A stretch of 64,000 nucleotides of DNA from Phycisphaerae bacterium (lineage in GTDB: Bacteria > Planctomycetota > Phycisphaerae > Sedimentisphaerales > Sedimentisphaeraceae), in contig JALWYQ010000001.1 in assembly GCA_027078365.1 (NCBI GenBank), positions 1 through 64,000 on the forward strand, read 5' to 3'. Position numbers and translations under genes: made by a program. How positions within the stretch are numbered: position 1 is the stretch's first letter; every line of letters begins with the position of its first letter. Below the pieces are notes generated by a model. It saw only the letters and a program-made list of their open reading frames with translations, searched no databases and was not told the origin of the DNA. Below, piece by piece: positions 1 through 64,000 of the stretch.

Positions 1-2256
1 AGATGCGTCCATAACGTTAATCTCTTGATTGCTAATTTCTTTAACGCTATCACCATTGATAACCTTAGCACCGATTAAACGCACAGATTCCCAAGCTGGA
101 TTGTAATTAAACTTAAGCTCTGCCGAGTCTTTCTTGCCCTTATACGTTAGAATCTCTTTGACAACTTTGACTGATAGTTTCCAATTGTTCTCATCTTCAA
201 GGCTGTAGCTTTTATCAATAGAGCGATACGCAACATCTGCCTGTTTGCGTTTAATGAGATAACTACCGCTATCTATAATCGCCATCTTACGTTGATTAAA
301 CTCAATATCTTTTAGCGTTTGCTTTAACTGTCTGTATTCATCAGGGGCAAATCTAACAACCTTTATAACAAATTCGCCACTGCCCTTTATAGCCGAGCCA
401 TCTTCAATAAATTCTCTTTTCCAAGTTATTGTATTATCGTTAATCTCACTGTAATGAGGCAGAGCGACTATATCTCCAATTTTTGGGTCTAGTTGGATAT
501 TGATATCTTCTTTAACTCCGCATGTGTAGCGAGTCTCAAGAGGAAAGCGTCTTTTTTGTAAGCCCGTTTTTCCAAGTACAAAATTTACGATACCAACTCT
601 ATTACCAATCATAAATAGAGGCAATAGCGAATCGCCATGGCCACCAACTATAATATCATCTGCTTCATATTCAATGTCAACTTGAAGCTTCTCTTCAGTG
701 TTAAGCATATCGTTCGGAAGAAGCGTGAAAGATTTCAACTTTGCGCCTGGAATAATCTTGGAAACCAGCGACTCGAAATATTCTCTTCTTTGTGCTTGAG
801 ATATTCTGGCAAAATATCCACGATACGCATTGTCATTTATTCCGTTAAAAACTATTTTACTATGCGCAGAATAAACACCTTCCGAATCGATTTGCGCATC
901 AGTTGTAATCGTAAGCATATTTTTCTCTGCAGGCACAATAGGAGAGACCCTCAAATCTTCGCCCTCTGGAGTTGCAACAAGATAGCTACAATCGTTTAGG
1001 TACGATGGCAAGAGAGACTTTGTACTCTCATCTGTTGAATCCATAAGCATAAACGAACCATCATCATTTCTAATAGCACTGATTGCATGATTGAAGTATG
1101 GCTGCGCAACCTCTGGGTCTTTCTTAGGACCTGAATATATTAAGACTGGATACGCATCAAAGCCAGCTTCTCTGAGCATAGCAACAAGAAGAGCTGCCTT
1201 GTCCCTGCAAACGCCATGTCGATTATCAAAGGTCATCTGCGCATCATGCGGCTCGTAGCCCGGAGCAGTATCTTCAACGGTAATACCGAGATACCGCACA
1301 TCCTGTGATACAAATTTGAATATCTCTCGTATCTTAGCCATTCTATCCTTTTTTCCAGCGATAAGATCGGCAACTTTATCCTTCATCGCTTGAGAGCATT
1401 TCAGATGTGGTTCAACAAGAGACCAATACCAACGAGATACCGATTGCCAACTTGGATTTGTACTAACCAGTAATCTCTGGACAACGGTATAATAGGCTGG
1501 CATATCTGGTTCGGGGTAGATTTGATCTACGTTAGACACTTCCCACTTATAATCAATTCTCTTTTGAACGCCTCCAGTCAGAAGCTCAACGTTTCTTTCC
1601 TGTTTTGTCGCTACAACGCTTGAGTCAAACTTATCTTTAAGCATTGTTTTAGCTAGCGGCAAATCTAGAGGAGCATAGATTTCATAAACCATATGCCGTA
1701 TTGGATTGTAATACTCAAAGACCTGATAATCACTCCAAGAATTTGGCATCCGAGTCTTTACTGTACTGCGACGAACTAGCACATGCAGAAGATCTCCAAC
1801 GTCTAGGCCAGGGACGCCCACAACGAGAATCTTGCTATTTGGATTGTAGATATTCATTCCCATCTGAGAGCGGTCGATCATAACCTTACTCTGAGCCTTA
1901 ACATCAATAGGAATTTTAGTACCATCTGGTTTAATAATCTCAATGAGTTCAACATTAAGCTCATCATACGGCAATGTAAAATGATATTGCTGAGACTGAT
2001 TGTTACGGCGTGCCTTCTCGGTAAGAATCTTGATATAGCTCTCATCAATCTGGGTGTCTGTACCATCACTCTCATATTGAACCAATGTATAATCGTCAAC
2101 CTGAACTTGATCAGCGTTTGGATAATTCTCCAAAGTTACTTGCGCAGCATCAGCGATAACCTTAGCTTGGTCTATTAAGACCATATCAGTAGTTGCATAT
2201 GCAAGCGAACAAAAAACAAACAAAACGACAGACAAATATAACAGCCTTGATTTCAT
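1..2256 (-). CDS. Secreted DUF3857 / transglutaminase-like protein (C-terminus cut by window edge)
   Basis: An open frame of 752 codons runs without a stop from an ATG at 2256 to the left edge, so the C-terminus is missing. Residues 1-21 form a signal peptide ending in CSLAYA. Residues about 45-330 resemble the DUF3857 domain that precedes transglutaminase-like domains in secreted proteins of Bacteroidetes and Planctomycetes. A papain-fold catalytic set follows: Cys in HGVCRDKAALLVAML, His in FNHAISAI and Asp in LMDSTDES. The rest is beta-rich. The likely place of action is the periplasm or cell surface; the substrate (peptide cleavage or crosslinking) cannot be read from the sequence. It is transcribed away from the pterin-binding gene at 2503, with a 246-bp divergent intergenic region. 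The family call is firm, the function open. Confidence 0.85.
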   Translation of the reverse strand, partial: MKSRLLYLSVVLFVFCSLAYATTDMVLIDQAKVIADAAQVTLENYPNADQVQVDDYTLVQYESDGTDTQIDESYIKILTEKARRNNQSQQYHFTLPYDELNVELIEIIKPDGTKIPIDVKAQSKVMIDRSQMGMNIYNPNSKILVVGVPGLDVGDLLHVLVRRSTVKTRMPNSWSDYQVFEYYNPIRHMVYEIYAPLDLPLAKTMLKDKFDSSVVATKQERNVELLTGGVQKRIDYKWEVSNVDQIYPEPDMPAYYTVVQRLLVSTNPSWQSVSRWYWSLVEPHLKCSQAMKDKVADLIAGKKDRMAKIREIFKFVSQDVRYLGITVEDTAPGYEPHDAQMTFDNRHGVCRDKAALLVAMLREAGFDAYPVLIYSGPKKDPEVAQPYFNHAISAIRNDDGSFMLMDSTDESTKSLLPSYLNDCSYLVATPEGEDLRVSPIVPAEKNMLTITTDAQIDSEGVYSAHSKIVFNGINDNAYRGYFARISQAQRREYFESLVSKIIPGAKLKSFTLLPNDMLNTEEKLQVDIEYEADDIIVGGHGDSLLPLFMIGNRVGIVNFVLGKTGLQKRRFPLETRYTCGVKEDINIQLDPKIGDIVALPHYSEINDNTITWKREFIEDGSAIKGSGEFVIKVVRFAPDEYRQLKQTLKDIEFNQRKMAIIDSGSYLIKRKQADVAYRSIDKSYSLEDENNWKLSVKVVKEILTYKGKKDSAELKFNYNPAWESVRLIGAKVINGDSVKEISNQEINVMDAS

Positions 2257-2439
2257 ACTATAAATTCTCCAAATCGATAGAAGCTAATAACAATCAATAT
2301 AGGTCCAACATAATGGTTAGTATCGGCATTTCCTAGCAAAAAATATCATCTATACCGCTAGGATTTTCTCAAAAAGAAGTTCCCAAACCATTTTAATCTC
2401 AACTAAACCATCGGTTTATCATTTTCAACAAATCGCTGG

Positions 2440-2468
2440 TTGCAATAATCCATACTCGCTGATAATCT
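2440..2468 (+). promoter_or_regulatory. Candidate sigma-70 promoter for the pterin-binding gene
   Basis: TTGCAA (2440-2445) and TAATCT (2463-2468) are separated by 17 bp, about 35 bp upstream of the ATG at 2503. The start itself has a TGAGGA ribosome site. Assigned by pattern only. Confidence 0.45.
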
Positions 2469-2502
2469 ATTGTGAATGTTATTAAATATTTGAGGAAAAC
2501 AG

Positions 2503-3450
2503 ATGAGCAATAATAAATTTACACAAATCGGTGAGCTTCTACATACTTCAATAGCTTCATCAAGAAAAGCAATGGACGCTCTAATCGCTAAAGGTGATAA
2601 CGCTTTTAATACACCATCAGCAGAACTTGATGCGGTAAAAGAAATCATAACCAAACAAATAGATACCGGCGCAGACTATATAGAGATAAACCTTGATGAT
2701 TTACTCGGCAACAATGACCAAGAAATCATTGAGATGATGGCGCAATATGTCGAGTTAATAAAGCAATGTTGCAAGGATAATCCAGAATGCTCCGTCTGCA
2801 TTGATTCCAGTGACGATAGACTTCTTGTTAGTGGTCTAAACCAATGGTACAAAGATAGCCATAACCTTAAAAAGCCGATGATTAACTCGGTAAAGGTTTC
2901 AAACATAGACAATATTCTTTCGCTGGGTAAAGAAAAACCTTTCCGCTTTATTGCCCTACTCATGAGTGAGATGCCACCAGAGAATGCAAAGCAAGCAATA
3001 GATGAACTACTAGACCAAGCAAACAAAATCTTTGATGCTGCAATGGACTACGGATTCTCTCCAGACGATATATTCTTTGATACAGGAGTATATCCACTTG
3101 CTATAGATATTCCTATGAACCCAGGACAACCGGGCTACACCTATAGAACATTTGAGACGGTTAAAGCAATCCTCGCAGATGAAAAGTTCAAAGGGGTTCA
3201 TTTCTCACTCGGATTTAGTAACTGCTTCCGCGACCTACCTCGCCGTAAGATAGGAATAACTAGAGCCTACGTCCACAAGGCAATCGAGATAGGAGTTGAT
3301 GGCGGGATTGTAAATACGACTCACAGCCTCCACAGCGGAGAAGCTGCTCCAGAGCTTCTCGCTTTGGTCGAAGCCTTCGCGCAGCTAGATGGAGATATGG
3401 AAAAAACAACAACTGCAATGGAATTAATGGCTAGCTTCTGCAGTGGCTAA
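2503..3450 (+). CDS. Pterin-binding (DHPS / methyltetrahydrofolate methyltransferase-like) protein
   Basis: 315 residues with the TIM-barrel signature of the pterin-binding superfamily that includes dihydropteroate synthase, AcsE and the folate domain of MetH. Visible elements are the strand DYIEINLDD near residue 60, CIDSSD near 103, KPMINSV near 127, DIFFDTGVYPLAID near 190 and a C-terminal HFSLGFSNC...GGIVNTTHS segment that matches the SNVSFS/AIVN end of methyltransferase-type members. Length and ending favour methyltetrahydrofolate:corrinoid methyltransferase over folP (about 280 aa with different pterin loops). No corrinoid protein, activase or CODH/ACS gene lies nearby; a DUF1638 gene, a family I recall near corrinoid methyltransferases, lies at 19.6 kb. 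The superfamily is clear; the exact reaction is inferred. Confidence 0.75.
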   Translation: MSNNKFTQIGELLHTSIASSRKAMDALIAKGDNAFNTPSAELDAVKEIITKQIDTGADYIEINLDDLLGNNDQEIIEMMAQYVELIKQCCKDNPECSVCIDSSDDRLLVSGLNQWYKDSHNLKKPMINSVKVSNIDNILSLGKEKPFRFIALLMSEMPPENAKQAIDELLDQANKIFDAAMDYGFSPDDIFFDTGVYPLAIDIPMNPGQPGYTYRTFETVKAILADEKFKGVHFSLGFSNCFRDLPRRKIGITRAYVHKAIEIGVDGGIVNTTHSLHSGEAAPELLALVEAFAQLDGDMEKTTTAMELMASFCSG

Positions 3451-3490
3451 TCAAGATAGCTACAACAGTACTTGATTAATTGAATAACGC

Positions 3491-3522
3491 AAAAGAGCTG
3501 ACTACTCCAGTCAGCTCTTTCT
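3491..3522 (+). terminator. Terminator after the pterin-binding gene
   Basis: Perfect 11-bp stem AAAGAGCTGAC/GTCAGCTCTTT with a 7-nt loop, 40 nt past the stop codon. It is A-rich on the left and T-rich on the right, so it could also serve the convergent PEP-CTERM gene. Confidence 0.8.
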
Positions 3523-3575
3523 ACTTCTATAAAGGAAAAACTTATTGCGATGTGTTTTATTTGTAGGCAAAGAAA

Positions 3576-4202
3576 CTATGCGAATAGTTTTTTGCGCATT
3601 AAAAAGACAGCTCCAAAGACCATAAACGCAATTGTTGCTGGTTCTGGAATAGTGTTTTCTAATACCATAACATCCTGCCGCTCATTATTAACTGCTTGAT
3701 AATAAAGAACATTTGTTGGCGCAGTATAGTTTACCAAATCTGCAAGGTAAACATTCGCAGCTGCTACAACCGGGTTGTTATCACCGATCCAAAGTGCGCC
3801 AGACGTAGCGTCATATCCTGTATCGTTTATCGTCTCCCAGATTGCAACTTGTAAAGCCGCTGCCTGTACGGGTGTTGTAGCGGATTGATAGTACTTCTGC
3901 ATAAGATAGCCCGCTTGGCGATACTCAAGCGCTACGGTAGATAAATCAACAAGGTTGACCTCATATGCGACAGTTCCCATTGTTGCCTCAGCATTAGCGC
4001 AAAGACCTGTACGGACAACCGTATCTAACACAAAATTAATTTGCCCCATAGGTATCGATTTTCCATCGTAAACATTTGGTGCAAAATGAAAAGTTGCATT
4101 TTCACTCAACCCCATGGATTGATACTCAAGCGTAGAAGAAAACGCCATAACAGGATAAAACATAACAATAGATATGAACAGAAACCTTGAGACTTTCATC
4201 AT
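3576..4202 (-). CDS. PEP-CTERM protein with a possible Cys-Gln thioester domain
   Basis: 208 residues from the ATG at 4202, chosen because a GGGGGG stretch precedes it; a longer frame from 4226 would put eight residues before the signal peptide. Residues 3-23 are an N-terminal signal. The C-terminus is a PEP-CTERM sorting tail: IPEPATIAF, a hydrophobic helix, then MRKK. Such proteins are exported, recognised by exosortase and anchored or released at the cell surface. The mature part holds Cys68 (TGLCANAE) and Gln118 in ALQVAIWE, followed by GYDATSG. That layout resembles the thioester-forming domains of some surface adhesins and PEP-CTERM proteins. The sorting signal is certain; the thioester is an inference from pattern. 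No exosortase gene is in the window. Confidence 0.82.
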   Translation of the reverse strand: MMKVSRFLFISIVMFYPVMAFSSTLEYQSMGLSENATFHFAPNVYDGKSIPMGQINFVLDTVVRTGLCANAEATMGTVAYEVNLVDLSTVALEYRQAGYLMQKYYQSATTPVQAAALQVAIWETINDTGYDATSGALWIGDNNPVVAAANVYLADLVNYTAPTNVLYYQAVNNERQDVMVLENTIPEPATIAFMVFGAVFLMRKKLFA

Positions 4203-4533
4203 TGAACCCCCCATCAAATACATCACCTAGATACCCTCCACAAACATCACCCACTTGGATTGTAACACCACAAGAAACGCTAGCAATAATCTTTTTTTAT
4301 TTGCCAACGAAATATAGTTAATCAGGGGCAAATTGAGTAGTAACCCCATCTTATAAAGGCATACAAGGGCTCTATGACCTGCTAGAAACTATTTCTATCT
4401 TCATAGCAAGCATATCGCTGTGATGGGATATATGTGTAGGGAAGCCAAGACACAACACGTCTTGCGCAGAGACATGTATCGAGGGTTAAAAAGTTATTTA
4501 CTAAAATATTTCTAATGATTGCAACGATAGATT
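4203..4533. other. Gene-free stretch between the PEP-CTERM gene and ychF
   Basis: 331 bp without a convincing ORF, tRNA or strong hairpin. I looked for a sigma-54 site (GG-N10-GC) upstream of the PEP-CTERM start and found none that fits. Confidence 0.5.
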
Positions 4534-5640
4534 TTAAACGTTGAACAAGAAGTTTAGTATATCCCCGTCTTGCACGACGTAGTCTTTACCCTTTATAAGC
4601 ATTGCACCGTTAGCCTTGGCGTTTTCGCGACCTTGATATTTTATGAAGTCTTCGTATGAGATTACTTCAGCGCGAATAAACCCACGCTCAAAATCTCCGT
4701 GGATTACTCCAGCTGCCTTTGGAGCCTTCCAGCCTTTGTGGATTGTCCATGCGCGAACCTCTTTAACACCAGCAGTAAAGTAAGACATCAACCCAAGAGT
4801 CTTAAATGACTTGTGAATAACTTGGTCTAATCCGCTCTCGTCTGCGCCGAGTGATGCGAGGAATTCATGCCTATCATCATCACTCATATCAGCCATCTCC
4901 TCTTCGAGTTTTGCGCAGAGCTTTACCATCTCACAGCCACGCTCATCAGCAAAGGCGCGCAGTTGTTTGACGTAATCATTCTCATTGGAGTTGTCAAGAG
5001 AGTCCTCGTCTGTGTTGGCAACATATATAACATCTTTAGCCGTAATGAAGCTCATCTCGGTCAAAAGCTCACGACATGTTTCTGTCTCAAACTTCTCATA
5101 TTTGCGTACTGGTTGGCCTGATTCGAGAAGAGTCATAATTTCATTGGCCATATCTATCTGCGGTAAAAGTTTTTTGTTGGATTTTGAAAGTCGCTCTAGT
5201 TTTTGAAGCTTACGCTCAAGCTGTTCTAAATCTGCAAAAATTAACTCTGTCTCGATAACATCAACATCTCTGATTGGGTCTGGATTTCCGTCAACGTGAA
5301 TCACATTCTCGTCATCGAAACATCTAACAACATGAATGATTGCTTCTGTCTGGCGGATATTACCAAGAAACTTATTTCCAAGCCCTTCACCTTTACTTGC
5401 GCCCTTGACCAAACCGGCTATATCAACAAACTCAACAACACTATTTTCAATGCGCTGAGGATTTACAATCTTGGCTAATTCCTCAAGCCTTTTATCTGGG
5501 ACAGGAACAATCGCCTTGTTTGGCTCGATTGTACAAAACGGATAATTCGCCGCATCTGCATTTTGAGCCTTTGTCAATGCGTTAAAGACTGTACTCTTAC
5601 CAACATTTGGTAAGCCAACAATTCCCATACTTAGTGCCAT
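4534..5640 (-). CDS. ychF: YchF/Ola1-family ATPase (GTPase fold)
   Basis: 368 residues, the usual length. The G1 motif GLPNVGKSTVFNALTKA lies at residues 9-25, G3 DIAGLVKGASKGEGLGNKFL near 73-92 and NTDED near 210. The last third is the TGS-like domain: TAGVKEVRAW...AGVIHGDFERGFIRAEV, then DYVVQDGDILNFLFNV. YchF proteins are cytosolic, bind ATP better than GTP because G4 is altered, and associate with ribosomes in translation and stress control. AGGAAATAACC before the ATG at 5640 supports the start. Single gene, transcribed toward the PEP-CTERM gene. Confidence 0.97.
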   Translation of the reverse strand: MALSMGIVGLPNVGKSTVFNALTKAQNADAANYPFCTIEPNKAIVPVPDKRLEELAKIVNPQRIENSVVEFVDIAGLVKGASKGEGLGNKFLGNIRQTEAIIHVVRCFDDENVIHVDGNPDPIRDVDVIETELIFADLEQLERKLQKLERLSKSNKKLLPQIDMANEIMTLLESGQPVRKYEKFETETCRELLTEMSFITAKDVIYVANTDEDSLDNSNENDYVKQLRAFADERGCEMVKLCAKLEEEMADMSDDDRHEFLASLGADESGLDQVIHKSFKTLGLMSYFTAGVKEVRAWTIHKGWKAPKAAGVIHGDFERGFIRAEVISYEDFIKYQGRENAKANGAMLIKGKDYVVQDGDILNFLFNV

Positions 5641-5902
5641 GGTTATTTCCTGATTAAAACAACGTCTATATTATGCGTACAACAAGCGCAAAAGAATGGA
5701 GGATTATAAGATTAAACAAACAAAAAGGCAACTTAGAATTTTTCTGAAACGGTTTCGCTTTCCTTTTATTTAACGCAAGAAGCGCAAAGGGAATTGGAAT
5801 AATTTGTTTGTTTACCAACTATTAAGATTGGAAAATAAAGGATGAGCTAGAAGATTATTTATCGCCCACTATTATATTGTATTACCAACGAGACAAAAAT
5901 AA

Positions 5903-6187
5903 CTAGAAAAGTTCATCTCTGTGGTTTTGATGTGGGCGAACGTTCTCTCTAAAAGGACAATCGTCTGGGCGTGTATTAGAGAAAAACAATCTTATGTACA
6001 TTCTAATTGCGGCAGAGACGCATACAACTCCTGCAAGTAAAAATGCACCCGCAATAAAAAGTACTATTACTGTTTTTAAGATGATAACAAGAACTCCTAG
6101 CGCAAGTAAAAACAGGCCGAGCGAGAGAGTCCAAGACGCTATCGACTTTGTTGCATTAGAGACAGTGGACGAATAAAAACGAAGCAT
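5903..6187 (-). CDS. Small two-helix membrane protein, unknown function
   Basis: 94 residues from the ATG at 6187, preceded by AAAGGGTGG; a GTG at 6196 is in frame but sits inside that ribosome site. Two hydrophobic helices (about residues 18-40 and 43-65) lie back to back, then a basic, polar tail (RLFFSNTRPDDCPFRENV). It may be an inner-membrane protein with a cytosolic tail of about 30 residues. I do not recognise the family. It sits downstream of the groEL terminator and may have its own promoter or low readthrough. Confidence 0.6.
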   Translation of the reverse strand: MLRFYSSTVSNATKSIASWTLSLGLFLLALGVLVIILKTVIVLFIAGAFLLAGVVCVSAAIRMYIRLFFSNTRPDDCPFRENVRPHQNHRDELF

Positions 6188-6210
6188 AGTAACCACCCTT
6201 TCTTTTAAAA

Positions 6211-6268
6211 GAAGACTCTCGCCACAAGTGAAACCATAAAAGATAATTAGTCGTAGCGAGAGTCTTCA
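6211..6268 (-). terminator. Terminator after groEL
   Basis: 12-bp perfect stem GAAGACTCTCGC/GCGAGAGTCTTC (6211-6222 with 6257-6268) around a 34-nt loop, then TTTT on the minus strand, 15 bp past the groEL stop. Confidence 0.75.
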
Positions 6269-6283
6269 AGGAGGTTTAAGAAA

Positions 6284-7942
<1,659 letters not shown>

Positions 7943-7958
7943 TTACGTTGCAATCCCA

Positions 7959-8249
7959 CTAATCTTCAATTACCGCAATGATGCTATTCTCATCAACGAT
8001 CAAGTACTCCTTAGAGTCAATCTTAACCTCTTTTGGAGACCAGCTCTCAAAGAGAACGATATCGCCCTTCTTAACCTGCATCTCACTGCGAGAGCCATCA
8101 TCTTTCAATTTACCAGGACCTACGCTTATCACTTTACCACGAGAAGACTTTTCCTTAGCCGAGTCTGGTAAAACAATTCCACCGGCTGTGACACTTGATG
8201 CTTCAACTCTCTCTAGCAATACTTTGTCTGCTAATGGTCTGATTTTCAT
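7959..8249 (-). CDS. groS: 10-kDa co-chaperonin GroES
   Basis: 96 residues, family-typical. KIRPLADKVLLER opens the protein, the mobile loop SSVTAGGIVLPDSA is at residues 18-31 and DIVLFESW near 63. It caps GroEL rings. The ATG at 8249 has an AAAGGAGATTAAG ribosome site. It is the first gene of groES-groEL, and the only promoter I can see upstream is a sigma-54 type. Confidence 0.98.
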   Translation of the reverse strand: MKIRPLADKVLLERVEASSVTAGGIVLPDSAKEKSSRGKVISVGPGKLKDDGSRSEMQVKKGDIVLFESWSPKEVKIDSKEYLIVDENSIIAVIED

Positions 8250-8319
8250 ATTTCTTAATCTCCTTTAAACTGCCATTTTTTTTAGATTTTCTAACTTTTG
8301 TGAAACTTTCCTACTGCAG

Positions 8320-8335
8320 TGCAAAGAATGTGCCA
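8320..8335 (-). promoter_or_regulatory. Sigma-54 (-24/-12) promoter of groES-groEL
   Basis: Minus strand reads TGGCAC-ATTCT-TTGCA, an exact match to the sigma-54 consensus TGGCAC-N5-TTGCW with the GG and GC doublets 10 nt apart. The predicted start near 8309 gives a leader of about 60 nt before groES. No CIRCE repeat is present in this interval. Confidence 0.85.
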
Positions 8336-8515
8336 CAAGAAGCAAAAACAAACCACTCGAAACCATAACCTCTTTATTTACAACGCTTTACCAATATCTA
8401 AAATAGCAAAAAAAGCTCTAGAAATTAACTATTGGCAAGATCTTCCTGCCATGCTGACAGGGTCGCTAGCAAGAGATTAATTGAATAGCGCAAGCGTTTG
8501 TTTTTCGAAAAAGCC

Positions 8516-9931
8516 TTATCTAGTAAGGGTAATATAGAAGCAACTTCCCTCGCCAGAATTTGATTCCACCCATATATCACCACCATGGCGTACGACAATA
8601 CGCTTAACAATAGTTAAGCCCAATCCATCACCGGATATCTCACTGTCAGGGTCTAAGCGGTGAAACAGTTCGAATATCTTATTGTGATGTTTAGGATTAA
8701 TGCCGATACCGTTATCTTTAACAGAGTAAGTCACCTTCGAGCCCTCCACCTGAGAGGTAACCGTAATTTTTAGAGGTCTATCCGGTGAGCGATACTTAAT
8801 TGCATTATTAATAAGGTTTGTAAAAACTTGATTCATCTGGACCTCATCGCAACGGCAATTGGCAAGGTCTGCTATTTCAAGTTCTGCACCACTGTCTTGA
8901 AGCTGGTACGCCATAGCGTCTGCAACGGCAGAGAGTAGCTGGTTCATATTTGTATCTGTCAAGGCTGAGCAAGTTTTACTTATTCGCGAAACACGCAACA
9001 ACCCATCAATTAATTGGTAGAGTTTCTCCGAACTCGCCTCAACAAATTGTATCGCTTGAGCTACATCGTTTTTTATACAATCTTCAATTTCATTTTTAAC
9101 TGAATTTAAATCTTCTTGAGTCTCCAAGAGTTCTAATAACTGCCTAAACGATATTTCAAGTTCCCCGCAGAAGCCTTGAATATTAACCAAAGGACTTTTA
9201 AGATCGTGAGAACTAACATACAGAATACTCTCAAGTTCATCATTTTTTTGCGCAAGCTCTTTGAGGAGACGCTCTCTTTGCGATTCAATTTCCTTACGCA
9301 AAGAAATATCACGCACCACCGCGATAACTCTACCCTTCGAATCTATTTTAGATTCGCTTAGTATGACTTCTGTCCAAAATTTTTCTCCGTTACTTTTTTT
9401 AGCCAACCATTCAAAAACAACCCGTTCTCCTTTGGCAGCAAGCCTGATTCTCTCCATAGCCCTATCGTATGAGAACTCACTGTCATTGGCAGACACCTCG
9501 GAGAGGTCTTTACCTACAATCTCTTCATACTTGTAGCCGTATAAATCAAGCATTGGTTGATTAACATCTATAATTTGCCCGCTAATTGAATCATGTATGA
9601 ATATGGCATCACCGGTTGCGTTGAATATCTCGCGATAGCTCCTATCGCTTTTACGCAAATGTTTGATGTTAACCTGTTGAAATAAGACGTAAAATAAAAA
9701 CGCCCACCACATTGGTATAATCTCACCAACGAAATCTTCAAGAGAACCCAATCCCGTAGATATGTGAGCATACTTAGCAAAAAGCAATCCTGCGTAAATC
9801 AATTTGGATAACAACAACCCAACTACAACAAAACGGAGCCCCGTACCAGTAGAAGGGAAACGAAAGATTGCAATCAAAGCCGCAAGGACTGCAAAGACAG
9901 TTATGATATCAAGTGAAGAGATGATTGTCAT
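8516..9931 (-). CDS. Membrane PAS-domain sensor histidine kinase
   Basis: 471 residues. Three hydrophobic helices span about 8-24, 32-52 and 68-88. A PAS domain (SYREIFNATGDAIFIHD to VIAVVRDISLRKE) covers about 98-213, then a short coiled coil and the HisKA box SSHDLKSPLVN with phospho-acceptor His242. The HATPase domain has NLINNAIKYR (N box), VKDNGIGI (G1) and SGDGLGLTIVK (G2). The product autophosphorylates and passes phosphate to a response regulator; none is encoded nearby. Its ATG overlaps the stop of the upstream small membrane gene by 4 bp, so the two are co-transcribed. The SSHDLKSPL box with a PAS input resembles phytochrome-like and Bacteroidetes-type kinases. The signal is unknown. 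Confidence 0.93.
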   Translation of the reverse strand: MTIISSLDIITVFAVLAALIAIFRFPSTGTGLRFVVVGLLLSKLIYAGLLFAKYAHISTGLGSLEDFVGEIIPMWWAFLFYVLFQQVNIKHLRKSDRSYREIFNATGDAIFIHDSISGQIIDVNQPMLDLYGYKYEEIVGKDLSEVSANDSEFSYDRAMERIRLAAKGERVVFEWLAKKSNGEKFWTEVILSESKIDSKGRVIAVVRDISLRKEIESQRERLLKELAQKNDELESILYVSSHDLKSPLVNIQGFCGELEISFRQLLELLETQEDLNSVKNEIEDCIKNDVAQAIQFVEASSEKLYQLIDGLLRVSRISKTCSALTDTNMNQLLSAVADAMAYQLQDSGAELEIADLANCRCDEVQMNQVFTNLINNAIKYRSPDRPLKITVTSQVEGSKVTYSVKDNGIGINPKHHNKIFELFHRLDPDSEISGDGLGLTIVKRIVVRHGGDIWVESNSGEGSCFYITLTR

Positions 9932-10203
9932 TTTGGCTCGCCTCCATTATTAGGAAAACGCCAACACCACAATGCGAATAATATTGAACCAGCCATATAG
10001 CAACTATGCTCAATAAAATTATTAATATCATGAATATAGAACTCTTCTATGATTGTGAAAAAACAGGCAAAGACAAAAGCGATATAAGATGAGAGAAGAA
10101 TCTTCCAGCTGTGCAACTCTTTGAGTTGAGAAAAATATTTTACAACAAACACAAGAACGCCAAGGGCAAGAACTGCCATCGCCAATTCATTACCATTAAC
10201 CAT
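9928..10203 (-). CDS. Small three-helix membrane protein, partner of the histidine kinase
   Basis: 91 residues from ATG 10203, preceded by AAGGAGAGAAGT; an upstream in-frame TTG at 10224 is rejected. Three hydrophobic helices lie near residues 6-23, 35-52 and 68-84, joined by EEFYIHDINNFIEHSC, which holds acidic, His and Cys residues that could face the membrane surface or bind a ligand. The stop overlaps the kinase ATG (ATGA), indicating translational coupling. The helix count mirrors the three N-terminal helices of the kinase, so it may be a sensory accessory subunit. No family name is recognised. Confidence 0.75.
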   Translation of the reverse strand: MVNGNELAMAVLALGVLVFVVKYFSQLKELHSWKILLSSYIAFVFACFFTIIEEFYIHDINNFIEHSCYMAGSILFALWCWRFPNNGGEPK

Positions 10204-10250
10204 ACTTCTCTCCTTAACACACAATCGTTATAAAGGATGAATCAATATCT

Positions 10251-10279
10251 GTTATAACAGCCTTAGAAGACAATAGCAA
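10251..10279 (-). promoter_or_regulatory. Candidate sigma-70 promoter of the kinase operon
   Basis: TTGCTA (10274-10279) and TATAAC (10251-10256) with a 17-bp spacer, about 45 bp upstream of ATG 10203. Pattern-based. Confidence 0.5.
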
Positions 10280-10291
10280 CTGGTAACAAAA

Positions 10292-10326
10292 AAAAGGTCA
10301 TTGACGCAATTACGTCAATGACCTTA
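10292..10326 (-). terminator. Terminator of the LolA-like / beta-barrel operon
   Basis: Perfect 13-bp stem AAGGTCATTGACG/CGTCAATGACCTT with a 6-nt loop, followed by a run of Ts on the minus strand, just after the barrel gene stop at 10348. Confidence 0.9.
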
Positions 10327-10347
10327 AAAGTACCAATTGGACTTTCC

Positions 10348-11787
10348 TTAGAAGGAGTATCGAATTGAAGCATAGATATTAGTATTGTTATTAAATTGAC
10401 CAAAGAACGAATAATCATTCTCTCCAAAGAAGATATTAGCTCCAACTTGAATCTCAACTTGGTCGTTAGCCTTTAGAGAAATATTAGGCATCATGTACAC
10501 ATCTTTTTCATTTGGTGAATAGTATGTAAAGTAACTTAAGCGAAGCATATGATAATACATGTACTTTGTAATACGACAAGTAAGTAGGTGACGGTCTCTT
10601 TTTCTCTGAATCGGCATGTCAAGCCCCATCATACCGTTGAGACCTTTTACTCCATCTGTGTAACTCTCATAGTCAAACATATGTTCCAAGTAATATTGGA
10701 AACCAATATTTAAATCTTTTCCAATCTCTTGGTCATAACCGGCAAGAAGGCGGAACTCAGAATTGTTAATCATAGCATTCTCACCATTTCTATCGTTTGC
10801 TGAATCGTAGTATGCCACCTCAAGATTGCCAATACCACTAGCAAACTTACCGCGAACACTAGCACCAAAAACATTCAAATCAGGAAAGATAACCGCACCA
10901 GATGGACTTTGACCACCAGGAGACTTCCAATATCCATGATATCCATAGAATGCTAATTCGTAATTGTTAACATTTTTATAGATTCTATAGGCAATTTCAT
11001 CATCTTGGAACCAATCATCTGGCTTGTCTGAATGCATAATATGATTTTGACCAGCAAAATCACCACCAGTAGGGTTTGCCATTGGATTCCAATATGATAA
11101 ATACTCACCATTTGGATAGGTGTCAGGGTCAAACTTAGGTGTGTAAACAATATCGACATTGGCTAGATCGTTATATATAGTAAATCTCACCGCATCTGAT
11201 GGATCTTTGAGGTACTCTTGGTCCATACCTGTAAAGAAAGCTCTCCAGTTCTTTGGGAATAAGTCGTTGAGGAACAAGAGGTCTCCAGTACCCCAGGTTA
11301 AAACCTGACGACCTAGTTTAACGTCAATATCATCAGTCATTGCAAAGGCGATATTTAATTCGCGTGACTCATAGTGAAGCTCTTCATCTACAAGACTGCC
11401 ATAAGCATCACCTTTAAAGTGAATACGCCCCCAATCCCTTACCGCAAAGACATCAAGTTGCATTCTCAATTGGTTTATACTCATGTCTTTTTCGTGTGCA
11501 TCATTTTGCAATCTATAACCTGCACGATATTCCCAAAAACCATTAATCTGGGCATCAAGAGCTTCTTCAAACGTTGCGAGACTTCGCACATCTTCATCAA
11601 GTTCGTAATCTAGCTGATCTGAAATATCATAGTAAACCTCTGGCTCATTTGGCTCATTAACTACCTGAACACCACTATCTTCTAGCAAGGCCGGATCGAC
11701 CCCTTTATCTGGACTTACAACACTATCTGCAAGAACGCTAGAGCTAATAATCAACGCCAATAATATGTTAAATTTCAACTTAAACAT
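10348..11787 (-). CDS. Outer-membrane beta-barrel protein (DUF1302-like)
   Basis: 479 residues from ATG 11787, which puts a clean signal peptide (MFKLKFNILLALIISSSVLA) at the N-terminus; the longer frame from 11874 adds 29 unlikely residues and overlaps the upstream gene. The mature part has alternating amphipathic strands with many aromatic ends, DVKLGRQVLTWGTGD near residue 170 and a C-terminal NIYASIRYSF ending in the Phe expected of BAM substrates. The GRQVLTWG motif recalls DUF1302/alginate-export-type porins. It follows the LolA-like gene by 28 bp, a pairing often found beside MMPL/RND lipid exporters, although no such exporter is in this window. Its cargo is unknown. Confidence 0.78.
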   Translation of the reverse strand: MFKLKFNILLALIISSSVLADSVVSPDKGVDPALLEDSGVQVVNEPNEPEVYYDISDQLDYELDEDVRSLATFEEALDAQINGFWEYRAGYRLQNDAHEKDMSINQLRMQLDVFAVRDWGRIHFKGDAYGSLVDEELHYESRELNIAFAMTDDIDVKLGRQVLTWGTGDLLFLNDLFPKNWRAFFTGMDQEYLKDPSDAVRFTIYNDLANVDIVYTPKFDPDTYPNGEYLSYWNPMANPTGGDFAGQNHIMHSDKPDDWFQDDEIAYRIYKNVNNYELAFYGYHGYWKSPGGQSPSGAVIFPDLNVFGASVRGKFASGIGNLEVAYYDSANDRNGENAMINNSEFRLLAGYDQEIGKDLNIGFQYYLEHMFDYESYTDGVKGLNGMMGLDMPIQRKRDRHLLTCRITKYMYYHMLRLSYFTYYSPNEKDVYMMPNISLKANDQVEIQVGANIFFGENDYSFFGQFNNNTNIYASIRYSF

Positions 11788-11815
11788 GGATACTACTATC
11801 TCCTTATCTTTTGTT

Positions 11816-12643
11816 TTATCTATACTGGCAACATTCTTTAGGAGCTCTGAGCAAAGAGCGTTCTGCAAAGACACTATCTTTTAGACCAATGTTGTACTGA
11901 ACATCTGTGAATGTCATAATAGTCTTTAAGCCGAGCTTATAATTTTCAACCATAGACTCCACAACCGTAGGATAGCCTTGAATCATTAACATCTTAACAA
12001 CCTGCACCCTTGAATAGAGCTCACCAGCTTTATCGTAGAACTTGATATCAAGAGGCATAAATGTTTTCTTATCCACAAACATCGTGTAATAGCTGAATTC
12101 TACAACCTCTGTTGGATCGTTAGGGGTTTTCTTTAATAGATACCCCTTATCAGTTGTTTTTAGAAGCTCTACATCATCAGCTTCTAAGGCACGACCTGAA
12201 ACATCTTCGAAGAGAAAGTTAGAACCTACAAAACTATTACGCTTATCAGTCGCTGCGATTCTGTGAACAAGATCAAGACTTGGAATATACATCCATCTGT
12301 CATCGTCTACTCCAGGTGCCGCATGCTTGTGAACTAGATAAGCCATTCTGCGCACATCTGCAGGTTTCACAAAATATACGTAGTACTTTTGGTCTCCGTT
12401 GTCTGAGTAGTTCTTTCGTAAGACAATAAACTCACGCACATATTTGCCACCAGTTTTACTCTTGATGACCATCTTAGCGCGAACCTTACCGTCCTTGCCT
12501 TGGTAGTAGGCCGCAATATTCGCTTTTTCCGCAATCTCCTGCGCAGTCAACTGTTTGCCGGCAGTATCTTCAGCGATTACTCTGCTACTTAAAGTTGAAA
12601 GGCTTATCACCATTCCAACGAGCATAAATTTAATCAACTTCAT
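11816..12643 (-). CDS. Outer membrane lipoprotein-sorting (LolA-like) periplasmic protein
   Basis: 275 residues from ATG 12643, set by GGAGGTTCCAA. A signal peptide covers residues 1-24. The mature protein has the family core DDDRWMYIPSLDLVHRIAA and NSFVGSNFLFEDVSGR, typical of the LolA-like family annotated as outer membrane lipoprotein-sorting protein, which forms an open beta-barrel that carries hydrophobic cargo across the periplasm. It has no lipobox cysteine. It is the first gene of a two-gene operon with an outer-membrane barrel, suggesting a periplasm-to-outer-membrane lipid or lipoprotein relay. The inner-membrane MMPL partner commonly found with this pair is missing here. Confidence 0.85.
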   Translation of the reverse strand: MKLIKFMLVGMVISLSTLSSRVIAEDTAGKQLTAQEIAEKANIAAYYQGKDGKVRAKMVIKSKTGGKYVREFIVLRKNYSDNGDQKYYVYFVKPADVRRMAYLVHKHAAPGVDDDRWMYIPSLDLVHRIAATDKRNSFVGSNFLFEDVSGRALEADDVELLKTTDKGYLLKKTPNDPTEVVEFSYYTMFVDKKTFMPLDIKFYDKAGELYSRVQVVKMLMIQGYPTVVESMVENYKLGLKTIMTFTDVQYNIGLKDSVFAERSLLRAPKECCQYR

Positions 12644-12878
12644 TTGGAACCTCCAAAGTTCTTCAAACAACCGTTAAATACAAATCCTCAAAGACCCTCC
12701 TATCCCCATGATGCTTTGAGTGTTTCGTCGGAAACAATACCAATTACATCGACCATAATCCCACTCAACTGAGAGCATTTCAATCATTCTTGACCATAAC
12801 TTACAGCAAAAACAATAAAAAGACCCGTTCATGAGCTAGATACAGAGGGTATATACTAGAGTCAACAACTATGAAGTC

Positions 12879-12906
12879 ATTTTATATACGAGAATCAATA
12901 TGTCAA
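12879..12906 (-). promoter_or_regulatory. Candidate sigma-70 promoter of the LolA-like / barrel operon
   Basis: Minus-strand TTGACA (12901-12906), 16-bp spacer, TAAAAT (12879-12884). The implied leader of about 230 nt before ATG 12643 is long, leaving room for post-transcriptional control. Confidence 0.55.
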
Positions 12907-13718
12907 TAAGTTCTTTTGAATTATCTAAGAAATTCTTTTTAGGAACAATAATGCAGCATTTTCTCATATAAATGCACGCCTTTTGTGATTTATAACCCAT
13001 TAAACCCTTGCGAAAGTTCATCTCGTGGCAAGATTATTGTGCGTTACAAGGGCTGTGCCGACGGGTATTTCGACCTAAATCTTGTAGCTAAATCAAGCCA
13101 ATGATAAACACTATTGCAGCCACCGCAGGAACCCTTAAGTCTTTGTATATTCTTAAATTATCTGACAACAGCAAGTGAATTACGGATTTTGGCTTTAGCT
13201 TAGGCCAATAAAAATATAGTGCAACGACTTATTGTGACGAAATGTATTTTTTGTGAACCAATCAAACTGCTAAAGAAATAGCGTTCTTTTACATCAGTAT
13301 ACGCATAGTTGGCGTTTAAGGATACAAAAGTGATTTTGCTATTCGCCCTGCGCACATCATAAGCAAGAGTAAGTTACACAAATAAAAGCTATATCTTGCT
13401 TTCGTTTATACGAAAATAGCCACCGCAACAATGCGGTGGCTATTTTCATGGATAGATACTATACTACAAAACTTCAAAAGGAGAAGGAAGAAAGGAGCAA
13501 CGCAACATTACACCTGTGTGAATAGCATATGATGATTTTTCTGAACTAATTGTTAAAGATCAAAAAACCCTCAATCATTATAACCGTTCTTCGACAAAAA
13601 ATCTTTTTTTTCTATATAGTATTTTGCTAAAATAAATAGCAAAATACTAGATTCGAGTTCTTCAGACAAACCAGTATGCTTAAAATAATAACCCAACAGT
13701 AGCACTCTTGCATATAGC
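12907..13718. other. Gene-poor stretch with one strong hairpin and a 40-codon open frame
   Basis: No convincing gene is seen. An open frame at 12979-13101 (+) from a GTG ends in TGATAA after ...GKIIVRYKGCADGYFDLN...; its middle (13025-13075) is more GC-rich than the surroundings and reads like protein, but there is no ribosome site. A symmetric hairpin lies at 13412-13447. I looked for tmRNA, SRP RNA and 6S signatures and found none. Confidence 0.35.
13412..13447. terminator. Strong symmetric hairpin, possible bidirectional terminator
   Basis: 15-bp perfect stem GAAAATAGCCACCGC/GCGGTGGCTATTTTC with a 6-nt loop. The A/T ends give a short T-run on both strands. No gene ends beside it, so it may terminate an unrecognised small RNA. 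Confidence 0.65.
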
Positions 13719-13747
13719 AAAAAAGACCTGCCGCCAAAATGGCGGCA
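13719..13747 (-). terminator. Terminator after tRNA-His
   Basis: 8-bp stem TGCCGCCA/TGGCGGCA with an AAA loop (plus-strand reading), then GGTCTTTTTT on the minus strand, about 10 nt beyond the tRNA 3' end. Confidence 0.85.
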
Positions 13748-13756
13748 AATCTTCAG

Positions 13757-13831
13757 GGTGGATGAGGGGATTCGAACCCCCGACTCCCGGTACCACAAAC
13801 CGATGCTCTAACCAGCTGAGCTACATCCACC
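13757..13831 (-). tRNA. tRNA-His (anticodon GTG)
   Basis: Minus strand folds as a full cloverleaf: acceptor GTGGATG/CATCCAC, D-arm GCTC-AGCTGGTTA-GAGC, anticodon stem TCGGT/ACCGG with loop TTGTGGT (anticodon GTG) and T-arm with TTCGAAT. The encoded extra G at -1 opposite discriminator C73 is the tRNA-His identity mark. The CCA end is not encoded. A promoter lies 15 bp upstream and a terminator follows. Confidence 0.97.
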
Positions 13832-14167
13832 ATTTCAAGCTCTGCATTTTAGCAATGAGACTGCGATTGTCAAGAAAATATGACAGCATTCCTTAAAAAC
13901 AAAACATATGGCACTTAATAACGAATTTAGCGTATAACGGTTTAGGCTTAAAGGGTTAGCCTTCGCCAAACTAAACTAAAATATAGGCACAAAAAAACCT
14001 TAATTTCAATCCAATACCCAGCAAAATCACCTAAGAATCCCCCTTGAAATAGCACATAAAATCACTCTTTGAGTATTGACCACTATTGCTTCAACACAAA
14101 TGGCAATTACACTGATACCTGGATGGAAATAAATAGGAGAGTAAATACTTATTTAAGGAGAAGTAAA
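13832..14167. other. Divergent intergenic region, tRNA-His to PEP-CTERM gene
   Basis: 336 bp without a gene. It holds the tRNA promoter at 13846-13873 and an AGGAG ribosome site for the + strand gene. I see no clear promoter for the PEP-CTERM gene; TGGCAC at about 13910 lacks a matching -12 element. Confidence 0.5.
13846..13873 (-). promoter_or_regulatory. Candidate sigma-70 promoter of tRNA-His
   Basis: TTGACA (13868-13873), 16-bp spacer, TAAAAT (13846-13851) with TTGC just before the -10, 15 bp from the mature tRNA 5' end. Confidence 0.7.
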
Positions 14168-14866
14168 ATGAAGAAGATTTATTTACTATTAGCTCTATTG
14201 TTTACGATAGGTGCTTGCAATGTTGCTATGGCTGACGATTTCTACCCTGCAACTTATCGTGGCGGGCCACTAAGTGTTGAATCCCATTGGGACTTTACCC
14301 AACCACCGGTGGATTACTACTTAATACCGCCAGATACGTTCAACGCTGTTGGCGGAGCTGGTGGAGAAACACTTTATGACGGCTTCCCAACACATCTTAG
14401 CACATCTACTATTGACTGGCAATGGATCGTCGACCCAACAAACCAATTGGACGGCGGTATTACACCAACCTCAGGTAATGGCGACATGATCGCACTGGAA
14501 TTGCAAAACTGGATCGACCATATGCCATACAAAAATATTAGACTACAAATAACATCTTGGTGGTTAGACGGTCGTATAGAACAACCTAATTTGTTACCAT
14601 TCACCGTATATGCAGACCCTATCAATAACTGGGCACTTTTAGATTACGGCTATGTACCTAAAGGGCAGGGACTTGACCCAGCTAAGGATTACAGCTGGTT
14701 TGATATTATAATCTCACCTAATCCAGATTGGGAGACTATTGGATTTTCAGTACCAAATGGTATGGTGATTGATGAGATTGATATTGATACGATTTCAATA
14801 CCAGAGCCAATGACTATTGGCCTCGTTGGGATTGGAGCTGTGCTTGCTATGCGCAAAAGAAGCTAG
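14168..14866 (+). CDS. PEP-CTERM sorting-domain protein
   Basis: 232 residues from ATG 14168 (AAGGAGAAGTAAA); an upstream frame to 14069 lacks a ribosome site. A signal peptide covers residues 1-22 (to NVAMA). The C-terminus is a PEP-CTERM tail: SIPEPMTIGL, hydrophobic helix, MRKRS. The mature region has WQW, WWLDG and DWETIGFSVP stretches typical of an extracellular beta-sandwich, but I recognise no named domain. It should be exported and processed by an exosortase at the cell surface. The tail closely parallels the protein at 3576, so both are likely clients of the same sorting enzyme, which is not encoded here. Confidence 0.85.
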   Translation: MKKIYLLLALLFTIGACNVAMADDFYPATYRGGPLSVESHWDFTQPPVDYYLIPPDTFNAVGGAGGETLYDGFPTHLSTSTIDWQWIVDPTNQLDGGITPTSGNGDMIALELQNWIDHMPYKNIRLQITSWWLDGRIEQPNLLPFTVYADPINNWALLDYGYVPKGQGLDPAKDYSWFDIIISPNPDWETIGFSVPNGMVIDEIDIDTISIPEPMTIGLVGIGAVLAMRKRS

Positions 14867-14968
14867 AAGCCATTATCTATCCTTATTGAGGCTGCAGTGA
14901 AAGTTCCTCGAGCTAGGTGTGGGGATGGGTGATTTTTTTCTTGAAGGTTCGTGGAACTCTTCCATACA

Positions 14969-15005
14969 AAAAAGACCGATTCTGTGAATACAGAACCGGT
15001 CTTTT
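14969..15005. terminator. Bidirectional terminator between the PEP-CTERM gene and ppdK
   Basis: Stem AAAAGACCGATTCTG/CAGAACCGGTCTTTT with a short loop and one or two mismatches, A-run on one side and T-run on the other; serves both convergent genes. Confidence 0.85.
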
Positions 15006-15026
15006 AATTTATTTGGTAATGTAAAT

Positions 15027-17735
15027 CTAGCCATTAACCGCTGCTTGAGCTGCTGCAAGACGTGCAATTGGCACGCGGAATGGAGAACATGAAACATAGT
15101 TCATACCAATCTTATGACAGAACTCAACAGTATTTGGCTCGCCACCATGCTCACCACAGATACCAACCTTGAGGCTCTTACGAGTGCTACGACCGAGCTC
15201 AAGACCCATCTTAACGAGCTTACCAACACCGCTTTGATCCAACACTTGGAATGGATCGGCGTCGTAAATTCCACTGTCAACATATTCGCCAAGGAAGCGA
15301 GCTGCATCGTCGCGACTAAAGCCCATTGTCATCTGAGTTAGGTCGTTTGTTCCAAAGCTAAAGAATTCAGCCTCAGTTGCAACCTCATCGGCAGTAAGCG
15401 CAGCACGTGGAACCTCTATCATTGTACCAACCATATATTTCAGCTTTTTGCCGTTCTCTTTTAGTACCGTTTTGATTTCATCAACTACATCAGCTTTAAC
15501 CAATGCAAGCTCTTTTACTGAACCAACTAGTGGAATCATAATCTCTGGCTTCACTGGGCACTTAGGAGTACTAACTTTAAGAGCAGCCTCAATAATTGCC
15601 CTTGCCTGCATACGGTAGATAGCTGGATATGTTACAGCAAGACGGCAACCACGGTGTCCTAGCATTGGGTTAAACTCGTGTAGAGCTTCAACCTTCTCAG
15701 TTACAACTTTAGTCTTAACGCCAAGACGCTTAGCCATCTCAATTTGGCTCTTCTTATCTTGCGGCAAGAACTCATGTAGAGGAGGATCTAGAAGACGAAT
15801 TGTAACAGGTAAGCCCTTCATAGCCTTAAAGATACCTTCAAAGTCTTTGCGTTGGTATGGAAGTAACTTCTTGAGAGAACCCTCAAACTGCTTTCTAACT
15901 TCCTTATTAGCCTTTAAGATTTCTTTTTCTTCTTTAGCTGTTTCTGCCTTGCTAAGTGCCTTTAGCATATTTGAATAGTCATCAGCTGCAAGAATCATAG
16001 ATCTTACTGGCCAAATTCTATCGCCTTCAAAGAACATGTGTTCTGTTCTGCAAAGACCAATACCTTCAGCGCCAAAGTCTCTTGCACGTTTTGCATCTTC
16101 TGGAGTGTCGGCGTTTGTTCTTACTGCAAGCTTGCGATACTTATCACAAATCTTCATGAACTCACCAAACTCACCACTTAGCTTTGGAGCAACAAGAGTT
16201 AAAGCACCGTTGATTACTTCACCACTTGTACCATCAAGGCTAATTAAATCACCCTGCTTGATAGTTAGCTTGCCAATTGTAAATTTCTTAGCTTTATAGT
16301 TGATATTGATATCATTAACGCCGGCAACACAGCAGATACCCATGCCACGAGCAACCACAGCAGCATGTGATGTCATTCCACCACGAGCAGTTAGGATACC
16401 CTCAGCAACAGCCATACCACCAATATCTTCTGGACTTGTTTCAATTCTAACAAGAATAACCTTCTTACCAGCAGCGCTCCATTTTTCTGCAGTCTCTGCA
16501 TCAAAAACAACCTGACCAACTGCTGCACCAGGAGAGGCAGGTAAGCCCTTAGCAATAACAACACGCTTTGCTTTATTATCAAAGCTTGGGTGTAGTAGCA
16601 TGTCAATCTGCTCAGGAGTTACTCTTGTAACTGCTTGTTTTTGTGTAATCATTTTCTCTTTGACCATATCTACAGCAATCTTAACCGCTGCTGCAGCTGT
16701 ACGCTTTCCTGTACGAGTCTGAAGAACGTAGAGTTTTCCTTGCTGTATTGTAAACTCCATGTCCTGCATATCCTTGTAGTGTTTCTCCAAGCGAGTCATA
16801 AGAGCTGTTAGCTCTTTGTAGACTTTAGGCATTACTCTCTTTAGCTTTGCCAGTGGCATTGGAGTTCTAATACCAGCAACAACGTCCTCACCTTGAGCGT
16901 TCATGAGGAATTCGCCGTAGAATTCTTTTTTACCTGTACTCGGGTTACGTGTAAAACATACACCAGTACCACAGTCTTGTCCCATATTACCAAAGACCAT
17001 AGCTTGAACGTTAACAGCTGTACCAAGCAAACCTGTGATATTATTCAGTTTGCGATACTTAACTGCGCGGTCAATATTCCAAGAATTGAATACTGCATTG
17101 ATTGCATTAATCATCTGCTGTTTTGGATCCTGTGGGAATGACTTACCTACGTGCTTCTTGTAGATAGCTTTATAAGAATCAACAACCTCTTTTAGTTGAT
17201 CGGCGCTGAGCTCATTATCATTCTCAACACCTGCTTTTTTCTTTGCTGCAGCAAGAGCGTGCTCAAAATGCTCGTGATGGCAACCCATTACAACATCACC
17301 AAACATATCGATAAATCTGCGATAGATGTCGTACACAAAACGAGGGTTGTTTGTCTTCTCAATAAGACCGGCAACAACTTCATCGTTTAGTCCAAGGTTT
17401 AGAACTGTATCCATCATACCAGGCATTGAAACTGCCGCACCACTACGGATACTTACAAGAAGTGGTCTTTGTGGATCACCGAATTTGGCGTCCATTGCCT
17501 TTTCAAGTTTCTTTACATTTTTATCAACTTCTTCTTCGAGACCTTTTGGCCATTTACCTTTGTTGCTGTAGTACTCGCTGCAAACAGCTGTTCCAATTGT
17601 GAAGCCGGCAGGAACTGGAACACCTAAACGTGTCATCTCTGCAAGGTTGGCACCTTTGCCACCGAGGAGTTCCTTCATAGAGGCATTTCCTTCTGCTTTC
17701 TTGTTGCCGAAGAAATAAACTCTCTTCTGAGCCAT
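15027..17735 (-). CDS. ppdK: Pyruvate, phosphate dikinase
   Basis: 902 residues from ATG 17735, set by AGGAGAAAGTCAC; the frame continues upstream to 17795 without support. PPDK interconverts ATP, Pi and pyruvate with AMP, PPi and PEP. Visible are the N-terminal nucleotide-binding part (GGKGANLAEMTRLGVPVPAGF, residues 24-44), GQDCGTGVCFTRNPSTGKKEFYGE near 270, the phosphohistidine loop GGMTSHAAVVARGMG near 450 and the C-terminal PEP barrel ending with GICGEHGGEP near 830. With pckG and eno elsewhere in this window it points to PPi-linked glycolysis/gluconeogenesis at the PEP-pyruvate node. A strong promoter with a leader of about 230 nt precedes it. Confidence 0.98.
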   Translation of the reverse strand: MAQKRVYFFGNKKAEGNASMKELLGGKGANLAEMTRLGVPVPAGFTIGTAVCSEYYSNKGKWPKGLEEEVDKNVKKLEKAMDAKFGDPQRPLLVSIRSGAAVSMPGMMDTVLNLGLNDEVVAGLIEKTNNPRFVYDIYRRFIDMFGDVVMGCHHEHFEHALAAAKKKAGVENDNELSADQLKEVVDSYKAIYKKHVGKSFPQDPKQQMINAINAVFNSWNIDRAVKYRKLNNITGLLGTAVNVQAMVFGNMGQDCGTGVCFTRNPSTGKKEFYGEFLMNAQGEDVVAGIRTPMPLAKLKRVMPKVYKELTALMTRLEKHYKDMQDMEFTIQQGKLYVLQTRTGKRTAAAAVKIAVDMVKEKMITQKQAVTRVTPEQIDMLLHPSFDNKAKRVVIAKGLPASPGAAVGQVVFDAETAEKWSAAGKKVILVRIETSPEDIGGMAVAEGILTARGGMTSHAAVVARGMGICCVAGVNDININYKAKKFTIGKLTIKQGDLISLDGTSGEVINGALTLVAPKLSGEFGEFMKICDKYRKLAVRTNADTPEDAKRARDFGAEGIGLCRTEHMFFEGDRIWPVRSMILAADDYSNMLKALSKAETAKEEKEILKANKEVRKQFEGSLKKLLPYQRKDFEGIFKAMKGLPVTIRLLDPPLHEFLPQDKKSQIEMAKRLGVKTKVVTEKVEALHEFNPMLGHRGCRLAVTYPAIYRMQARAIIEAALKVSTPKCPVKPEIMIPLVGSVKELALVKADVVDEIKTVLKENGKKLKYMVGTMIEVPRAALTADEVATEAEFFSFGTNDLTQMTMGFSRDDAARFLGEYVDSGIYDADPFQVLDQSGVGKLVKMGLELGRSTRKSLKVGICGEHGGEPNTVEFCHKIGMNYVSCSPFRVPIARLAAAQAAVNG

Positions 17736-17973
17736 GTGACTTTCTCCTAATAATATTTTTAAAAGTTTGTAACGTTTTTTACATTTCAAGGGCAAATTCT
17801 AATACTTACTTTTTGGTGACAAGTAAATCCCTTTGTCTTTTCGCCAACCAAGATGAATCAGACTTGTCCATAAAAAGGATTATTTCTGTGTCTTGTTGCA
17901 AAGCGACAAAAATCTCGCTTGTTTGCCAAAGTAAATTCTTAGAGATTCCCTTCAACAGGCCTTCAATCTCGTG

Positions 17974-18002
17974 AGTATATTTTAGTAACTTTGCGCTGTC
18001 AA
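17974..18002 (-). promoter_or_regulatory. Strong sigma-70 promoter of ppdK
   Basis: TTGACA (17997-18002), 17-bp spacer, TATACT (17974-17979), close to consensus. The start near 17967 leaves a 5' leader of about 230 nt. Confidence 0.75.
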
Positions 18003-18034
18003 CGTTTAAAAGTGTTTTAACCAACATCATTTAT

Positions 18035-18071
18035 AAAAAAAGCTCAAGCATTTTACTGCTTGAGCTTTTTT
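18035..18071 (-). terminator. Terminator after the isochorismatase-like gene
   Basis: 10-bp perfect stem AGCTCAAGCA/TGCTTGAGCT with runs of A and T on the two sides; lies between the stop at 18099 and the ppdK promoter. Confidence 0.88.
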
Positions 18072-18098
18072 GTGATGTTATATTTTCAAACGCCTAGC

Positions 18099-18791
18099 TT
18101 ACGCTGCGTCCGTTTTAGATTTATCTTTACTCGACTTTCCTTTGCATCTCTTACAAGAACAAATGTTAGCGTTGGCAAGTTTACTCATACCTGCAACATT
18201 CTTTGCGTCTATCATATTCGCTCCTTTGGTTGCCATCTTGCGCAGCGCTAATTCGTAGTCATCGCGATTTTGATAACCAACAGCATCAGTAACTACTGTT
18301 ACCTTCTTGCCCCTTTGCAGGAGCCCAAGTACTGTTGCAACAACAGCACCTTCACCGTTGGCTCCAATCACGATAAATTCATCTGCCCTTAACTCACTAA
18401 GAATTCTCTCTGCACGTGGTTCTTCGAAAGGATTTTCACTACGTTTGCTCAAGACAATTTGATCGTATTCTCTCAAAATGTCTCTTGGCAAATCTGTGCT
18501 CTTGTCAGATTCAAATAGAACGTGGCTATGGCGTATACTGTAACTGAGCTTTCTGTGCCCATCAGTTCCTTCGATACAGTAACTATGTTCACCATCGTCA
18601 TGATATGTTTGAAGTGTAGAGACTGTCTTGATTTTGTTGGCTCGAGACCACGCCAAGACTCTGCGCAAATTCTTAAGCACTCTCCTGTGGTTGCGTATAC
18701 AACGAACACCTTGACTTACAAAAAAATCATACTGAGTATCAACGTCTATCAATACTCTATGTTTTCTCAGCTTTAATATCTTAGAGACCAT
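18099..18791 (-). CDS. Isochorismatase-fold protein lacking the catalytic cysteine
   Basis: 230 residues. The cysteine-hydrolase fold is plain: VLIDVDTQYDFF (Asp16/Asp18) near the N-terminus, LSKRSENPF with the usual Lys116, then FIVIGANGEGAVVATVLGLL followed by VTVVTDAVG. In active members the segment after the IxG turn carries the nucleophile (..TDVCV..); here the aligned position is Ala149, so classic hydrolase chemistry should be lost. The last 25 residues hold a CSCKRC cluster (Cys211, 213, 216) in a Lys-rich tail that could bind a metal or nucleic acid. It is a single gene, divergent from trmB. A non-catalytic regulatory or binding role is inferred. Confidence 0.8.
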   Translation of the reverse strand: MVSKILKLRKHRVLIDVDTQYDFFVSQGVRCIRNHRRVLKNLRRVLAWSRANKIKTVSTLQTYHDDGEHSYCIEGTDGHRKLSYSIRHSHVLFESDKSTDLPRDILREYDQIVLSKRSENPFEEPRAERILSELRADEFIVIGANGEGAVVATVLGLLQRGKKVTVVTDAVGYQNRDDYELALRKMATKGANMIDAKNVAGMSKLANANICSCKRCKGKSSKDKSKTDAA

Positions 18792-18884
18792 AAAGTTGCC
18801 TTTCTAACGCAAACCACTTTGTTAGATAAATACGCTCACAGACCAAATCTGTTCAATCATTTCAAATATCGAACCTAAGCAAGC

Positions 18885-18913
18885 TTGACTTTATTTGTGT
18901 TTGAGGTCAAAAT
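18885..18913 (+). promoter_or_regulatory. Candidate promoter of the trmB operon
   Basis: TTGACT (18885-18890), 17-bp spacer, CAAAAT (18908-18913), about 50 bp before the trmB start. The -10 is weak. Confidence 0.4.
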
Positions 18914-18962
18914 TACGCATCAAGTTATTATTCACGAGAACAAAGTTAATATATGGCAAAAA

Positions 18963-19589
18963 ATGGCAAATAGAGTACTCAAAGATTTTCCCGAATACGT
19001 ATTGGGACAGGAAGATTTTGAAAAAGAAGTAGATTGGAATAAAGTTTTCGGACGTTGCGCACCACTACATATTGAAATCGGCTCTGGAAAGGGAACCTTT
19101 ATTGTTAATCAATCAAAGGCTTTTCCTGAAATCAATTTCCTCGGGATTGAATGGGCAAACAAATATTATCGCGCAGCGGTAGACCGTATTGGTCGATGGG
19201 CAATTCCGAATGCAAGAATGTTGCGCACAGATGCGGCAACTTGGATTCAAGAACATGTTGGTGACGAGACGGTCTCTCAATATCACATATATTTTCCAGA
19301 CCCTTGGCCAAAGGCAAGACACAACAAACGTAGATTGATATGCCCTGCAAATATAGAAGAGTTTTATAGAACTCTTAAAAAAGATGGAATCATAAATATT
19401 GCCACCGATCACAAAGATTATTTTGACTGGATGCTCGATGCCTTCTCTGGATTTATGGATAGGTTTGAAGAAATAGAATTTATTCGAGGCGCTGGTGCAA
19501 AAGATGGCGAGATGGTTGGCACAAACTTTGAACGCAAATATATTGTTGAAGGTCGTAAGATATACACCCTCGCATTGCGCAAGAAATAA
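18963..19589 (+). CDS. trmB: tRNA (guanine-N7-)-methyltransferase
   Basis: 209 residues from ATG 18963 (MANRVLKDFPEYVL); the frame is open back to 18885 but overlaps the promoter. TrmB makes m7G46 in tRNA variable loops using S-adenosylmethionine. Hallmarks are LHIEIGSGKGTFI (SAM motif I), FLGIEWANKYY, HIYFPDPWPKARHNKRRL (the family signature) near residue 118 and GTNFERKY near the C-terminus. It is followed three bases later by the DUF1638 gene, so the two are translated as a unit. Confidence 0.96.
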   Translation: MANRVLKDFPEYVLGQEDFEKEVDWNKVFGRCAPLHIEIGSGKGTFIVNQSKAFPEINFLGIEWANKYYRAAVDRIGRWAIPNARMLRTDAATWIQEHVGDETVSQYHIYFPDPWPKARHNKRRLICPANIEEFYRTLKKDGIINIATDHKDYFDWMLDAFSGFMDRFEEIEFIRGAGAKDGEMVGTNFERKYIVEGRKIYTLALRKK

Positions 19590-19592
19590 CTG

Positions 19593-20351
19593 ATGATTGA
19601 AAGAAACAGCAATAATCCAAAACCACTGAGGTTAAAATTTATAGTTTGCAAAGTTTTGCAACGTGAAGCGTATTATTGCGCAGCAAGAACGCACAACTTT
19701 GTCGATATCTATTTATTAAAGCAAGGCCTGCATAACGAACCAAATAAGCTGCGCGAAGAGCTTAAAAGAGAAGTCGCACAGACCTGCGATATCCAAGGTA
19801 GAAAATACGATGCAATAATCTTTGGCTATGCATTATGTAGCAATGGAACAGTTGGGCTAAATAGCGAAATCCCAATGGTAATCCCGCGCGGGCATGACTG
19901 CATAACCATACTGCTTGGTTCAAAAGAAAAATATCAGCAATACTTTGATTCTCACAGCGGAATATATTGGTATAGCCCCGGCTGGATAGAAAACAACAAC
20001 CAACCAAGCAAAGAAAACCAAGAGAAAACTCTGCAAGAATATATAGAGAAGTATGGCCAAGAAAACGCACAGTATCTAATGACTGTACAGAACAACTGGA
20101 TGAATGAATACGAGTGGGCGAGCTACGTTGACTGGGATTTTCTAGATAAAGATATTCGTCAACGATATGCCTCCTATACAAAACAATGCGCAGATGAATT
20201 AGGTTGGAAGTTCGATAGGATAGAAGGCTCAAGCTCTCTACTGCAAAGACTCGTTGATGGTGATTGGCACAGCAATGATTTTCTAGTTGTAGCTCCAGGT
20301 GAAACTACAATCCAAGATATTAGTAGCGGAAAAATAATTGATGCAGTGTAA
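19593..20351 (+). CDS. DUF1638 family protein
   Basis: 252 residues. The family signature is visible: IIFGYALCSNGTVGL near residue 75, IPRGHDCITILLGSKEKY near 96 and GIYWYSPGWIE near 120. These conserved Cys, His and Asp residues could form a metal or ligand site. DUF1638 proteins have no proven activity that I know of; from memory they often sit near corrinoid-dependent methyltransferases and methyl-transfer genes. Here the gene is three bases after trmB and 12 bases before a HAD hydrolase, an unusual setting. It is predicted cytosolic, without signal peptide or membrane helix. Family assignment is confident, function unknown. Confidence 0.85.
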   Translation: MIERNSNNPKPLRLKFIVCKVLQREAYYCAARTHNFVDIYLLKQGLHNEPNKLREELKREVAQTCDIQGRKYDAIIFGYALCSNGTVGLNSEIPMVIPRGHDCITILLGSKEKYQQYFDSHSGIYWYSPGWIENNNQPSKENQEKTLQEYIEKYGQENAQYLMTVQNNWMNEYEWASYVDWDFLDKDIRQRYASYTKQCADELGWKFDRIEGSSSLLQRLVDGDWHSNDFLVVAPGETTIQDISSGKIIDAV

Positions 20352-20363
20352 TTTGGAACAGTA

Positions 20364-21212
20364 ATGGCAAAACTATATATAACAGACCTTGACGGAACCC
20401 TACTAGACAACACTCCAAAGTTAAGTGATTTTGCCCGCTACGGTATTGAGAAGATACTAAAAGCCAATATAGACTTTTCAATAGCAAGCGCACGCAACAT
20501 TGCATCCCTTAGACAGTTGCTCGGAGATGTTAAGTTTAAATTGCCAGTTATAGAAATTAATGGCGCATACATCTCTGATTACTCTACCGGTAGGCACTAT
20601 ATCGTAAATAGTATTGCTCCAGATATATGCACGGGTATTATCAATATATGTAACAAACACAATATTAGGCTTTTTGTAACAAGCCATTTTGACGGTGTCG
20701 ATCGACTCTACTATGAGGATATCAACAATGATGGAATGCGCTGGTTTCTAGGCGACAAAACAGAAGGCCACAGCGAGCATGCGCAGGAAATAAAGTCTTT
20801 AAAAGATATCCTTCATGAACAGATTGTATGCTTCATGGCAATCTCAAACGAAGAAGCCATGACAGCTCTTAGCCGCGAGATAGACGAGGAGTTTGGAAAT
20901 CTTCTAGATTGCTTCTTGTTTGAGAATCCATACAGCCCAGGATGGTTTTGGCTTACTATTCACGACAAATCAGCACGTAAGGATAACGCCGTTTTAGAAC
21001 TAACAAAATTGACAAACCACGACATATCCGATGTGGTCGTCTTCGGAGATCAGAGTAACGATATAAATATGATTAAACTCAACAAACTTGGAGCCACAGG
21101 TATAGCGGTCTCCAATGCGATTGAGGAAGTTAAAAGACATGCAGATAAAACCATAGGTGACAACACTAGTGACAGTGTCATCAAATATATTCTAGCACAA
21201 GAAAACCTATAA
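20364..21212 (+). CDS. Cof-type HAD-superfamily hydrolase
   Basis: 282 residues. Motif I is YITDLDGTLLDN (nucleophile Asp8), motif II SIASARN near residue 43, motif III Lys in SARKDNAV near 212 and motif IV VVFGDQSNDINMI near 230, which together define a type IIB (Cof/YbiV) cap phosphatase. Such enzymes dephosphorylate sugar phosphates, FMN or similar small metabolites; the substrate cannot be told from sequence. It is the third gene of trmB-DUF1638-HAD, with a strong hairpin following. Confidence 0.92.
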   Translation: MAKLYITDLDGTLLDNTPKLSDFARYGIEKILKANIDFSIASARNIASLRQLLGDVKFKLPVIEINGAYISDYSTGRHYIVNSIAPDICTGIINICNKHNIRLFVTSHFDGVDRLYYEDINNDGMRWFLGDKTEGHSEHAQEIKSLKDILHEQIVCFMAISNEEAMTALSREIDEEFGNLLDCFLFENPYSPGWFWLTIHDKSARKDNAVLELTKLTNHDISDVVVFGDQSNDINMIKLNKLGATGIAVSNAIEEVKRHADKTIGDNTSDSVIKYILAQENL

Positions 21213-21221
21213 TACTTCTAT

Positions 21222-21258
21222 AAAAAAAGAGCCCTCTCTTTTAGAGAAGGCTCTTCTA
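21222..21258. terminator. Bidirectional terminator between the HAD and chemoreceptor genes
   Basis: Stem AAAGAGCC...GGCTCTTC with an inner CTCTC/GAGA pairing, A-run before and T-containing tail after; convergent genes end on both sides. Confidence 0.75.
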
Positions 21259-21288
21259 AATTCAATATGCTCCGAAAAAACGATTAAC

Positions 21289-22833
21289 TTAAGATCGAGC
21301 AATCTCATGGAAGAAATCATTTTGTGATTCTTGAGAATCAATCGATGCATCAGGAGTAAAGTTGTCAGAAATCTTGGTCCCTTGAGAATTTGCTATATTA
21401 TCAGTTCCATCGATACCAACAACCTTTATTAATTCGCCAACAACAGAATCAAGATGATTCGCTTGACTTGCTAAATCTCTACTAGCCATGGAACTCTCTT
21501 CTGCAGAGGCAGCACTCTTTTGAGAAATACTATCAATCTTAACCATAGCCTCATTGATTTGCTCAATACCAGTTGCCTGTTCATTACAAGCTGATGAGAT
21601 TTCCTCAACAAGATCACTAGTCTTGTGTATCTCATCTGTTATCTCTGTAAGCATCTCTGTTACTTCTTTGGTTATCTCTACGCCCTGCTTAGAATTAGCA
21701 ACTGACTCATTAATGAGATTAGTAGAATTTCTTGCTGCTTCAGCACTGCGCATCGCAAGGTTGCGTACCTCTTCAGCAACAACCGCAAATCCCTTACCTG
21801 CTTCGCCGGCTCTAGCTGCTTCAACCGCTGCGTTTAGTGCAAGTAGATTTGTTTGGAATGCAATCTCATCAATAACACCAACAATCTTAGCTGTCTCATT
21901 AGAAGAATTCATAATCTTTTCAATAGATTCATTCATCCGCCTCATGGACTCATTACACTTCTTAGCAGAAGCCCAAGATTGATCAGTAAGCATATTTGCC
22001 TGCTCTGCACTATCAGCGTTTTGCTTTGTCATAGCAGAGAGTTCTTCAAGGCTTGACGCTGTCTCTTCAAAGCTCGCAGTCTGGTCGGCAATACCACTAG
22101 CCAACACTCTAGCTTGCTCAGAGATTTTATTTGTTGCATCCTTCATCATTACAGTTTCACCTGTAATATCTGAGATTGCTGTTTTGATTGGCTTGAGAAC
22201 GTATCGTTTTACGATGAAGACCGTTACAAAAATACATGTTGTTGCTATAATTAGGAAGAACGTAATATTTGCATAGCTATTTCTGTGGGCATACGAACTC
22301 ATTGAAGCTAGCTCATTCTTGAAACTATCTGAACAATTCTTAGTTAGCTGCTGGAACTGCTCTGTCAAGATTTTGCTCTCCTCACTTAGGGATGCTAAAA
22401 CTTCTGGGTCCACATCAAAATCAGCATCTTCGTCCTCACTACAGAGCTTACTATACGTTTCCTGAGCAAGCGAGGTATATTTTTTATGAGAGCTTATAAT
22501 GGTATTTAGTAACTCTTGAGATTCTTGAGGCAAGGCGTATTTTTGAGAAAGATTAGCCAATGCTTCAATAGCAATAGATGCATTTTTATTCGCATTTTCA
22601 AGAAGTTCCTCTTCACCCATCATTACTGCATCAGAGTAGAGTTTAATCTGGTTCTCAAATGCAACCTGCGCCCTTCGACTCTCAACAGTAGCCGGATACA
22701 TATGCTCGGCAACACCGTTTAGCATGGCATCCATATGAACATTACCAACAGTACTAAATATGATGGAAACAAGATAGCCTGCTAGGACCATACCCATGGC
22801 CAAGAAAATCTTTAAACCAATACCTTTTTTCAT
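21289..22833 (-). CDS. Methyl-accepting chemotaxis protein (periplasmic four-helix sensor)
   Basis: 514 residues. TM1 spans about 8-28, then a helical periplasmic region (about 30-185, matching the 4HB sensor type), TM2 about 188-210 and a HAMP-like linker. The cytoplasmic hairpin tip [41 protein letters not shown] is fully conserved. It ends without a CheR-tethering pentapeptide. It should signal through CheW/CheA, none of which are in the window. It follows a porin and a periplasmic binding-like gene on the same strand, so its ligand may be delivered by those proteins (inferred). Confidence 0.95.
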
Positions 22834-22913
22834 TACATAACTCCCAACGTATATCTATAAAACAGTAGAGCTAAAACCACCTTTAACTACACAGCAACAG
22901 CTGCGCAGAAGAC

Positions 22914-24143
22914 TTAGAAGTAATATGAAGTCTTAAGTGCAAACATAGTTGAATAACGCTCTACACCATCTGGATTGTTAGCTGTGAGATACTGAGCAGC
23001 ACCATCAATAAAGTGAAGCTCTGCTTTCACGTTCCAGTTTTCTCTAATGTCATACTTTAGTGATACGGTAAAGTCTTTGTTCCAACCTTGATATTTCTTG
23101 CCACCAGCGGCAACCTTTTTGTCGCCATCTTTATCTGCTTTGTCGTCGTAGAATACAGAATAGGCAATACCTCCGCTTAACTTATCTGTAATCTGATAAG
23201 TCGCAGAACCATAGTATCCCATTTGGTTTAGAGAACCAACTTTAGTACTACCATTATAGATTCCACCTGTCATACGCATATACTCAGCAGCAAGAACCAA
23301 ATCACCAATAGTGTATTCACTAGAAAATGCCCAAACGTGAGAATCGTCAACGTTTAGTCTTAGCGGAGATCCAGCAGCTGGAAATCCTGGCATACCAGTA
23401 GAATATCCATTGATATCATAATCTGGTGTTAAATAGCTACCACCAACCTTTAATCCTTCAATAGGGGTATTCCAAGTCAATTTAGTTGCAATCATCTGTT
23501 GCAAATCAAAATCTTTTACATTCTGTATCATTGGGAAATTGTTGGCTGTGTCTATCGCAGTTCCATTATCATCTACATCTGGAACTCCAACATAGAACTG
23601 GTAATCAAAACTACCACAGTCGCTGGCATCTAAAGTACCATAGATACCACCACCTGTTATACTGCTAAAAGGATCTCTGTAGTTTTCATTATAAACAGCA
23701 TTTGGTAAAAATATACTTGTTCTAAATGCATCAATATCACGAGTTTCATTGTAGAGACCAAACGGCATCTTCATCTTACCGCCGCGGAAGCTAATCTCAT
23801 CCTTCCAGTGATAATCTGCCACTGCCCAGTGCAGAACAATATGGTCGTCATAGCGACTTCCAAGAGTTCCGGCAAACAATTGAGCTGCCAACCTTAGATT
23901 GCCATATGACGTGCTAAAGTTGATTCCCATCTCACGTAAATTAAAAGAGCCATCTGTTCCGTTTTCGATGTAATTATTTCCTGAGTCTTTAATAAAACCC
24001 TGAGAAATAAAACCGTGAATATCTACCACTCCTATGTAGTCGCCAAGTACATCGTTATCACTAAAATCAACTTCAAGAGCACAAGCACTTAGAGACAAAC
24101 TAGATATCAATAATGCGACAAATACATATTTCAAAGTCTTCAT
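22914..24143 (-). CDS. Outer-membrane porin-like beta-barrel protein
   Basis: 409 residues. The signal peptide covers 1-22 (MKTLKYVFVALLISSLSLSACA). The mature part shows repeated amphipathic strands, for example VDIHGFISQGFI, ISFRGGKMKMPFGLYNETRD and FSSEYTIGDLVLAAEYMRM, and ends MFALKTSYYF with the terminal Phe of outer-membrane barrels. The GKMKMPFGLYNETRD element recalls phosphate- or carboxylate-selective porins of the OprP/OprO type. It lies 16 bp after the small binding-like gene and 80 bp before the chemoreceptor. AAAGGAAAG supports the ATG at 24143. A porin role is likely; the solute is not known. Confidence 0.82.
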   Translation of the reverse strand: MKTLKYVFVALLISSLSLSACALEVDFSDNDVLGDYIGVVDIHGFISQGFIKDSGNNYIENGTDGSFNLREMGINFSTSYGNLRLAAQLFAGTLGSRYDDHIVLHWAVADYHWKDEISFRGGKMKMPFGLYNETRDIDAFRTSIFLPNAVYNENYRDPFSSITGGGIYGTLDASDCGSFDYQFYVGVPDVDDNGTAIDTANNFPMIQNVKDFDLQQMIATKLTWNTPIEGLKVGGSYLTPDYDINGYSTGMPGFPAAGSPLRLNVDDSHVWAFSSEYTIGDLVLAAEYMRMTGGIYNGSTKVGSLNQMGYYGSATYQITDKLSGGIAYSVFYDDKADKDGDKKVAAGGKKYQGWNKDFTVSLKYDIRENWNVKAELHFIDGAAQYLTANNPDGVERYSTMFALKTSYYF

Positions 24144-24159
24144 ATCTTCTTTCCTTTAT

Positions 24160-24615
24160 CTATTTCTCTACTGTAAGAATTTTTATTGTTTCCTTAACCT
24201 GTGCATCTTGCGCCAAAGATGAAGCGATATATGCTATCGTATTCTTTTTAGACGCAACATACTCGGCAACTTCCTTGCCCGTTTTGAAGGATTTTGGCAT
24301 CCTAGACTTCCCAGAAAACACACGCTTCTTCCAGTAGCTACTAAACTGCTTAGCAGTCTTGCCTATGTAAGTCTTGAGGAATATATCATTTGCCTCACCT
24401 CTTTTTAAGAGAACAATGACAACCTTAACCCCATCTATCTTGGTTTTTTTGCCAAGAAATATATCCTTGAGGTCTTTTGCCTTTACACTGCTAATACCAA
24501 TGTCTTTATTAGCAATGATACTCACTTTAGAAGCGTCATCGGCGAAAGCCATATCACCCATCGTAAAAGCAAGAAGAACGACACTAAATAGTAATAACCG
24601 CCCAAATCTACTCAT
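24160..24615 (-). CDS. Short periplasmic phosphate-binding-like (PBP superfamily) protein
   Basis: 151 residues from ATG 24615 (AAGGAGTTTTGGTA). A signal peptide covers about 1-25 (to AFADD). The mature part reads as a single PstS-like lobe: VSIIANKDIGISSVKAKDLKDIFLG, KTYIGKTAKQFSSYWKKRVFSG and VASKKNTIAYIASS, the pattern of short proteins often annotated as phosphate ABC transporter substrate-binding. No ABC permease or ATPase is near. It is first in an operon with a porin and a chemoreceptor and may present its ligand to the receptor rather than to a transporter. Ligand identity is not shown by the sequence. Confidence 0.8.
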   Translation of the reverse strand: MSRFGRLLLFSVVLLAFTMGDMAFADDASKVSIIANKDIGISSVKAKDLKDIFLGKKTKIDGVKVVIVLLKRGEANDIFLKTYIGKTAKQFSSYWKKRVFSGKSRMPKSFKTGKEVAEYVASKKNTIAYIASSLAQDAQVKETIKILTVEK

Positions 24616-24934
24616 TACCAAAACTCCTTAAACAATAACCAGCTATATATCTCTGTTTAATAACGAATTTGCTCAATTTACCGGCATAAAATTAATCAAC
24701 CGGCAAAGTCGAGAAACGCTCACCGTTTCATCGTATATTTTTATGTAGTACTTTTCCTAGTGTTTTACTTACATAGAAATATTTTTAAAATTGCCACTAC
24801 ACGTGACTTATACAGTGATAACTGCTTACAAAAAAAGCTCTCGCATCACATTATCGGGCTCATAATAAATAAAAGAAAAGGGCGCATCTCTCTTGGAGAC
24901 GCGCCCTTTTATAGAACTAAGTAGCAGTTATCAG
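24616..24934. other. Intergenic stretch, GH15 gene to binding-protein operon
   Basis: 319 bp without a gene. It holds a pair of direct ACCGGCA repeats 19 bp apart (24679-24704), possibly an operator, and the terminator of the trehalose genes at 24874-24912. Confidence 0.4.
24874..24912 (-). terminator. Terminator of the otsAB-GH15 genes
   Basis: Stem AAAAGGGCGC/GCGCCCTTTT with a 14-nt partly paired loop, T-run on the minus strand; 22 bp beyond the GH15 stop. Confidence 0.88.
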
Positions 24935-26764
24935 CTATAAAGCTTCGATATTCGGCATTATTGCATCGCATACAACTTCATCATTATCATCTCCGTAGAG
25001 CATCAGCGCAGTATCAATCAACGCAAGGTGGCTGTAGCCCTGAGGGAAGTTGCCAAGCAATCTTTTTGTTTTAAAATCCATATCCTCACTAAGCAAACCT
25101 AGATGATTCATTCTACCTAACAATTGGTCAAATAATTTTTTAGCGAGAGTTTTTTTACCTATGCTGTAAAGGCTCTTAATCATCCAGAATGTACAGACTG
25201 TAAATGAAGAAGACGGAACACCAAAATCATCTGCATTACGGTAACGATACATCAACCCATCAACACAGAGATTTTCGTAGGACTTCATAACTGTATTTAT
25301 AAAGATTGGATCATCAGCAGACATAAAACCATAATGACCCGCAAGCAAATTGGCAGCATCGAGATTTTCATCCGAGTAGGATTGGGTAAGAAATCCGTGT
25401 TTCTTTGAACAGCCCTTTTCCAGGACCTCATTTTTTATATCATCACGAAGAATAGACCACTTATCTGCATAGCCAGATTTGCCAAACAAATTAGCAATCT
25501 TAATTGCTCTATCCATAGCTACCCAGCATAGGATTTTTGAAAACACAAAGAATTTCTTCTCGCTTCTAAACTCCCATATTCCTCGATCGGCCTTTTTCCA
25601 GTTTTTGTTCACGTGCCTAACAAGAGTTCTAACAACGGTCCAGAGCTCTTCCTGATTATCTAAGTTGTTTCTAAAAAGAGTTAAGCTCTGGTATATGACA
25701 TCCATAAGAACACCATATATATCATTTTGCTTTTGTTTGTAAGCGGCATTACCAATACGCACAGGTTTGCTCGCTTCGTAACCTTCTAACCAAGGTAATT
25801 CTTTTTCAACAAGTTTTTTCTCACCATGAATGCCATACATGATTTGAATCTTCTCATTCTTATACGGTACAATGTCTAGGACAAACTCAAGAAAACGCTT
25901 AACGACATTAAAGTGACCAAGCCTACTCATAACGCTAATAGTCATCGAGGCGTCTCGTATCCAACAGAATCTATAATCCCAATTGCGAACCTCTCCAATC
26001 GTCTCAGGTAGAGATGTTGTAATAGCAGCTAGAATGGCACCACTCTTTTGATACGCCAAAGTCTTTAACACAAGTGAGCTGCGCAAAACCGCATCACGAT
26101 ATCTTTGCGGCATACTAGCAGGTAAACTTGTGTCTGAAACCCAGCTCATCCAGTAAACTTTTGTCTTTTCATATTCGAGCTTTATAGAATCAATATCCGG
26201 TAAGGAAATTTTTTGGTTATAGCTAATCATCACATAGCTATCTCTAGTAAGAGCAAACTCTCTAGGTTTTATAAGATTGTCGTGATCTATGTTGGAGTAC
26301 ATGTAGAATGATTCATAGTTTCCTGCGGAAGTTGTGTACTTTAGACAATCGCTATGTTTTTCTAGGATTGTTTCATATTGAGCATAACCAGGTCTTGGCT
26401 TGCATATAATTTTAATTCTTGGCCTTCCAGATATAACCCTAAAATAACGAATAACGTCTGGAGGGCAATGGCAACTTCCGTTTTGATTGTTGTATCTTGG
26501 TAGAAAATCAATTACTTCAAACTTGTTTCTGCCGCTTGAAAAGTTTGTTACCAAGATGTTTGTTCGATCTATATATTCTTGTTTGATATTATATTTTCCA
26601 ACCGGCTTTATCTCAAAGCTACCCCCCTTCTTTTTATCAAGAAGCTTTGCAAAGATTGAAGCCGAATCAAAGTTAGGTAAACAAAGCCAATCCATTGAAC
26701 CAGCTTTAGAAACTATCGCTGCGCTTTTGCAGTTACCAATAACACCATAATCAAGATTTTTCAC
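24935..26764 (-). CDS. GH15 family glycoside hydrolase (glucoamylase/trehalase type)
   Basis: 609 residues, GTG start at 26764 with AAGGAGTAAAATTA. An N-terminal beta-sandwich (YGVIGNCKSAAIVSKAGSMDWLCLP, DSASIFAKLLD) precedes the (alpha/alpha)6 catalytic barrel with VRNWDYRFCWIRDASMTI near residue 262, WLEGYE near 327 and FPQGYSHLALIDTA near 575. This arrangement matches bacterial GH15 proteins annotated as glucoamylase-like or trehalase. It is cytosolic (no signal peptide). It lies 57 bp after otsAB, so it may hydrolyse trehalose or a related alpha-glucan and form a synthesis/breakdown pair with OtsAB. Substrate choice is inferred from the neighbour. Confidence 0.92.
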   Translation of the reverse strand: MKNLDYGVIGNCKSAAIVSKAGSMDWLCLPNFDSASIFAKLLDKKKGGSFEIKPVGKYNIKQEYIDRTNILVTNFSSGRNKFEVIDFLPRYNNQNGSCHCPPDVIRYFRVISGRPRIKIICKPRPGYAQYETILEKHSDCLKYTTSAGNYESFYMYSNIDHDNLIKPREFALTRDSYVMISYNQKISLPDIDSIKLEYEKTKVYWMSWVSDTSLPASMPQRYRDAVLRSSLVLKTLAYQKSGAILAAITTSLPETIGEVRNWDYRFCWIRDASMTISVMSRLGHFNVVKRFLEFVLDIVPYKNEKIQIMYGIHGEKKLVEKELPWLEGYEASKPVRIGNAAYKQKQNDIYGVLMDVIYQSLTLFRNNLDNQEELWTVVRTLVRHVNKNWKKADRGIWEFRSEKKFFVFSKILCWVAMDRAIKIANLFGKSGYADKWSILRDDIKNEVLEKGCSKKHGFLTQSYSDENLDAANLLAGHYGFMSADDPIFINTVMKSYENLCVDGLMYRYRNADDFGVPSSSFTVCTFWMIKSLYSIGKKTLAKKLFDQLLGRMNHLGLLSEDMDFKTKRLLGNFPQGYSHLALIDTALMLYGDDNDEVVCDAIMPNIEAL

Positions 26765-26821
26765 TAATTTTACTCCTTAGGCTTTTCTAATAGGATGCTA
26801 AGATAATCCTTTAGAAGCTAC

Positions 26822-28990
26822 TTATTTAATACTTTTAATTGCAGTAGACAGCATTGAAATAAATTTGGCTGGTGAGGCAACCCTTAAATCTGCAGAAGTA
26901 TCACCTTTGCCAACTTTTATCTTCAATAGTTTATCATTTTCAATTCTAAACATGCTCTCATCGGTTTGATCATCACCAGCACAGAGGATAACATCGTATT
27001 TTTTGCCGCGTGTAAGCTTCATAAGCGCAACACCCTTATTAACCTGCATTGAGGTAACCTCTACTATTTTCTTGCCGTGATGAACCTCAACTGGCATATT
27101 AGTCATCATCTCTGACAAACTCGAGATTAATTGCTGAGCCTTTAATTTACCAAATTCTGGGTCGCTTCTTCTATAATGCCAAACAACCGCAGATATCTTT
27201 TCTTCCACGAAACTACCCGGAGTTGTACCGGTGTATTGATTAAACACCTCTATAACTTGCTTTTTCCAACTGGTATCGAATGAGTCAGCTAGTAATTGCC
27301 ATTGCTTCGATCCTACCTTTCTATAGCGATAACCATGTTCTCCAACTAGAGTAAAATTATAATCGCCAAACCACTCCGATAGGTTCTCTGCCTTACGACC
27401 ACTTATAATATATGTATCAATAAGTGGGCATTCTTGTAATTGTTTTAGAAGTGAAGTAATCTGTTTTGTTGGCGATGCCATTTTAGGGTCATCTACAAAT
27501 TCTCTTAAGGTTCCATCGTAATCAATGAAACAGGCAATCTTCTTGGCAGAGGCAAATCTCTCTTTAACTATAGGAAGAGATTTGAATGTCTTAGCCACTT
27601 GAACAGACTTATGACTAGAATATTTTTCCAAATCACAAAGAAAAGTTTTGGCCCAATACTTTGCATCATACTCAACAACTCTCTCATACATTCCCTTCAT
27701 TCTAGATAGTTGCTCCTTGAGAGGCATATTGAGACAATATCCAAGCTTCTCTGCCATTTCGTCAATATCGTAAGGGTTTACCTTGACTGCCTTAAATAAC
27801 TCTCCTGCCGCACCGGCAAACTCGCTAAGCATCAACACTCCAGGCTTATCTTTTTTACAGGCAACGTATTCCTTTGCGACAAGGTTCATCCCATCTATTA
27901 AAGGAGTTATCATCGCAACGTCAGCAATTGAATACAATGCACATAACTCTGTGAAATTTACTGACTGATGAATAAATTTAATAGGCGTGTTATTGAGAGT
28001 AGCGTGCTTGCCATTAATTCTTCCAACAAGCCCCTCTACCTGCTCGCGCAACTGCTGGTACTGCGCAATCTCACCTCGAGACGGTATTGCTACAAATACA
28101 AAACAGATATTCTCTTTATAGCTACAGCTATCCAAGAATTTATCTATGGCTTCAAGCCTTCGAGCAATTCCTTTGGTATAGTCAAGACGTTCAACACTCA
28201 AAACTATCTTTCTATTGCGAAATGTATCTCTGAAGATATCTCTTTGCTTTTCAAATCTCTCGGTTGACAATTCCTCTATGAACGCCCCTGAGTTGGCACC
28301 AATTGGATAAACACCCATATGAACATTTCTGTTTTGATACTTGATGTTGTTCATTTGCGATTCCATATTTAGAAGTCGCATAACAGAACTTCGGAAGTGT
28401 CGCATATAACCAAAAGTGTGAAATCCTATAAGATCAGCACCAAGTAAGCCCTCTAAAAGCTCACTCCTATGCGGATGACATCGAAAGACTTCATAAGATG
28501 GAAACGGAGTGTGAAGAAAAAATCCTATGCGTAAATCTGGCCTGCGTTTTCTCAGTAATCTTGGAACAAGCATAAGGTGATAATCATGGACCCATATCAA
28601 ATCCTGCTTCTTTGCAATCTCCAAAACCTTATCTGCAAAGTAAATGTTAACCTTTTGATACTCGTCCCACCAACGTTCATCATGATTTACGTATTGACTC
28701 ATGTAGTGTAGTAGTGGCCAAAGACTACCGTTTGAAAAACCTTCATAGAATGCAGAGACTTCTTTTTTAGTTAAAAAAACTGCAGAGCAGTTGTAGTCTT
28801 GAGCTAATCGTTTTTCAACATCTTTTGCCCTTTGAGAATTTTTAAAAGAAGTGCCTGGCCAGCCAACCCAGTTAATATCAAATTGCCCAGCAACACCATC
28901 AAGCGCAGATACAAGCCCTCCGCTAGATTTAGTAATACTTCTGCCTACCGTAACTGGTAGTCGATTTGCTACACTAATTATCTTACGCAT
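26822..28990 (-). CDS. otsAB: Fused trehalose-6-phosphate synthase / phosphatase
   Basis: 722 residues from ATG 28990 (MRKIISVANRLPV), preceded by GGAG; the frame is open upstream to 29104 but lacks support. Residues 1-460 are a GT20 glycosyltransferase: GGLVSALDG, WVGWPG, the acceptor region IWVHDYHLMLVPRLLR, FFLHTPFPSYEVFR and DGMNLVAKEYVA. Residues about 490-722 are a HAD phosphatase with CFIDYDGTLREF (motif I), ISGRKAENL and CAGDDQTDESMF (motif IV). The fusion makes trehalose from a nucleoside diphosphate-glucose and glucose-6-phosphate via trehalose-6-phosphate, an osmo- and stress-protectant. It is followed by the GH15 gene. Confidence 0.96.
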   Translation of the reverse strand: MRKIISVANRLPVTVGRSITKSSGGLVSALDGVAGQFDINWVGWPGTSFKNSQRAKDVEKRLAQDYNCSAVFLTKKEVSAFYEGFSNGSLWPLLHYMSQYVNHDERWWDEYQKVNIYFADKVLEIAKKQDLIWVHDYHLMLVPRLLRKRRPDLRIGFFLHTPFPSYEVFRCHPHRSELLEGLLGADLIGFHTFGYMRHFRSSVMRLLNMESQMNNIKYQNRNVHMGVYPIGANSGAFIEELSTERFEKQRDIFRDTFRNRKIVLSVERLDYTKGIARRLEAIDKFLDSCSYKENICFVFVAIPSRGEIAQYQQLREQVEGLVGRINGKHATLNNTPIKFIHQSVNFTELCALYSIADVAMITPLIDGMNLVAKEYVACKKDKPGVLMLSEFAGAAGELFKAVKVNPYDIDEMAEKLGYCLNMPLKEQLSRMKGMYERVVEYDAKYWAKTFLCDLEKYSSHKSVQVAKTFKSLPIVKERFASAKKIACFIDYDGTLREFVDDPKMASPTKQITSLLKQLQECPLIDTYIISGRKAENLSEWFGDYNFTLVGEHGYRYRKVGSKQWQLLADSFDTSWKKQVIEVFNQYTGTTPGSFVEEKISAVVWHYRRSDPEFGKLKAQQLISSLSEMMTNMPVEVHHGKKIVEVTSMQVNKGVALMKLTRGKKYDVILCAGDDQTDESMFRIENDKLLKIKVGKGDTSADLRVASPAKFISMLSTAIKSIK

Positions 28991-29152
28991 ATCTAAAAAC
29001 TCCATTTTGCTGTGATTTCTTCCATGATAAACCAGAGATGGCTTAACTTGATATTCATCGACAATCTGGCAATGCACTTTACAAACTTTATTCGATAACC
29101 TCACCGTAACAAGATTGCTGAGAAGGTAAAGAAAACTTTTAAATCTTCAAAT

Positions 29153-29196
29153 AAAAAAGGCTCTATCTCCCAAGATAAAGAAATAGAGCCCCTTTA
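29153..29196 (-). terminator. Third serial terminator, after the 61-aa ORF
   Basis: GGCTCTAT/ATAGAGCC stem with an inner bulged loop and GCCTTTTTTATTT on the minus strand; separates the small ORF from otsAB. Confidence 0.78.
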
Positions 29197-29216
29197 AGGT
29201 TTATATATCCAAGCTT

Positions 29217-29402
29217 TTATTTAGAATAGTTATGATGCAATAGCTCGTCTATCTCATGATCGTGACAGAGATGAAATAATTTCCCATAGAACATCTTCTT
29301 AGATCTAGGTTTGTAACCAACCATCTCTTCGCCTTCGCGTATCTCTGTACACCAACCTGATTTTTTAAGACTGTTTGCAACCTTTTGCTCTAATGCATCC
29401 AT
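29217..29402 (-). CDS. Small acidic/basic protein of unknown function
   Basis: 61 residues, ATG 29402 with an AGGAGCTATTAAA site. Sequence features are an N-terminal helix (MDALEQKVANSLKKSG), then EIREGEEMVGYKPRSKK and a His/Cys-rich end (LFHLCHDHEIDELLHHN) with five His and one Cys that could bind metal. No signal peptide or membrane helix. I do not recognise the family. It lies between two terminators in a serial-terminator locus, so its expression probably depends on readthrough. Confidence 0.6.
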   Translation of the reverse strand: MDALEQKVANSLKKSGWCTEIREGEEMVGYKPRSKKMFYGKLFHLCHDHEIDELLHHNYSK

Positions 29403-29471
29403 TTTAATAGCTCCTATTTTAGATTAAGGAATTCTTAAGTATTTTTTGATTATCGTCCTGCATTAAGATTA

Positions 29472-29576
29472 TTATTTTGAAGATAACCACCCCCTTCTGG
29501 CCATAAAAAAACCCGAAGACAGAAACTCTAAGTTCTCTGAAATCGGGCAACTTCTATTTTCTACATATATTGGCAT
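29472..29576 (-). CDS. Possible 34-aa peptide overlapping a terminator
   Basis: ATG 29576 with an ATTGGAGACACCTAAA site opens a 34-codon frame (MPIYVENRSCPISENLEF...) whose middle is the hairpin of the second terminator. Translation through the hairpin would compete with termination, as in a leader peptide. It could equally be chance. Confidence 0.3.
   Translation of the reverse strand: MPIYVENRSCPISENLEFLSSGFFMARRGWLSSK
29504..29547 (-). terminator. Second serial terminator
   Basis: CCCGA/TCGGG outer stem with an inner CAGA-AAC/GTT-TCTG stem, followed by TTTTTTT on the minus strand. Confidence 0.8.
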
Positions 29577-29592
29577 TTTAGGTGTCTCCAAT

Positions 29593-29643
29593 AAAAAAAA
29601 ACCCAGAGCTGAGAAGTCATTAACCTCTCAAGCGTCTGGGTTT
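29593..29643 (-). terminator. First serial terminator
   Basis: AAACCCAGA/TCTGGGTTT and inner GAGAGG/CTTCTC pairing on the minus strand, followed by nine Ts. Confidence 0.85.
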
Positions 29644-29702
29644 AGTTTGTTATTTTATTATGCGAGCCAATTTACTACACCTCACTTAAATACAACTCTT
29701 CA
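29593..29702 (-). ncRNA. Candidate short RNA or attenuated leader (about 110 nt)
   Basis: A near-consensus promoter at 29709-29737 would start transcription near 29702, and an intrinsic terminator ends near 29593. Nothing longer than a 6-codon frame is encoded between them. It could be a trans-acting small RNA or the leader of the small ORFs downstream. Confidence 0.5.
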
Positions 29703-29708
29703 CGCTTC

Positions 29709-29737
29709 AATATACGACTTTGAACAAAGTTTGTCAA
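29709..29737 (-). promoter_or_regulatory. Near-consensus sigma-70 promoter of the serial-terminator locus
   Basis: TTGACA (29732-29737), 17-bp spacer, TATATT (29709-29714). Among the best -35/-10 matches seen in this window, yet no ordinary gene follows directly. Confidence 0.75.
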
Positions 29738-29944
29738 GGACCAAACTACACAAAGCCAGTAAAGCACTAATAATTATTCGACAATAATTGAGTAGTCCTT
29801 TGAATAAACTGCCTACATTTTTGGGATAAATCTTCGCCACAAGAACAATGCAACTATTCTACTGATACGATTGTATCACCCTTCAAAAAGCCCTTTTAGA
29901 CTATCTTAACGAACCCTACGCTAATCAAGTGCGCATTTTCTTGC

Positions 29945-29972
29945 TTGTATAAAGGACGGTTAATGATATACT
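29945..29972 (+). promoter_or_regulatory. Candidate promoter of hisE-hisG
   Basis: TTGTAT (29945-29950), 16-bp spacer, TATACT (29967-29972), about 90 bp before hisE. Confidence 0.45.
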
Positions 29973-30066
29973 GACGGCAAAGATTGCGTAACAATTGTCT
30001 TGGATAACACATTAAAATAAGACTTTTACTTGCGCGTACTAAAATAGTAACAGTATGAGAATTATT

Positions 30067-30330
30067 ATGAAACGATTTGAAGAGTTATTCGAAGAACTAC
30101 AAGCAAAGGCGGCAGCAAACGACCCAAACTCTGGTACAGTAAGAGAACTGAATCAAGGTATACACTTTATCGGCAAGAAAATAAATGAAGAAGCCGGTGA
30201 AGTCTGGATTGCAGCCGAATATGAAGGCAAAGAAAAAACAGCAGAAGAAATATCACAATTGCTATATCACCTTCAAGTAATGATGATAGCCTCTGGGCTA
30301 ACATTAGAAGACGTATATAAGTATCTGTAA
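30067..30330 (+). CDS. hisE: Phosphoribosyl-ATP pyrophosphatase
   Basis: 87 residues from ATG 30067 ([11 protein letters not shown]); ATG 30055 in the same frame is also possible and neither has a strong ribosome site. HisE removes PPi from phosphoribosyl-ATP, step two of histidine synthesis. The all-alpha NTP-PPase motif [16 protein letters not shown] and the second helix [16 protein letters not shown] are intact. It is stand-alone, not fused to HisI. hisG follows after 36 bp, so the first two pathway steps are co-transcribed; hisA is elsewhere (39.3 kb). Confidence 0.94.
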
Positions 30331-30366
30331 ATACCAAAAAAACGAACAGTTATCAGGAATATATAA

Positions 30367-31215
30367 ATGCTCAAGATAGCAATTCCAAACAAAGGAGCTC
30401 TTAGCAAAGCCTCGATCGAGTTAATTACAGAAGCAGGCTATAAATGCAAAAGAGATGGTAGAGAATTAATCGCCATAGATAAAGAAAATGAGATAGAATT
30501 TATATATCTAAGACCTCGAGACATCGCCGTCTATGTTAGCAATGGAATATTGGATATGGGTATAACGGGCCGCGATTTAGCTCTCGATAGCCAGAGCGAT
30601 GTTGTAGATTTGATGGGGCTTGGAGTTGGAAAGAGCCGTTTCTTTTATGCACTTCCAAAAGAGAGTAATCTCAAACCTGAGGATTTTGGCGGTTTGCGCA
30701 TTGCAACCTCGTATCCTAATATTGTTAAGGCAGACATGGCTCGTCGTGGTATTGAGGTTGAAATTGTAAAGCTTGACGGAGCTGTTGAAATATCAATACA
30801 GCTTGGGGTTGCAGATGTAATCGCAGATGTCGTAGAAAGCGGTAAGACTTTGATCGCTGCCGGCCTTAAAACGGTAGGCGAGCCGATTATGACAAGTGAG
30901 GCATCGGTTATTGCTAGAGACAAAAACATTTGCGAAAAACGCGAAGTCAATCTATTCATAGAGAGATTGCGAGGCGTTATTGTTGCGGGAGAATACGCAA
31001 TGATTGAATACGATAGCCCACAAGAAGTACTCGAAAAAGCACTAGAGCTGACGCCTGGTATAGAATCGCCAACAATATCACCTCTAAATAAAGAGGGTTG
31101 GGTAGCCGTAAAAGCAATGACAAAACGCAAGGGCATAAACAACATAATGGATTCTCTCTATGAACTTGGCGCTAAGGGCATTATTGTAACAGATATAAGA
31201 ACCTGCAGACTTTAA
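30367..31215 (+). CDS. hisG: ATP phosphoribosyltransferase, long form
   Basis: 282 residues. This is the long HisG with its own C-terminal regulatory ACT-like domain (about residues 205-282: ESPTISPL...VAVKAMTKRKGINNIMDSLYELGAKGIIVTDI), so no HisZ is needed. Catalytic-lobe features are AIPNKGALS at the start, DMGITGRDL near 63, IATSYPNIVK near 115 and the PRPP-binding stretch VADVIADVVESGKTL near 160. It catalyses the first committed step of histidine synthesis and is expected to be histidine-inhibited. CAGGAATATATA precedes the ATG. A strong terminator follows. Confidence 0.97.
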   Translation: MLKIAIPNKGALSKASIELITEAGYKCKRDGRELIAIDKENEIEFIYLRPRDIAVYVSNGILDMGITGRDLALDSQSDVVDLMGLGVGKSRFFYALPKESNLKPEDFGGLRIATSYPNIVKADMARRGIEVEIVKLDGAVEISIQLGVADVIADVVESGKTLIAAGLKTVGEPIMTSEASVIARDKNICEKREVNLFIERLRGVIVAGEYAMIEYDSPQEVLEKALELTPGIESPTISPLNKEGWVAVKAMTKRKGINNIMDSLYELGAKGIIVTDIRTCRL

Positions 31216-31253
31216 AACAGACACCTATACCTCTCTCCTTCAGTATGGGTAAG

Positions 31254-31290
31254 ACACTTGGTGTTGTTAACAATACCAAGTGTTTTCTTT
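31254..31290 (+). terminator. Terminator of hisE-hisG
   Basis: ACACTTGGT-TTGTT/AACAA-ACCAAGTGT stem followed by TTTTCTTTT. Confidence 0.88.
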
Positions 31291-31308
31291 TAAGTTGATA
31301 AAATCTCT

Positions 31309-31337
31309 TTGACTTTATCGCAGTTACCAAATAGAAT
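31309..31337 (+). promoter_or_regulatory. Candidate sigma-70 promoter of pckG with a leader hairpin
   Basis: TTGACT (31309-31314), 17-bp spacer, TAGAAT (31332-31337). Downstream, GTATTCGGC (31352-31360) pairs with GCCGGATAC (31366-31374) in the 5' leader. Confidence 0.6.
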
Positions 31338-31422
31338 TCCATAGATTTGGCGTATTCGGCGCGAGGCCGGATACATATAACCTAGTCAATTGTTAACTCT
31401 AATTTGATTAAAGGGAAAAATC

Positions 31423-33255
31423 GTGGAACTTCTAAAGTCAAAAATGGACGCTGCCGGATATGAAAGACTTATGAGTCTAGGCAACGCTCAACTAAATGAG
31501 TTTGTTCTAGAAACAGCTCAACTGTGTAAACCAGATTCTATATATCTTTGCAATGGCTCAAAAGCTGAGTACGATGCAGTTATGAAAGAAATGGTAGACT
31601 CGGGACTAGCTATTCCTCTGGCAAAAAAAGAGAATAGCTTCCTTTTCCGTTCAGACCCATCTGATGTGGCTCGTGTTGAGAAACGCACTTACATCGCTTG
31701 CGAAAACGAAGAAGATGCAGGCCCTACAAATAACTGGATTCACCCTAAGCAGCTCAAAGAGGAAATGACAAAACTATACGATGGTTGCATGGCCGGTCGT
31801 ACAATGTATATCATTCCTTACTCAATGGGTCCTATCGGTTCTCCTATCGCCAAAATCGGCGTAGAAATCACTGACAGTGGCTACGTTACATGCAATATGC
31901 ATATAATGACTCGTGTTGGAGATAAGGTTCTCGACATTCTCGGCAGTGATGGTGAATTTATTCCATGTCTTCACTCTGTAGGAAAGCCTCTTGCAGAGGG
32001 AGAAAGCGACAATGGCCTTTGGCCTTGCGCTCCAATGGAAGATAAATACATTTCTCACTTTACAGATGAAGCTAAGATTTGGTCATACGGTTCTGGTTAT
32101 GGCGGAAATGCCCTTCTTGGTAAGAAGTGTCTTGCACTTCGTATCGCTTCTGTTATGGCGAAGAAAGAGGGTTGGATGGCAGAGCACATGCTTATCTTGC
32201 GTCTAACTAACCCAGAAGGTCGCCAATACCACGTTGCAGCTGCATTCCCAAGTGCTTGCGGTAAGACAAACCTAGCAATGCTTCAGTCAACAGTTGAAGG
32301 CTGGAAGGTTGAATGTATCGGTGATGATATCGCTTGGATGAAGATTGGCGATGATGGCAGGCTATATGCAATCAACCCAGAGGCTGGTTTCTTTGGCGTT
32401 GCTCCGGGAACAAACAGTGCCACAAACCCTATGGCTATGGCATCATGTTCTAAAAACTCAATCTTTACAAACTGCCTACTCACAGATGATGGTGATGTTT
32501 GGTGGGAAGATGGTGATGGCTCATGTGAACACGGTATCGATTGGAAAGGCAATGAGTGGACTCCTGCTTCTGGCGAGAAGGGCGCACACCCTAACGCAAG
32601 ATTTACTGCTCCAGCTGCACAATGTCCTTCAATTTGTCCTGATTGGGAAAATCCTAGCGGTGTTCCAATTGATGTATTTATCTTTGGTGGTCGTCGTACA
32701 TCGGTTGTACCTCTAGTAACACAAGCCCTTGACTGGGATCACGGCGTTTACATGGGTGCAACAGCAGCATCAGAACCAACAGCAGCAGCTCTTGACGTCA
32801 AGAAGCAACTACGTCGCGACCCATTTGCTATGCTTCCTTTCTGTGCTTACAACATGGGTGATTACTGGCAACACTGGTTCGAAATGGGAGATAAGCTTGG
32901 TGACAAGGCTCCAAAATGTTTCTACGTTAACTGGTTCCGCAAGACCCCAGAAGGCAAATGGCTATGGCCAGGATTCGGTGAGAATAGCCGTGTGCTAAAA
33001 TGGATGTGTGAGCGTGTTGACGGTAAGGCTGGCGCAGTTGAGACCCCTATCGGATTTATGCCTACAAAAGATGATTTAGACCTTTCAGGTCTTGACATCT
33101 CTGATGAAGATATGGAAATCTTACTCAGCGTCAACAAAGACGAGTGGAAGGCGGAGCTTCCAGAAGTTGAAGAATTCATGGCAAAAATGGGAGATAGACT
33201 TCCTGAGCGTATGAAAGCTCAACTAAAGAGACTCGCTGATCGTCTTTCACAGTAA
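31423..33255 (+). CDS. pckG: Phosphoenolpyruvate carboxykinase (GTP)
   Basis: 610 residues, GTG start at 31423 after TAAAGGGAAAAATC. It converts oxaloacetate and GTP to PEP, GDP and CO2. The GTP-type family is shown by the kinase-1a P-loop with its family-specific Cys, [13 protein letters not shown] (near residue 284), the GTP/metal loop [11 protein letters not shown] near 305, [11 protein letters not shown] near 425 and [15 protein letters not shown] near 505. Together with ppdK and eno it defines a gluconeogenic or anaplerotic PEP node. Single gene with its own promoter and terminator. Confidence 0.98.
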
Positions 33256-33281
33256 GAACTAGACAATCTAGATTAAACTAC

Positions 33282-33315
33282 AAGCCGAGGTTGGATACCC
33301 AGCCTCGGCTTTTTA
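33282..33315 (+). terminator. Terminator of pckG
   Basis: AAGCCGAGG/CCTCGGCTT perfect stem with a 12-nt loop, followed by TTTTATTT. Confidence 0.9.
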
Positions 33316-33412
33316 TTTAACGCAGAGATCACAAAAGAAATTTACGGTGGCAGTTGGCTTTGAAGTTGCGGGCGCCGCTGTTTACTCTATCGGGGATAGC
33401 GACTGCGCTATA

Positions 33413-34462
33413 TCAATATTTGTATATAGATTTAAATTTATTAAATGCCTCATCGATTGGGGTCTTATCTTTTAACTCTATGTTACCTCTACCAAGCAAA
33501 AGACTCTCTTGCCATGCCTGCTCTGAGAATTCTCTAGACCTAGCAAAACCATAGTCAATGCCATTTTTGCTGTAAATAAGTGTCTTATTAATCTCGCGAT
33601 TATCTAACCCATAATGACCGACAATAGTCGCCCAGTACCACCTAAATGGAAATTTATGCTCTTTAACACCTGGTTCAATATTTGTTAAATCAATATTAAG
33701 TGCGCATGCAATCTTTTGTTCGGTAGTAGTGAGTGTATAGTCCCTGTTGTAATACTGCTCGACCCATATTTGTTTCAAATCATCAATCGAAGCTATCTTA
33801 AAATTATCCCAACCCATTGGAATGAAGGCATCAAGAAATGTTATATGAATGGAAAGATTGCCTCTGTCTGTTTTAAGGCTACTTATAGCAGAGTCAACCA
33901 CCCACACCCCAGCAGAATGACCAATAAAGTGAATATGCTTGGTATTACAAAATAACCTCTCAAGTGATTTTGCCAGTCGATAACCACCAATATCTCTGGC
34001 ATATTTTGCAGCATCTATTGGATTAGCAACTGCTGCTGCATGTCTCCAATCAAAAATCACTACCGCCCAATCTTTAGATTCAACTCGTGAATAAATCTCT
34101 TCTGCAATCTTAGCCGGCCAAGAATCGCAGGCGTTATCAACCCAGCCATGGGTGATAACAACAATATTGTCTTTGCTGCGCAGTTGATTGAGCGTATCTT
34201 CATCTATCAAGACGTTGATATCAAAGTTCTTGCTCTCTTCTCTACCCGAAACTAGAAACTGATACAAAAAATTGCCTGTATCTCTAATTTCTAAATAGCC
34301 GGTCTTGCTCACGCTTACATTAACTGGGGCACTGAGCTTTTTCGCTAAGCCATGATTTTTGAAAAAGCGACTAACAGTTTCACAACCATCGCCATAACCA
34401 GCAAATGCCAAATTTAAGTAGCAATTAGCTATTAGAATTGAGAGATACAGGCCTTTATACAT
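33413..34462 (-). CDS. Secreted lipase-like alpha/beta hydrolase
   Basis: 349 residues with a signal peptide (about 1-21, ending NLAFA). The fold resembles pancreatic-lipase-type esterases: oxyanion region VVITHGWVDN near residue 100, nucleophile elbow FIGHSAGVWV near 178, acid FLDAFIP near 207 and a candidate His in VGHYGLDN near 288. Three other Cys residues (CETVS, CDSWP, FCNTK) may form disulfides in the periplasm or outside the cell. The substrate is probably an ester, perhaps a lipid; no partner gene reveals more. It lies 27 bp downstream of eno on the same strand and may be co-transcribed. Confidence 0.78.
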   Translation of the reverse strand: MYKGLYLSILIANCYLNLAFAGYGDGCETVSRFFKNHGLAKKLSAPVNVSVSKTGYLEIRDTGNFLYQFLVSGREESKNFDINVLIDEDTLNQLRSKDNIVVITHGWVDNACDSWPAKIAEEIYSRVESKDWAVVIFDWRHAAAVANPIDAAKYARDIGGYRLAKSLERLFCNTKHIHFIGHSAGVWVVDSAISSLKTDRGNLSIHITFLDAFIPMGWDNFKIASIDDLKQIWVEQYYNRDYTLTTTEQKIACALNIDLTNIEPGVKEHKFPFRWYWATIVGHYGLDNREINKTLIYSKNGIDYGFARSREFSEQAWQESLLLGRGNIELKDKTPIDEAFNKFKSIYKY

Positions 34463-34489
34463 TTAAACTCTCTAGAAACCTCTAAGAAT

Positions 34490-35821
<1,332 letters not shown>

Positions 35822-35958
35822 TTACAAATCTACACCAGCTAAAATTAACCCGTCATATTCATCAAGTCAAGAGTGATTTTTTAACTAGCTAACTATATAA
35901 TGAATTGAGTATTTATGCATAAAAGCTTATCATAGCTTGGAAATAAAATTAACCTTTA

Positions 35959-36675
35959 ATGTTGTATCGTATAGCTAGAAAGATATTAAGTATGAGATCT
36001 CCACTTACAAAATACGGGTTGCCACAGGTGCTTATATATCCTGCACTTGAGCTCACGGTAATAATTGTTCTTTTTATTTTTGGAAGCGATAAAATACCAG
36101 CACCTCTGCTTTGGTCTATAGAAGCGGTCTTAATTTTAACATTCATTTGGCAACTCTCTTTCTTTAGAGACCCTAAACGAGTCGTCCCAGAAGGCGACGA
36201 TTTCCTAATCTCGCCTGCTGATGGAACAATTACCGATATCCAAGAGGTTAGCAATGAAGAGTTTATTGGTGAAGAAGCTGTCCGCATAGGAATCTTTTTG
36301 AGTGTTTTTAACGTACATATAAACCGCGTGCCTGCCGACGTTAGGGTTGAGAATATCGTTTATAGACCTGGAAAATTCTTAGATGCTCGTAACCTAGAAT
36401 GTTCAAGGGTGAATGAGGCAAATGATTTACACCTTACAATGACAAAACAACCGCATTGCAAACTCATAGTACGCCAAATCAGTGGAGCAATTGCAAGACG
36501 CATCGTTTGCCAAACAAAGATTGGTGACTCATTAAAAATTGGGCAAAAGTATGGAATGATAAAATACGGCTCTAGAACAGAACTCTACATACCAAAGTCT
36601 GTTGCCATAGAGATTTTAGTTGAAGTCGGTGATAAAGTTAAAGCTGGTACAACCAAGCTTGTAGAATTCAAATAG
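35959..36675 (+). CDS. psd: Phosphatidylserine decarboxylase proenzyme (short type)
   Basis: 238 residues. A hydrophobic N-terminus (two helices between 20 and 65) anchors it in the inner membrane. Catalytic features are SPADGTITD (Asp) near 90, SVFNVHINRVP (His) near 118 and the self-cleavage site KYGSRTELYIP, where Gly-Ser cleavage makes the pyruvoyl group. It makes phosphatidylethanolamine from phosphatidylserine. The short form is usual in Planctomycetes, Bacteroidetes and archaea; the commonly linked pssA gene is not here. Confidence 0.95.
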   Translation: MLYRIARKILSMRSPLTKYGLPQVLIYPALELTVIIVLFIFGSDKIPAPLLWSIEAVLILTFIWQLSFFRDPKRVVPEGDDFLISPADGTITDIQEVSNEEFIGEEAVRIGIFLSVFNVHINRVPADVRVENIVYRPGKFLDARNLECSRVNEANDLHLTMTKQPHCKLIVRQISGAIARRIVCQTKIGDSLKIGQKYGMIKYGSRTELYIPKSVAIEILVEVGDKVKAGTTKLVEFK

Positions 36676-36706
36676 CCCCCGCATCGGTAAGTTAAGATAA
36701 AAAAAT

Positions 36707-36755
36707 GGCTCTGCCTCGTGAGAATGGGGGGGGAGACAGAACCGAAGTAAGAGCC
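36707..36755 (+). terminator. Hairpin after psd containing a run of eight Gs
   Basis: GGCTCT (36707-36712) pairs with AGAGCC (36750-36755), with inner CCTC/GAG pairing. The loop side holds G8 at 36726-36733, rare in this AT-rich sequence. Confidence 0.5.
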
Positions 36756-36901
36756 TTATTTATGAGGTTTCTTTCCTCGCCTCTATCATCGCATAAAAAT
36801 GCCAAAACCTTCCATAGTATTTAGCTATTTCCTTTTAGCAAAATGCTATTTGGGCTAGCAAAACTGACAGCTCACAGCGCAAAGCCTTTAATAGCAGAGA
36901 C

Positions 36902-38032
36902 TTAGAAATCACAGAAGTCGCAAAAGACACTATCTCCAATGGCAAGAGATGACTCTGATAAAAATAAATAACCGTCTTTTTCTACAAGATTGCCTTGGCG
37001 GATATGGTATTTTATGGTCTGCGCAAATACATCGTAGATATCTTTACCTGTAATCTCTTTGAATAACTTTAAGTTAATTCCTTCGCGTAATCGCAACATC
37101 AAGACAGCACTCTCACAGAGAAAATCTTTGTCTGATATATGGGTAGTATTTCCAGTTGCCCGCTTTTTTGCCTCAATAAGCTGTATATACTTATCAATAT
37201 CACAGACGTTGTCGATACGCTTACTGTCATAGCTAGACGAAGCGCCTGCGCCCAAACCTATATAGCTTCTATTGTACCAGTAGGATAAGTTATGGTCGCA
37301 ACGAAAACCTTGCTTTGAGAAATTTGAGATTTCGTACTGCTCAAACCCTGCTTGCGACAATTTAGAGATTGTAAGTTCATACATCTGTCTCTCAAGATCT
37401 TCGTTGACCCTTTTGAACTCTGATTTGTTTAGTTTATCAAAAAATTTAGTTCCTTTTTCATAGCTAAGACTATACGCCGAGATATGCTGCGGCGATAATT
37501 CAATTGCCCTTTCTAGATTTTCATTCCAACGAGAGAGGCTCTGCTTAGGTAGTGCAAAAATTAAGTCTAGTGATATATTCGTAAATCCAGCACTTACAGC
37601 ATTATCATACACTTCCACAATTGTTTTTGCTTTGTATGGACGAGTAAGTAGAGATAATTCATCATCAAAGAAAGATTGAGCTCCTATCGAAAGTCTATTT
37701 ACACCTGCATCTTTAAAATCTTTAAGCTCTACCAGTGATACTTGAGATGGGTTAACTTCAATGCTAAATTCATCAACATTACCTACAATTTCTAATATTC
37801 CATACAACAATCGCATGAGTTCTTTGTGAGGTATTGCTGAAGGTGAGCCCCCACCAATGTAGCAGGTTTTTAGTTTATCGAGATTTAAATCAAAGCTCAA
37901 TAATTCCTTTAGAAGTGCATCTATATAGCACGAGTAATCAAACTCTCTTTTGATAGGAACACTAAAGAAGTTGCAATAATCACATTTTCTTGTGCAAAAC
38001 GGAATGTGTACATAGATGGAATGGATATCCAT
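36902..38032 (-). CDS. hemW: HemW-like radical SAM protein
   Basis: 376 residues. IYVHIPFCTRKCDYCNFFS near the N-terminus holds the CX3CX2C cluster ligands plus the extra family Cys position. CYIGGGSPSAIP near 60, SIEVNPSQV near 94, RLSIGAQSF near 114, ISLDLIFALPKQS near 152 and ISAYSLSYEKGT near 185 follow. HemW is a haem chaperone related to oxygen-independent coproporphyrinogen oxidase HemN and is often misnamed as such. The shorter length and the lack of the extended HemN N-terminus favour HemW. It is the third gene of hisA-rsgA-hemW, 15 bp after rsgA. Confidence 0.9.
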   Translation of the reverse strand: MDIHSIYVHIPFCTRKCDYCNFFSVPIKREFDYSCYIDALLKELLSFDLNLDKLKTCYIGGGSPSAIPHKELMRLLYGILEIVGNVDEFSIEVNPSQVSLVELKDFKDAGVNRLSIGAQSFFDDELSLLTRPYKAKTIVEVYDNAVSAGFTNISLDLIFALPKQSLSRWNENLERAIELSPQHISAYSLSYEKGTKFFDKLNKSEFKRVNEDLERQMYELTISKLSQAGFEQYEISNFSKQGFRCDHNLSYWYNRSYIGLGAGASSSYDSKRIDNVCDIDKYIQLIEAKKRATGNTTHISDKDFLCESAVLMLRLREGINLKLFKEITGKDIYDVFAQTIKYHIRQGNLVEKDGYLFLSESSLAIGDSVFCDFCDF

Positions 38033-38047
38033 TAAAGCACGCCTGTA

Positions 38048-39274
38048 TTAATATTCTGGTTTGGCATTCAAATCTTCAAGAATGCGCAGATAACTACGAT
38101 ATCTTAATTGGGATATTTCACCCCTCTCAAGTGCTTGCTTAACAGCACAATTAGGTTCGTGTGTATGTGAACAATTTGTGTAATGACAGGAATCTGCATA
38201 TTCAGCAAACTCATCGAAGTACCATTTAAGGTCGTCAGCATCCATTGCCCATATTCCAAACTCTCTGATGCCAGGTGTATCGATAATCCATATATCCTTT
38301 TCAATTTCGTAAAGCCGAGAACTTGTAGTTGTGTGACGACCAAGCCCTGTAGCACCATGAACAGTGCCAACCTTTGCATCGACATCTGGCGATATTGCAT
38401 TTAGAAGCGAACTCTTACCCGTTCCACTATGACCAACAAAAACGCATAGTTTGCCTTGCAATTCATTGGTAAGCTCTTTGATACCGATTCCCTTAGAAGC
38501 AGAGGATTCAATAACCTTTATTCCAATCTCACGGTACGGAGCTAAGACCTCAAGTTCGTTAGCCTTATCATCATCCTGCATTAAATCAATTTTATTCACA
38601 CATATACAGGGAGTGATGCCACCTTTTTGCGCAGCAATTATGTAGCGATCAATCAGAGCTGGTTTTAGAAGAGGCCTACGAATTGAAGCAACAATGACAG
38701 CAACATCAACATTGGCAGCCACTACCCTCTCTACGTTTTTTCTGATAGGATCGGGCCTTGAAAGTTTACTTTTTCTCTCATGTACCCTTTGAATAACTGC
38801 AGTGGAATCTTTTGTTATCGCAAAGTCAACCTTGTCTCCAATGGCAATTTCACTCTTTTGCATCATTGAGAGGTTAGGCCCGAGCAAGCAATCAACAATT
38901 TCACCATCGCATTGGACTCTACAACCCTTGGCGTTTGCACTAACAACAATACCGCTTTTACTATCACTGTAGTTCAGTTGCTGTGTTTGTGATTCTACAG
39001 ATTCAATAATAGAATTGAGTCCATCTTCTTCGATTACTTTAAGCGCCCAATCGTCAATTGTGAGATCATCCACCTTAGAATACTTTTGGAACATGACCAT
39101 ATTTTCATGGTCACCTTTTGCACTAAATTCTTTGCGGGTATGGCGACGTTTTTTGCGTGCATTAACCTGCGCAGCCTTACGCAGATTCGCAGCACGCTTG
39201 TAAAGCAAACGTTTCTGCGCCTCGTTTAATTTACTCAGCTGTTGCTCGAAATATTTTCGCTTACTCTTTTTCAC
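38048..39274 (-). CDS. rsgA: Ribosome small-subunit-dependent GTPase A with basic N-terminal extension
   Basis: 408 residues, about 60-100 longer than most RsgA. Residues 1-85 are an extra Lys/Arg-rich helical extension (KKSKRKYFEQQL...RKAAQVNARKKRRHTRKE) that could bind rRNA. Next come the OB domain (SGIVVSANAKGCRVQCDG), the circularly permuted GTPase with CVNKIDLM (G4), VGHSGTGKSSLLNAI (G1) and DTPGIREFGIW (G3), then the zinc finger CHYTNCSHTHEPNC. RsgA checks 30S maturation. The start is GTG at 39274, sharing one base with the hisA stop (TAGTG), so translation is coupled. Confidence 0.95.
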   Translation of the reverse strand: MKKSKRKYFEQQLSKLNEAQKRLLYKRAANLRKAAQVNARKKRRHTRKEFSAKGDHENMVMFQKYSKVDDLTIDDWALKVIEEDGLNSIIESVESQTQQLNYSDSKSGIVVSANAKGCRVQCDGEIVDCLLGPNLSMMQKSEIAIGDKVDFAITKDSTAVIQRVHERKSKLSRPDPIRKNVERVVAANVDVAVIVASIRRPLLKPALIDRYIIAAQKGGITPCICVNKIDLMQDDDKANELEVLAPYREIGIKVIESSASKGIGIKELTNELQGKLCVFVGHSGTGKSSLLNAISPDVDAKVGTVHGATGLGRHTTTSSRLYEIEKDIWIIDTPGIREFGIWAMDADDLKWYFDEFAEYADSCHYTNCSHTHEPNCAVKQALERGEISQLRYRSYLRILEDLNAKPEY

Positions 39275-39990
39275 TAATATCCAGCAGCTTTCAGAGCATC
39301 TTTAAGATTAATATTTCCTTCATATAAAGAACGACCAATCACCGCACCACCAACAGAAATTTTCTCAAGGGCAATAATATCATCAACCGTAGTTACCCCG
39401 CCAGCAGCAACAACAGAAGTTTCAACCGCTTCAACTAGGCTGCGCGTTCTTTCAAGGTTAGGTCCTGCAAGCATACCATCTTTTGTTATGTCGGTATATA
39501 TAATCGCAGCTATTGGAAGTTTGGCTGCCTTTTGTGCAAATTCAATAAGCGACTCCTGAGCTTCTTTAAGCCAGCCGTGAGTGGCAACCTTATCGCCTCT
39601 AGCATCCAGTCCGAGAACTAGTTTATTTGGATACTTTTTCGCCATATCACTAAACCAATCAAACTCGGCCACTGCACGGGTACCAATTATCAATCTCTCA
39701 ATACCCGTTTCAAGCAGAGACTTAATTGCTGCCTCGTCTCTAATGCCACCACCAACTTCTACCTTTAAGTTAGTATTGCTCGCAATATTTTCAATCGCTT
39801 TGAGATTTATAGGCTCTCCAGCCTTTGCACCGTCGAGGTCTATAACATGTAACCACTTAGCGCCAAGGTCTTGAAATTCTTTGGCCTGGTCTGTTGGATT
39901 ATCCCTGTATGTAATCTGCTTGTCATATTCTCCCTGAACAAGACGTACGCACTTTCCATCAATCAAATCAATAGCTGGTAGAATATCCAT
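39274..39990 (-). CDS. hisA: ProFAR isomerase (HisA)
   Basis: 238 residues of a (beta/alpha)8 barrel. ILPAIDLIDGKCVRLVQG opens it (Asp8 base), VEVGGGIRD near residue 77, LVLGLDARGDKVATHGW near 124 and the acid IIYTDITKDGMLAGPN near 162; the C-terminal VVAAGGVTTVDDI and GAVIGRSLYEG carry the second phosphate site. It opens the Amadori step of histidine synthesis. It is apart from hisE-hisG and heads an operon with rsgA and hemW. A dual TrpF role (PriA) is possible but not indicated. Confidence 0.96.
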   Translation of the reverse strand: MDILPAIDLIDGKCVRLVQGEYDKQITYRDNPTDQAKEFQDLGAKWLHVIDLDGAKAGEPINLKAIENIASNTNLKVEVGGGIRDEAAIKSLLETGIERLIIGTRAVAEFDWFSDMAKKYPNKLVLGLDARGDKVATHGWLKEAQESLIEFAQKAAKLPIAAIIYTDITKDGMLAGPNLERTRSLVEAVETSVVAAGGVTTVDDIIALEKISVGGAVIGRSLYEGNINLKDALKAAGY

Positions 39991-40113
39991 ATCATTGTTC
40001 CATTTATAATAGTAGAAGATTAAAGTATGAATAGGAATTTTAGATTAAAAGACTATGGCTTTCAATAAAAAAGAGCCCTTGCCGAGGACTTTGTCTTAAG
40101 CCCTACTTCTGGC

Positions 40114-41028
40114 CTATTTTTTAACTTGGAAATCCCTAGTAGTCAAGAGGGCTAAAAAACCTCCTAGCAATAAGATTGAGCCAAATACAATCTGGCCAAT
40201 CCCCATCATTTCTCCAGAGACAATATTCCCCAATACAAGAACCAGAAATGGCTGTAACAAGCCAACAAGAAGTGGAATAGTTGCGCCTAGATATTTGATT
40301 GTAAATAGATATAGCATATGGGCAAAAGAAATTGCAGCAACGCCAGAAACACTTAGGAGCAACCATGTTTTTGCATCCGTTGGAAAATCAGAGATACTAC
40401 TGCCACTAAAGAGTGTGGTAATAGCTAAAAGTATTGTCGTGTAAATCGCAATTACAATAAATAACTGTCGTGAGTCATGCTCCCTAAATGATCGCCTCAA
40501 CATAACTGTATAGCTACTCCAACCTATTGCTGCGCATGTTACCAAAGCGACACCAACCGCTGTTGGAGAAGTAGAAAACGCTCCTGAATATGCCAATAGC
40601 CCAAACAAGCCAAAGATGGAAATCAAAAAGGAAAACCAAAATTTTAAACTACGATACAAGAATCTCTCATCACTTAGAAATATGATTACCAAAAGTGGAG
40701 TCCACACTACCTGTGACTTCATCAGCATAACAGCCAATCCTGCATTGATGTGATGCATAGAAGAGACCCAAAAGAATTGAATCATAGTATTCAATACACT
40801 TGGAATAATAGCAAGCTTCCAAATTGCATGGTCAAACTCTTTCTTTGAGATTGACCAAAAAAGCCACGGCAACCAAAATACAGTCGCAATAAAATAAAGG
40901 CATATTGTCTCTACAAGAATGTTTAGAGTTGATGATAGCTCTCTAATAACTACGGGCCCAACCGAGCGAAACAACAAGACTAACAGTAGCGCCACTATCG
41001 CAAATCTAGTTCTTTTTGTTTTCATCAA
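40114..41028 (-). CDS. EamA/DMT-family transporter
   Basis: 304 residues with about ten hydrophobic helices in two five-helix halves, the layout of drug/metabolite EamA exporters. It starts with a basic MMKTKRTR and ends with a short cytosolic KK tail. Substrate unknown; family members export amino acids, purines or similar metabolites. Its ATG overlaps the stop of the upstream 575-aa gene by 4 bp (ATGA), so the two are translationally coupled and probably act on one pathway. Confidence 0.88.
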   Translation of the reverse strand: MMKTKRTRFAIVALLLVLLFRSVGPVVIRELSSTLNILVETICLYFIATVFWLPWLFWSISKKEFDHAIWKLAIIPSVLNTMIQFFWVSSMHHINAGLAVMLMKSQVVWTPLLVIIFLSDERFLYRSLKFWFSFLISIFGLFGLLAYSGAFSTSPTAVGVALVTCAAIGWSSYTVMLRRSFREHDSRQLFIVIAIYTTILLAITTLFSGSSISDFPTDAKTWLLLSVSGVAAISFAHMLYLFTIKYLGATIPLLVGLLQPFLVLVLGNIVSGEMMGIGQIVFGSILLLGGFLALLTTRDFQVKK

Positions 41029-42752
41029 CTAAGACTTGAAACTTCATAACGACCATTGGATATACATATTCTCTTTTGGAATGATTTTCTTGAGATAAAC
41101 TCATACTCATCATCTGCTAGAAGAACAACGATATCTTTATCAACCGTTATCGTTATCTCCATACTAGCATCTCTAGAGAGAAGTACATTTGCCATAGTGA
41201 TTGCCTTTTCCAAGCCATCTCCGCGGTAGTAGTTAGCTACCTCGTCGGGATGTGCTAAGCGAGAAGAATCATAAATCGATTCATTCTCCATGCTGCGCAA
41301 CCAATCGTATATCTTTTCATTGTTATAGTCTTTGCAGGCTTCAATAGAAACAGGACAACGCTCAAGAGACGCCTTTAAAAACGGCTGCCACGGACATTCT
41401 CTCATATCACGATACGCATAGAAGGCAAGATCTGCCGTTGTGTTCGTATCACGCTTGTCCTTTAGATAATCAATAATCTCTTCACGCGTCATATCACTTG
41501 ATATTTCAATGCCTTGGTTATCTATAAATCTTTTATCACTACTTGGCAAACGTGCTTCAATTTTACAGAACTCACTGAGCTCAGCTACAAATTGCTCACT
41601 ATCATCCATATACTTATCAAAATAGGTTTTGCATAGACTGCGTCCCTCTTGAGTGTGAATATCAATACCACTTCTCTTGATAAAACGGATTAATTGCTCA
41701 ACGCAAACTCTATCATCAGGTTTGAATGGATGGAAATCTTCCTCGCTAACATCACTAAATATCTTATCCAAAGAATCACTACCAATTCGTATTGGGTTGC
41801 TGTGTTCGTATTGAAACAACACCTCTGCACGAATATACTTATCATCTCCTCTAAGATGACGGCAGAAAACAAAGGACTCTTGGTATTTATGCCTAAACCT
41901 CAGAAAATTCGCAAAGGTTGACATATCCAAATCTACAGTCAAGAAACTAGAGAGCCTCTTTTTAAATTTTTCATAGACATCTTTTGATATTGTTGCGTCT
42001 TCATAGAGACAGTGGATATAGCCACTAGGGTGAGATACTATTGTAATCTCTTCATTGCGCATTGCACGCTGCGCTTTATCTGTTATGGCGGTTCCGTTAA
42101 ACCACATCCCTTTAGTTACAACGCGGCGATTATTTGTTATTGCTCCGTCTTGCAAGTCGATAAAGTTCTGTGAGTGCAGCGGTGTAAGAATCATATACAT
42201 ATCTTCAAGTGAGATACCACACACAATAAACGCCGCTGCAATGTAGAGTGCCGCAAGGGAGACGCATTCTCCAGCACCATGGCTATAGCCCTGCTTATAC
42301 TTAAAAGCGTTCATCGCTTCGATTGTTTCCGTTTTCCAATATGGCAAAACATCACTACTGTATTTATCAAGCCCAAAGTGACGTCTGATACCAATATCAA
42401 AATAGTACTCGTCTCCTTGATAACCAAACAATGCATTACTCTTTGAAATCTCCTCTGGCGAGATAAATGGAGCAAATCTCTTAAGCTCTGTATCCTTATT
42501 ACTCATACCCCAAGTTTCTAGATCAAGATTAAACTCATACTCATCCATAATAAATTGGCGCATGCGCAATAGTTTGCGCCACGGAGATTTATTCTCTATC
42601 TTTTTAAAGGTCGGATGCTCTCTCCATTCCCATAAGACTGGGCTCATAATATTCGCCAGGACTAAGCTGTACATCAATTCTGGAAAGACAAATATCTCCA
42701 TATCTGAAAGTGAGATTGCAGACGAATATTTTTCAAGCTGTTTACTATCCAT
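41025..42752 (-). CDS. Large cytosolic protein with a transglutaminase-like Cys-His-Asp pattern
   Basis: 575 residues, no signal peptide or membrane helix. I recognise no named family. The segment YSHGAGECVSLAALYIAAAF (Cys163), followed by LTPLHSQNFIDLQDGAITNNRR (His193, Asp199 or Asp202), has the order and spacing of papain-fold transglutaminase-like enzymes, where Cys starts a helix and His and Asp lie on the next two strands. The C-terminal 200 residues are helical and charged (TREEIIDYLKDKRDTNTTADLAFYAYRDM). It sits between an LMW-phosphatase gene (13 bp upstream) and an EamA transporter (4-bp overlap). The enzyme assignment is inference; the operon is seen. Confidence 0.6.
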   Translation of the reverse strand: MDSKQLEKYSSAISLSDMEIFVFPELMYSLVLANIMSPVLWEWREHPTFKKIENKSPWRKLLRMRQFIMDEYEFNLDLETWGMSNKDTELKRFAPFISPEEISKSNALFGYQGDEYYFDIGIRRHFGLDKYSSDVLPYWKTETIEAMNAFKYKQGYSHGAGECVSLAALYIAAAFIVCGISLEDMYMILTPLHSQNFIDLQDGAITNNRRVVTKGMWFNGTAITDKAQRAMRNEEITIVSHPSGYIHCLYEDATISKDVYEKFKKRLSSFLTVDLDMSTFANFLRFRHKYQESFVFCRHLRGDDKYIRAEVLFQYEHSNPIRIGSDSLDKIFSDVSEEDFHPFKPDDRVCVEQLIRFIKRSGIDIHTQEGRSLCKTYFDKYMDDSEQFVAELSEFCKIEARLPSSDKRFIDNQGIEISSDMTREEIIDYLKDKRDTNTTADLAFYAYRDMRECPWQPFLKASLERCPVSIEACKDYNNEKIYDWLRSMENESIYDSSRLAHPDEVANYYRGDGLEKAITMANVLLSRDASMEITITVDKDIVVLLADDEYEFISRKSFQKRICISNGRYEVSSLS

Positions 42753-42765
42753 ATATCTAAACCTT

Positions 42766-43221
42766 CTATAAGCTATTACTATTTAATGCAATGTTAGCTA
42801 CTTTTTTTACAATACACTTAATACTATCACGACAATCATCTATTGCCATCTGTATCTGCGCAGCATTGGCGATTACACCGCTAGCATCAACAACATCGAA
42901 ATGAATCAATTTAGCTTCACCCGTATAACTGGCAAAATATTCTTTTGCTTCATCGCTAAGAGTTACGATGAAATCAAAATCTAAACCGCAAAGTTCATCC
43001 ACAGATTTCGTGTAGTAAGATGATATATCAATCCCAACACGTGCCATGCTAGCTATGGCAGACTCGCTGAGCTTCGAAGCTGCTACAATACCAGCAGAAA
43101 ACGCAATTAAATCCTCTCCGTAGAGAAACTCTGCCCAGCCCTGAGCAATCTGACTGCGCAGAGCGTTAGCCGTACAAACAAAGAGGACTAGTTTTTTATT
43201 TATCGATTTCAAGAGAAACAT
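42766..43221 (-). CDS. Low-molecular-weight tyrosine phosphatase-like protein
   Basis: 151 residues from ATG 43221; the frame extends to a TTG at 43260 without a ribosome site. The P-loop VCTANALRSQIAQG (CX5RS) near the N-terminus and VDASG near residue 112 (general acid Asp) mark the LMW-PTP/arsenate reductase fold. The two extra redox cysteines of thioredoxin-type ArsC are absent (the loop reads VTLSDEAKEYF), so a phosphatase role is likelier than arsenate reduction. It is first in a three-gene operon with an unassigned protein and an EamA exporter. Confidence 0.82.
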   Translation of the reverse strand: MFLLKSINKKLVLFVCTANALRSQIAQGWAEFLYGEDLIAFSAGIVAASKLSESAIASMARVGIDISSYYTKSVDELCGLDFDFIVTLSDEAKEYFASYTGEAKLIHFDVVDASGVIANAAQIQMAIDDCRDSIKCIVKKVANIALNSNSL

Positions 43222-43311
43222 CCCATATAAAACTAGCTGATTATATATTAATTGCCCCAATTACAACAAACACAAAACTTTATATCTTTGAGAATATTGC
43301 TAATTAAGTAG

Positions 43312-43373
43312 CCCCGCAATCTTGGCGATAACTAACCGTGAGTTGCCGTTTTTTGTTGCCGGTCAACGAGGGG
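43312..43373 (+). promoter_or_regulatory. Structured 5' leader of the PilJ-type chemoreceptor
   Basis: CCCCG (43312-43316) can pair with CGAGGGG (43367-43373) around two hairpins: GGC-GAT-AACT/AGTT-GCC (43324-43347, followed by TTTTTT) and GTTG/CAAC (43355-43367). It resembles a small aptamer or attenuator. No known riboswitch consensus was recognised. Confidence 0.4.
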
Positions 43374-43402
43374 AAAAAATTGTATAAAATAGGAGTTTTT
43401 TA

Positions 43403-44950
43403 ATGAATGCCTTATCAAAATCAATGAATTCAAAAAGTCTAAAGGGAAGATTTGTCTTTGTGTTCTCTTTACTTATTATAGTTGCAGTAGCATCTGTTCT
43501 AATGCAATTTTCCTTTAAAGCCAGCGATAGTAAGGTGATAAATCTTGCTGGCGCCCAAAGAATGCTTTCTCAAAAAATAACCAAGGAAATCTTAATCTAC
43601 AAACAAGACCCTACAAATTCAACTACACTAAAGGCTAGTATCGCACGCTTTGATAATGTGTTAGGTGGTCTTATCTCTGGAGATAAAAAGCTTGGCATAC
43701 CAGCAACAACTGATCCAAAGATTAGCGCACAGCTTAAAGTAGTTAGCCAAATCTGGGAACCGTTTAAAGCTGCAACAGAAAACATTATTAAATCTCCAGA
43801 TACATCACAGGCCGATTTAGATTTTGTACTAAACAACAATTTAAAACTGCTATCAGAAATGAATAAAGCAGTTGGTATGTTTGAGGCGGCAGCTGCCAAT
43901 AAAGTACAAACTGCTCGTGTTATGCAATTATCTCTCCAAACAGTAGTGATAGCTCTAATTGCAGGCGCTTGGCTAGTAGTCGTTATGCCTCTGGTTAAAA
44001 AACTATCTCTACTGATTCATCACACTAAAGATAATGCTGCAAGCTTAACGGAAACATCTTCACGTGTATCTAGCATATCAGAATCTCTTTCAAGCGGTTC
44101 TGTACAGCAGGCTGCTAGTCTGGAAGACGTATCGTCTTCTCTAGAAGAAATGTCTGCCATGACAAAACAAAACGCAGATAACGCACAACAGGCAAATCTT
44201 CTCGCCTCTGATACCAAGACTAATGTCGAAAAGGGCTTGAGATCAATGGAGAGGATGAATGCAGCAATTAGAGAAATTCAGACATCTTCAGACAAGACTG
44301 CACAGATTATCAAAGTTATCGATGAAATCGCTTTCCAAACAAACCTTCTAGCGTTAAACGCTGCTGTAGAAGCAGCAAGGGCTGGAGAGGCAGGTAAAGG
44401 CTTTGCTGTCGTGGCAGAAGAGGTTCGAAACCTAGCTATGAGAAGTGCTGCCGCTGCAAAAGATACATCTGCACTCATTGACGAGAGCGTTCAAAACTCT
44501 CTAAAGGGTGTTGAGATTTCAAATGAAGTTTCAGAGTCTCTAGAGTCTATTAGTAAGTGCATATCTGATACTTCTGACCTAGTGGGTGAAATAGCTGCCG
44601 CAACACAAGAGCAGGCATTAGGTATAGAACAAATTAACCTAGCGTCAACTCAAATGGACCAAGTCACACAAAACAACGCAGAGATTGCAAAGAACGGTCA
44701 GAGCAGTGCATCACAATTGTGTTCTCAGGCGTTGCAGATTCAAGAAGTTGTTCATGAACTGGTATCAATCATTGAAGGTAGCGATGCTGTTAACAATTCA
44801 TACAATGCCCCTATGACGCCTCAAACACCTGTGAGCAGTTTTAAAATCGAAGACTCTCCAGCGCCGCGTTCTAAAAAAGAACAACAAAAAGCAGAGAATG
44901 AAATACCATTTGAAGACGTAAGCACTGAAAAGGCATTTGCTGAATTTTAG
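43403..44950 (+). CDS. Methyl-accepting chemotaxis protein with PilJ-type sensor
   Basis: 515 residues. TM1 about 17-36, then a type IV pili methyl-accepting (PilJ) domain beginning [20 protein letters not shown] (residues 47-66), TM2 about 176-196 and a cytoplasmic signalling hairpin with [20 protein letters not shown] near 310. The PilJ domain suggests sensing linked to surface contact or nitrate/nitrite-like ligands. ATAGGAG precedes the ATG, a structured leader lies upstream and a strong terminator follows. Single gene; CheA/CheW partners are elsewhere. Confidence 0.95.
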
Positions 44951-44967
44951 TAGAATGATTTTATCTC

Positions 44968-44998
44968 AAGGGGACAGATGAACTGTCCCCTTTTTTTA
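44968..44998 (+). terminator. Terminator of the PilJ-type chemoreceptor gene
   Basis: AAGGGGACAG/CTGTCCCCTT perfect 10-bp stem with a 5-nt loop, followed by TTTTTTT. Confidence 0.93.
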
Positions 44999-45013
44999 TG
45001 TTCTTTGATACAA

Positions 45014-46270
45014 TCAAACGTTTCCCTCAAAACTTCGACTTTTTTGCCCTGCCGAACTACCAGCAAGCATTCCTGTTGAAAACGCAATCTGAAGATTATA
45101 GCCCCCGCAAGGACCATCAACATCAATTACTTCGCCGGCAAAGAAAAGCGAATCTACAATTTTAGACTGCATTGTCTTTGAATTAATCTCCTTAATAGAC
45201 ACTCCCCCACGTGTAACAGTTGCCTCTTCAATATCTCGAGTGTTTATAATAGAAATTGGAAGTCTCTTTAGAAGGGTTATCAGCCTATTACGACTAGACT
45301 TATCTAGCTGATTGGCAATAAGAGTTTTTTTTCGCGTAGCTAACTGACAAATAACAACCGCTAGAGATTTCGGCAGAAGCCCTGTAAAAATGCCTGCGAG
45401 TTCACGCTTTGGATTACTTCGAATACGATTAACAACTTCTTCTCTGAGTAGATTTTCATCAAAATTTACAAGTGTATCGATAAATAACTCAACAGAACCA
45501 GAAGTAAGCTCATCTACAATTTCTCTACTCACATTCAATACAACAGGACCTCCGATTCCATTAGAAGTAAACACCATTGCTCCACGTAGAGATTGTTTTT
45601 TGTTATTTAACTTAAAAGATATCTCAACATCCTTAAGTGAAACACCAGAGAGTTTTCCTTGTAGCCAATCATCACTAGAGATTAGCCTAACAAGACAAGC
45701 CTTTGGGGGAATTATCTTATGACCAAAAGAAGCTGCAAATTTATAGCCATCACCTCTAGAACCTGTCGATGAAAAGGATTTTCCACCAGTAGCAATAACA
45801 ACTGTCTTTGCAACAATCTCCTTAGATTCGCTACGCAAAAGAAAAAAAGTATCCTTCTTCTCAATTGCATCTATCTTACAATTTCCAATAAACTCAACAC
45901 CGCCTTGCTTGGCGGTATCAACTAAAACTCGCAAAATATCGCTAGCTCTATTGCTAGCAGGAAAAACACAGCCATCTTCTTGAGTGGTTAAGGCTATACC
46001 CTTAGCTTTAAAGAAATCACATAATGACTCTGGCGAGAATTCGTGTGTGCAGTGGCGTAAAAATCTAGAATATGGCTGACAGGTATTTAGAAATTCATCA
46101 ACACTGTGTGCGTGGGTGATATTACAACGACCACCACCGGTTTTTAAGAGTTTGCGACCTGGATTAGGATTCGAGTCCACAACCACCGTTTTAGCGCCGC
46201 TCTGCGCAGACGATATAGCAGCCATTAAACCAGCGGCACCAGCACCAACAATACATACATCTATGTTCAT
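45014..46270 (-). CDS. BaiN/HI0933-family FAD-dependent oxidoreductase
   Basis: 418 residues. The Rossmann motif CIVGAGAAGLMAAISSAQSGAKTVVVD opens it, NPGRKLLKTGGGRCNITH is the family signature near residue 36, TVVIATGGKSFSSTGSRGDGYKFAASFGH near 155 the second FAD region, and AGEVIDVDGPCGGYNLQIAFSTG near 375 the C-terminal FAD site. Cytosolic flavoprotein of the group annotated NAD(P)/FAD-dependent or aminoacetone oxidase family; the physiological substrate is uncertain. AGGTTACG supports ATG 46270. It ends convergently with the PilJ gene and lies just downstream of rnpB. Confidence 0.92.
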   Translation of the reverse strand: MNIDVCIVGAGAAGLMAAISSAQSGAKTVVVDSNPNPGRKLLKTGGGRCNITHAHSVDEFLNTCQPYSRFLRHCTHEFSPESLCDFFKAKGIALTTQEDGCVFPASNRASDILRVLVDTAKQGGVEFIGNCKIDAIEKKDTFFLLRSESKEIVAKTVVIATGGKSFSSTGSRGDGYKFAASFGHKIIPPKACLVRLISSDDWLQGKLSGVSLKDVEISFKLNNKKQSLRGAMVFTSNGIGGPVVLNVSREIVDELTSGSVELFIDTLVNFDENLLREEVVNRIRSNPKRELAGIFTGLLPKSLAVVICQLATRKKTLIANQLDKSSRNRLITLLKRLPISIINTRDIEEATVTRGGVSIKEINSKTMQSKIVDSLFFAGEVIDVDGPCGGYNLQIAFSTGMLAGSSAGQKSRSFEGNV

Positions 46271-46322
46271 CGTAACCTAATCAAATAAAAAAAGAGAGTG
46301 GGTTTATAAGCCGAGTTCTGTA

Positions 46323-46377
46323 CCTGTCACTTGTTTTCGCTTACCCAGCGGTTAGACAAGCTAAAACAAGTGACAGG
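46323..46377 (-). repeat. 55-nt hairpin repeat, copy A (3' arm of rnpB)
   Basis: Outer 15-bp stem CCTGTCACTTGTTTT/AAAACAAGTGACAGG and an inner GCUUGUC/GGUAAGC stem in which two G-U wobbles replace the A-U pairs of copy B. Matches copy B at 51 of 55 positions. Confidence 0.92.
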
Positions 46378-46671
46378 TGGCGATCATTTAACTAGACTTT
46401 CTGTTACCAGAAAGCTCTGCGACGAATCGCACGCGATCTACCCGCTGGCAGATAGCCGGGCAAGCTGAACCAGCATACTTGATCTTGCAGGCGGTGGGGT
46501 TTACCCTGCCATCTTTGTCACCAAAGATGCGGTGCGCTCTTACCGCACCATTTCACCTTTACCTGTTCTCTCAAAAGAGTCATCGGCCGTGTATTTTCTG
46601 TGGCACTTTCCCGCGGATCACTCCGGGTGGCCGTTAGCCACCACCGTGCCCTATCCTGCTCGGACTTTCCT

Positions 46672-46726
46672 CCTGTCACTCGTTTTCGCTTATCCAGCTG
46701 TTAGATAAGCTAAAACAAGTGACAGG
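46672..46726 (-). repeat. 55-nt hairpin repeat, copy B (P3 arm of rnpB)
   Basis: Same hairpin as 46323-46377 with four differences; the inner stem GCUUAUC/GAUAAGC is perfect and the loop is UAACAGCUG. I found no third copy in this window. Confidence 0.92.
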
Positions 46727-46991
46727 CGACCGCCCAACCCACTCGACCGCTGATTGTACAAAAAAGCTGCGCTCTTAGCAACTGCATCTCTTGAGTAAAG
46801 TAGAATTGATAACAACTTCTCTAAAAACAAATATTACTAGATTGTTTAGATTCATAATCTTTGCCACTTTTGTTAGCCAAAGAAAGCAAGATTAGCGGTG
46901 ATTTTTGAGGAGATTTCAAAAAAAATTTCATCGCTTAACACCTATGATATAAGCAATTACAAAAAGATAAAAAAACAAGAGCAATATTAAA

Positions 46992-47019
46992 TTGACACAC
47001 AATATATCGTTGTTATCAT
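46992..47019 (+). promoter_or_regulatory. Promoter of nrdR
   Basis: TTGACA (46992-46997), 16-bp spacer, TATCAT (47014-47019), 117 bp before the start codon, overlapped by the first NrdR-like box. Confidence 0.65.
46997..47012 (+). promoter_or_regulatory. NrdR-box-like site 1
   Basis: ACACAATATATCGTTG agrees with the NrdR box consensus acaCwATATAtwGtgt at 13 of 16 positions and lies between the -35 and -10. Confidence 0.55.
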
Positions 47020-47038
47020 TATGATATAGTCATCAAAG

Positions 47039-47054
47039 ACACAAGTTAGTTGTG
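47039..47054 (+). promoter_or_regulatory. NrdR-box-like site 2
   Basis: ACACAAGTTAGTTGTG is a palindrome (CACAA/TTGTG) exactly 42 bp, four helical turns, from site 1. Its centre departs from consensus. Confidence 0.45.
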
Positions 47055-47135
47055 ATGATTGCCAGTTATTTTTTTGGGCTCTAGTAACCACACTAGAGGA
47101 TAACTAAACGCCGTTTTAAGTTAGGTACAACAATA

Positions 47136-47642
47136 GTGCGTTGCCCTTTTTGTAAAGCTGACAATGATAAAGTTATTGACTCTCGCTCAAGTGATGGCGG
47201 TCGCATCATTAGGCGCAGGCGTCAATGCCTGAGCTGTTCTAGGCGTTTTACTACGTATGAGAAAATTAGCGAAAGCTTTAAACTCAACGTTGTCAAAAAA
47301 GATAATTCACGCGTACCTTATGACCGTGAAAAGATTCTACATGGCTTGCAAAAAGCTTGTTACAAGCGTCCAATATCATCAGAGCAAATACGTGCACTCG
47401 CTGATAAGGTCGAGGAAGACATTTTCAGAGATTCAGACAAGGAAGTCTCATCTAGATTCATTGGAAAAAGCGTGATGGATCACCTCAAGGTTGTTGACAA
47501 GGTAGCGTACATTAGATTTGCTAGTGTGTACAGGAATTTTGAAGATGCCGGCGATTTGATCTTAGAGGTCACAGAAGAATTTCGCAAGGATGAGAATCTC
47601 AACGGTCAGGGAAGCGACCCTGAAACTCTCAAAGACAAATAG
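47136..47642 (+). CDS. nrdR: Transcriptional repressor NrdR
   Basis: 168 residues, GTG start. The zinc ribbon MRCPFCKADNDKVIDSR...RRRQCLSCSRRFTTYE (CX2C...CX2C) is followed by the ATP-cone (VVKKDNSRVPYDREKILHGLQKAC), the standard NrdR architecture. It senses ATP/dATP and represses ribonucleotide reductase genes. No nrd structural genes are in the window, but two NrdR-like boxes overlap or follow its own promoter, suggesting autoregulation. Confidence 0.97.
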   Translation: MRCPFCKADNDKVIDSRSSDGGRIIRRRRQCLSCSRRFTTYEKISESFKLNVVKKDNSRVPYDREKILHGLQKACYKRPISSEQIRALADKVEEDIFRDSDKEVSSRFIGKSVMDHLKVVDKVAYIRFASVYRNFEDAGDLILEVTEEFRKDENLNGQGSDPETLKDK

Positions 47643-47672
47643 CTAGTAGAAGGCAAAAATGGAATTTTGCCC

Positions 47673-47770
47673 AACAGGTAGTAAAAAAGGATTCTAGTCT
47701 GAAGAATAACTTTAAGCAGTGGGGTTTGACCGTATTCTCTCCGAGCTTTTTTTGGGACTTACTACCTGTT
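47673..47770. repeat. 12-bp perfect inverted repeat with 74-nt interior
   Basis: AACAGGTAGTAA (47673-47684) and TTACTACCTGTT (47759-47770) flank an AT-rich interior just after nrdR; a short hairpin GGCAAAA/TTTTGCC lies at 47652-47671. It may be an RNA structure or the remnant of a small palindromic element. Confidence 0.5.
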
Positions 47771-47802
47771 ACCTTCTTGAGATACTTTTTTTGCCCCTGT
47801 AA

Positions 47803-47838
47803 AAAAGGCCTCCTACCAATTAGGTAGAAGGCCTTCAT
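47803..47838. terminator. Bidirectional terminator between nrdR and the lipoprotein gene
   Basis: AAGGCCTCCTACC/GGTAGAAGGCCTT stem with one mismatch and a 5-nt loop, with A- and T-rich ends. Confidence 0.82.
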
Positions 47839-47862
47839 TAAATTAGGGATCAATCACAAGAA

Positions 47863-48711
47863 TTACTTCTTGTTAGAATCATCGATAGTAGCTTCCTCTT
47901 CTGGAGTACTAGTAGATTGTTTCTTGATTAATTTCTTAACATCATCATTATTAGCAAAGTCCTTAGTAGCACTGCCAAGCTTAATCTTAACATCTACAGT
48001 ATTGGTTGCATCATCAACGATAATCAGCATTCTTCCTTCATTTAGAACAGAATGATCAAACTCTAATCCACTAGCCTTGTCAAGTTTTTGAGTTAGGTCA
48101 GGACTACGTTGAATCTGTTCTAGAATCTGATTAAATGTCTGATTAATCAATAGGGAAATACTATCAATCGCATGAGAATCCTTACGAATATCACGGACAT
48201 CGTCTAGATAAAGCTTTTTTGCTTCCTCTATAATTGCAATCCATTTATCAGATGCGCTAGCATAAGGCTGATCAAGGACTTCATCGTCCATAATCATCTC
48301 CATATCAAATCGCAACTTCTGTGAAGCAGCCCCAACTAGAACCCACCAACCTGGAGAATCCTCATCTGAGAGAAAAGCATATTTGCGTTTTGCAGTCATA
48401 GACTCTTCATCAAAACCAACGATATTAAACCACACTACCGCATAATCTCCACGTTGAACAAGTGTAGTGTTATAATCGCCTCTTTGAGCCCATTTAGCAA
48501 CAGCGCTTTCACTCTGACTCAGGTACTCTTCTTTATCTAAACTTTTGTTGTAAAGTTTCTGTAAAACTGTCGCTGAAGTATCTTCACCTAGCACGATAGA
48601 ATCGTACCTGTTAAATACTTTGTTCTTATCAGGCGCATCAGCGCTAGGTGTATTATTACAACCTGCAACAAAAACTGCGACTAGGGCTAATATCAGAGTA
48701 AAATATCTCAC
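47863..48711 (-). CDS. Predicted lipoprotein, unknown function
   Basis: 282 residues from a GTG at 48711, set by AAAGGAGAAAAC directly upstream; the longer frame to 48783 is rejected. The signal peptide ends in the lipobox VAGC with Cys18 as lipidation site. The mature part has VLGEDTSATVLQKLYNKSL, a beta segment with DYAVVWFNIVGF and GWWVLVGAA, a helical middle and an acidic Ser/Thr/Glu/Lys-rich tail. I recognise no domain. Residue +2 is Asn rather than Asp, so outer-membrane placement is possible if Lol rules apply. It is downstream of ilvC on the same strand (115-bp gap) but probably not functionally linked. Confidence 0.75.
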   Translation of the reverse strand: MRYFTLILALVAVFVAGCNNTPSADAPDKNKVFNRYDSIVLGEDTSATVLQKLYNKSLDKEEYLSQSESAVAKWAQRGDYNTTLVQRGDYAVVWFNIVGFDEESMTAKRKYAFLSDEDSPGWWVLVGAASQKLRFDMEMIMDDEVLDQPYASASDKWIAIIEEAKKLYLDDVRDIRKDSHAIDSISLLINQTFNQILEQIQRSPDLTQKLDKASGLEFDHSVLNEGRMLIIVDDATNTVDVKIKLGSATKDFANNDDVKKLIKKQSTSTPEEEATIDDSNKK

Positions 48712-48826
48712 GTTTTCTCCTTTTGTACTGTAAACGATTGATTTTCCTATGTTAGGTAGCATTTCAACGCAACCTACATCCATACAAAAGCAATACTAGG
48801 AAATATCGTAGTATCTAGTAAACGTA

Positions 48827-49828
48827 CTATACTTCTTTGGCATCAATCCACTTCATCATCTTACGAAGCTTTCTACCAACAACTTCGATTTGATGGTCGT
48901 GATCCTTTTCGTATAGTTCGTTAAACTTCTTGTAACCGCCTTCAACCTCGGCAATCCATCCCTTAGCGAATGTACCATCTTGAATCTCGCCAAGAATCTT
49001 CTTCATTTCTGCCTTTGTATCTTCTGTGATGATACGAGGTCCAGCAATCAAATCGCCCCACTCAGCAGTATTAGATACACTATAACGCATATAGTTAATA
49101 CCACCTTCGTACATAAGGTCAACGATTAACTTAACTTCATGTAAACACTCAAAGTAAGCAACCTCTGGTTGATAACCCGCTTCAACTAGAGTCTCAAAAC
49201 CAGCTTTAATAAGGGCTGTAAGACCACCACATAGTACAACCTGCTCGCCAAAGAGGTCTGTCTCTGTCTCTTCTTTGTATGTTGTCTCGATGATACCAGC
49301 TCTAGCACCACCAATACCGTTTGCCCATGCAAGAGCAACATCTCTAGCATCACCAGAAGCATCGACTTCTACTGCTATAAGACATGGTACTCCACCACCC
49401 TTTACATACTCGCTACGTACGAGATGGCCAGGGCCTTTTGGTGCAATCATCACAACATTTACATCGGTTGGTGGCACAATATACTTGAAATGAATATTGA
49501 AACCGTGACAGAAACCGAGAGTTTGACCTGGCTTTAGATTAGGTTTAATCTGCGATTCATAAACTTTACTTTGAAGCTCATCTGGAAGTGTTATGATGAT
49601 CAACGCCGCATCTGCAATTGCTGTTGGAATATCAGTAGGCTCAAAACCATGTTCTTTAGCAAGTTCGTAGTTAGCAGTACCTTCAAGTTCAGCAACCGCA
49701 ACATTGATACCACTATCACGTAGGTTTTGAGAATGAGCATGTCCTTGGCTACCATAGCCGACCACTGCAACCGTTTTGCCCTTAAGAGCATCGATAGGCG
49801 CACCGTCTTCATAGATAAGATTAGCCAT
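48827..49828 (-). CDS. ilvC: Ketol-acid reductoisomerase (NADP+), class I
   Basis: 333 residues, the short class I form. [21 protein letters not shown] is the nucleotide-binding loop (residues 20-40); [15 protein letters not shown] near 127, [14 protein letters not shown] near 190 and [22 protein letters not shown] near 224 hold the magnesium/acid residues. It reduces and rearranges acetolactate and acetohydroxybutyrate on the valine and isoleucine paths. It is third in ilvB-ilvN-ilvC, 30 bp after ilvN, with an AGGAGATATAT site. Confidence 0.98.
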
Positions 49829-49858
49829 AATAAATATATCTCCTGTGTAAAAAGTTAA

Positions 49859-50341
49859 TTAGTTTCTTTTATTTCTAGCCATCGCTATTGTGCCTGAACG
49901 AGCAACACTCTTTATGCCATAAGGCTTACAAGCATCAATAAACGCCTCTATTTTACTGTCTGGTCCACAAATTTCAACCATTACAAATTTTTGTCCAATA
50001 TCAACCACTTTAGAATCAAACATATCTATTAAGGCTAATACTTCTGGTCTCTTCTCGGCTGGGGTATTTATTGTAATAAGCATCAGCGCCCTAGCAACAA
50101 TATCTTGACCTACGAAATCTTGCACTTTAACTACCGATACTATCTTTGCTAGTTGTTTACGTACCTGTTCAACAACCCTATTATCGCCAATAACGACAAT
50201 TGTCATACGGCTAAGATCGGGATCGTCCGTTCGACCTACAACCAGAGAATCTATATTAAACGCCCTTGCAGCAAACATTCCAGCAACGTGAGCTAAAACA
50301 CCAGGCTTATTCTGAACCAATGCACTGATTACATGTTTCAT
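49859..50341 (-). CDS. ilvN: Acetolactate synthase small (regulatory) subunit
   Basis: 160 residues. The N-terminal ACT domain (ISALVQNKPGVLAHVAGMFAARAFNIDSL) binds branched-chain amino acids for feedback inhibition; the C-terminal half (ALMLITINTPAEKRPEVLALIDMF...FVMVEICG) matches the ALS_ss_C domain that activates the large subunit. It follows ilvB by 20 bp and precedes ilvC. The symbol ilvH would serve equally. Confidence 0.96.
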   Translation of the reverse strand: MKHVISALVQNKPGVLAHVAGMFAARAFNIDSLVVGRTDDPDLSRMTIVVIGDNRVVEQVRKQLAKIVSVVKVQDFVGQDIVARALMLITINTPAEKRPEVLALIDMFDSKVVDIGQKFVMVEICGPDSKIEAFIDACKPYGIKSVARSGTIAMARNKRN

Positions 50342-50361
50342 TTTCAGTTTCTCCCAAGGCT

Positions 50362-52119
50362 CTACGCCATACTCTCAAAAATATCAAGTCCATCCATTTC
50401 ATGCAAACTCTTACCAGCAGCAACCATAGGCCAAACATTTTCCTCTGGCTCAATCTTGACCTCAAGCACACAAGGACCAGCCTCCTTTAGCAACTTCTCA
50501 ATAGCCTCGCTCAACTTAGACGGTTCGCTTAGAGAAATTCCAGTAGCCCCCATAGATGCCGCAACCTTCGCAAAATTAGGATTCTTTAATGAACTCTGAG
50601 AGTAACGCTTGTTGTAGAATAGCTCCTGCCACTGACGTACCATACCCATATAGCCATTGTTCAATACAATAACTTTGACCGGTAAATCATACATAACAGC
50701 CGTAGAGAGCTCTGTTAATGTCATATTAAAGCTACTATCACCGTCAATATCAATAACCGTAGCACCAGGACAAGCAACCTGCGCACCTACAGCAGATGGC
50801 AATCCAAATCCCATCGTACCAAGCCCGCCAGAGCTGATAAAATGGCGAGGTTTGGAATATTTGTAGAACTGCGCAGCCCACATTTGGTGTTGCCCTACAC
50901 CTGTACAGATAATAGCCTCACCCTTTGTCTGTTTGTAGAGTTCTTCTATAACCTCTTGCGGTTTAATGTATTTATCACTCTTGTTGTAACAGAGTGGATA
51001 ATTTTTCTTTAGCTTAGCAATATAGTTGAACCACTCTTTTCTCTCTCTAAACTCAACTAAATCAAGCATCTGCGAGAGAATATATTTTGCATCACCTACG
51101 ACTGGTATATCAACACTTACATTCTTCGATATACTCGCCGGGTCTATATCTATGTGAATGATCTTGGCATTTGGGCAGAAGGTCTTTAGATTTCCCGTTA
51201 CGCGGTCCTCAAATCTAGAACCAATAGCAACTAGCAAATCACACTCTTGAACCGCAAAATTAGCATAGGCTGCTCCGTGCATACCAAGCATATCCAAAGA
51301 TTCAGGTCTGGATTGGTCGTACGTGCCTAGGGCCATTAAGGTAGTGGTAACCGCAACATTAGCCTTTTGCGCAACCTTTCTCAATTGCTCTGAAGCCCCA
51401 GAAATAACAACGCCACCGCCAACATAGAATACTGGCTTTTTAGAGTTGTTAATCGCATCTGCTGCCATTTCTATTTGCTTTTTATGGCCTTTTGTCCTAA
51501 CACGATAACCTGGCAACTTAACTTCGGTTGGCGGCGTCCATTTCGTAGTGGCAACGGCAACATCAACAGGAATATCGACCAATACTGGACCAGGCCTACC
51601 TGTTGAAGCGATATAAAACGCCTCTCTTAATGCCGATGCAAGATGCTTAACATCTTTAACTATCACATTGTGTTTAGTTATTGGCCTAGTAACACCTGTT
51701 ATATCTACTTCTTGGAAAGCATCATTACCAATCAGCTCTGTTCTTACCTGACCAGTAATAGCAACCAAAGGAACAGAATCCATCATGGCTGTCGCGATGC
51801 CTGTAACTAGGTTCGTCGCTCCAGGACCAGATGTAGCTATCATAACCCCTGTCTTACCAGTTGCGCGAGCATATGCATCAGCCATATGGCAACCACCCTG
51901 TTCGTGGCGTGGGATTATAAAGTTGAGAGGTGAATCGTAGATTTTATCGAAGAGAGGAAGAACCACTCCACCAAGATACCCAAAAACCGTATCAACGCCC
52001 TGCTCTAGCAGAACATCTACAATAATCTGAGAACCCTGTTTAAGTTCTTCATTTTCTACGGGGACAAAGCCCCCGCAACCGGCGCAAGCACCGCAGTCGT
52101 CACAGTTGAGTGAACTCAT
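50362..52119 (-). CDS. ilvB: Acetolactate synthase large subunit with N-terminal Cys cluster
   Basis: 585 residues. The catalytic ThDP enzyme is complete: FGYLGGVVLPLFD near 44 and PRHEQGGCHMADAYARATGK (activating Glu) near 71, the FAD-binding middle domain (FYVGGGVVISGAS, LMALGTYDQ, MLGMHGAAYAN) and IDGDSSFNMTLTELSTA (ThDP-Mg) near 465. Residues 1-28 are an extra head with CDDCGACAGCGGF: Cys6, 9, 12 and 15 in a perfect CX2CX2CX2C array, unlike ordinary ALS starts, which could bind zinc or an iron-sulfur cluster. It makes acetolactate or acetohydroxybutyrate. The ATG at 52119 has AAAGGAATTAAAA. First gene of ilvB-ilvN-ilvC behind a structured leader. Confidence 0.97.
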   Translation of the reverse strand: MSSLNCDDCGACAGCGGFVPVENEELKQGSQIIVDVLLEQGVDTVFGYLGGVVLPLFDKIYDSPLNFIIPRHEQGGCHMADAYARATGKTGVMIATSGPGATNLVTGIATAMMDSVPLVAITGQVRTELIGNDAFQEVDITGVTRPITKHNVIVKDVKHLASALREAFYIASTGRPGPVLVDIPVDVAVATTKWTPPTEVKLPGYRVRTKGHKKQIEMAADAINNSKKPVFYVGGGVVISGASEQLRKVAQKANVAVTTTLMALGTYDQSRPESLDMLGMHGAAYANFAVQECDLLVAIGSRFEDRVTGNLKTFCPNAKIIHIDIDPASISKNVSVDIPVVGDAKYILSQMLDLVEFRERKEWFNYIAKLKKNYPLCYNKSDKYIKPQEVIEELYKQTKGEAIICTGVGQHQMWAAQFYKYSKPRHFISSGGLGTMGFGLPSAVGAQVACPGATVIDIDGDSSFNMTLTELSTAVMYDLPVKVIVLNNGYMGMVRQWQELFYNKRYSQSSLKNPNFAKVAASMGATGISLSEPSKLSEAIEKLLKEAGPCVLEVKIEPEENVWPMVAAGKSLHEMDGLDIFESMA

Positions 52120-52184
52120 TTTTAATTCCTTTCCTGACTAACTTTTATGTCATTCCACCACATCTAGCGACAGCAGGCCAATAA

Positions 52185-52290
52185 CCGAGAGATCAAATAC
52201 GAAGGACCTTTAACCTTCGCAACCAACCAACTCGGGATAAATGCCCACGCTAGAAGAGCGTAACCACTATCCGATACTGTGTATCAGGCT
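52185..52290 (-). promoter_or_regulatory. Structured 5' leader of ilvB (attenuator or riboswitch candidate)
   Basis: Three consecutive stems: GATAC/GTATC (52273-52285); GGATA/TATCC enclosing ACGCT/AGCGT (52235-52272); CCGAG/CTCGG enclosing CGAAGG/CCTTCG (52185-52235). No leader peptide rich in Ile, Val or Leu and no recognisable T-box is seen. Confidence 0.5.
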
Positions 52291-52297
52291 ACAATCA

Positions 52298-52355
52298 TAG
52301 ATATTCTATGCAATCGTACAAGGTCAATGTTAAGTACTCCATTATTTTAAGTCAA
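52298..52355 (-). promoter_or_regulatory. Two overlapping promoter candidates for ilvB
   Basis: TTGACT (52350-52355) with TAACAT (52327-52332), spacer 17; TTGACC (52322-52327) with TATCTA (52298-52303), spacer 18. Either gives a leader of 170-200 nt. Confidence 0.5.
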
Positions 52356-52470
52356 TATTATTATTGTAAATTATTTAAAAAGAGTAGTTTAGCTAAGATC
52401 GAAAGCTATTGCGATACGTAAAATTAGTCCCGTTGTATATTTTAGAACTACCCTTAATTGAAAGTTTTGC

Positions 52471-52476
52471 TATAAT
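52471..52476 (+). promoter_or_regulatory. Extended -10 promoter of the NifU-like gene
   Basis: TGCTATAAT, a perfect extended -10, 37 bp before the ATG; no good -35 is visible. Confidence 0.5.
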
Positions 52477-52512
52477 GCTCCTTTGAAAATTTGACTTTAT
52501 GGAGATTAAGAT

Positions 52513-52758
52513 ATGTCTGAAACACAAAAAAGCACAAATGAAAAAATAGAAGATGCAATCAATAAGATTAGACCAATGCTACAAAATGATGGTGGAGATA
52601 TAGAGTTGGTTAGTATTGATGATGACTTAACCGTAAACGTCCGCCTCCAAGGCGCATGTAGAGGTTGCCCTGGCGCACAGATGACATTAAAGATGGGGGT
52701 CGAGCGCGTGATTAGAGAGAGCGTACCTGAAATTAAGGAAGTTGTAGCGGTTAACTAA
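52513..52758 (+). CDS. NifU C-terminal-domain (Nfu-type) iron-sulfur protein
   Basis: 81 residues, a stand-alone Nfu domain. IRPMLQNDGGDIELV near residue 19 and GACRGCPGAQMTLKMGVERVI near 53 with the CX2C pair that bridges a 4Fe-4S cluster between monomers. It carries and delivers Fe-S clusters to target proteins in the cytosol. TGGAGATTAAGAT precedes the ATG. Single gene with terminator. It may serve cluster enzymes in general; no isc/suf genes are close. Confidence 0.93.
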   Translation: MSETQKSTNEKIEDAINKIRPMLQNDGGDIELVSIDDDLTVNVRLQGACRGCPGAQMTLKMGVERVIRESVPEIKEVVAVN

Positions 52759-52776
52759 CTACAATTATTAAACTGC

Positions 52777-52812
52777 AAAAGGCACCAATATTTTTATTGG
52801 TGTCTTTTTTTT
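52777..52812 (+). terminator. Terminator after the nfu-type gene
   Basis: GGCACCAATA/TATTGGTGTC stem with a TTTT loop, followed by nine Ts. Confidence 0.9.
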
Positions 52813-52837
52813 TGCACGAGAAAAGCCCTTCGATATA

Positions 52838-53905
52838 TCAAAGCCCCAAGTCAACTACTCTGGCAATCTCTTTTTTAGAAATATCCTCTATTAAAGCAGA
52901 CTCTGTTATGATAGCGGTTATATTAGCCGCTGGTGTAACATCAAATGCTGGATTGAAAATATCTACTCCATCAGGAACGGTTTGAGTTTCACTGAAACAA
53001 GAGACCTCCAAACCAGAGCGTTGTTCTATTGGGATTAAAGTTCCATTCTCTAAGGAAAGATCAAACGTACTTGTTGGAGCTGCTACGTAAAATGGAATAT
53101 TGTGATGTTTTGCTAAGACGCTAAGGGAGTAGGTTCCTATTTTATTTGCAGTATCACCGTTGGCTGCAATTCTATCTGCGCCAACAATAATTAAATCAAT
53201 CTCCCCTTTACTCATCAACCAACCAGCCATGTTGTCGCATAAAACTGTAGTGTCAATGCCGCTACGCGAAAGCTCCCATGAGGTTAGCCTCGCTCCCTGC
53301 AACAATGGGCGAGTCTCATCTACATACACCTTAAAATTAACACCAGCTCTCTGCGCAGCATACATAGGCGCAAGAGCCGTTCCAACACCAGCCGTTGCCA
53401 ATGCACCAGCGTTGCAATGTGTTAGTATTTTAGAATTTGGTTTTATCAACTCCAGACCATTGTGACCAATGTTGTTGCACATCTGTTTGTCTTGAGAATC
53501 AATCTTTTTTGCTTCTGATAAAATGCATTCTCGTAATTTATCGCAACTCGCCTCTGGATTTCTGCGCACAAATTCATTCGCAGTGTTTTTGATTCTCTCT
53601 AACGCCCAAAAGAGATTTACCGCAGTAGGTCTAGAGCTAGAAAGATAGTCTGCGCCTTTGTTGAGGTGTACTATAGCCTCTTGTAGGGATAATGCGGCAG
53701 CTCCTTTCATATGCAAACAAACTCCATAGGCAGCACCAACACCAATAGCTGGCGCTCCGCGCAAGGCAAGGGTCTTAATAGAATCATATAATGTTTCTAT
53801 ATCAGAACAGACAATCTCACTAAATTCATTTGGTAATCTTCTCTGATCTATCAAAATTAGCTGACCATCAATACCACCTTGCCAATGAAGAGTTTGAAAT
53901 TTCAT
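52838..53905 (-). CDS. mtnA: S-methyl-5-thioribose-1-phosphate isomerase
   Basis: 355 residues of the eIF2B-alpha-like aldose/ketose isomerase family. LRGAPAIGVGAAYGV near residue 49, LTHCNAGALATAGVGTALAPM near 159 (catalytic Cys), VGADRIAANGDTANKIGTYSL near 242 (Asp) and FYVAAPTSTFD near 273 fit MtnA closely. It acts in methionine salvage; other salvage genes are not in the window, and family members can also act on ribose-1,5-bisphosphate or 5-deoxyribose phosphates. The ATG directly abuts the uvrA stop (TAGATG), so it is translated after uvrA. Confidence 0.93.
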   Translation of the reverse strand: MKFQTLHWQGGIDGQLILIDQRRLPNEFSEIVCSDIETLYDSIKTLALRGAPAIGVGAAYGVCLHMKGAAALSLQEAIVHLNKGADYLSSSRPTAVNLFWALERIKNTANEFVRRNPEASCDKLRECILSEAKKIDSQDKQMCNNIGHNGLELIKPNSKILTHCNAGALATAGVGTALAPMYAAQRAGVNFKVYVDETRPLLQGARLTSWELSRSGIDTTVLCDNMAGWLMSKGEIDLIIVGADRIAANGDTANKIGTYSLSVLAKHHNIPFYVAAPTSTFDLSLENGTLIPIEQRSGLEVSCFSETQTVPDGVDIFNPAFDVTPAANITAIITESALIEDISKKEIARVVDLGL

Positions 53906-56770
53906 CTAACTAGAAGCCTCCTGCTCTCTTGAATCTTCTAAGAGCCTCTCCTTTAAATACTTTGCAGTGTAGCTACCATCAACCAAACAGACCTGTTCAG
54001 GTGAACCCTGCGCAATAATCTCACCTCCACCATCTCCACCGTCTGGACCGAGATCTATTATGTAATCGGCCGTCTTTATCACATCTAAATTATGCTCAAT
54101 CACTACAACACTATTGCCAAGGTCAACTAACTGACTAAGGGTGTTTAGTAAATTATGAATATCAGCAAAATGCAAGCCTGTAGTAGGTTCGTCTAAGATA
54201 TAAAGAGTGTGTCCCGTAGATGGCTTACCAAGTTCTGCTGCTAATTTAACCCTCTGCGCTTCACCACCAGATAGAGTCGTAGAGGCTTGCCCAAGTTTCA
54301 TATAACCGAGTCCAACATTGCAAAGCGATTTGAGCAGACGAATAATCTTGGGGAAATTTGCAAAATAACGTAGAGCGTCTTGAATTTGCATATCAAGGAT
54401 ATCTGCAATGTTCTTGCCCTTGTAAGTTATCTGCAAAGTTTCTTTGTTGTAGCGAGTCCCCTTACATGCTTGGCAAGTTACATAAACATCTGGCAAAAAA
54501 TGCATCTCTATTTTTTTAGTTCCCTGACCTTGACACTCCTCACATCGACCACCTTTAACATTGAAGCTAAAACGACCTGGCTTGTAACCACGAATTTTAG
54601 CCTCCCTAGTTTTTGCAAAGAGTTGTCGGATAAGATCGAATACTCCCGTATATGTTGCAGGATTGCTGCGCGGAGTGCGTCCAATTGGAGATTGATCGAT
54701 TTCAATAACCTTATCAATACGAGAGATACCTAAGACATTTTTATGCGCACCAGGACGATCTTTAGAGTTGTACATCTTGCGTTTTAAAGCCTTAAGCAAT
54801 ATCTGATTTACCAAAGTACTCTTGCCAGACCCAGAAACCCCTGTCACACAAGTAAAGACTCCGAGTGGAAATTTTACGCTGATATTTTTAAGATTATTTT
54901 CTGTGGCATTTTTAACTTCTAAAGCATTGCCAAGATTGTATTTTCTACGTTTCTTAGGTAACTCTATCTTGCATTTACCACTTAGATAGTGACCCGTAAT
55001 AGATCGACTAGCCCTGCATATATCTTCAAGTGAGCCTTGCGCAATCAGCTCACCACCATGTGCACCAGCAGCTGGTCCAATATCTATGATATGGTCTGCT
55101 TCAGCAATCACATCTTCATCGTGTTCTACAACAAGAACAGTGTTGCCAATATCTGTTAGTCTGCGCAGGATACCAATAAGTCTATCATTATCACGGCGAT
55201 GCAGTCCAATAGTAGGTTCATCTAAAACATAGCAACATCCAACCAGACCAGAACCAACTTGAGTTGCAAGGCGAATGCGCTGCGCTTCACCGCCAGAAAG
55301 GGTTGAGCTAACTCTATTTAGAGTTAAATAGCCAAGTCCAACATCAACCATAAATCTCAACCTTGCGCGAATCTCTTTTAACGGTGCTGAAGCTATAATT
55401 TGCTTTTCCGTATCAAACGTTAAAGAGTCAAAAAACTCTTTGGCTTTTTCTATACTAAGTTGCGAGACTTCATTGATATTCAAACCGCCAATCGTAACGC
55501 TTAGAGCTTCTTTGCGCAATCTTGCACCACCACATAATCTACACGGTTGTTCGGATAGATAGCTATGCATTCGAGCCTTTACAAACTCACTAGTTGTATT
55601 TTCCCATCGGCGAATAAGATTTGGAATCACCCCTTCAAACTTAACTCCATACTTCTTCTCATCAGTACTGGTGGTTCCATTCATAAGGATTGTACGAATT
55701 TTTGTAGGAATCTTTTTAAATGGTAATGATTTATCAATATTAAAATCTCGGCAAAACTTATTAATCATTCTACTGTAGAGAATGTTCATACGTTTACCAC
55801 CTTTGCGCCATGCATCGATGGCGCCTTGGTCTAGCGAGACGTTGGTGTCTGGAACAATTAAATCTTTATCGAACTCTAAAATAGTCCCAAGCCCATCGCA
55901 TTGTGGACAGGCTCCATGCGGTGAGTTAAAACTAAAAAGTCTTGGTGATAATTCTTCTAACGATGCTTGCGGATGCTTTGAACATGCAAACTTTTCACTA
56001 TAAACAACGTCTTGCCATTGGCCGCTACCGCCATTTTTTCTGTCATCACTTGGCTGTTGCATCATAACTATGACACTACCATCTGATAGCTTCAGTGCAG
56101 TTTCAATAGAATCTGCAAGGCGAGCCCTAATTCCATCTTTAAGTATAATTCTATCTACAACAACAAAGATGTCGTGTCTTTTATTTTTATCAAGAAGGGC
56201 TACATTCTTTAAATCACAGATGTTGCCATCAACACGAACACGAACAAAACCCTCACGTTGTATGTGCTGAAAAATTTCCTTATGCTCGCCCTTAACTCCC
56301 CTAACGAGCGGCGAACATATTTGTAGCTTAGTGCCAGCAGGTTTTTCTAGAATGGAATCTACGATTTGAGTTGAGCTTTGGCTAGCAATTTCTTCACCAC
56401 ATATCCAACAGTGTGGAGTGCCTGCGCGGGCAAATAAAACTCTACAATAATCGTAAATTTCTGTAGTTGTCGCAACGGTAGAGCGTGGATTACTAGCGGC
56501 TCTGCGCTGCTCAATCGCTATTGTTGGTGGAAGCCCTTCGATGCTCTCAACCTTAGGCTTTTGCATCTGCTCTAAAAATTGCCTCGCATAAGCACTAAGT
56601 GATTCTACATATTTACGCTGACCTTCAGCATATATTGTATCAAAAGCAAGTGTACTCTTACCAGAACCACTTATACCAGTTACCAGCACTAATTTATCGC
56701 GTGGAATTTCCACATCTATGTTTTTAAGGTTATGCTCGTTGGCACCCTTAACTATTATTGATTTAGTCAC
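53906..56770 (-). CDS. uvrA: Excinuclease ABC subunit A
   Basis: 954 residues from GTG 56770 ([19 protein letters not shown]), which has GATGAGGCTAGA upstream; a TTG at 56788 in frame lacks support. Two ABC ATPase halves: Walker [14 protein letters not shown] and [13 protein letters not shown], signatures [13 protein letters not shown] and [13 protein letters not shown], and Cys zinc knuckles ([32 protein letters not shown]). It recognises bulky DNA lesions and loads UvrB in nucleotide excision repair. It lies 250 bp downstream of the Gfo/Idh gene and past a terminator, so it probably has its own promoter. Confidence 0.98.
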
Positions 56771-56969
56771 TCTAGCCTCATCCTGCAATTAAATACTTAT
56801 ATAGTAATATGTACGGATAAAACAATTTAGCCATCTTAGCATTGCAACTTTGGATATGCAACTCTTTTATATTGAGTTGATAAAAATGGTGCTCTTGAGA
56901 TATATTTACCAAACGAGACTTTTCATAGAGGGTTGAAATAATAGTAAAGATTGTATTTATTATCCCAAT

Positions 56970-57005
56970 AAAAAAGCGGATTAAGATAAATAACCTTAAC
57001 CCGCT
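56970..57005 (-). terminator. Terminator after the Gfo/Idh gene
   Basis: AGCGGATTAAG/CTTAACCCGCT stem with one mismatch, then CTTTTTTATT on the minus strand; ends the lpx operon. Confidence 0.82.
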
Positions 57006-57026
57006 AATCATTTTCCAAAAAACAAT

Positions 57027-58031
57027 CTACTCCCAGCTATGCTGCTTGATGGAATCTAGAATCATCTTCGCACACTTCATAGCATTTAATCCCTCCTGTG
57101 CTGTAACCTCTGGACGGTCACTATGATTGGCAACAGCATTCAAGAATGACTCTTGTTCGACTCTTAATGGCTCTTTATCATCAATGCTTAACTCTTCTAT
57201 AGTTAAGAGCTCTGGCCAGTTGAACGAACCAAAATCAAAATCCTCATCGGCTTGTTTTTGCTTTATCCATTCAACGAGGTTAATATTTTCATTCGCCTTA
57301 ATTGCAATACCACTTTTCTTAAAAAAGTCTAAGCTCAAATAGCCTTGTCTGCTAAAAAGTCTTACCTTGCGTTCTGTCTTTAATGCGAGCCTGGACGCTG
57401 TAACGTTAGCAATACAACCGTTCTCAAAATAGATTCGAGCATTGCATAAATCTTCGTGATCACCTATCACATTTACACCAACAGCATCAACACGTTTGAC
57501 CTCACTTTGCGCAAGAGAGAGTATAATATCAATATCATGTATCATAACATCAAGAACAACTCCAATATCTGTCGAGCGAAATGGGTATGGGCTAATTCGA
57601 TTGGCTTCTATAAATTTAGGCTCTATATTAAGCCTCTTCATCGCTTGAATCACAGGGTTGCATCTTTCGCTGTGACCAACAGCAACAACAACATTGTGCT
57701 TTTTAGCCAACTCGGCAATCTCTTGCCCTTGAGCTACCGTTGCAGCAAGTGGCTTTTCAATCAAAACAGCAACACCATTTTCAATAAATAACTTGGCAAG
57801 TTCGAGATGATATTTAGTAGGCGCAGACACTGTAACTGCATCAACCTGCCCAATAATTTCTGAAGCATCGTTAGCCGCTTTACAGCCATACTTATCTGCC
57901 AAGGCCTTAGCCTTTGCAATGTCCGTATCGACAATTGCGACCAACTCACTATTTTCAAGAAGATCATACACTCTGGCATGATATCCACCCATCTTGCCAG
58001 CACCAACAACTGCTGTTCTTATTTTTTTCAT
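57027..58031 (-). CDS. Gfo/Idh/MocA-family NAD(P)-dependent dehydrogenase
   Basis: 334 residues from ATG 58031 (AAAGGAAGTAAC); the in-frame start at 58055 is rejected. Rossmann motif IRTAVVGAGKMGGYHARVYD at the N-terminus, VLIEKPLA near residue 90 with the family EKP catalytic Lys, and the C-terminal sheet domain DVMIHDIDIILSLAQ. It is 56 bp after lpxA in the lpx run. In bacteria that make 3-amino-glucosamine lipid A, GnnA is a Gfo/Idh enzyme encoded beside lpxA, but its aminotransferase partner GnnB is not seen here. Family firm, substrate inferred. Confidence 0.92.
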   Translation of the reverse strand: MKKIRTAVVGAGKMGGYHARVYDLLENSELVAIVDTDIAKAKALADKYGCKAANDASEIIGQVDAVTVSAPTKYHLELAKLFIENGVAVLIEKPLAATVAQGQEIAELAKKHNVVVAVGHSERCNPVIQAMKRLNIEPKFIEANRISPYPFRSTDIGVVLDVMIHDIDIILSLAQSEVKRVDAVGVNVIGDHEDLCNARIYFENGCIANVTASRLALKTERKVRLFSRQGYLSLDFFKKSGIAIKANENINLVEWIKQKQADEDFDFGSFNWPELLTIEELSIDDKEPLRVEQESFLNAVANHSDRPEVTAQEGLNAMKCAKMILDSIKQHSWE

Positions 58032-58087
58032 GTTACTTCCTTTAGAGATAGACATGTCTAAAAATTGTTCTGATCTAAAAACATAGC

Positions 58088-58897
58088 CTATCTAAAAGTT
58101 TCAAGATATCGTCCAAAGCGATGTTGATCGCTACGAAGTATTGCCTCGACAATTTCCAAGCTAGGGGCATCTAACGCACTTGACTCTTTCAATTCCTTAG
58201 CAACCTCTACGATAGGACCATCTTGACGGTAAAGTTTCTTAAAGGTTGCAAATACACTTTTCTGCTCTGACTCTGTAAGACCCGCCCTTGTCATACCACG
58301 CTTATTCACCGAGCGAACTGTATTTGGGTAGTGTCCACTGACTGTTAGATAAGGCGGCACATCATGGTTAATTCCGCTCATACCGGAAGCGTAAGCCCAT
58401 TTACCAATAGTGCAAAATTGATGCACAGCCACCATACCACTCATCCAAACCCCTGTCTCAATTTTACAGTGGCCACTTATTTGAGTAAGGTTACTCATAA
58501 TGATTTGATCTTCTAGCTCGCAATCGTGGCCTATATGAACACCAACCATGATAAAATTATTGTTACCTATTTTTGTGATACCACCTTCATGCATCCCTGG
58601 ATGAATTGTAACTGTCTCACGAATAGTATTGCCGTCACCAATGATTAGCTTGCCAACCTTTTTATCTTTTGGCATACCAAAGATCTGCGGACCAAGACCT
58701 ATACAACAATTACTGAAAAAGTGGTTATCCTTACCTATAACAACATCTTTACCTATAACAACATTTGGGTCTAACACGCAATTGTCGCCTATTGTTGTTC
58801 CTTCGCCAATAAAACAATTCGCTCCAACACGAACACCAGAACCAAGAACTACCCCATCTTCTACAACAGCTGTTGGATGTATTAATATATCTGACAT
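58088..58897 (-). CDS. lpxA: Acyl-[ACP]-UDP-N-acetylglucosamine O-acyltransferase
   Basis: 269 residues. A left-handed beta-helix of hexapeptide repeats from IHPTAVVEDGVVLG to about residue 180, with the catalytic His in MVGVHIGHDCELED and HQFCTIGKWAYASGMSGINHDVPPY near 160, then the helical tail (SEQKSVFATFKKLYR). It starts lipid A assembly by acylating UDP-GlcNAc, or its 3-amino analogue in some species. The start has AGGAAAG at a slightly long spacing. It follows lpxC-fabZ by 61 bp. Confidence 0.97.
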   Translation of the reverse strand: MSDILIHPTAVVEDGVVLGSGVRVGANCFIGEGTTIGDNCVLDPNVVIGKDVVIGKDNHFFSNCCIGLGPQIFGMPKDKKVGKLIIGDGNTIRETVTIHPGMHEGGITKIGNNNFIMVGVHIGHDCELEDQIIMSNLTQISGHCKIETGVWMSGMVAVHQFCTIGKWAYASGMSGINHDVPPYLTVSGHYPNTVRSVNKRGMTRAGLTESEQKSVFATFKKLYRQDGPIVEVAKELKESSALDAPSLEIVEAILRSDQHRFGRYLETFR

Positions 58898-58958
58898 AAA
58901 ATAAATCTTTCCTACTATTGGAGTTTATACTATCTCAAATTCACTCAAGAGATATTTT

Positions 58959-60269
58959 TTACATTTCTTCATCATCGACTAACATAAATTTAAGATCTGC
59001 CTCAGCAACAACAGTATCGCCAACAAAAGCCTGTGCGTGACATTGAGCAGAACGAGAACGAACTTTCACAGATTCACTTTGTAAGATTAATTGGTCACCA
59101 GGGACAACACTCTTTCTAATCTTTACAGCATCCATAGTCAACAGGACTGCAAGACGGCCAGTGTTTTCGAGTTTTTGCGAAAACAACAATCCAGATATCT
59201 GCGCCAATGCCTCAACGATGAGGACGCCCGGCATTATTGGATTTTGAGGGAAATGCCCCTGAAAAAACAGTTCATTGAAAGTAACGTTTTTGATTCCAGT
59301 TATTTTAGAATCATTTTCAATATCAATGACCTTGTCAACAAGCAAGAAAGGATAACGGTGAGGCAATATGCGCTGAATTCTTCTTATATCAAGTAGTGCG
59401 TCTGTGCCCGTTTTTTTTTGTCTTAGTTTCTTTTGGGCCTCGGCCATTATCTTCTTGGCAAGTTTTTGGTTAAGGGAATGACCACTCTTATAGGCAACTA
59501 TACGACCAACGATAGGAACCGTAGCCAAAGCGAGATCTCCTATCAAATCCACAATCTTGTGCCTTACACATTCATCAGAAAACCGATAACTATTCTTAAT
59601 TGGTCCATCGGAATTTATCACTAAGATTTCTTTAGGGCTAAGATGAGTTCCAATACCAGCAGCTTGAAACTGCATCGCTTCGGCTTCAAGTAAGAACGTT
59701 CTAGCTGGAGCTAGATTCCTTTCAAAGTTTTCCTTAGATAACGTTGCCGTATAGAGTTGGCGACCAATCCCAATGTGCTGTGTATAGTCAAGGTCAAATG
59801 TTATCTCAAGTGTATTAGTCTTTGCAGGTAAGGCATAAAGTGTCGCATCGCCTTCACTAACATGAATTGGCTCTGTAATCACAAACTCCTTAGCGACCTT
59901 AGTTTGTTCAACAATGCCTGCCTTGGTCAACATCTTAAGAAATTCATTAGCACTGCCATCAAAACCCGGAACTTCAGGTCCTGACAATTCAATGTAGAGA
60001 TTGTCAATCTCAAGCGCATACACCGCCGCAAGACAATGCTCTGTAGTCTCAACACTAGCATCGCCCTTACACAGGGCTGTACGCCTATCCTTTTGGGCAA
60101 GAGATGCTATTGACGCACAAATGCGCTGCGGCTCGTCCAAGTCCGTGCGTATAAATACAATACCAGTATCTTCAGGGGCAGGCTTAAACACGATTTTAGC
60201 TTCAATTCCGCTAAAAAGCCCCTTGCCTGAAGATTTAACTTCGTTAGCTATCGTTTTTTGTAGCCTCAA
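58959..60269 (-). CDS. lpxC-fabZ: Bifunctional LpxC deacetylase / FabZ dehydratase
   Basis: 436 residues. Residues 1-285 are LpxC: zinc ligands His78 ([10 protein letters not shown]), His237 and Asp241 ([10 protein letters not shown]), catalytic His264 (KSGHSLNQ). Residues 294-436 are Fab[38 protein letters not shown] with His339 and Glu353. The fusion joins the committed lipid A step to 3-hydroxyacyl-ACP dehydration and is known from Bacteroidetes and Planctomycetes. The start is TTG at 60269, inside the last 26 bases of lpxD with AAAGGTG upstream, so translation is coupled and probably modest. Confidence 0.97.
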
Positions 60270-61284
60270 GTTTTTTCACCTTTTCCGTCAATTGTTTTAC
60301 TGTATCTGCCAATCTAGGCAATCTATTTGTATAAGCAATAATCTTCTGAGCTTTCTTAATCTCACGCGCCGGATAACCCCAAAGCACTGGCCCATGAGAT
60401 GCATGCCCTGCAACTAAAGCTCTGGCGGCAAGTATAATGCCATCAGCAATCTCGACATGGTCAATCACTCCAGCTTGGCCACCCATCATAACACCATCGC
60501 CAATAACCGTACTGCCGGCAATTCCACATTGAGCAGCAATCAAGCAACACTTACCAATAACACAGTTGTGAGCTATCTGGACTAAATTGTCAATCTTTGT
60601 GCCCATACCAATTACTGTATTACCAAATTTGGCACGGTCTATTGTTGTGTTTGCACCAATCTCGACAAAATCCTCTAATATAACTCCACCAAGATGCGGA
60701 ATCAATTTCGGTACGTTGTTAACAGCTCTATAACCAAATCCAACTGCGCCAATAGTTGTATTGGCCTGCAACACACAATAATTACCGATGGTGCAATTAT
60801 CGTAAATCACAACATTAGAGTCAAGCCTACAATTTGAACCAATGGTCGAGGCCTCACCTATACTACAGCCAGATGCAATTACTGTATTCTCACCTATAAC
60901 GACATTCTCGCCAATAACAACGTTGGCCCCTATCGATACAGAATCGGCTATTTGGGAAGATTCTCCTATAATAGCTGAGGGATGAATACCAGGTGTTACT
61001 ACCACCTTGTCGCTAAAATATTCAAGAATTGTTATCAACGCTTCATCGATATTTTCAACAACAATCTGGGTTTTGTCTATTTGCTCCAACTCTCTAGCAA
61101 CTAAAACTGCGCCAGCTTTACTACTAGATAGTGATTCTAAATATTTAATATCAGATAAAAATGTCAGCTCGTTATCTAAAGCAGCATCAATTGCATTAAC
61201 AGAAACTATTGATAGATCATCTCGTCCGACTAATCTTCCACCAACAATCTCGCATATTTCTTTGGTTGTTAATATCTTTGCCAC
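60244..61284 (-). CDS. lpxD: UDP-3-O-acylglucosamine N-acyltransferase
   Basis: 346 residues, GTG start at 61284 with AGAAGG. An N-terminal uridine-binding domain (about 1-100) is followed by many hexapeptide repeats ([22 protein letters not shown]), the catalytic [24 protein letters not shown] near residue 235 and a C-terminal coiled helix ([18 protein letters not shown]). It adds the N-linked hydroxyacyl chain in lipid A synthesis. It follows ompH and overlaps lpxC-fabZ. Confidence 0.97.
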
Positions 61285-61330
61285 AGCAAAACCTTCTTTT
61301 GACTTTTAAAACATTAAACCAATATCTATT

Positions 61331-61915
61331 TTACTTACTGTCTAAAACGTCTATAACTTTGCTTGTAATATCCATGTACTTCTCGTAGTAGAGAACCTTG
61401 TGAGTTTGGATTGCTAAAGATAGCTCACTAGGCGAATTGGCAGGCAGTTCAATTTTGTCTCTATCAAGAACCAATTCATATCCTTGAGATTTGGCAACAG
61501 ATTCAACTGCCGCTAGGATTTCTTTATATAGAGACTCCATTGCCCGTTGATTCTTTAACATTAATTCTTGTTGTAAGAATTCCTGTTGCGCATTAATGGC
61601 CGCACTCTGTTGCATATACTTTTGTTTCAATTTGGAATATTCAGCGCTACCCGGTTTTCTAGCATCAATGTCTGCCTTTACAACTTGAAGTTTTGCCTTC
61701 ATTTGCTCAAGTTCTTTAATTCCTTCATCTCTACTTTGGAGCACCTTGTCTTGAATCGCTTGGGCTCTTGTAGATGTTTGCATTATCTCAGGAATACTCA
61801 CAACCGCCGTCCCAGCAGACGCCGCCTTTGGGGCAGCTGTAACATTATTGATTCCATTTATAGTAAACATCGCAACAGCGATAGTAAGGACTATCCATAA
61901 ACTTTTGTTATTCAT
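61331..61915 (-). CDS. OmpH/Skp-family periplasmic chaperone
   Basis: 194 residues with a signal peptide (1-28, to VTAAP). A long helical hairpin (about 55-140: RDEGIKELEQMKAKLQVVKADIDARK, YSKLKQKYMQQSAAINAQQEFLQQEL) gives the tentacles of Skp, and a beta-strand end (YELVLDRDKIELPANSPSE) closes the trimer. Skp carries unfolded outer-membrane proteins to the BAM complex. It sits 60 bp after bamA, the classical pairing. AGGAGAAAATAAGATC precedes the ATG. Confidence 0.93.
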   Translation of the reverse strand: MNNKSLWIVLTIAVAMFTINGINNVTAAPKAASAGTAVVSIPEIMQTSTRAQAIQDKVLQSRDEGIKELEQMKAKLQVVKADIDARKPGSAEYSKLKQKYMQQSAAINAQQEFLQQELMLKNQRAMESLYKEILAAVESVAKSQGYELVLDRDKIELPANSPSELSLAIQTHKVLYYEKYMDITSKVIDVLDSK

Positions 61916-61975
61916 GATCTTATTTTCTCCTAACTTTCAAAATGAAATTATCATATAACTACATACAAGTAAACT

Positions 61976-64000
61976 TTAGAACAGCCTTCCAACAGAGAAG
62001 CTAAATACTTGTGTATCATCATCCTCTTCTTTCATGAGAGGAACTGCAAACTCGAATCGCATTGGCACTGGGCCAAACCATTGTGGCAGAAGAATTTGAA
62101 TACCACTACCAACACTCACTCGACAGTCATCATCGTCAAGCAATACTCCATCAGCAAAGAAAAGCCAAGCAAAGGTATCGCTAGTCATAGGTACTGAAAT
62201 CTCTGCATTTGCCTGTAGAATCCAATCGCTACCAATAGGGTCTTTGTATTCTCCTGGAGAAAGAGTACTTTCACCTTTAGGACCAACTCCACGATATTCA
62301 AATCCCCTTATACTTCCACTACCACCTGCATAAAACTTTTCAAAGACCGGTGCATCTCCAACAATCGCACCTGCATGAAGTTTTGTCTCTAGCACAGTCT
62401 TGCGTTCTGATAGATCTTCGCTTAGGGTCTTATACCAACGATACGTACTGGTAACAACTCCAAAGGTATAGTCTCCGGCGACCTGCTCATAAGCAAGGTC
62501 CAACACACTTCCATCCGTTGGGTTGTACTTATTGTTTGTCTTATTGTATGAAGCGCTCGCCTTTAAACCAAAGATTGTGCTTTTACCCCTGTCATCTTTG
62601 ACCTCTTTTGGCGCATCCGAATCTATTTCAGTTATGTCAACATTTTCAATTCGAGTTGCAAGACCGAACTTCCAGCCATCTTCATAGCGTCTAGTTATGC
62701 CAGCATAAGCCTTTATTCTCTCTTCATCGTATGATTCGCGACCACGAACAAATTTTGATGCACCAACATTTAAACCGACTGGCTTATCCAATAGGTATGG
62801 CTCATTGAAGTTTGCAGAAAATCTTGTCTCTTCGGTACCTGGTTCGAAAGAGAGTCTCATTGTTTGCCCAGCACCCTTAAATGATTTGCCACTCATAAAT
62901 TCCGACCAAGAGGTAGGCCAATCAGATATGTCGAAATTTCTCTGCTCTAAAACAATCTGGCCGATTAATCCACTGGAAGAATCAACACCGGCACCAAACA
63001 TAATCATGCCGGTCCTTCCTTCAGAGATAGTAACGATAGCATCTTTTTGGTTAGGGGTAGAATCAACACTGCTTATTATAGCTTCTCCACTCATAGATGC
63101 GCGAGTTACATCTTTTTCTAAAGAACCACTTCCATCGCCACGTGCGATATCGGCATTGTACCACTGCCCCGGGATAAACTCCTCTTCGTCGAGAACCCGG
63201 CGTATAACTTTGTCGTTGGTCTCATAGTCTCCTGTTATATCGATACGACCAATTCTGAAGCGATTTCCTTCTGTAACTGTAACAATTACCTCAACTTTGT
63301 TTGGCTCTATAAACTTTCTCTCTAAGTCAACCCTAACATCAACAAAGCCCTTGCTGAGATATTTTTTACGTATTTGTTTTATATCAAACTCTACCCGTTC
63401 AGCGCTATAGGGAGACCCTATTTTACTCTTGAGGTTAGCTGTTAACTCATCTGTAGTAAAAAATTGATTACCCTCTACAGAAAAACTGTCCAGATAATAA
63501 ACGGGGCCTTCTTTAATTATGTAAGTAACATATGCTTTTGTTTTAGCCTCGTTGTATTCTACTTTTTTATCTACAACAACATCAACATAGCCTTTGTTCT
63601 TATAAATGGCCTCAAGCTTTTTTATGTCCTTCTCTAATTTCTTGCTGGTGAGATAAGAGGAGAAAAATAAAAATCTACGGGTCTTGGTTTTCATCTCTTT
63701 CTTTAAGGCTTTAGTTTCTATAGAGTTATTACCTTCAAAAGAGACCTTCTTAATCTTTACTCTAGGTCCTTCATTTATAGTAAAGATTATTCTTCCTTGA
63801 GAGAGACTCTTTTTATCAAATTCTACGGTTGCAAACGCATAGCCTTTCTCATCATAATCATTTAAGATAACCTCGCGAGCGTGAGTAACTTTGAATATGT
63901 TAAGGTAATCTCCAAGCAACAAACCTAATTTTTTAGACAACGTTCTGTCTGAGAATTTTTTATTTCCTTTAAATGTTATCTCTCGTACTAAATTCTTTTC
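61976..64000 (-). CDS. bamA: Outer-membrane protein assembly factor BamA (N-terminus beyond window)
   Basis: 675 codons in the window. The frame is open to the right edge and the first residues visible (VREITFKGNKKFSDRTL) are already a POTRA repeat, so the signal peptide and part of the POTRA region lie outside. Further POTRA repeats follow (KKVSFEGNNSIETKALKKEM, YYLDSFSVEGNQFFTTDEL, RFRIGRIDITGDYETND), then the Omp85 barrel with GSGSIRGFEYRGVGP, the conserved VRGF/Y loop, and a C-terminal FSFSVGRLF. It folds and inserts outer-membrane proteins and heads the bamA-ompH-lpxD-lpxC/fabZ-lpxA run. Confidence 0.97.
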   Translation of the reverse strand, partial: EKNLVREITFKGNKKFSDRTLSKKLGLLLGDYLNIFKVTHAREVILNDYDEKGYAFATVEFDKKSLSQGRIIFTINEGPRVKIKKVSFEGNNSIETKALKKEMKTKTRRFLFFSSYLTSKKLEKDIKKLEAIYKNKGYVDVVVDKKVEYNEAKTKAYVTYIIKEGPVYYLDSFSVEGNQFFTTDELTANLKSKIGSPYSAERVEFDIKQIRKKYLSKGFVDVRVDLERKFIEPNKVEVIVTVTEGNRFRIGRIDITGDYETNDKVIRRVLDEEEFIPGQWYNADIARGDGSGSLEKDVTRASMSGEAIISSVDSTPNQKDAIVTISEGRTGMIMFGAGVDSSSGLIGQIVLEQRNFDISDWPTSWSEFMSGKSFKGAGQTMRLSFEPGTEETRFSANFNEPYLLDKPVGLNVGASKFVRGRESYDEERIKAYAGITRRYEDGWKFGLATRIENVDITEIDSDAPKEVKDDRGKSTIFGLKASASYNKTNNKYNPTDGSVLDLAYEQVAGDYTFGVVTSTYRWYKTLSEDLSERKTVLETKLHAGAIVGDAPVFEKFYAGGSGSIRGFEYRGVGPKGESTLSPGEYKDPIGSDWILQANAEISVPMTSDTFAWLFFADGVLLDDDDCRVSVGSGIQILLPQWFGPVPMRFEFAVPLMKEEDDDTQVFSFSVGRLF

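Follow-up and report, generated by a model that had tools for sequence, protein, structure and literature searches.

How does a single ribozyme gene come to carry nearly the same hairpin in two of its arms? Descriptions of miniature hairpin elements normally place them between genes. In the window, that is, the whole 64,000-nt stretch of DNA analysed here (Phycisphaerae bacterium, GCA_027078365.1, contig JALWYQ010000001.1, positions 1 to 64,000; genome label G000), two such hairpins lie within rnpB, the gene for RNase P RNA (Table 1). The P3 and P19 arms of this gene, each of 55 nt, are identical at 51 positions, as the initial annotation had reported and as the sequence and the Rfam alignment confirm.

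The gene encodes a class A RNase P RNA with a conserved core. The bacterial class A model (RNaseP_bact_a) is matched in full by cmscan (model positions 1-367) with 276.1 bits and an E value of 1.4e-90, well above the gathering score of 100, and this is the single RF00010 match among those listed for the window genome. Relative to the model, both arms are insertions: copy 1 falls between the P3 strands, while copy 2 sits between the P2 3' strand and the conserved ACAGAAC, which is the P19 position. With the inserts at the P3 and P19 positions, both arms lie inside the RNA. The covariance-model alignment proposed as a check by the initial annotation thus places both copies within the mature RNA and neither outside it. 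The two repeats are spaced by 349 bp, their flanks are set by P2 and the core, and the best repeat within the gene scores 45, whereas 480 dinucleotide-shuffled rnpB genes reach 13 at most.

Table 1. Features of the rnpB locus, in window coordinates.
Feature	Coordinates	Strand	Basis
rnpB, gene for the class A RNase P RNA with the two hairpins	46291..46745	(-)	RF00010, cmscan
Copy 1 of the hairpin, forming the entire P3 arm (CCTGTCACTTGTTTTAGCTTATCTAACAGCTGGATAAGCGAAAACGAGTGACAGG)	46672..46726	(-)	fold -34.0 kcal/mol, z -10.7
Copy 2 of the hairpin, forming the entire P19 arm (CCTGTCACTTGTTTTAGCTTGTCTAACCGCTGGGTAAGCGAAAACAAGTGACAGG)	46323..46377	(-)	fold -30.7 kcal/mol, z -8.0
Segment between the copies, with the catalytic core and the other helices (GAGGAAAGTCC ... 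P2 3' strand), insert-free	46378..46671	(-)	Rfam alignment; 92% identity to sister species outside arms

RNAfold predicts the same stem for both arms, with one internal mismatch and 5-nt loops (ACAGC and ACCGC) instead of the 9-nt loops originally described. Three of the four differences between the arms fall in the stem (A21G opposite U35, A34G opposite U22 and G46A opposite U10, in RNA-strand numbering) and the fourth, A28C, in the loop. Each of the stem differences exchanges A and G opposite a U, which replaces A-U by G-U or the reverse, and thus pairing is kept in both copies, in agreement with the initial reading of the inner stem. A kissing contact between the loops through CAGC/GCUG complementarity had also been proposed. 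This function is not supported, because the predicted fold already pairs some of the bases concerned and because the sister species, G001, has lost the complementarity: its P3 loop reads GAACAAG and its P19 apex UAACUACUG.

The sister species (Phycisphaerae bacterium S145_28, WGDE01), which was assembled separately, shows the same two-arm layout, with both arms from the same hairpin family. It places the lineage in the Phycisphaerae (Planctomycetota), and the order is probably Sedimentisphaerales. The identical arm feet are kept in both species; the interior of P3 in the sister differs in sequence and length. In the 2.29-Mb window assembly (86% complete), neither a search for the 55-mer that allowed up to 3 mismatches nor a covariance model yielded a third copy. 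Foot and foot-pair patterns exceed the control level in rnpB only, in G000 as well as in G001, and this confinement to rnpB within the two genomes counts against a mobile hairpin. A palindrome scan of GTDB genomes with CCTGTCACYTG...CRRGTGACAGG returned 19 stretches, of which only WGDE01000055.1 from the sister belongs to this lineage; the others were taken as chance palindromes, without individual inspection. In a phage collection, matches to other rnpBs were confined to the conserved core.

The picture is widened by a covariance model that was built from the four arms of the genus and searched in 161 genomes of the order. It recovers the four arms and, in addition, five dispersed intergenic sites in the complete genome G002 of the same family (E 1e-7 to 4e-5). 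All five have the form CCCGTCACTTGTTTCAC...AAACAAGTGACGGG and none lies in rnpB; around the three sites examined no Rfam match was detected. The genome-wide search for the hairpin, suggested by the initial annotation, thus yielded dispersed relatives in the same family and no further copy in the window genome. In rnpB of the family relatives G002, G003 and G004, P3 and P19 are short and lack the element. Together, the dispersed relatives and the short arms indicate that the hairpin represents a family dispersed within this bacterial family, which entered rnpB in the lineage of this genus. The window hairpin is thus a member of this small dispersed family and no ancestral RNase P structure. The combination of unrelated arms in relatives and a lack of other genomic copies, which had been named in advance as fatal to the mobile-element and paired-arm ideas, was tested and is not what these genomes contain.

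Hairpins that share another type of foot, CCCCGCAC, are found in rnpBs throughout the order. The sample comprises 124 anchored rnpBs, or 122 after leaving out the window genus, and at least 20 of these 122 carry CCCCGCAC-footed hairpins, a lower bound like all counts for the order because strict anchors miss some genes, e.g., L051 with three such arms. The hairpins measure 53-113 nt, have feet of the form CCC(C)GYACY...RGTGCGGG, and occupy P3 (10), P19 (10), P12 (9), P8/9 (3) and P15-17 (1), with at least two of them in nine rnpBs; as elements, they fall at 65-71, 80-84 and 98-113 bp. Elsewhere in the order the same arms are filled by different sequences, and CCCCGCAC-footed hairpins are absent from the 20 long rnpBs sampled in the rest of the phylum. 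That the window hairpin is itself a CCCCGCAC-family member was considered and rejected, as its foot scores 0.5 with the position matrix and ranks 120 among 127,968 window positions. A CAC-YTG-TTT core is common to both and at most suggestive; since the matrix misses the window foot, the two families are linked by architecture and not by demonstrated homology.

Further inserts and duplications were observed around rnpB in the order. In four rnpBs (L046, L053, L148 and L157) an unrelated palindromic insert, TCCTGCG...GAAGCAGGAC, lies between P12 and P14, where it splits the conserved GGTGCGGTAAGAGCGCACC hairpin into GGTGTTC...GGACGGTAAGAGCGCACC and constitutes a further insert family. P3 and P12 of the G027 rnpB (L026) have common 18-nt feet, CCCCCTCTGCTTCTTGC, and differing tips, and belong to a family other than the CCCCGCAC hairpins. 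A second, degraded RNase P RNA match is located about 0.5-0.8 kb from the main rnpB at L037 (G045 C241:5711-6040, 62 bits) and at L140 (G078 C70:101488-101648, 32 bits).

Evidence for mobility comes from copies outside rnpB. With the rnpB copies included, palindromes of the CCCCGCAC type number 15 in G111, 8 in G027 and 6 each in G113 and G023; in G033, G021, G017 and G055 they are restricted to rnpB. The P15-17 arm of G111 is identical at 101 of 106 positions to a copy on contig C154 (L297), which has no Rfam match, and a copy on C90 agrees with the P19 arm of G027 at 93 positions in a span of about 109. Rfam recognised no family on the dispersed copies. The near-identity of the G111 arm to a non-rnpB copy in the same genome makes mobility well supported, and the G111 and G027 copies provide the strongest argument that such arms are inserted mobile elements. 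Possible 4-nt direct repeats occur at the edges of a few dispersed copies (tcaa at L226 and L227, tgaa at L232), and at the rnpB sites no target-site duplication was established. A CCCCGCAC-footed hairpin is also present just 3' of the 16S rRNA gene of G043, upstream of group II intron pieces (contig C10, L194:407-510).

Whether two arms of one gene were filled separately or one from the other depends on how their sequences are related. Clear interior duplications between arms were detected in eight rnpBs from six genera (L025, L048, L049, L050, L052, L053, L055 and L164), all in direct orientation; no clear interior duplication fits better when inverted. The species of genus g12 share 97-99% of their core sequence, but their P3 and P19 are closer within a genome than by position. 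The sum of within-genome P3-P19 distances is smallest in all three species pairs, and a single-clade P3 tree is rejected (p-AU 0.005), which supports a sequence exchange between arms in this genus. P12 of G033 is 84% identical to its own P3/P19, compared to about 60% for the P12 arms of its relatives and their own P3/P19. In the window genus, P3 and P19 within G000 share 92.7% identity, as against 72.7% for P3, 89.1% for P19 and 92.0% for the core between the species. The tree of the four 55-nt rows nominally favours the split P3+P3 (support 52/70) and does not reject vertical descent; four such rows are too few to separate trees, and copying in the window genus is hence rated likely rather than shown. 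Gene conversion between arms, one of two initial proposals, thus gains support in g12 and is plausible in the window genus, where it is not statistically separated from vertical descent. Of the other proposal, a palindromic element inserted twice, the mobile-element part is sustained by the dispersed relatives in G002 and the near-copies of rnpB arms in G111 and G027, while double insertion and copying are not separable with four 55-nt sequences. Two independent insertions into P3 and P19, followed by ordinary divergence and no copying between the arms, would not be at odds with the tree of the window genus. They also have precedents, since two or three family members with unrelated interiors in one rnpB (L012, L046 P19, L151, L158 and L159) must be separate insertions there. 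However, this explanation requires an unusually fast P3 in the sister species to account for the identities listed above, and vertical descent of P3 is rejected in g12; for the window it is rather unlikely.

Selection could also keep the arms alike if the RNA needed two identical arms, either for a kissing contact or as a shared protein-binding hairpin. The pairing retained at all three stem differences and the identical feet in both species are compatible with this idea, but G-U-tolerant differences are accounted for by folding alone, the sister species does not retain the kissing bases, and the interior of its P3 differs in sequence and length. Moreover, both hairpins are absent from the closest family relatives, and different sequences occupy the same arms elsewhere in the order, which makes such a requirement improbable. 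That the repeat arose as an assembly or sequence artefact of a metagenome-assembled genome would be still harder to believe. Both the window genome and that of its sister are drafts and the repeats lie close together, yet the separately assembled sister combines the same architecture with bases of its own, four positions distinguish the two copies, and reads are usually longer than a 55-bp repeat.

Both arms are thus probably copies of one REPIN- or TIR-dimer-like mobile hairpin, which was tolerated at helix tips and then copied between the arms. A dispersed family exists, rnpB arms are members of such families, and family relatives have short, hairpin-free sites. The element would consist of an inverted pair of conserved ends of about 15 nt around a shorter, freer interior, and would have settled at the tips of the peripheral helices P3 and P19 in the ancestor of the genus. 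Insertion would be tolerated because the transcribed hairpin only prolongs a helix, and apparently leaves the fold undisturbed. Gene conversion or template switching could afterwards let one copy within an rnpB overwrite another, with selection at the RNA level asking only that each copy still folds. We infer that in the window genus copying from the first arm, and not a second independent insertion, produced or renewed the second copy; the enlarged RNase P RNA is presumably active. A broader version, which we advance tentatively and would not yet favour, regards the RNase P RNA of the order as a preferred and repeatedly used residence of hairpin elements, whose helix tips evolve in concert by arm-to-arm copying. 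In that reading rnpB is a refuge, as the family survives only inside rnpB in the window genus, G033, G021, G017 and G055.

IS200/IS605-like Y1 transposases (PF01797) are encoded in 15 of 16 genomes examined, including G000 (two genes) and G001. In G023 and G149, which come from other families of the order, Y1 genes are flanked by inverted TIRs of the sequence AATTAGGGACAG[C/T]CACCTATTTTT. The hairpin ends match these TIRs at 12 of 13 positions over GTCACCTRTTTTT, and the hairpin end in P3 of G001, GTCACCTGTTTTT, resembles them. The two loci, L279:1395-2170 and L280, are TIRtrons, with the Y1 gene enclosed by long inverted TIRs (GGGACAG(C/T)CACCTATTTTT). The hairpin sequence is absent from the flanks of both G000 genes and of two G001 loci, where one flank ends at the contig end, and neither G000 nor G001 yielded a TIRtron that has the end sequence of the window hairpin. 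As no Y1 gene with that end sequence was found, we infer the transposase link: the mobiliser may be an IS200/IS605-like (Y1, HUH) transposase of the RAYT/TIRYT type.

Here, hairpin elements make up entire peripheral arms of the universal tRNA-processing ribozyme; several lineages show this, with up to three sites per gene. This offers structured RNAs a concrete way to acquire expansion helices, and it provides a natural experiment on concerted evolution within a single RNA molecule. It also calls for caution in covariation analysis, as two arms of one RNA may be alike through copying and not through function.

Rickettsia palindromic elements (RPE) are mobile palindromic repeats tolerated within genes and are best known from protein-coding genes. 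RPE-1 lies in a tRNA pseudouridine synthase gene (cited in PMC3733652). The window hairpin, from another lineage and of another sequence, is likened to them by description. REPINs are REP doublets that form hairpins and are mobilised by RAYTs; they are described as extragenic and abundant, with hundreds of copies and forms of about 71 and 110 bp (Bertels and Rainey 2011, PMC3116915). Like REPINs, the elements in rnpB are miniature and non-autonomous, have an inverted pair of conserved ends of about 16 nt with a freer spacer between them, form a hairpin in single-stranded DNA or RNA, and show compensatory changes across the stem; in the window element the inverted ends form one hairpin. In contrast to REPINs, they reside inside an essential structured RNA at low copy number (2-15, with just the two rnpB copies and no dispersed ones in the window genome), and no GTAG tag or cognate transposase is tied to the window element, whose neighbours in rnpB are P2 and the core. 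TIR-associated tyrosine transposases (TIRYT) have TIRs that occur as dimers and clusters, and their repeats are known from planctomycetes (Di Nocera et al. 2013, PMC3733652). The Y1 genes of G023 and G149, placed between TIRs that resemble the hairpin ends, correspond to the TIRtron/REPtron arrangement, in which a transposase gene is flanked by its repeats (PMC3733652, PMC3116915). Residence in rnpB sets the hairpins apart from TIRYT repeats, and RNase P is not mentioned in PMC3733652. Repetitive DNA within rnpB has a parallel in the STRR repeats reported from cyanobacterial RNase P RNA (Vioque 1997, cited in PMC2858038); those are short tandem repeats, unlike hairpins duplicated in separate arms. 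The open literature searched, with most subscription papers outside that search, contained no report of hairpin or REP insertions in bacterial rnpB. Each element is of a known kind, and what is new, to our knowledge and within that literature, is its residence in several arms of an essential ribozyme together with the copying from arm to arm.
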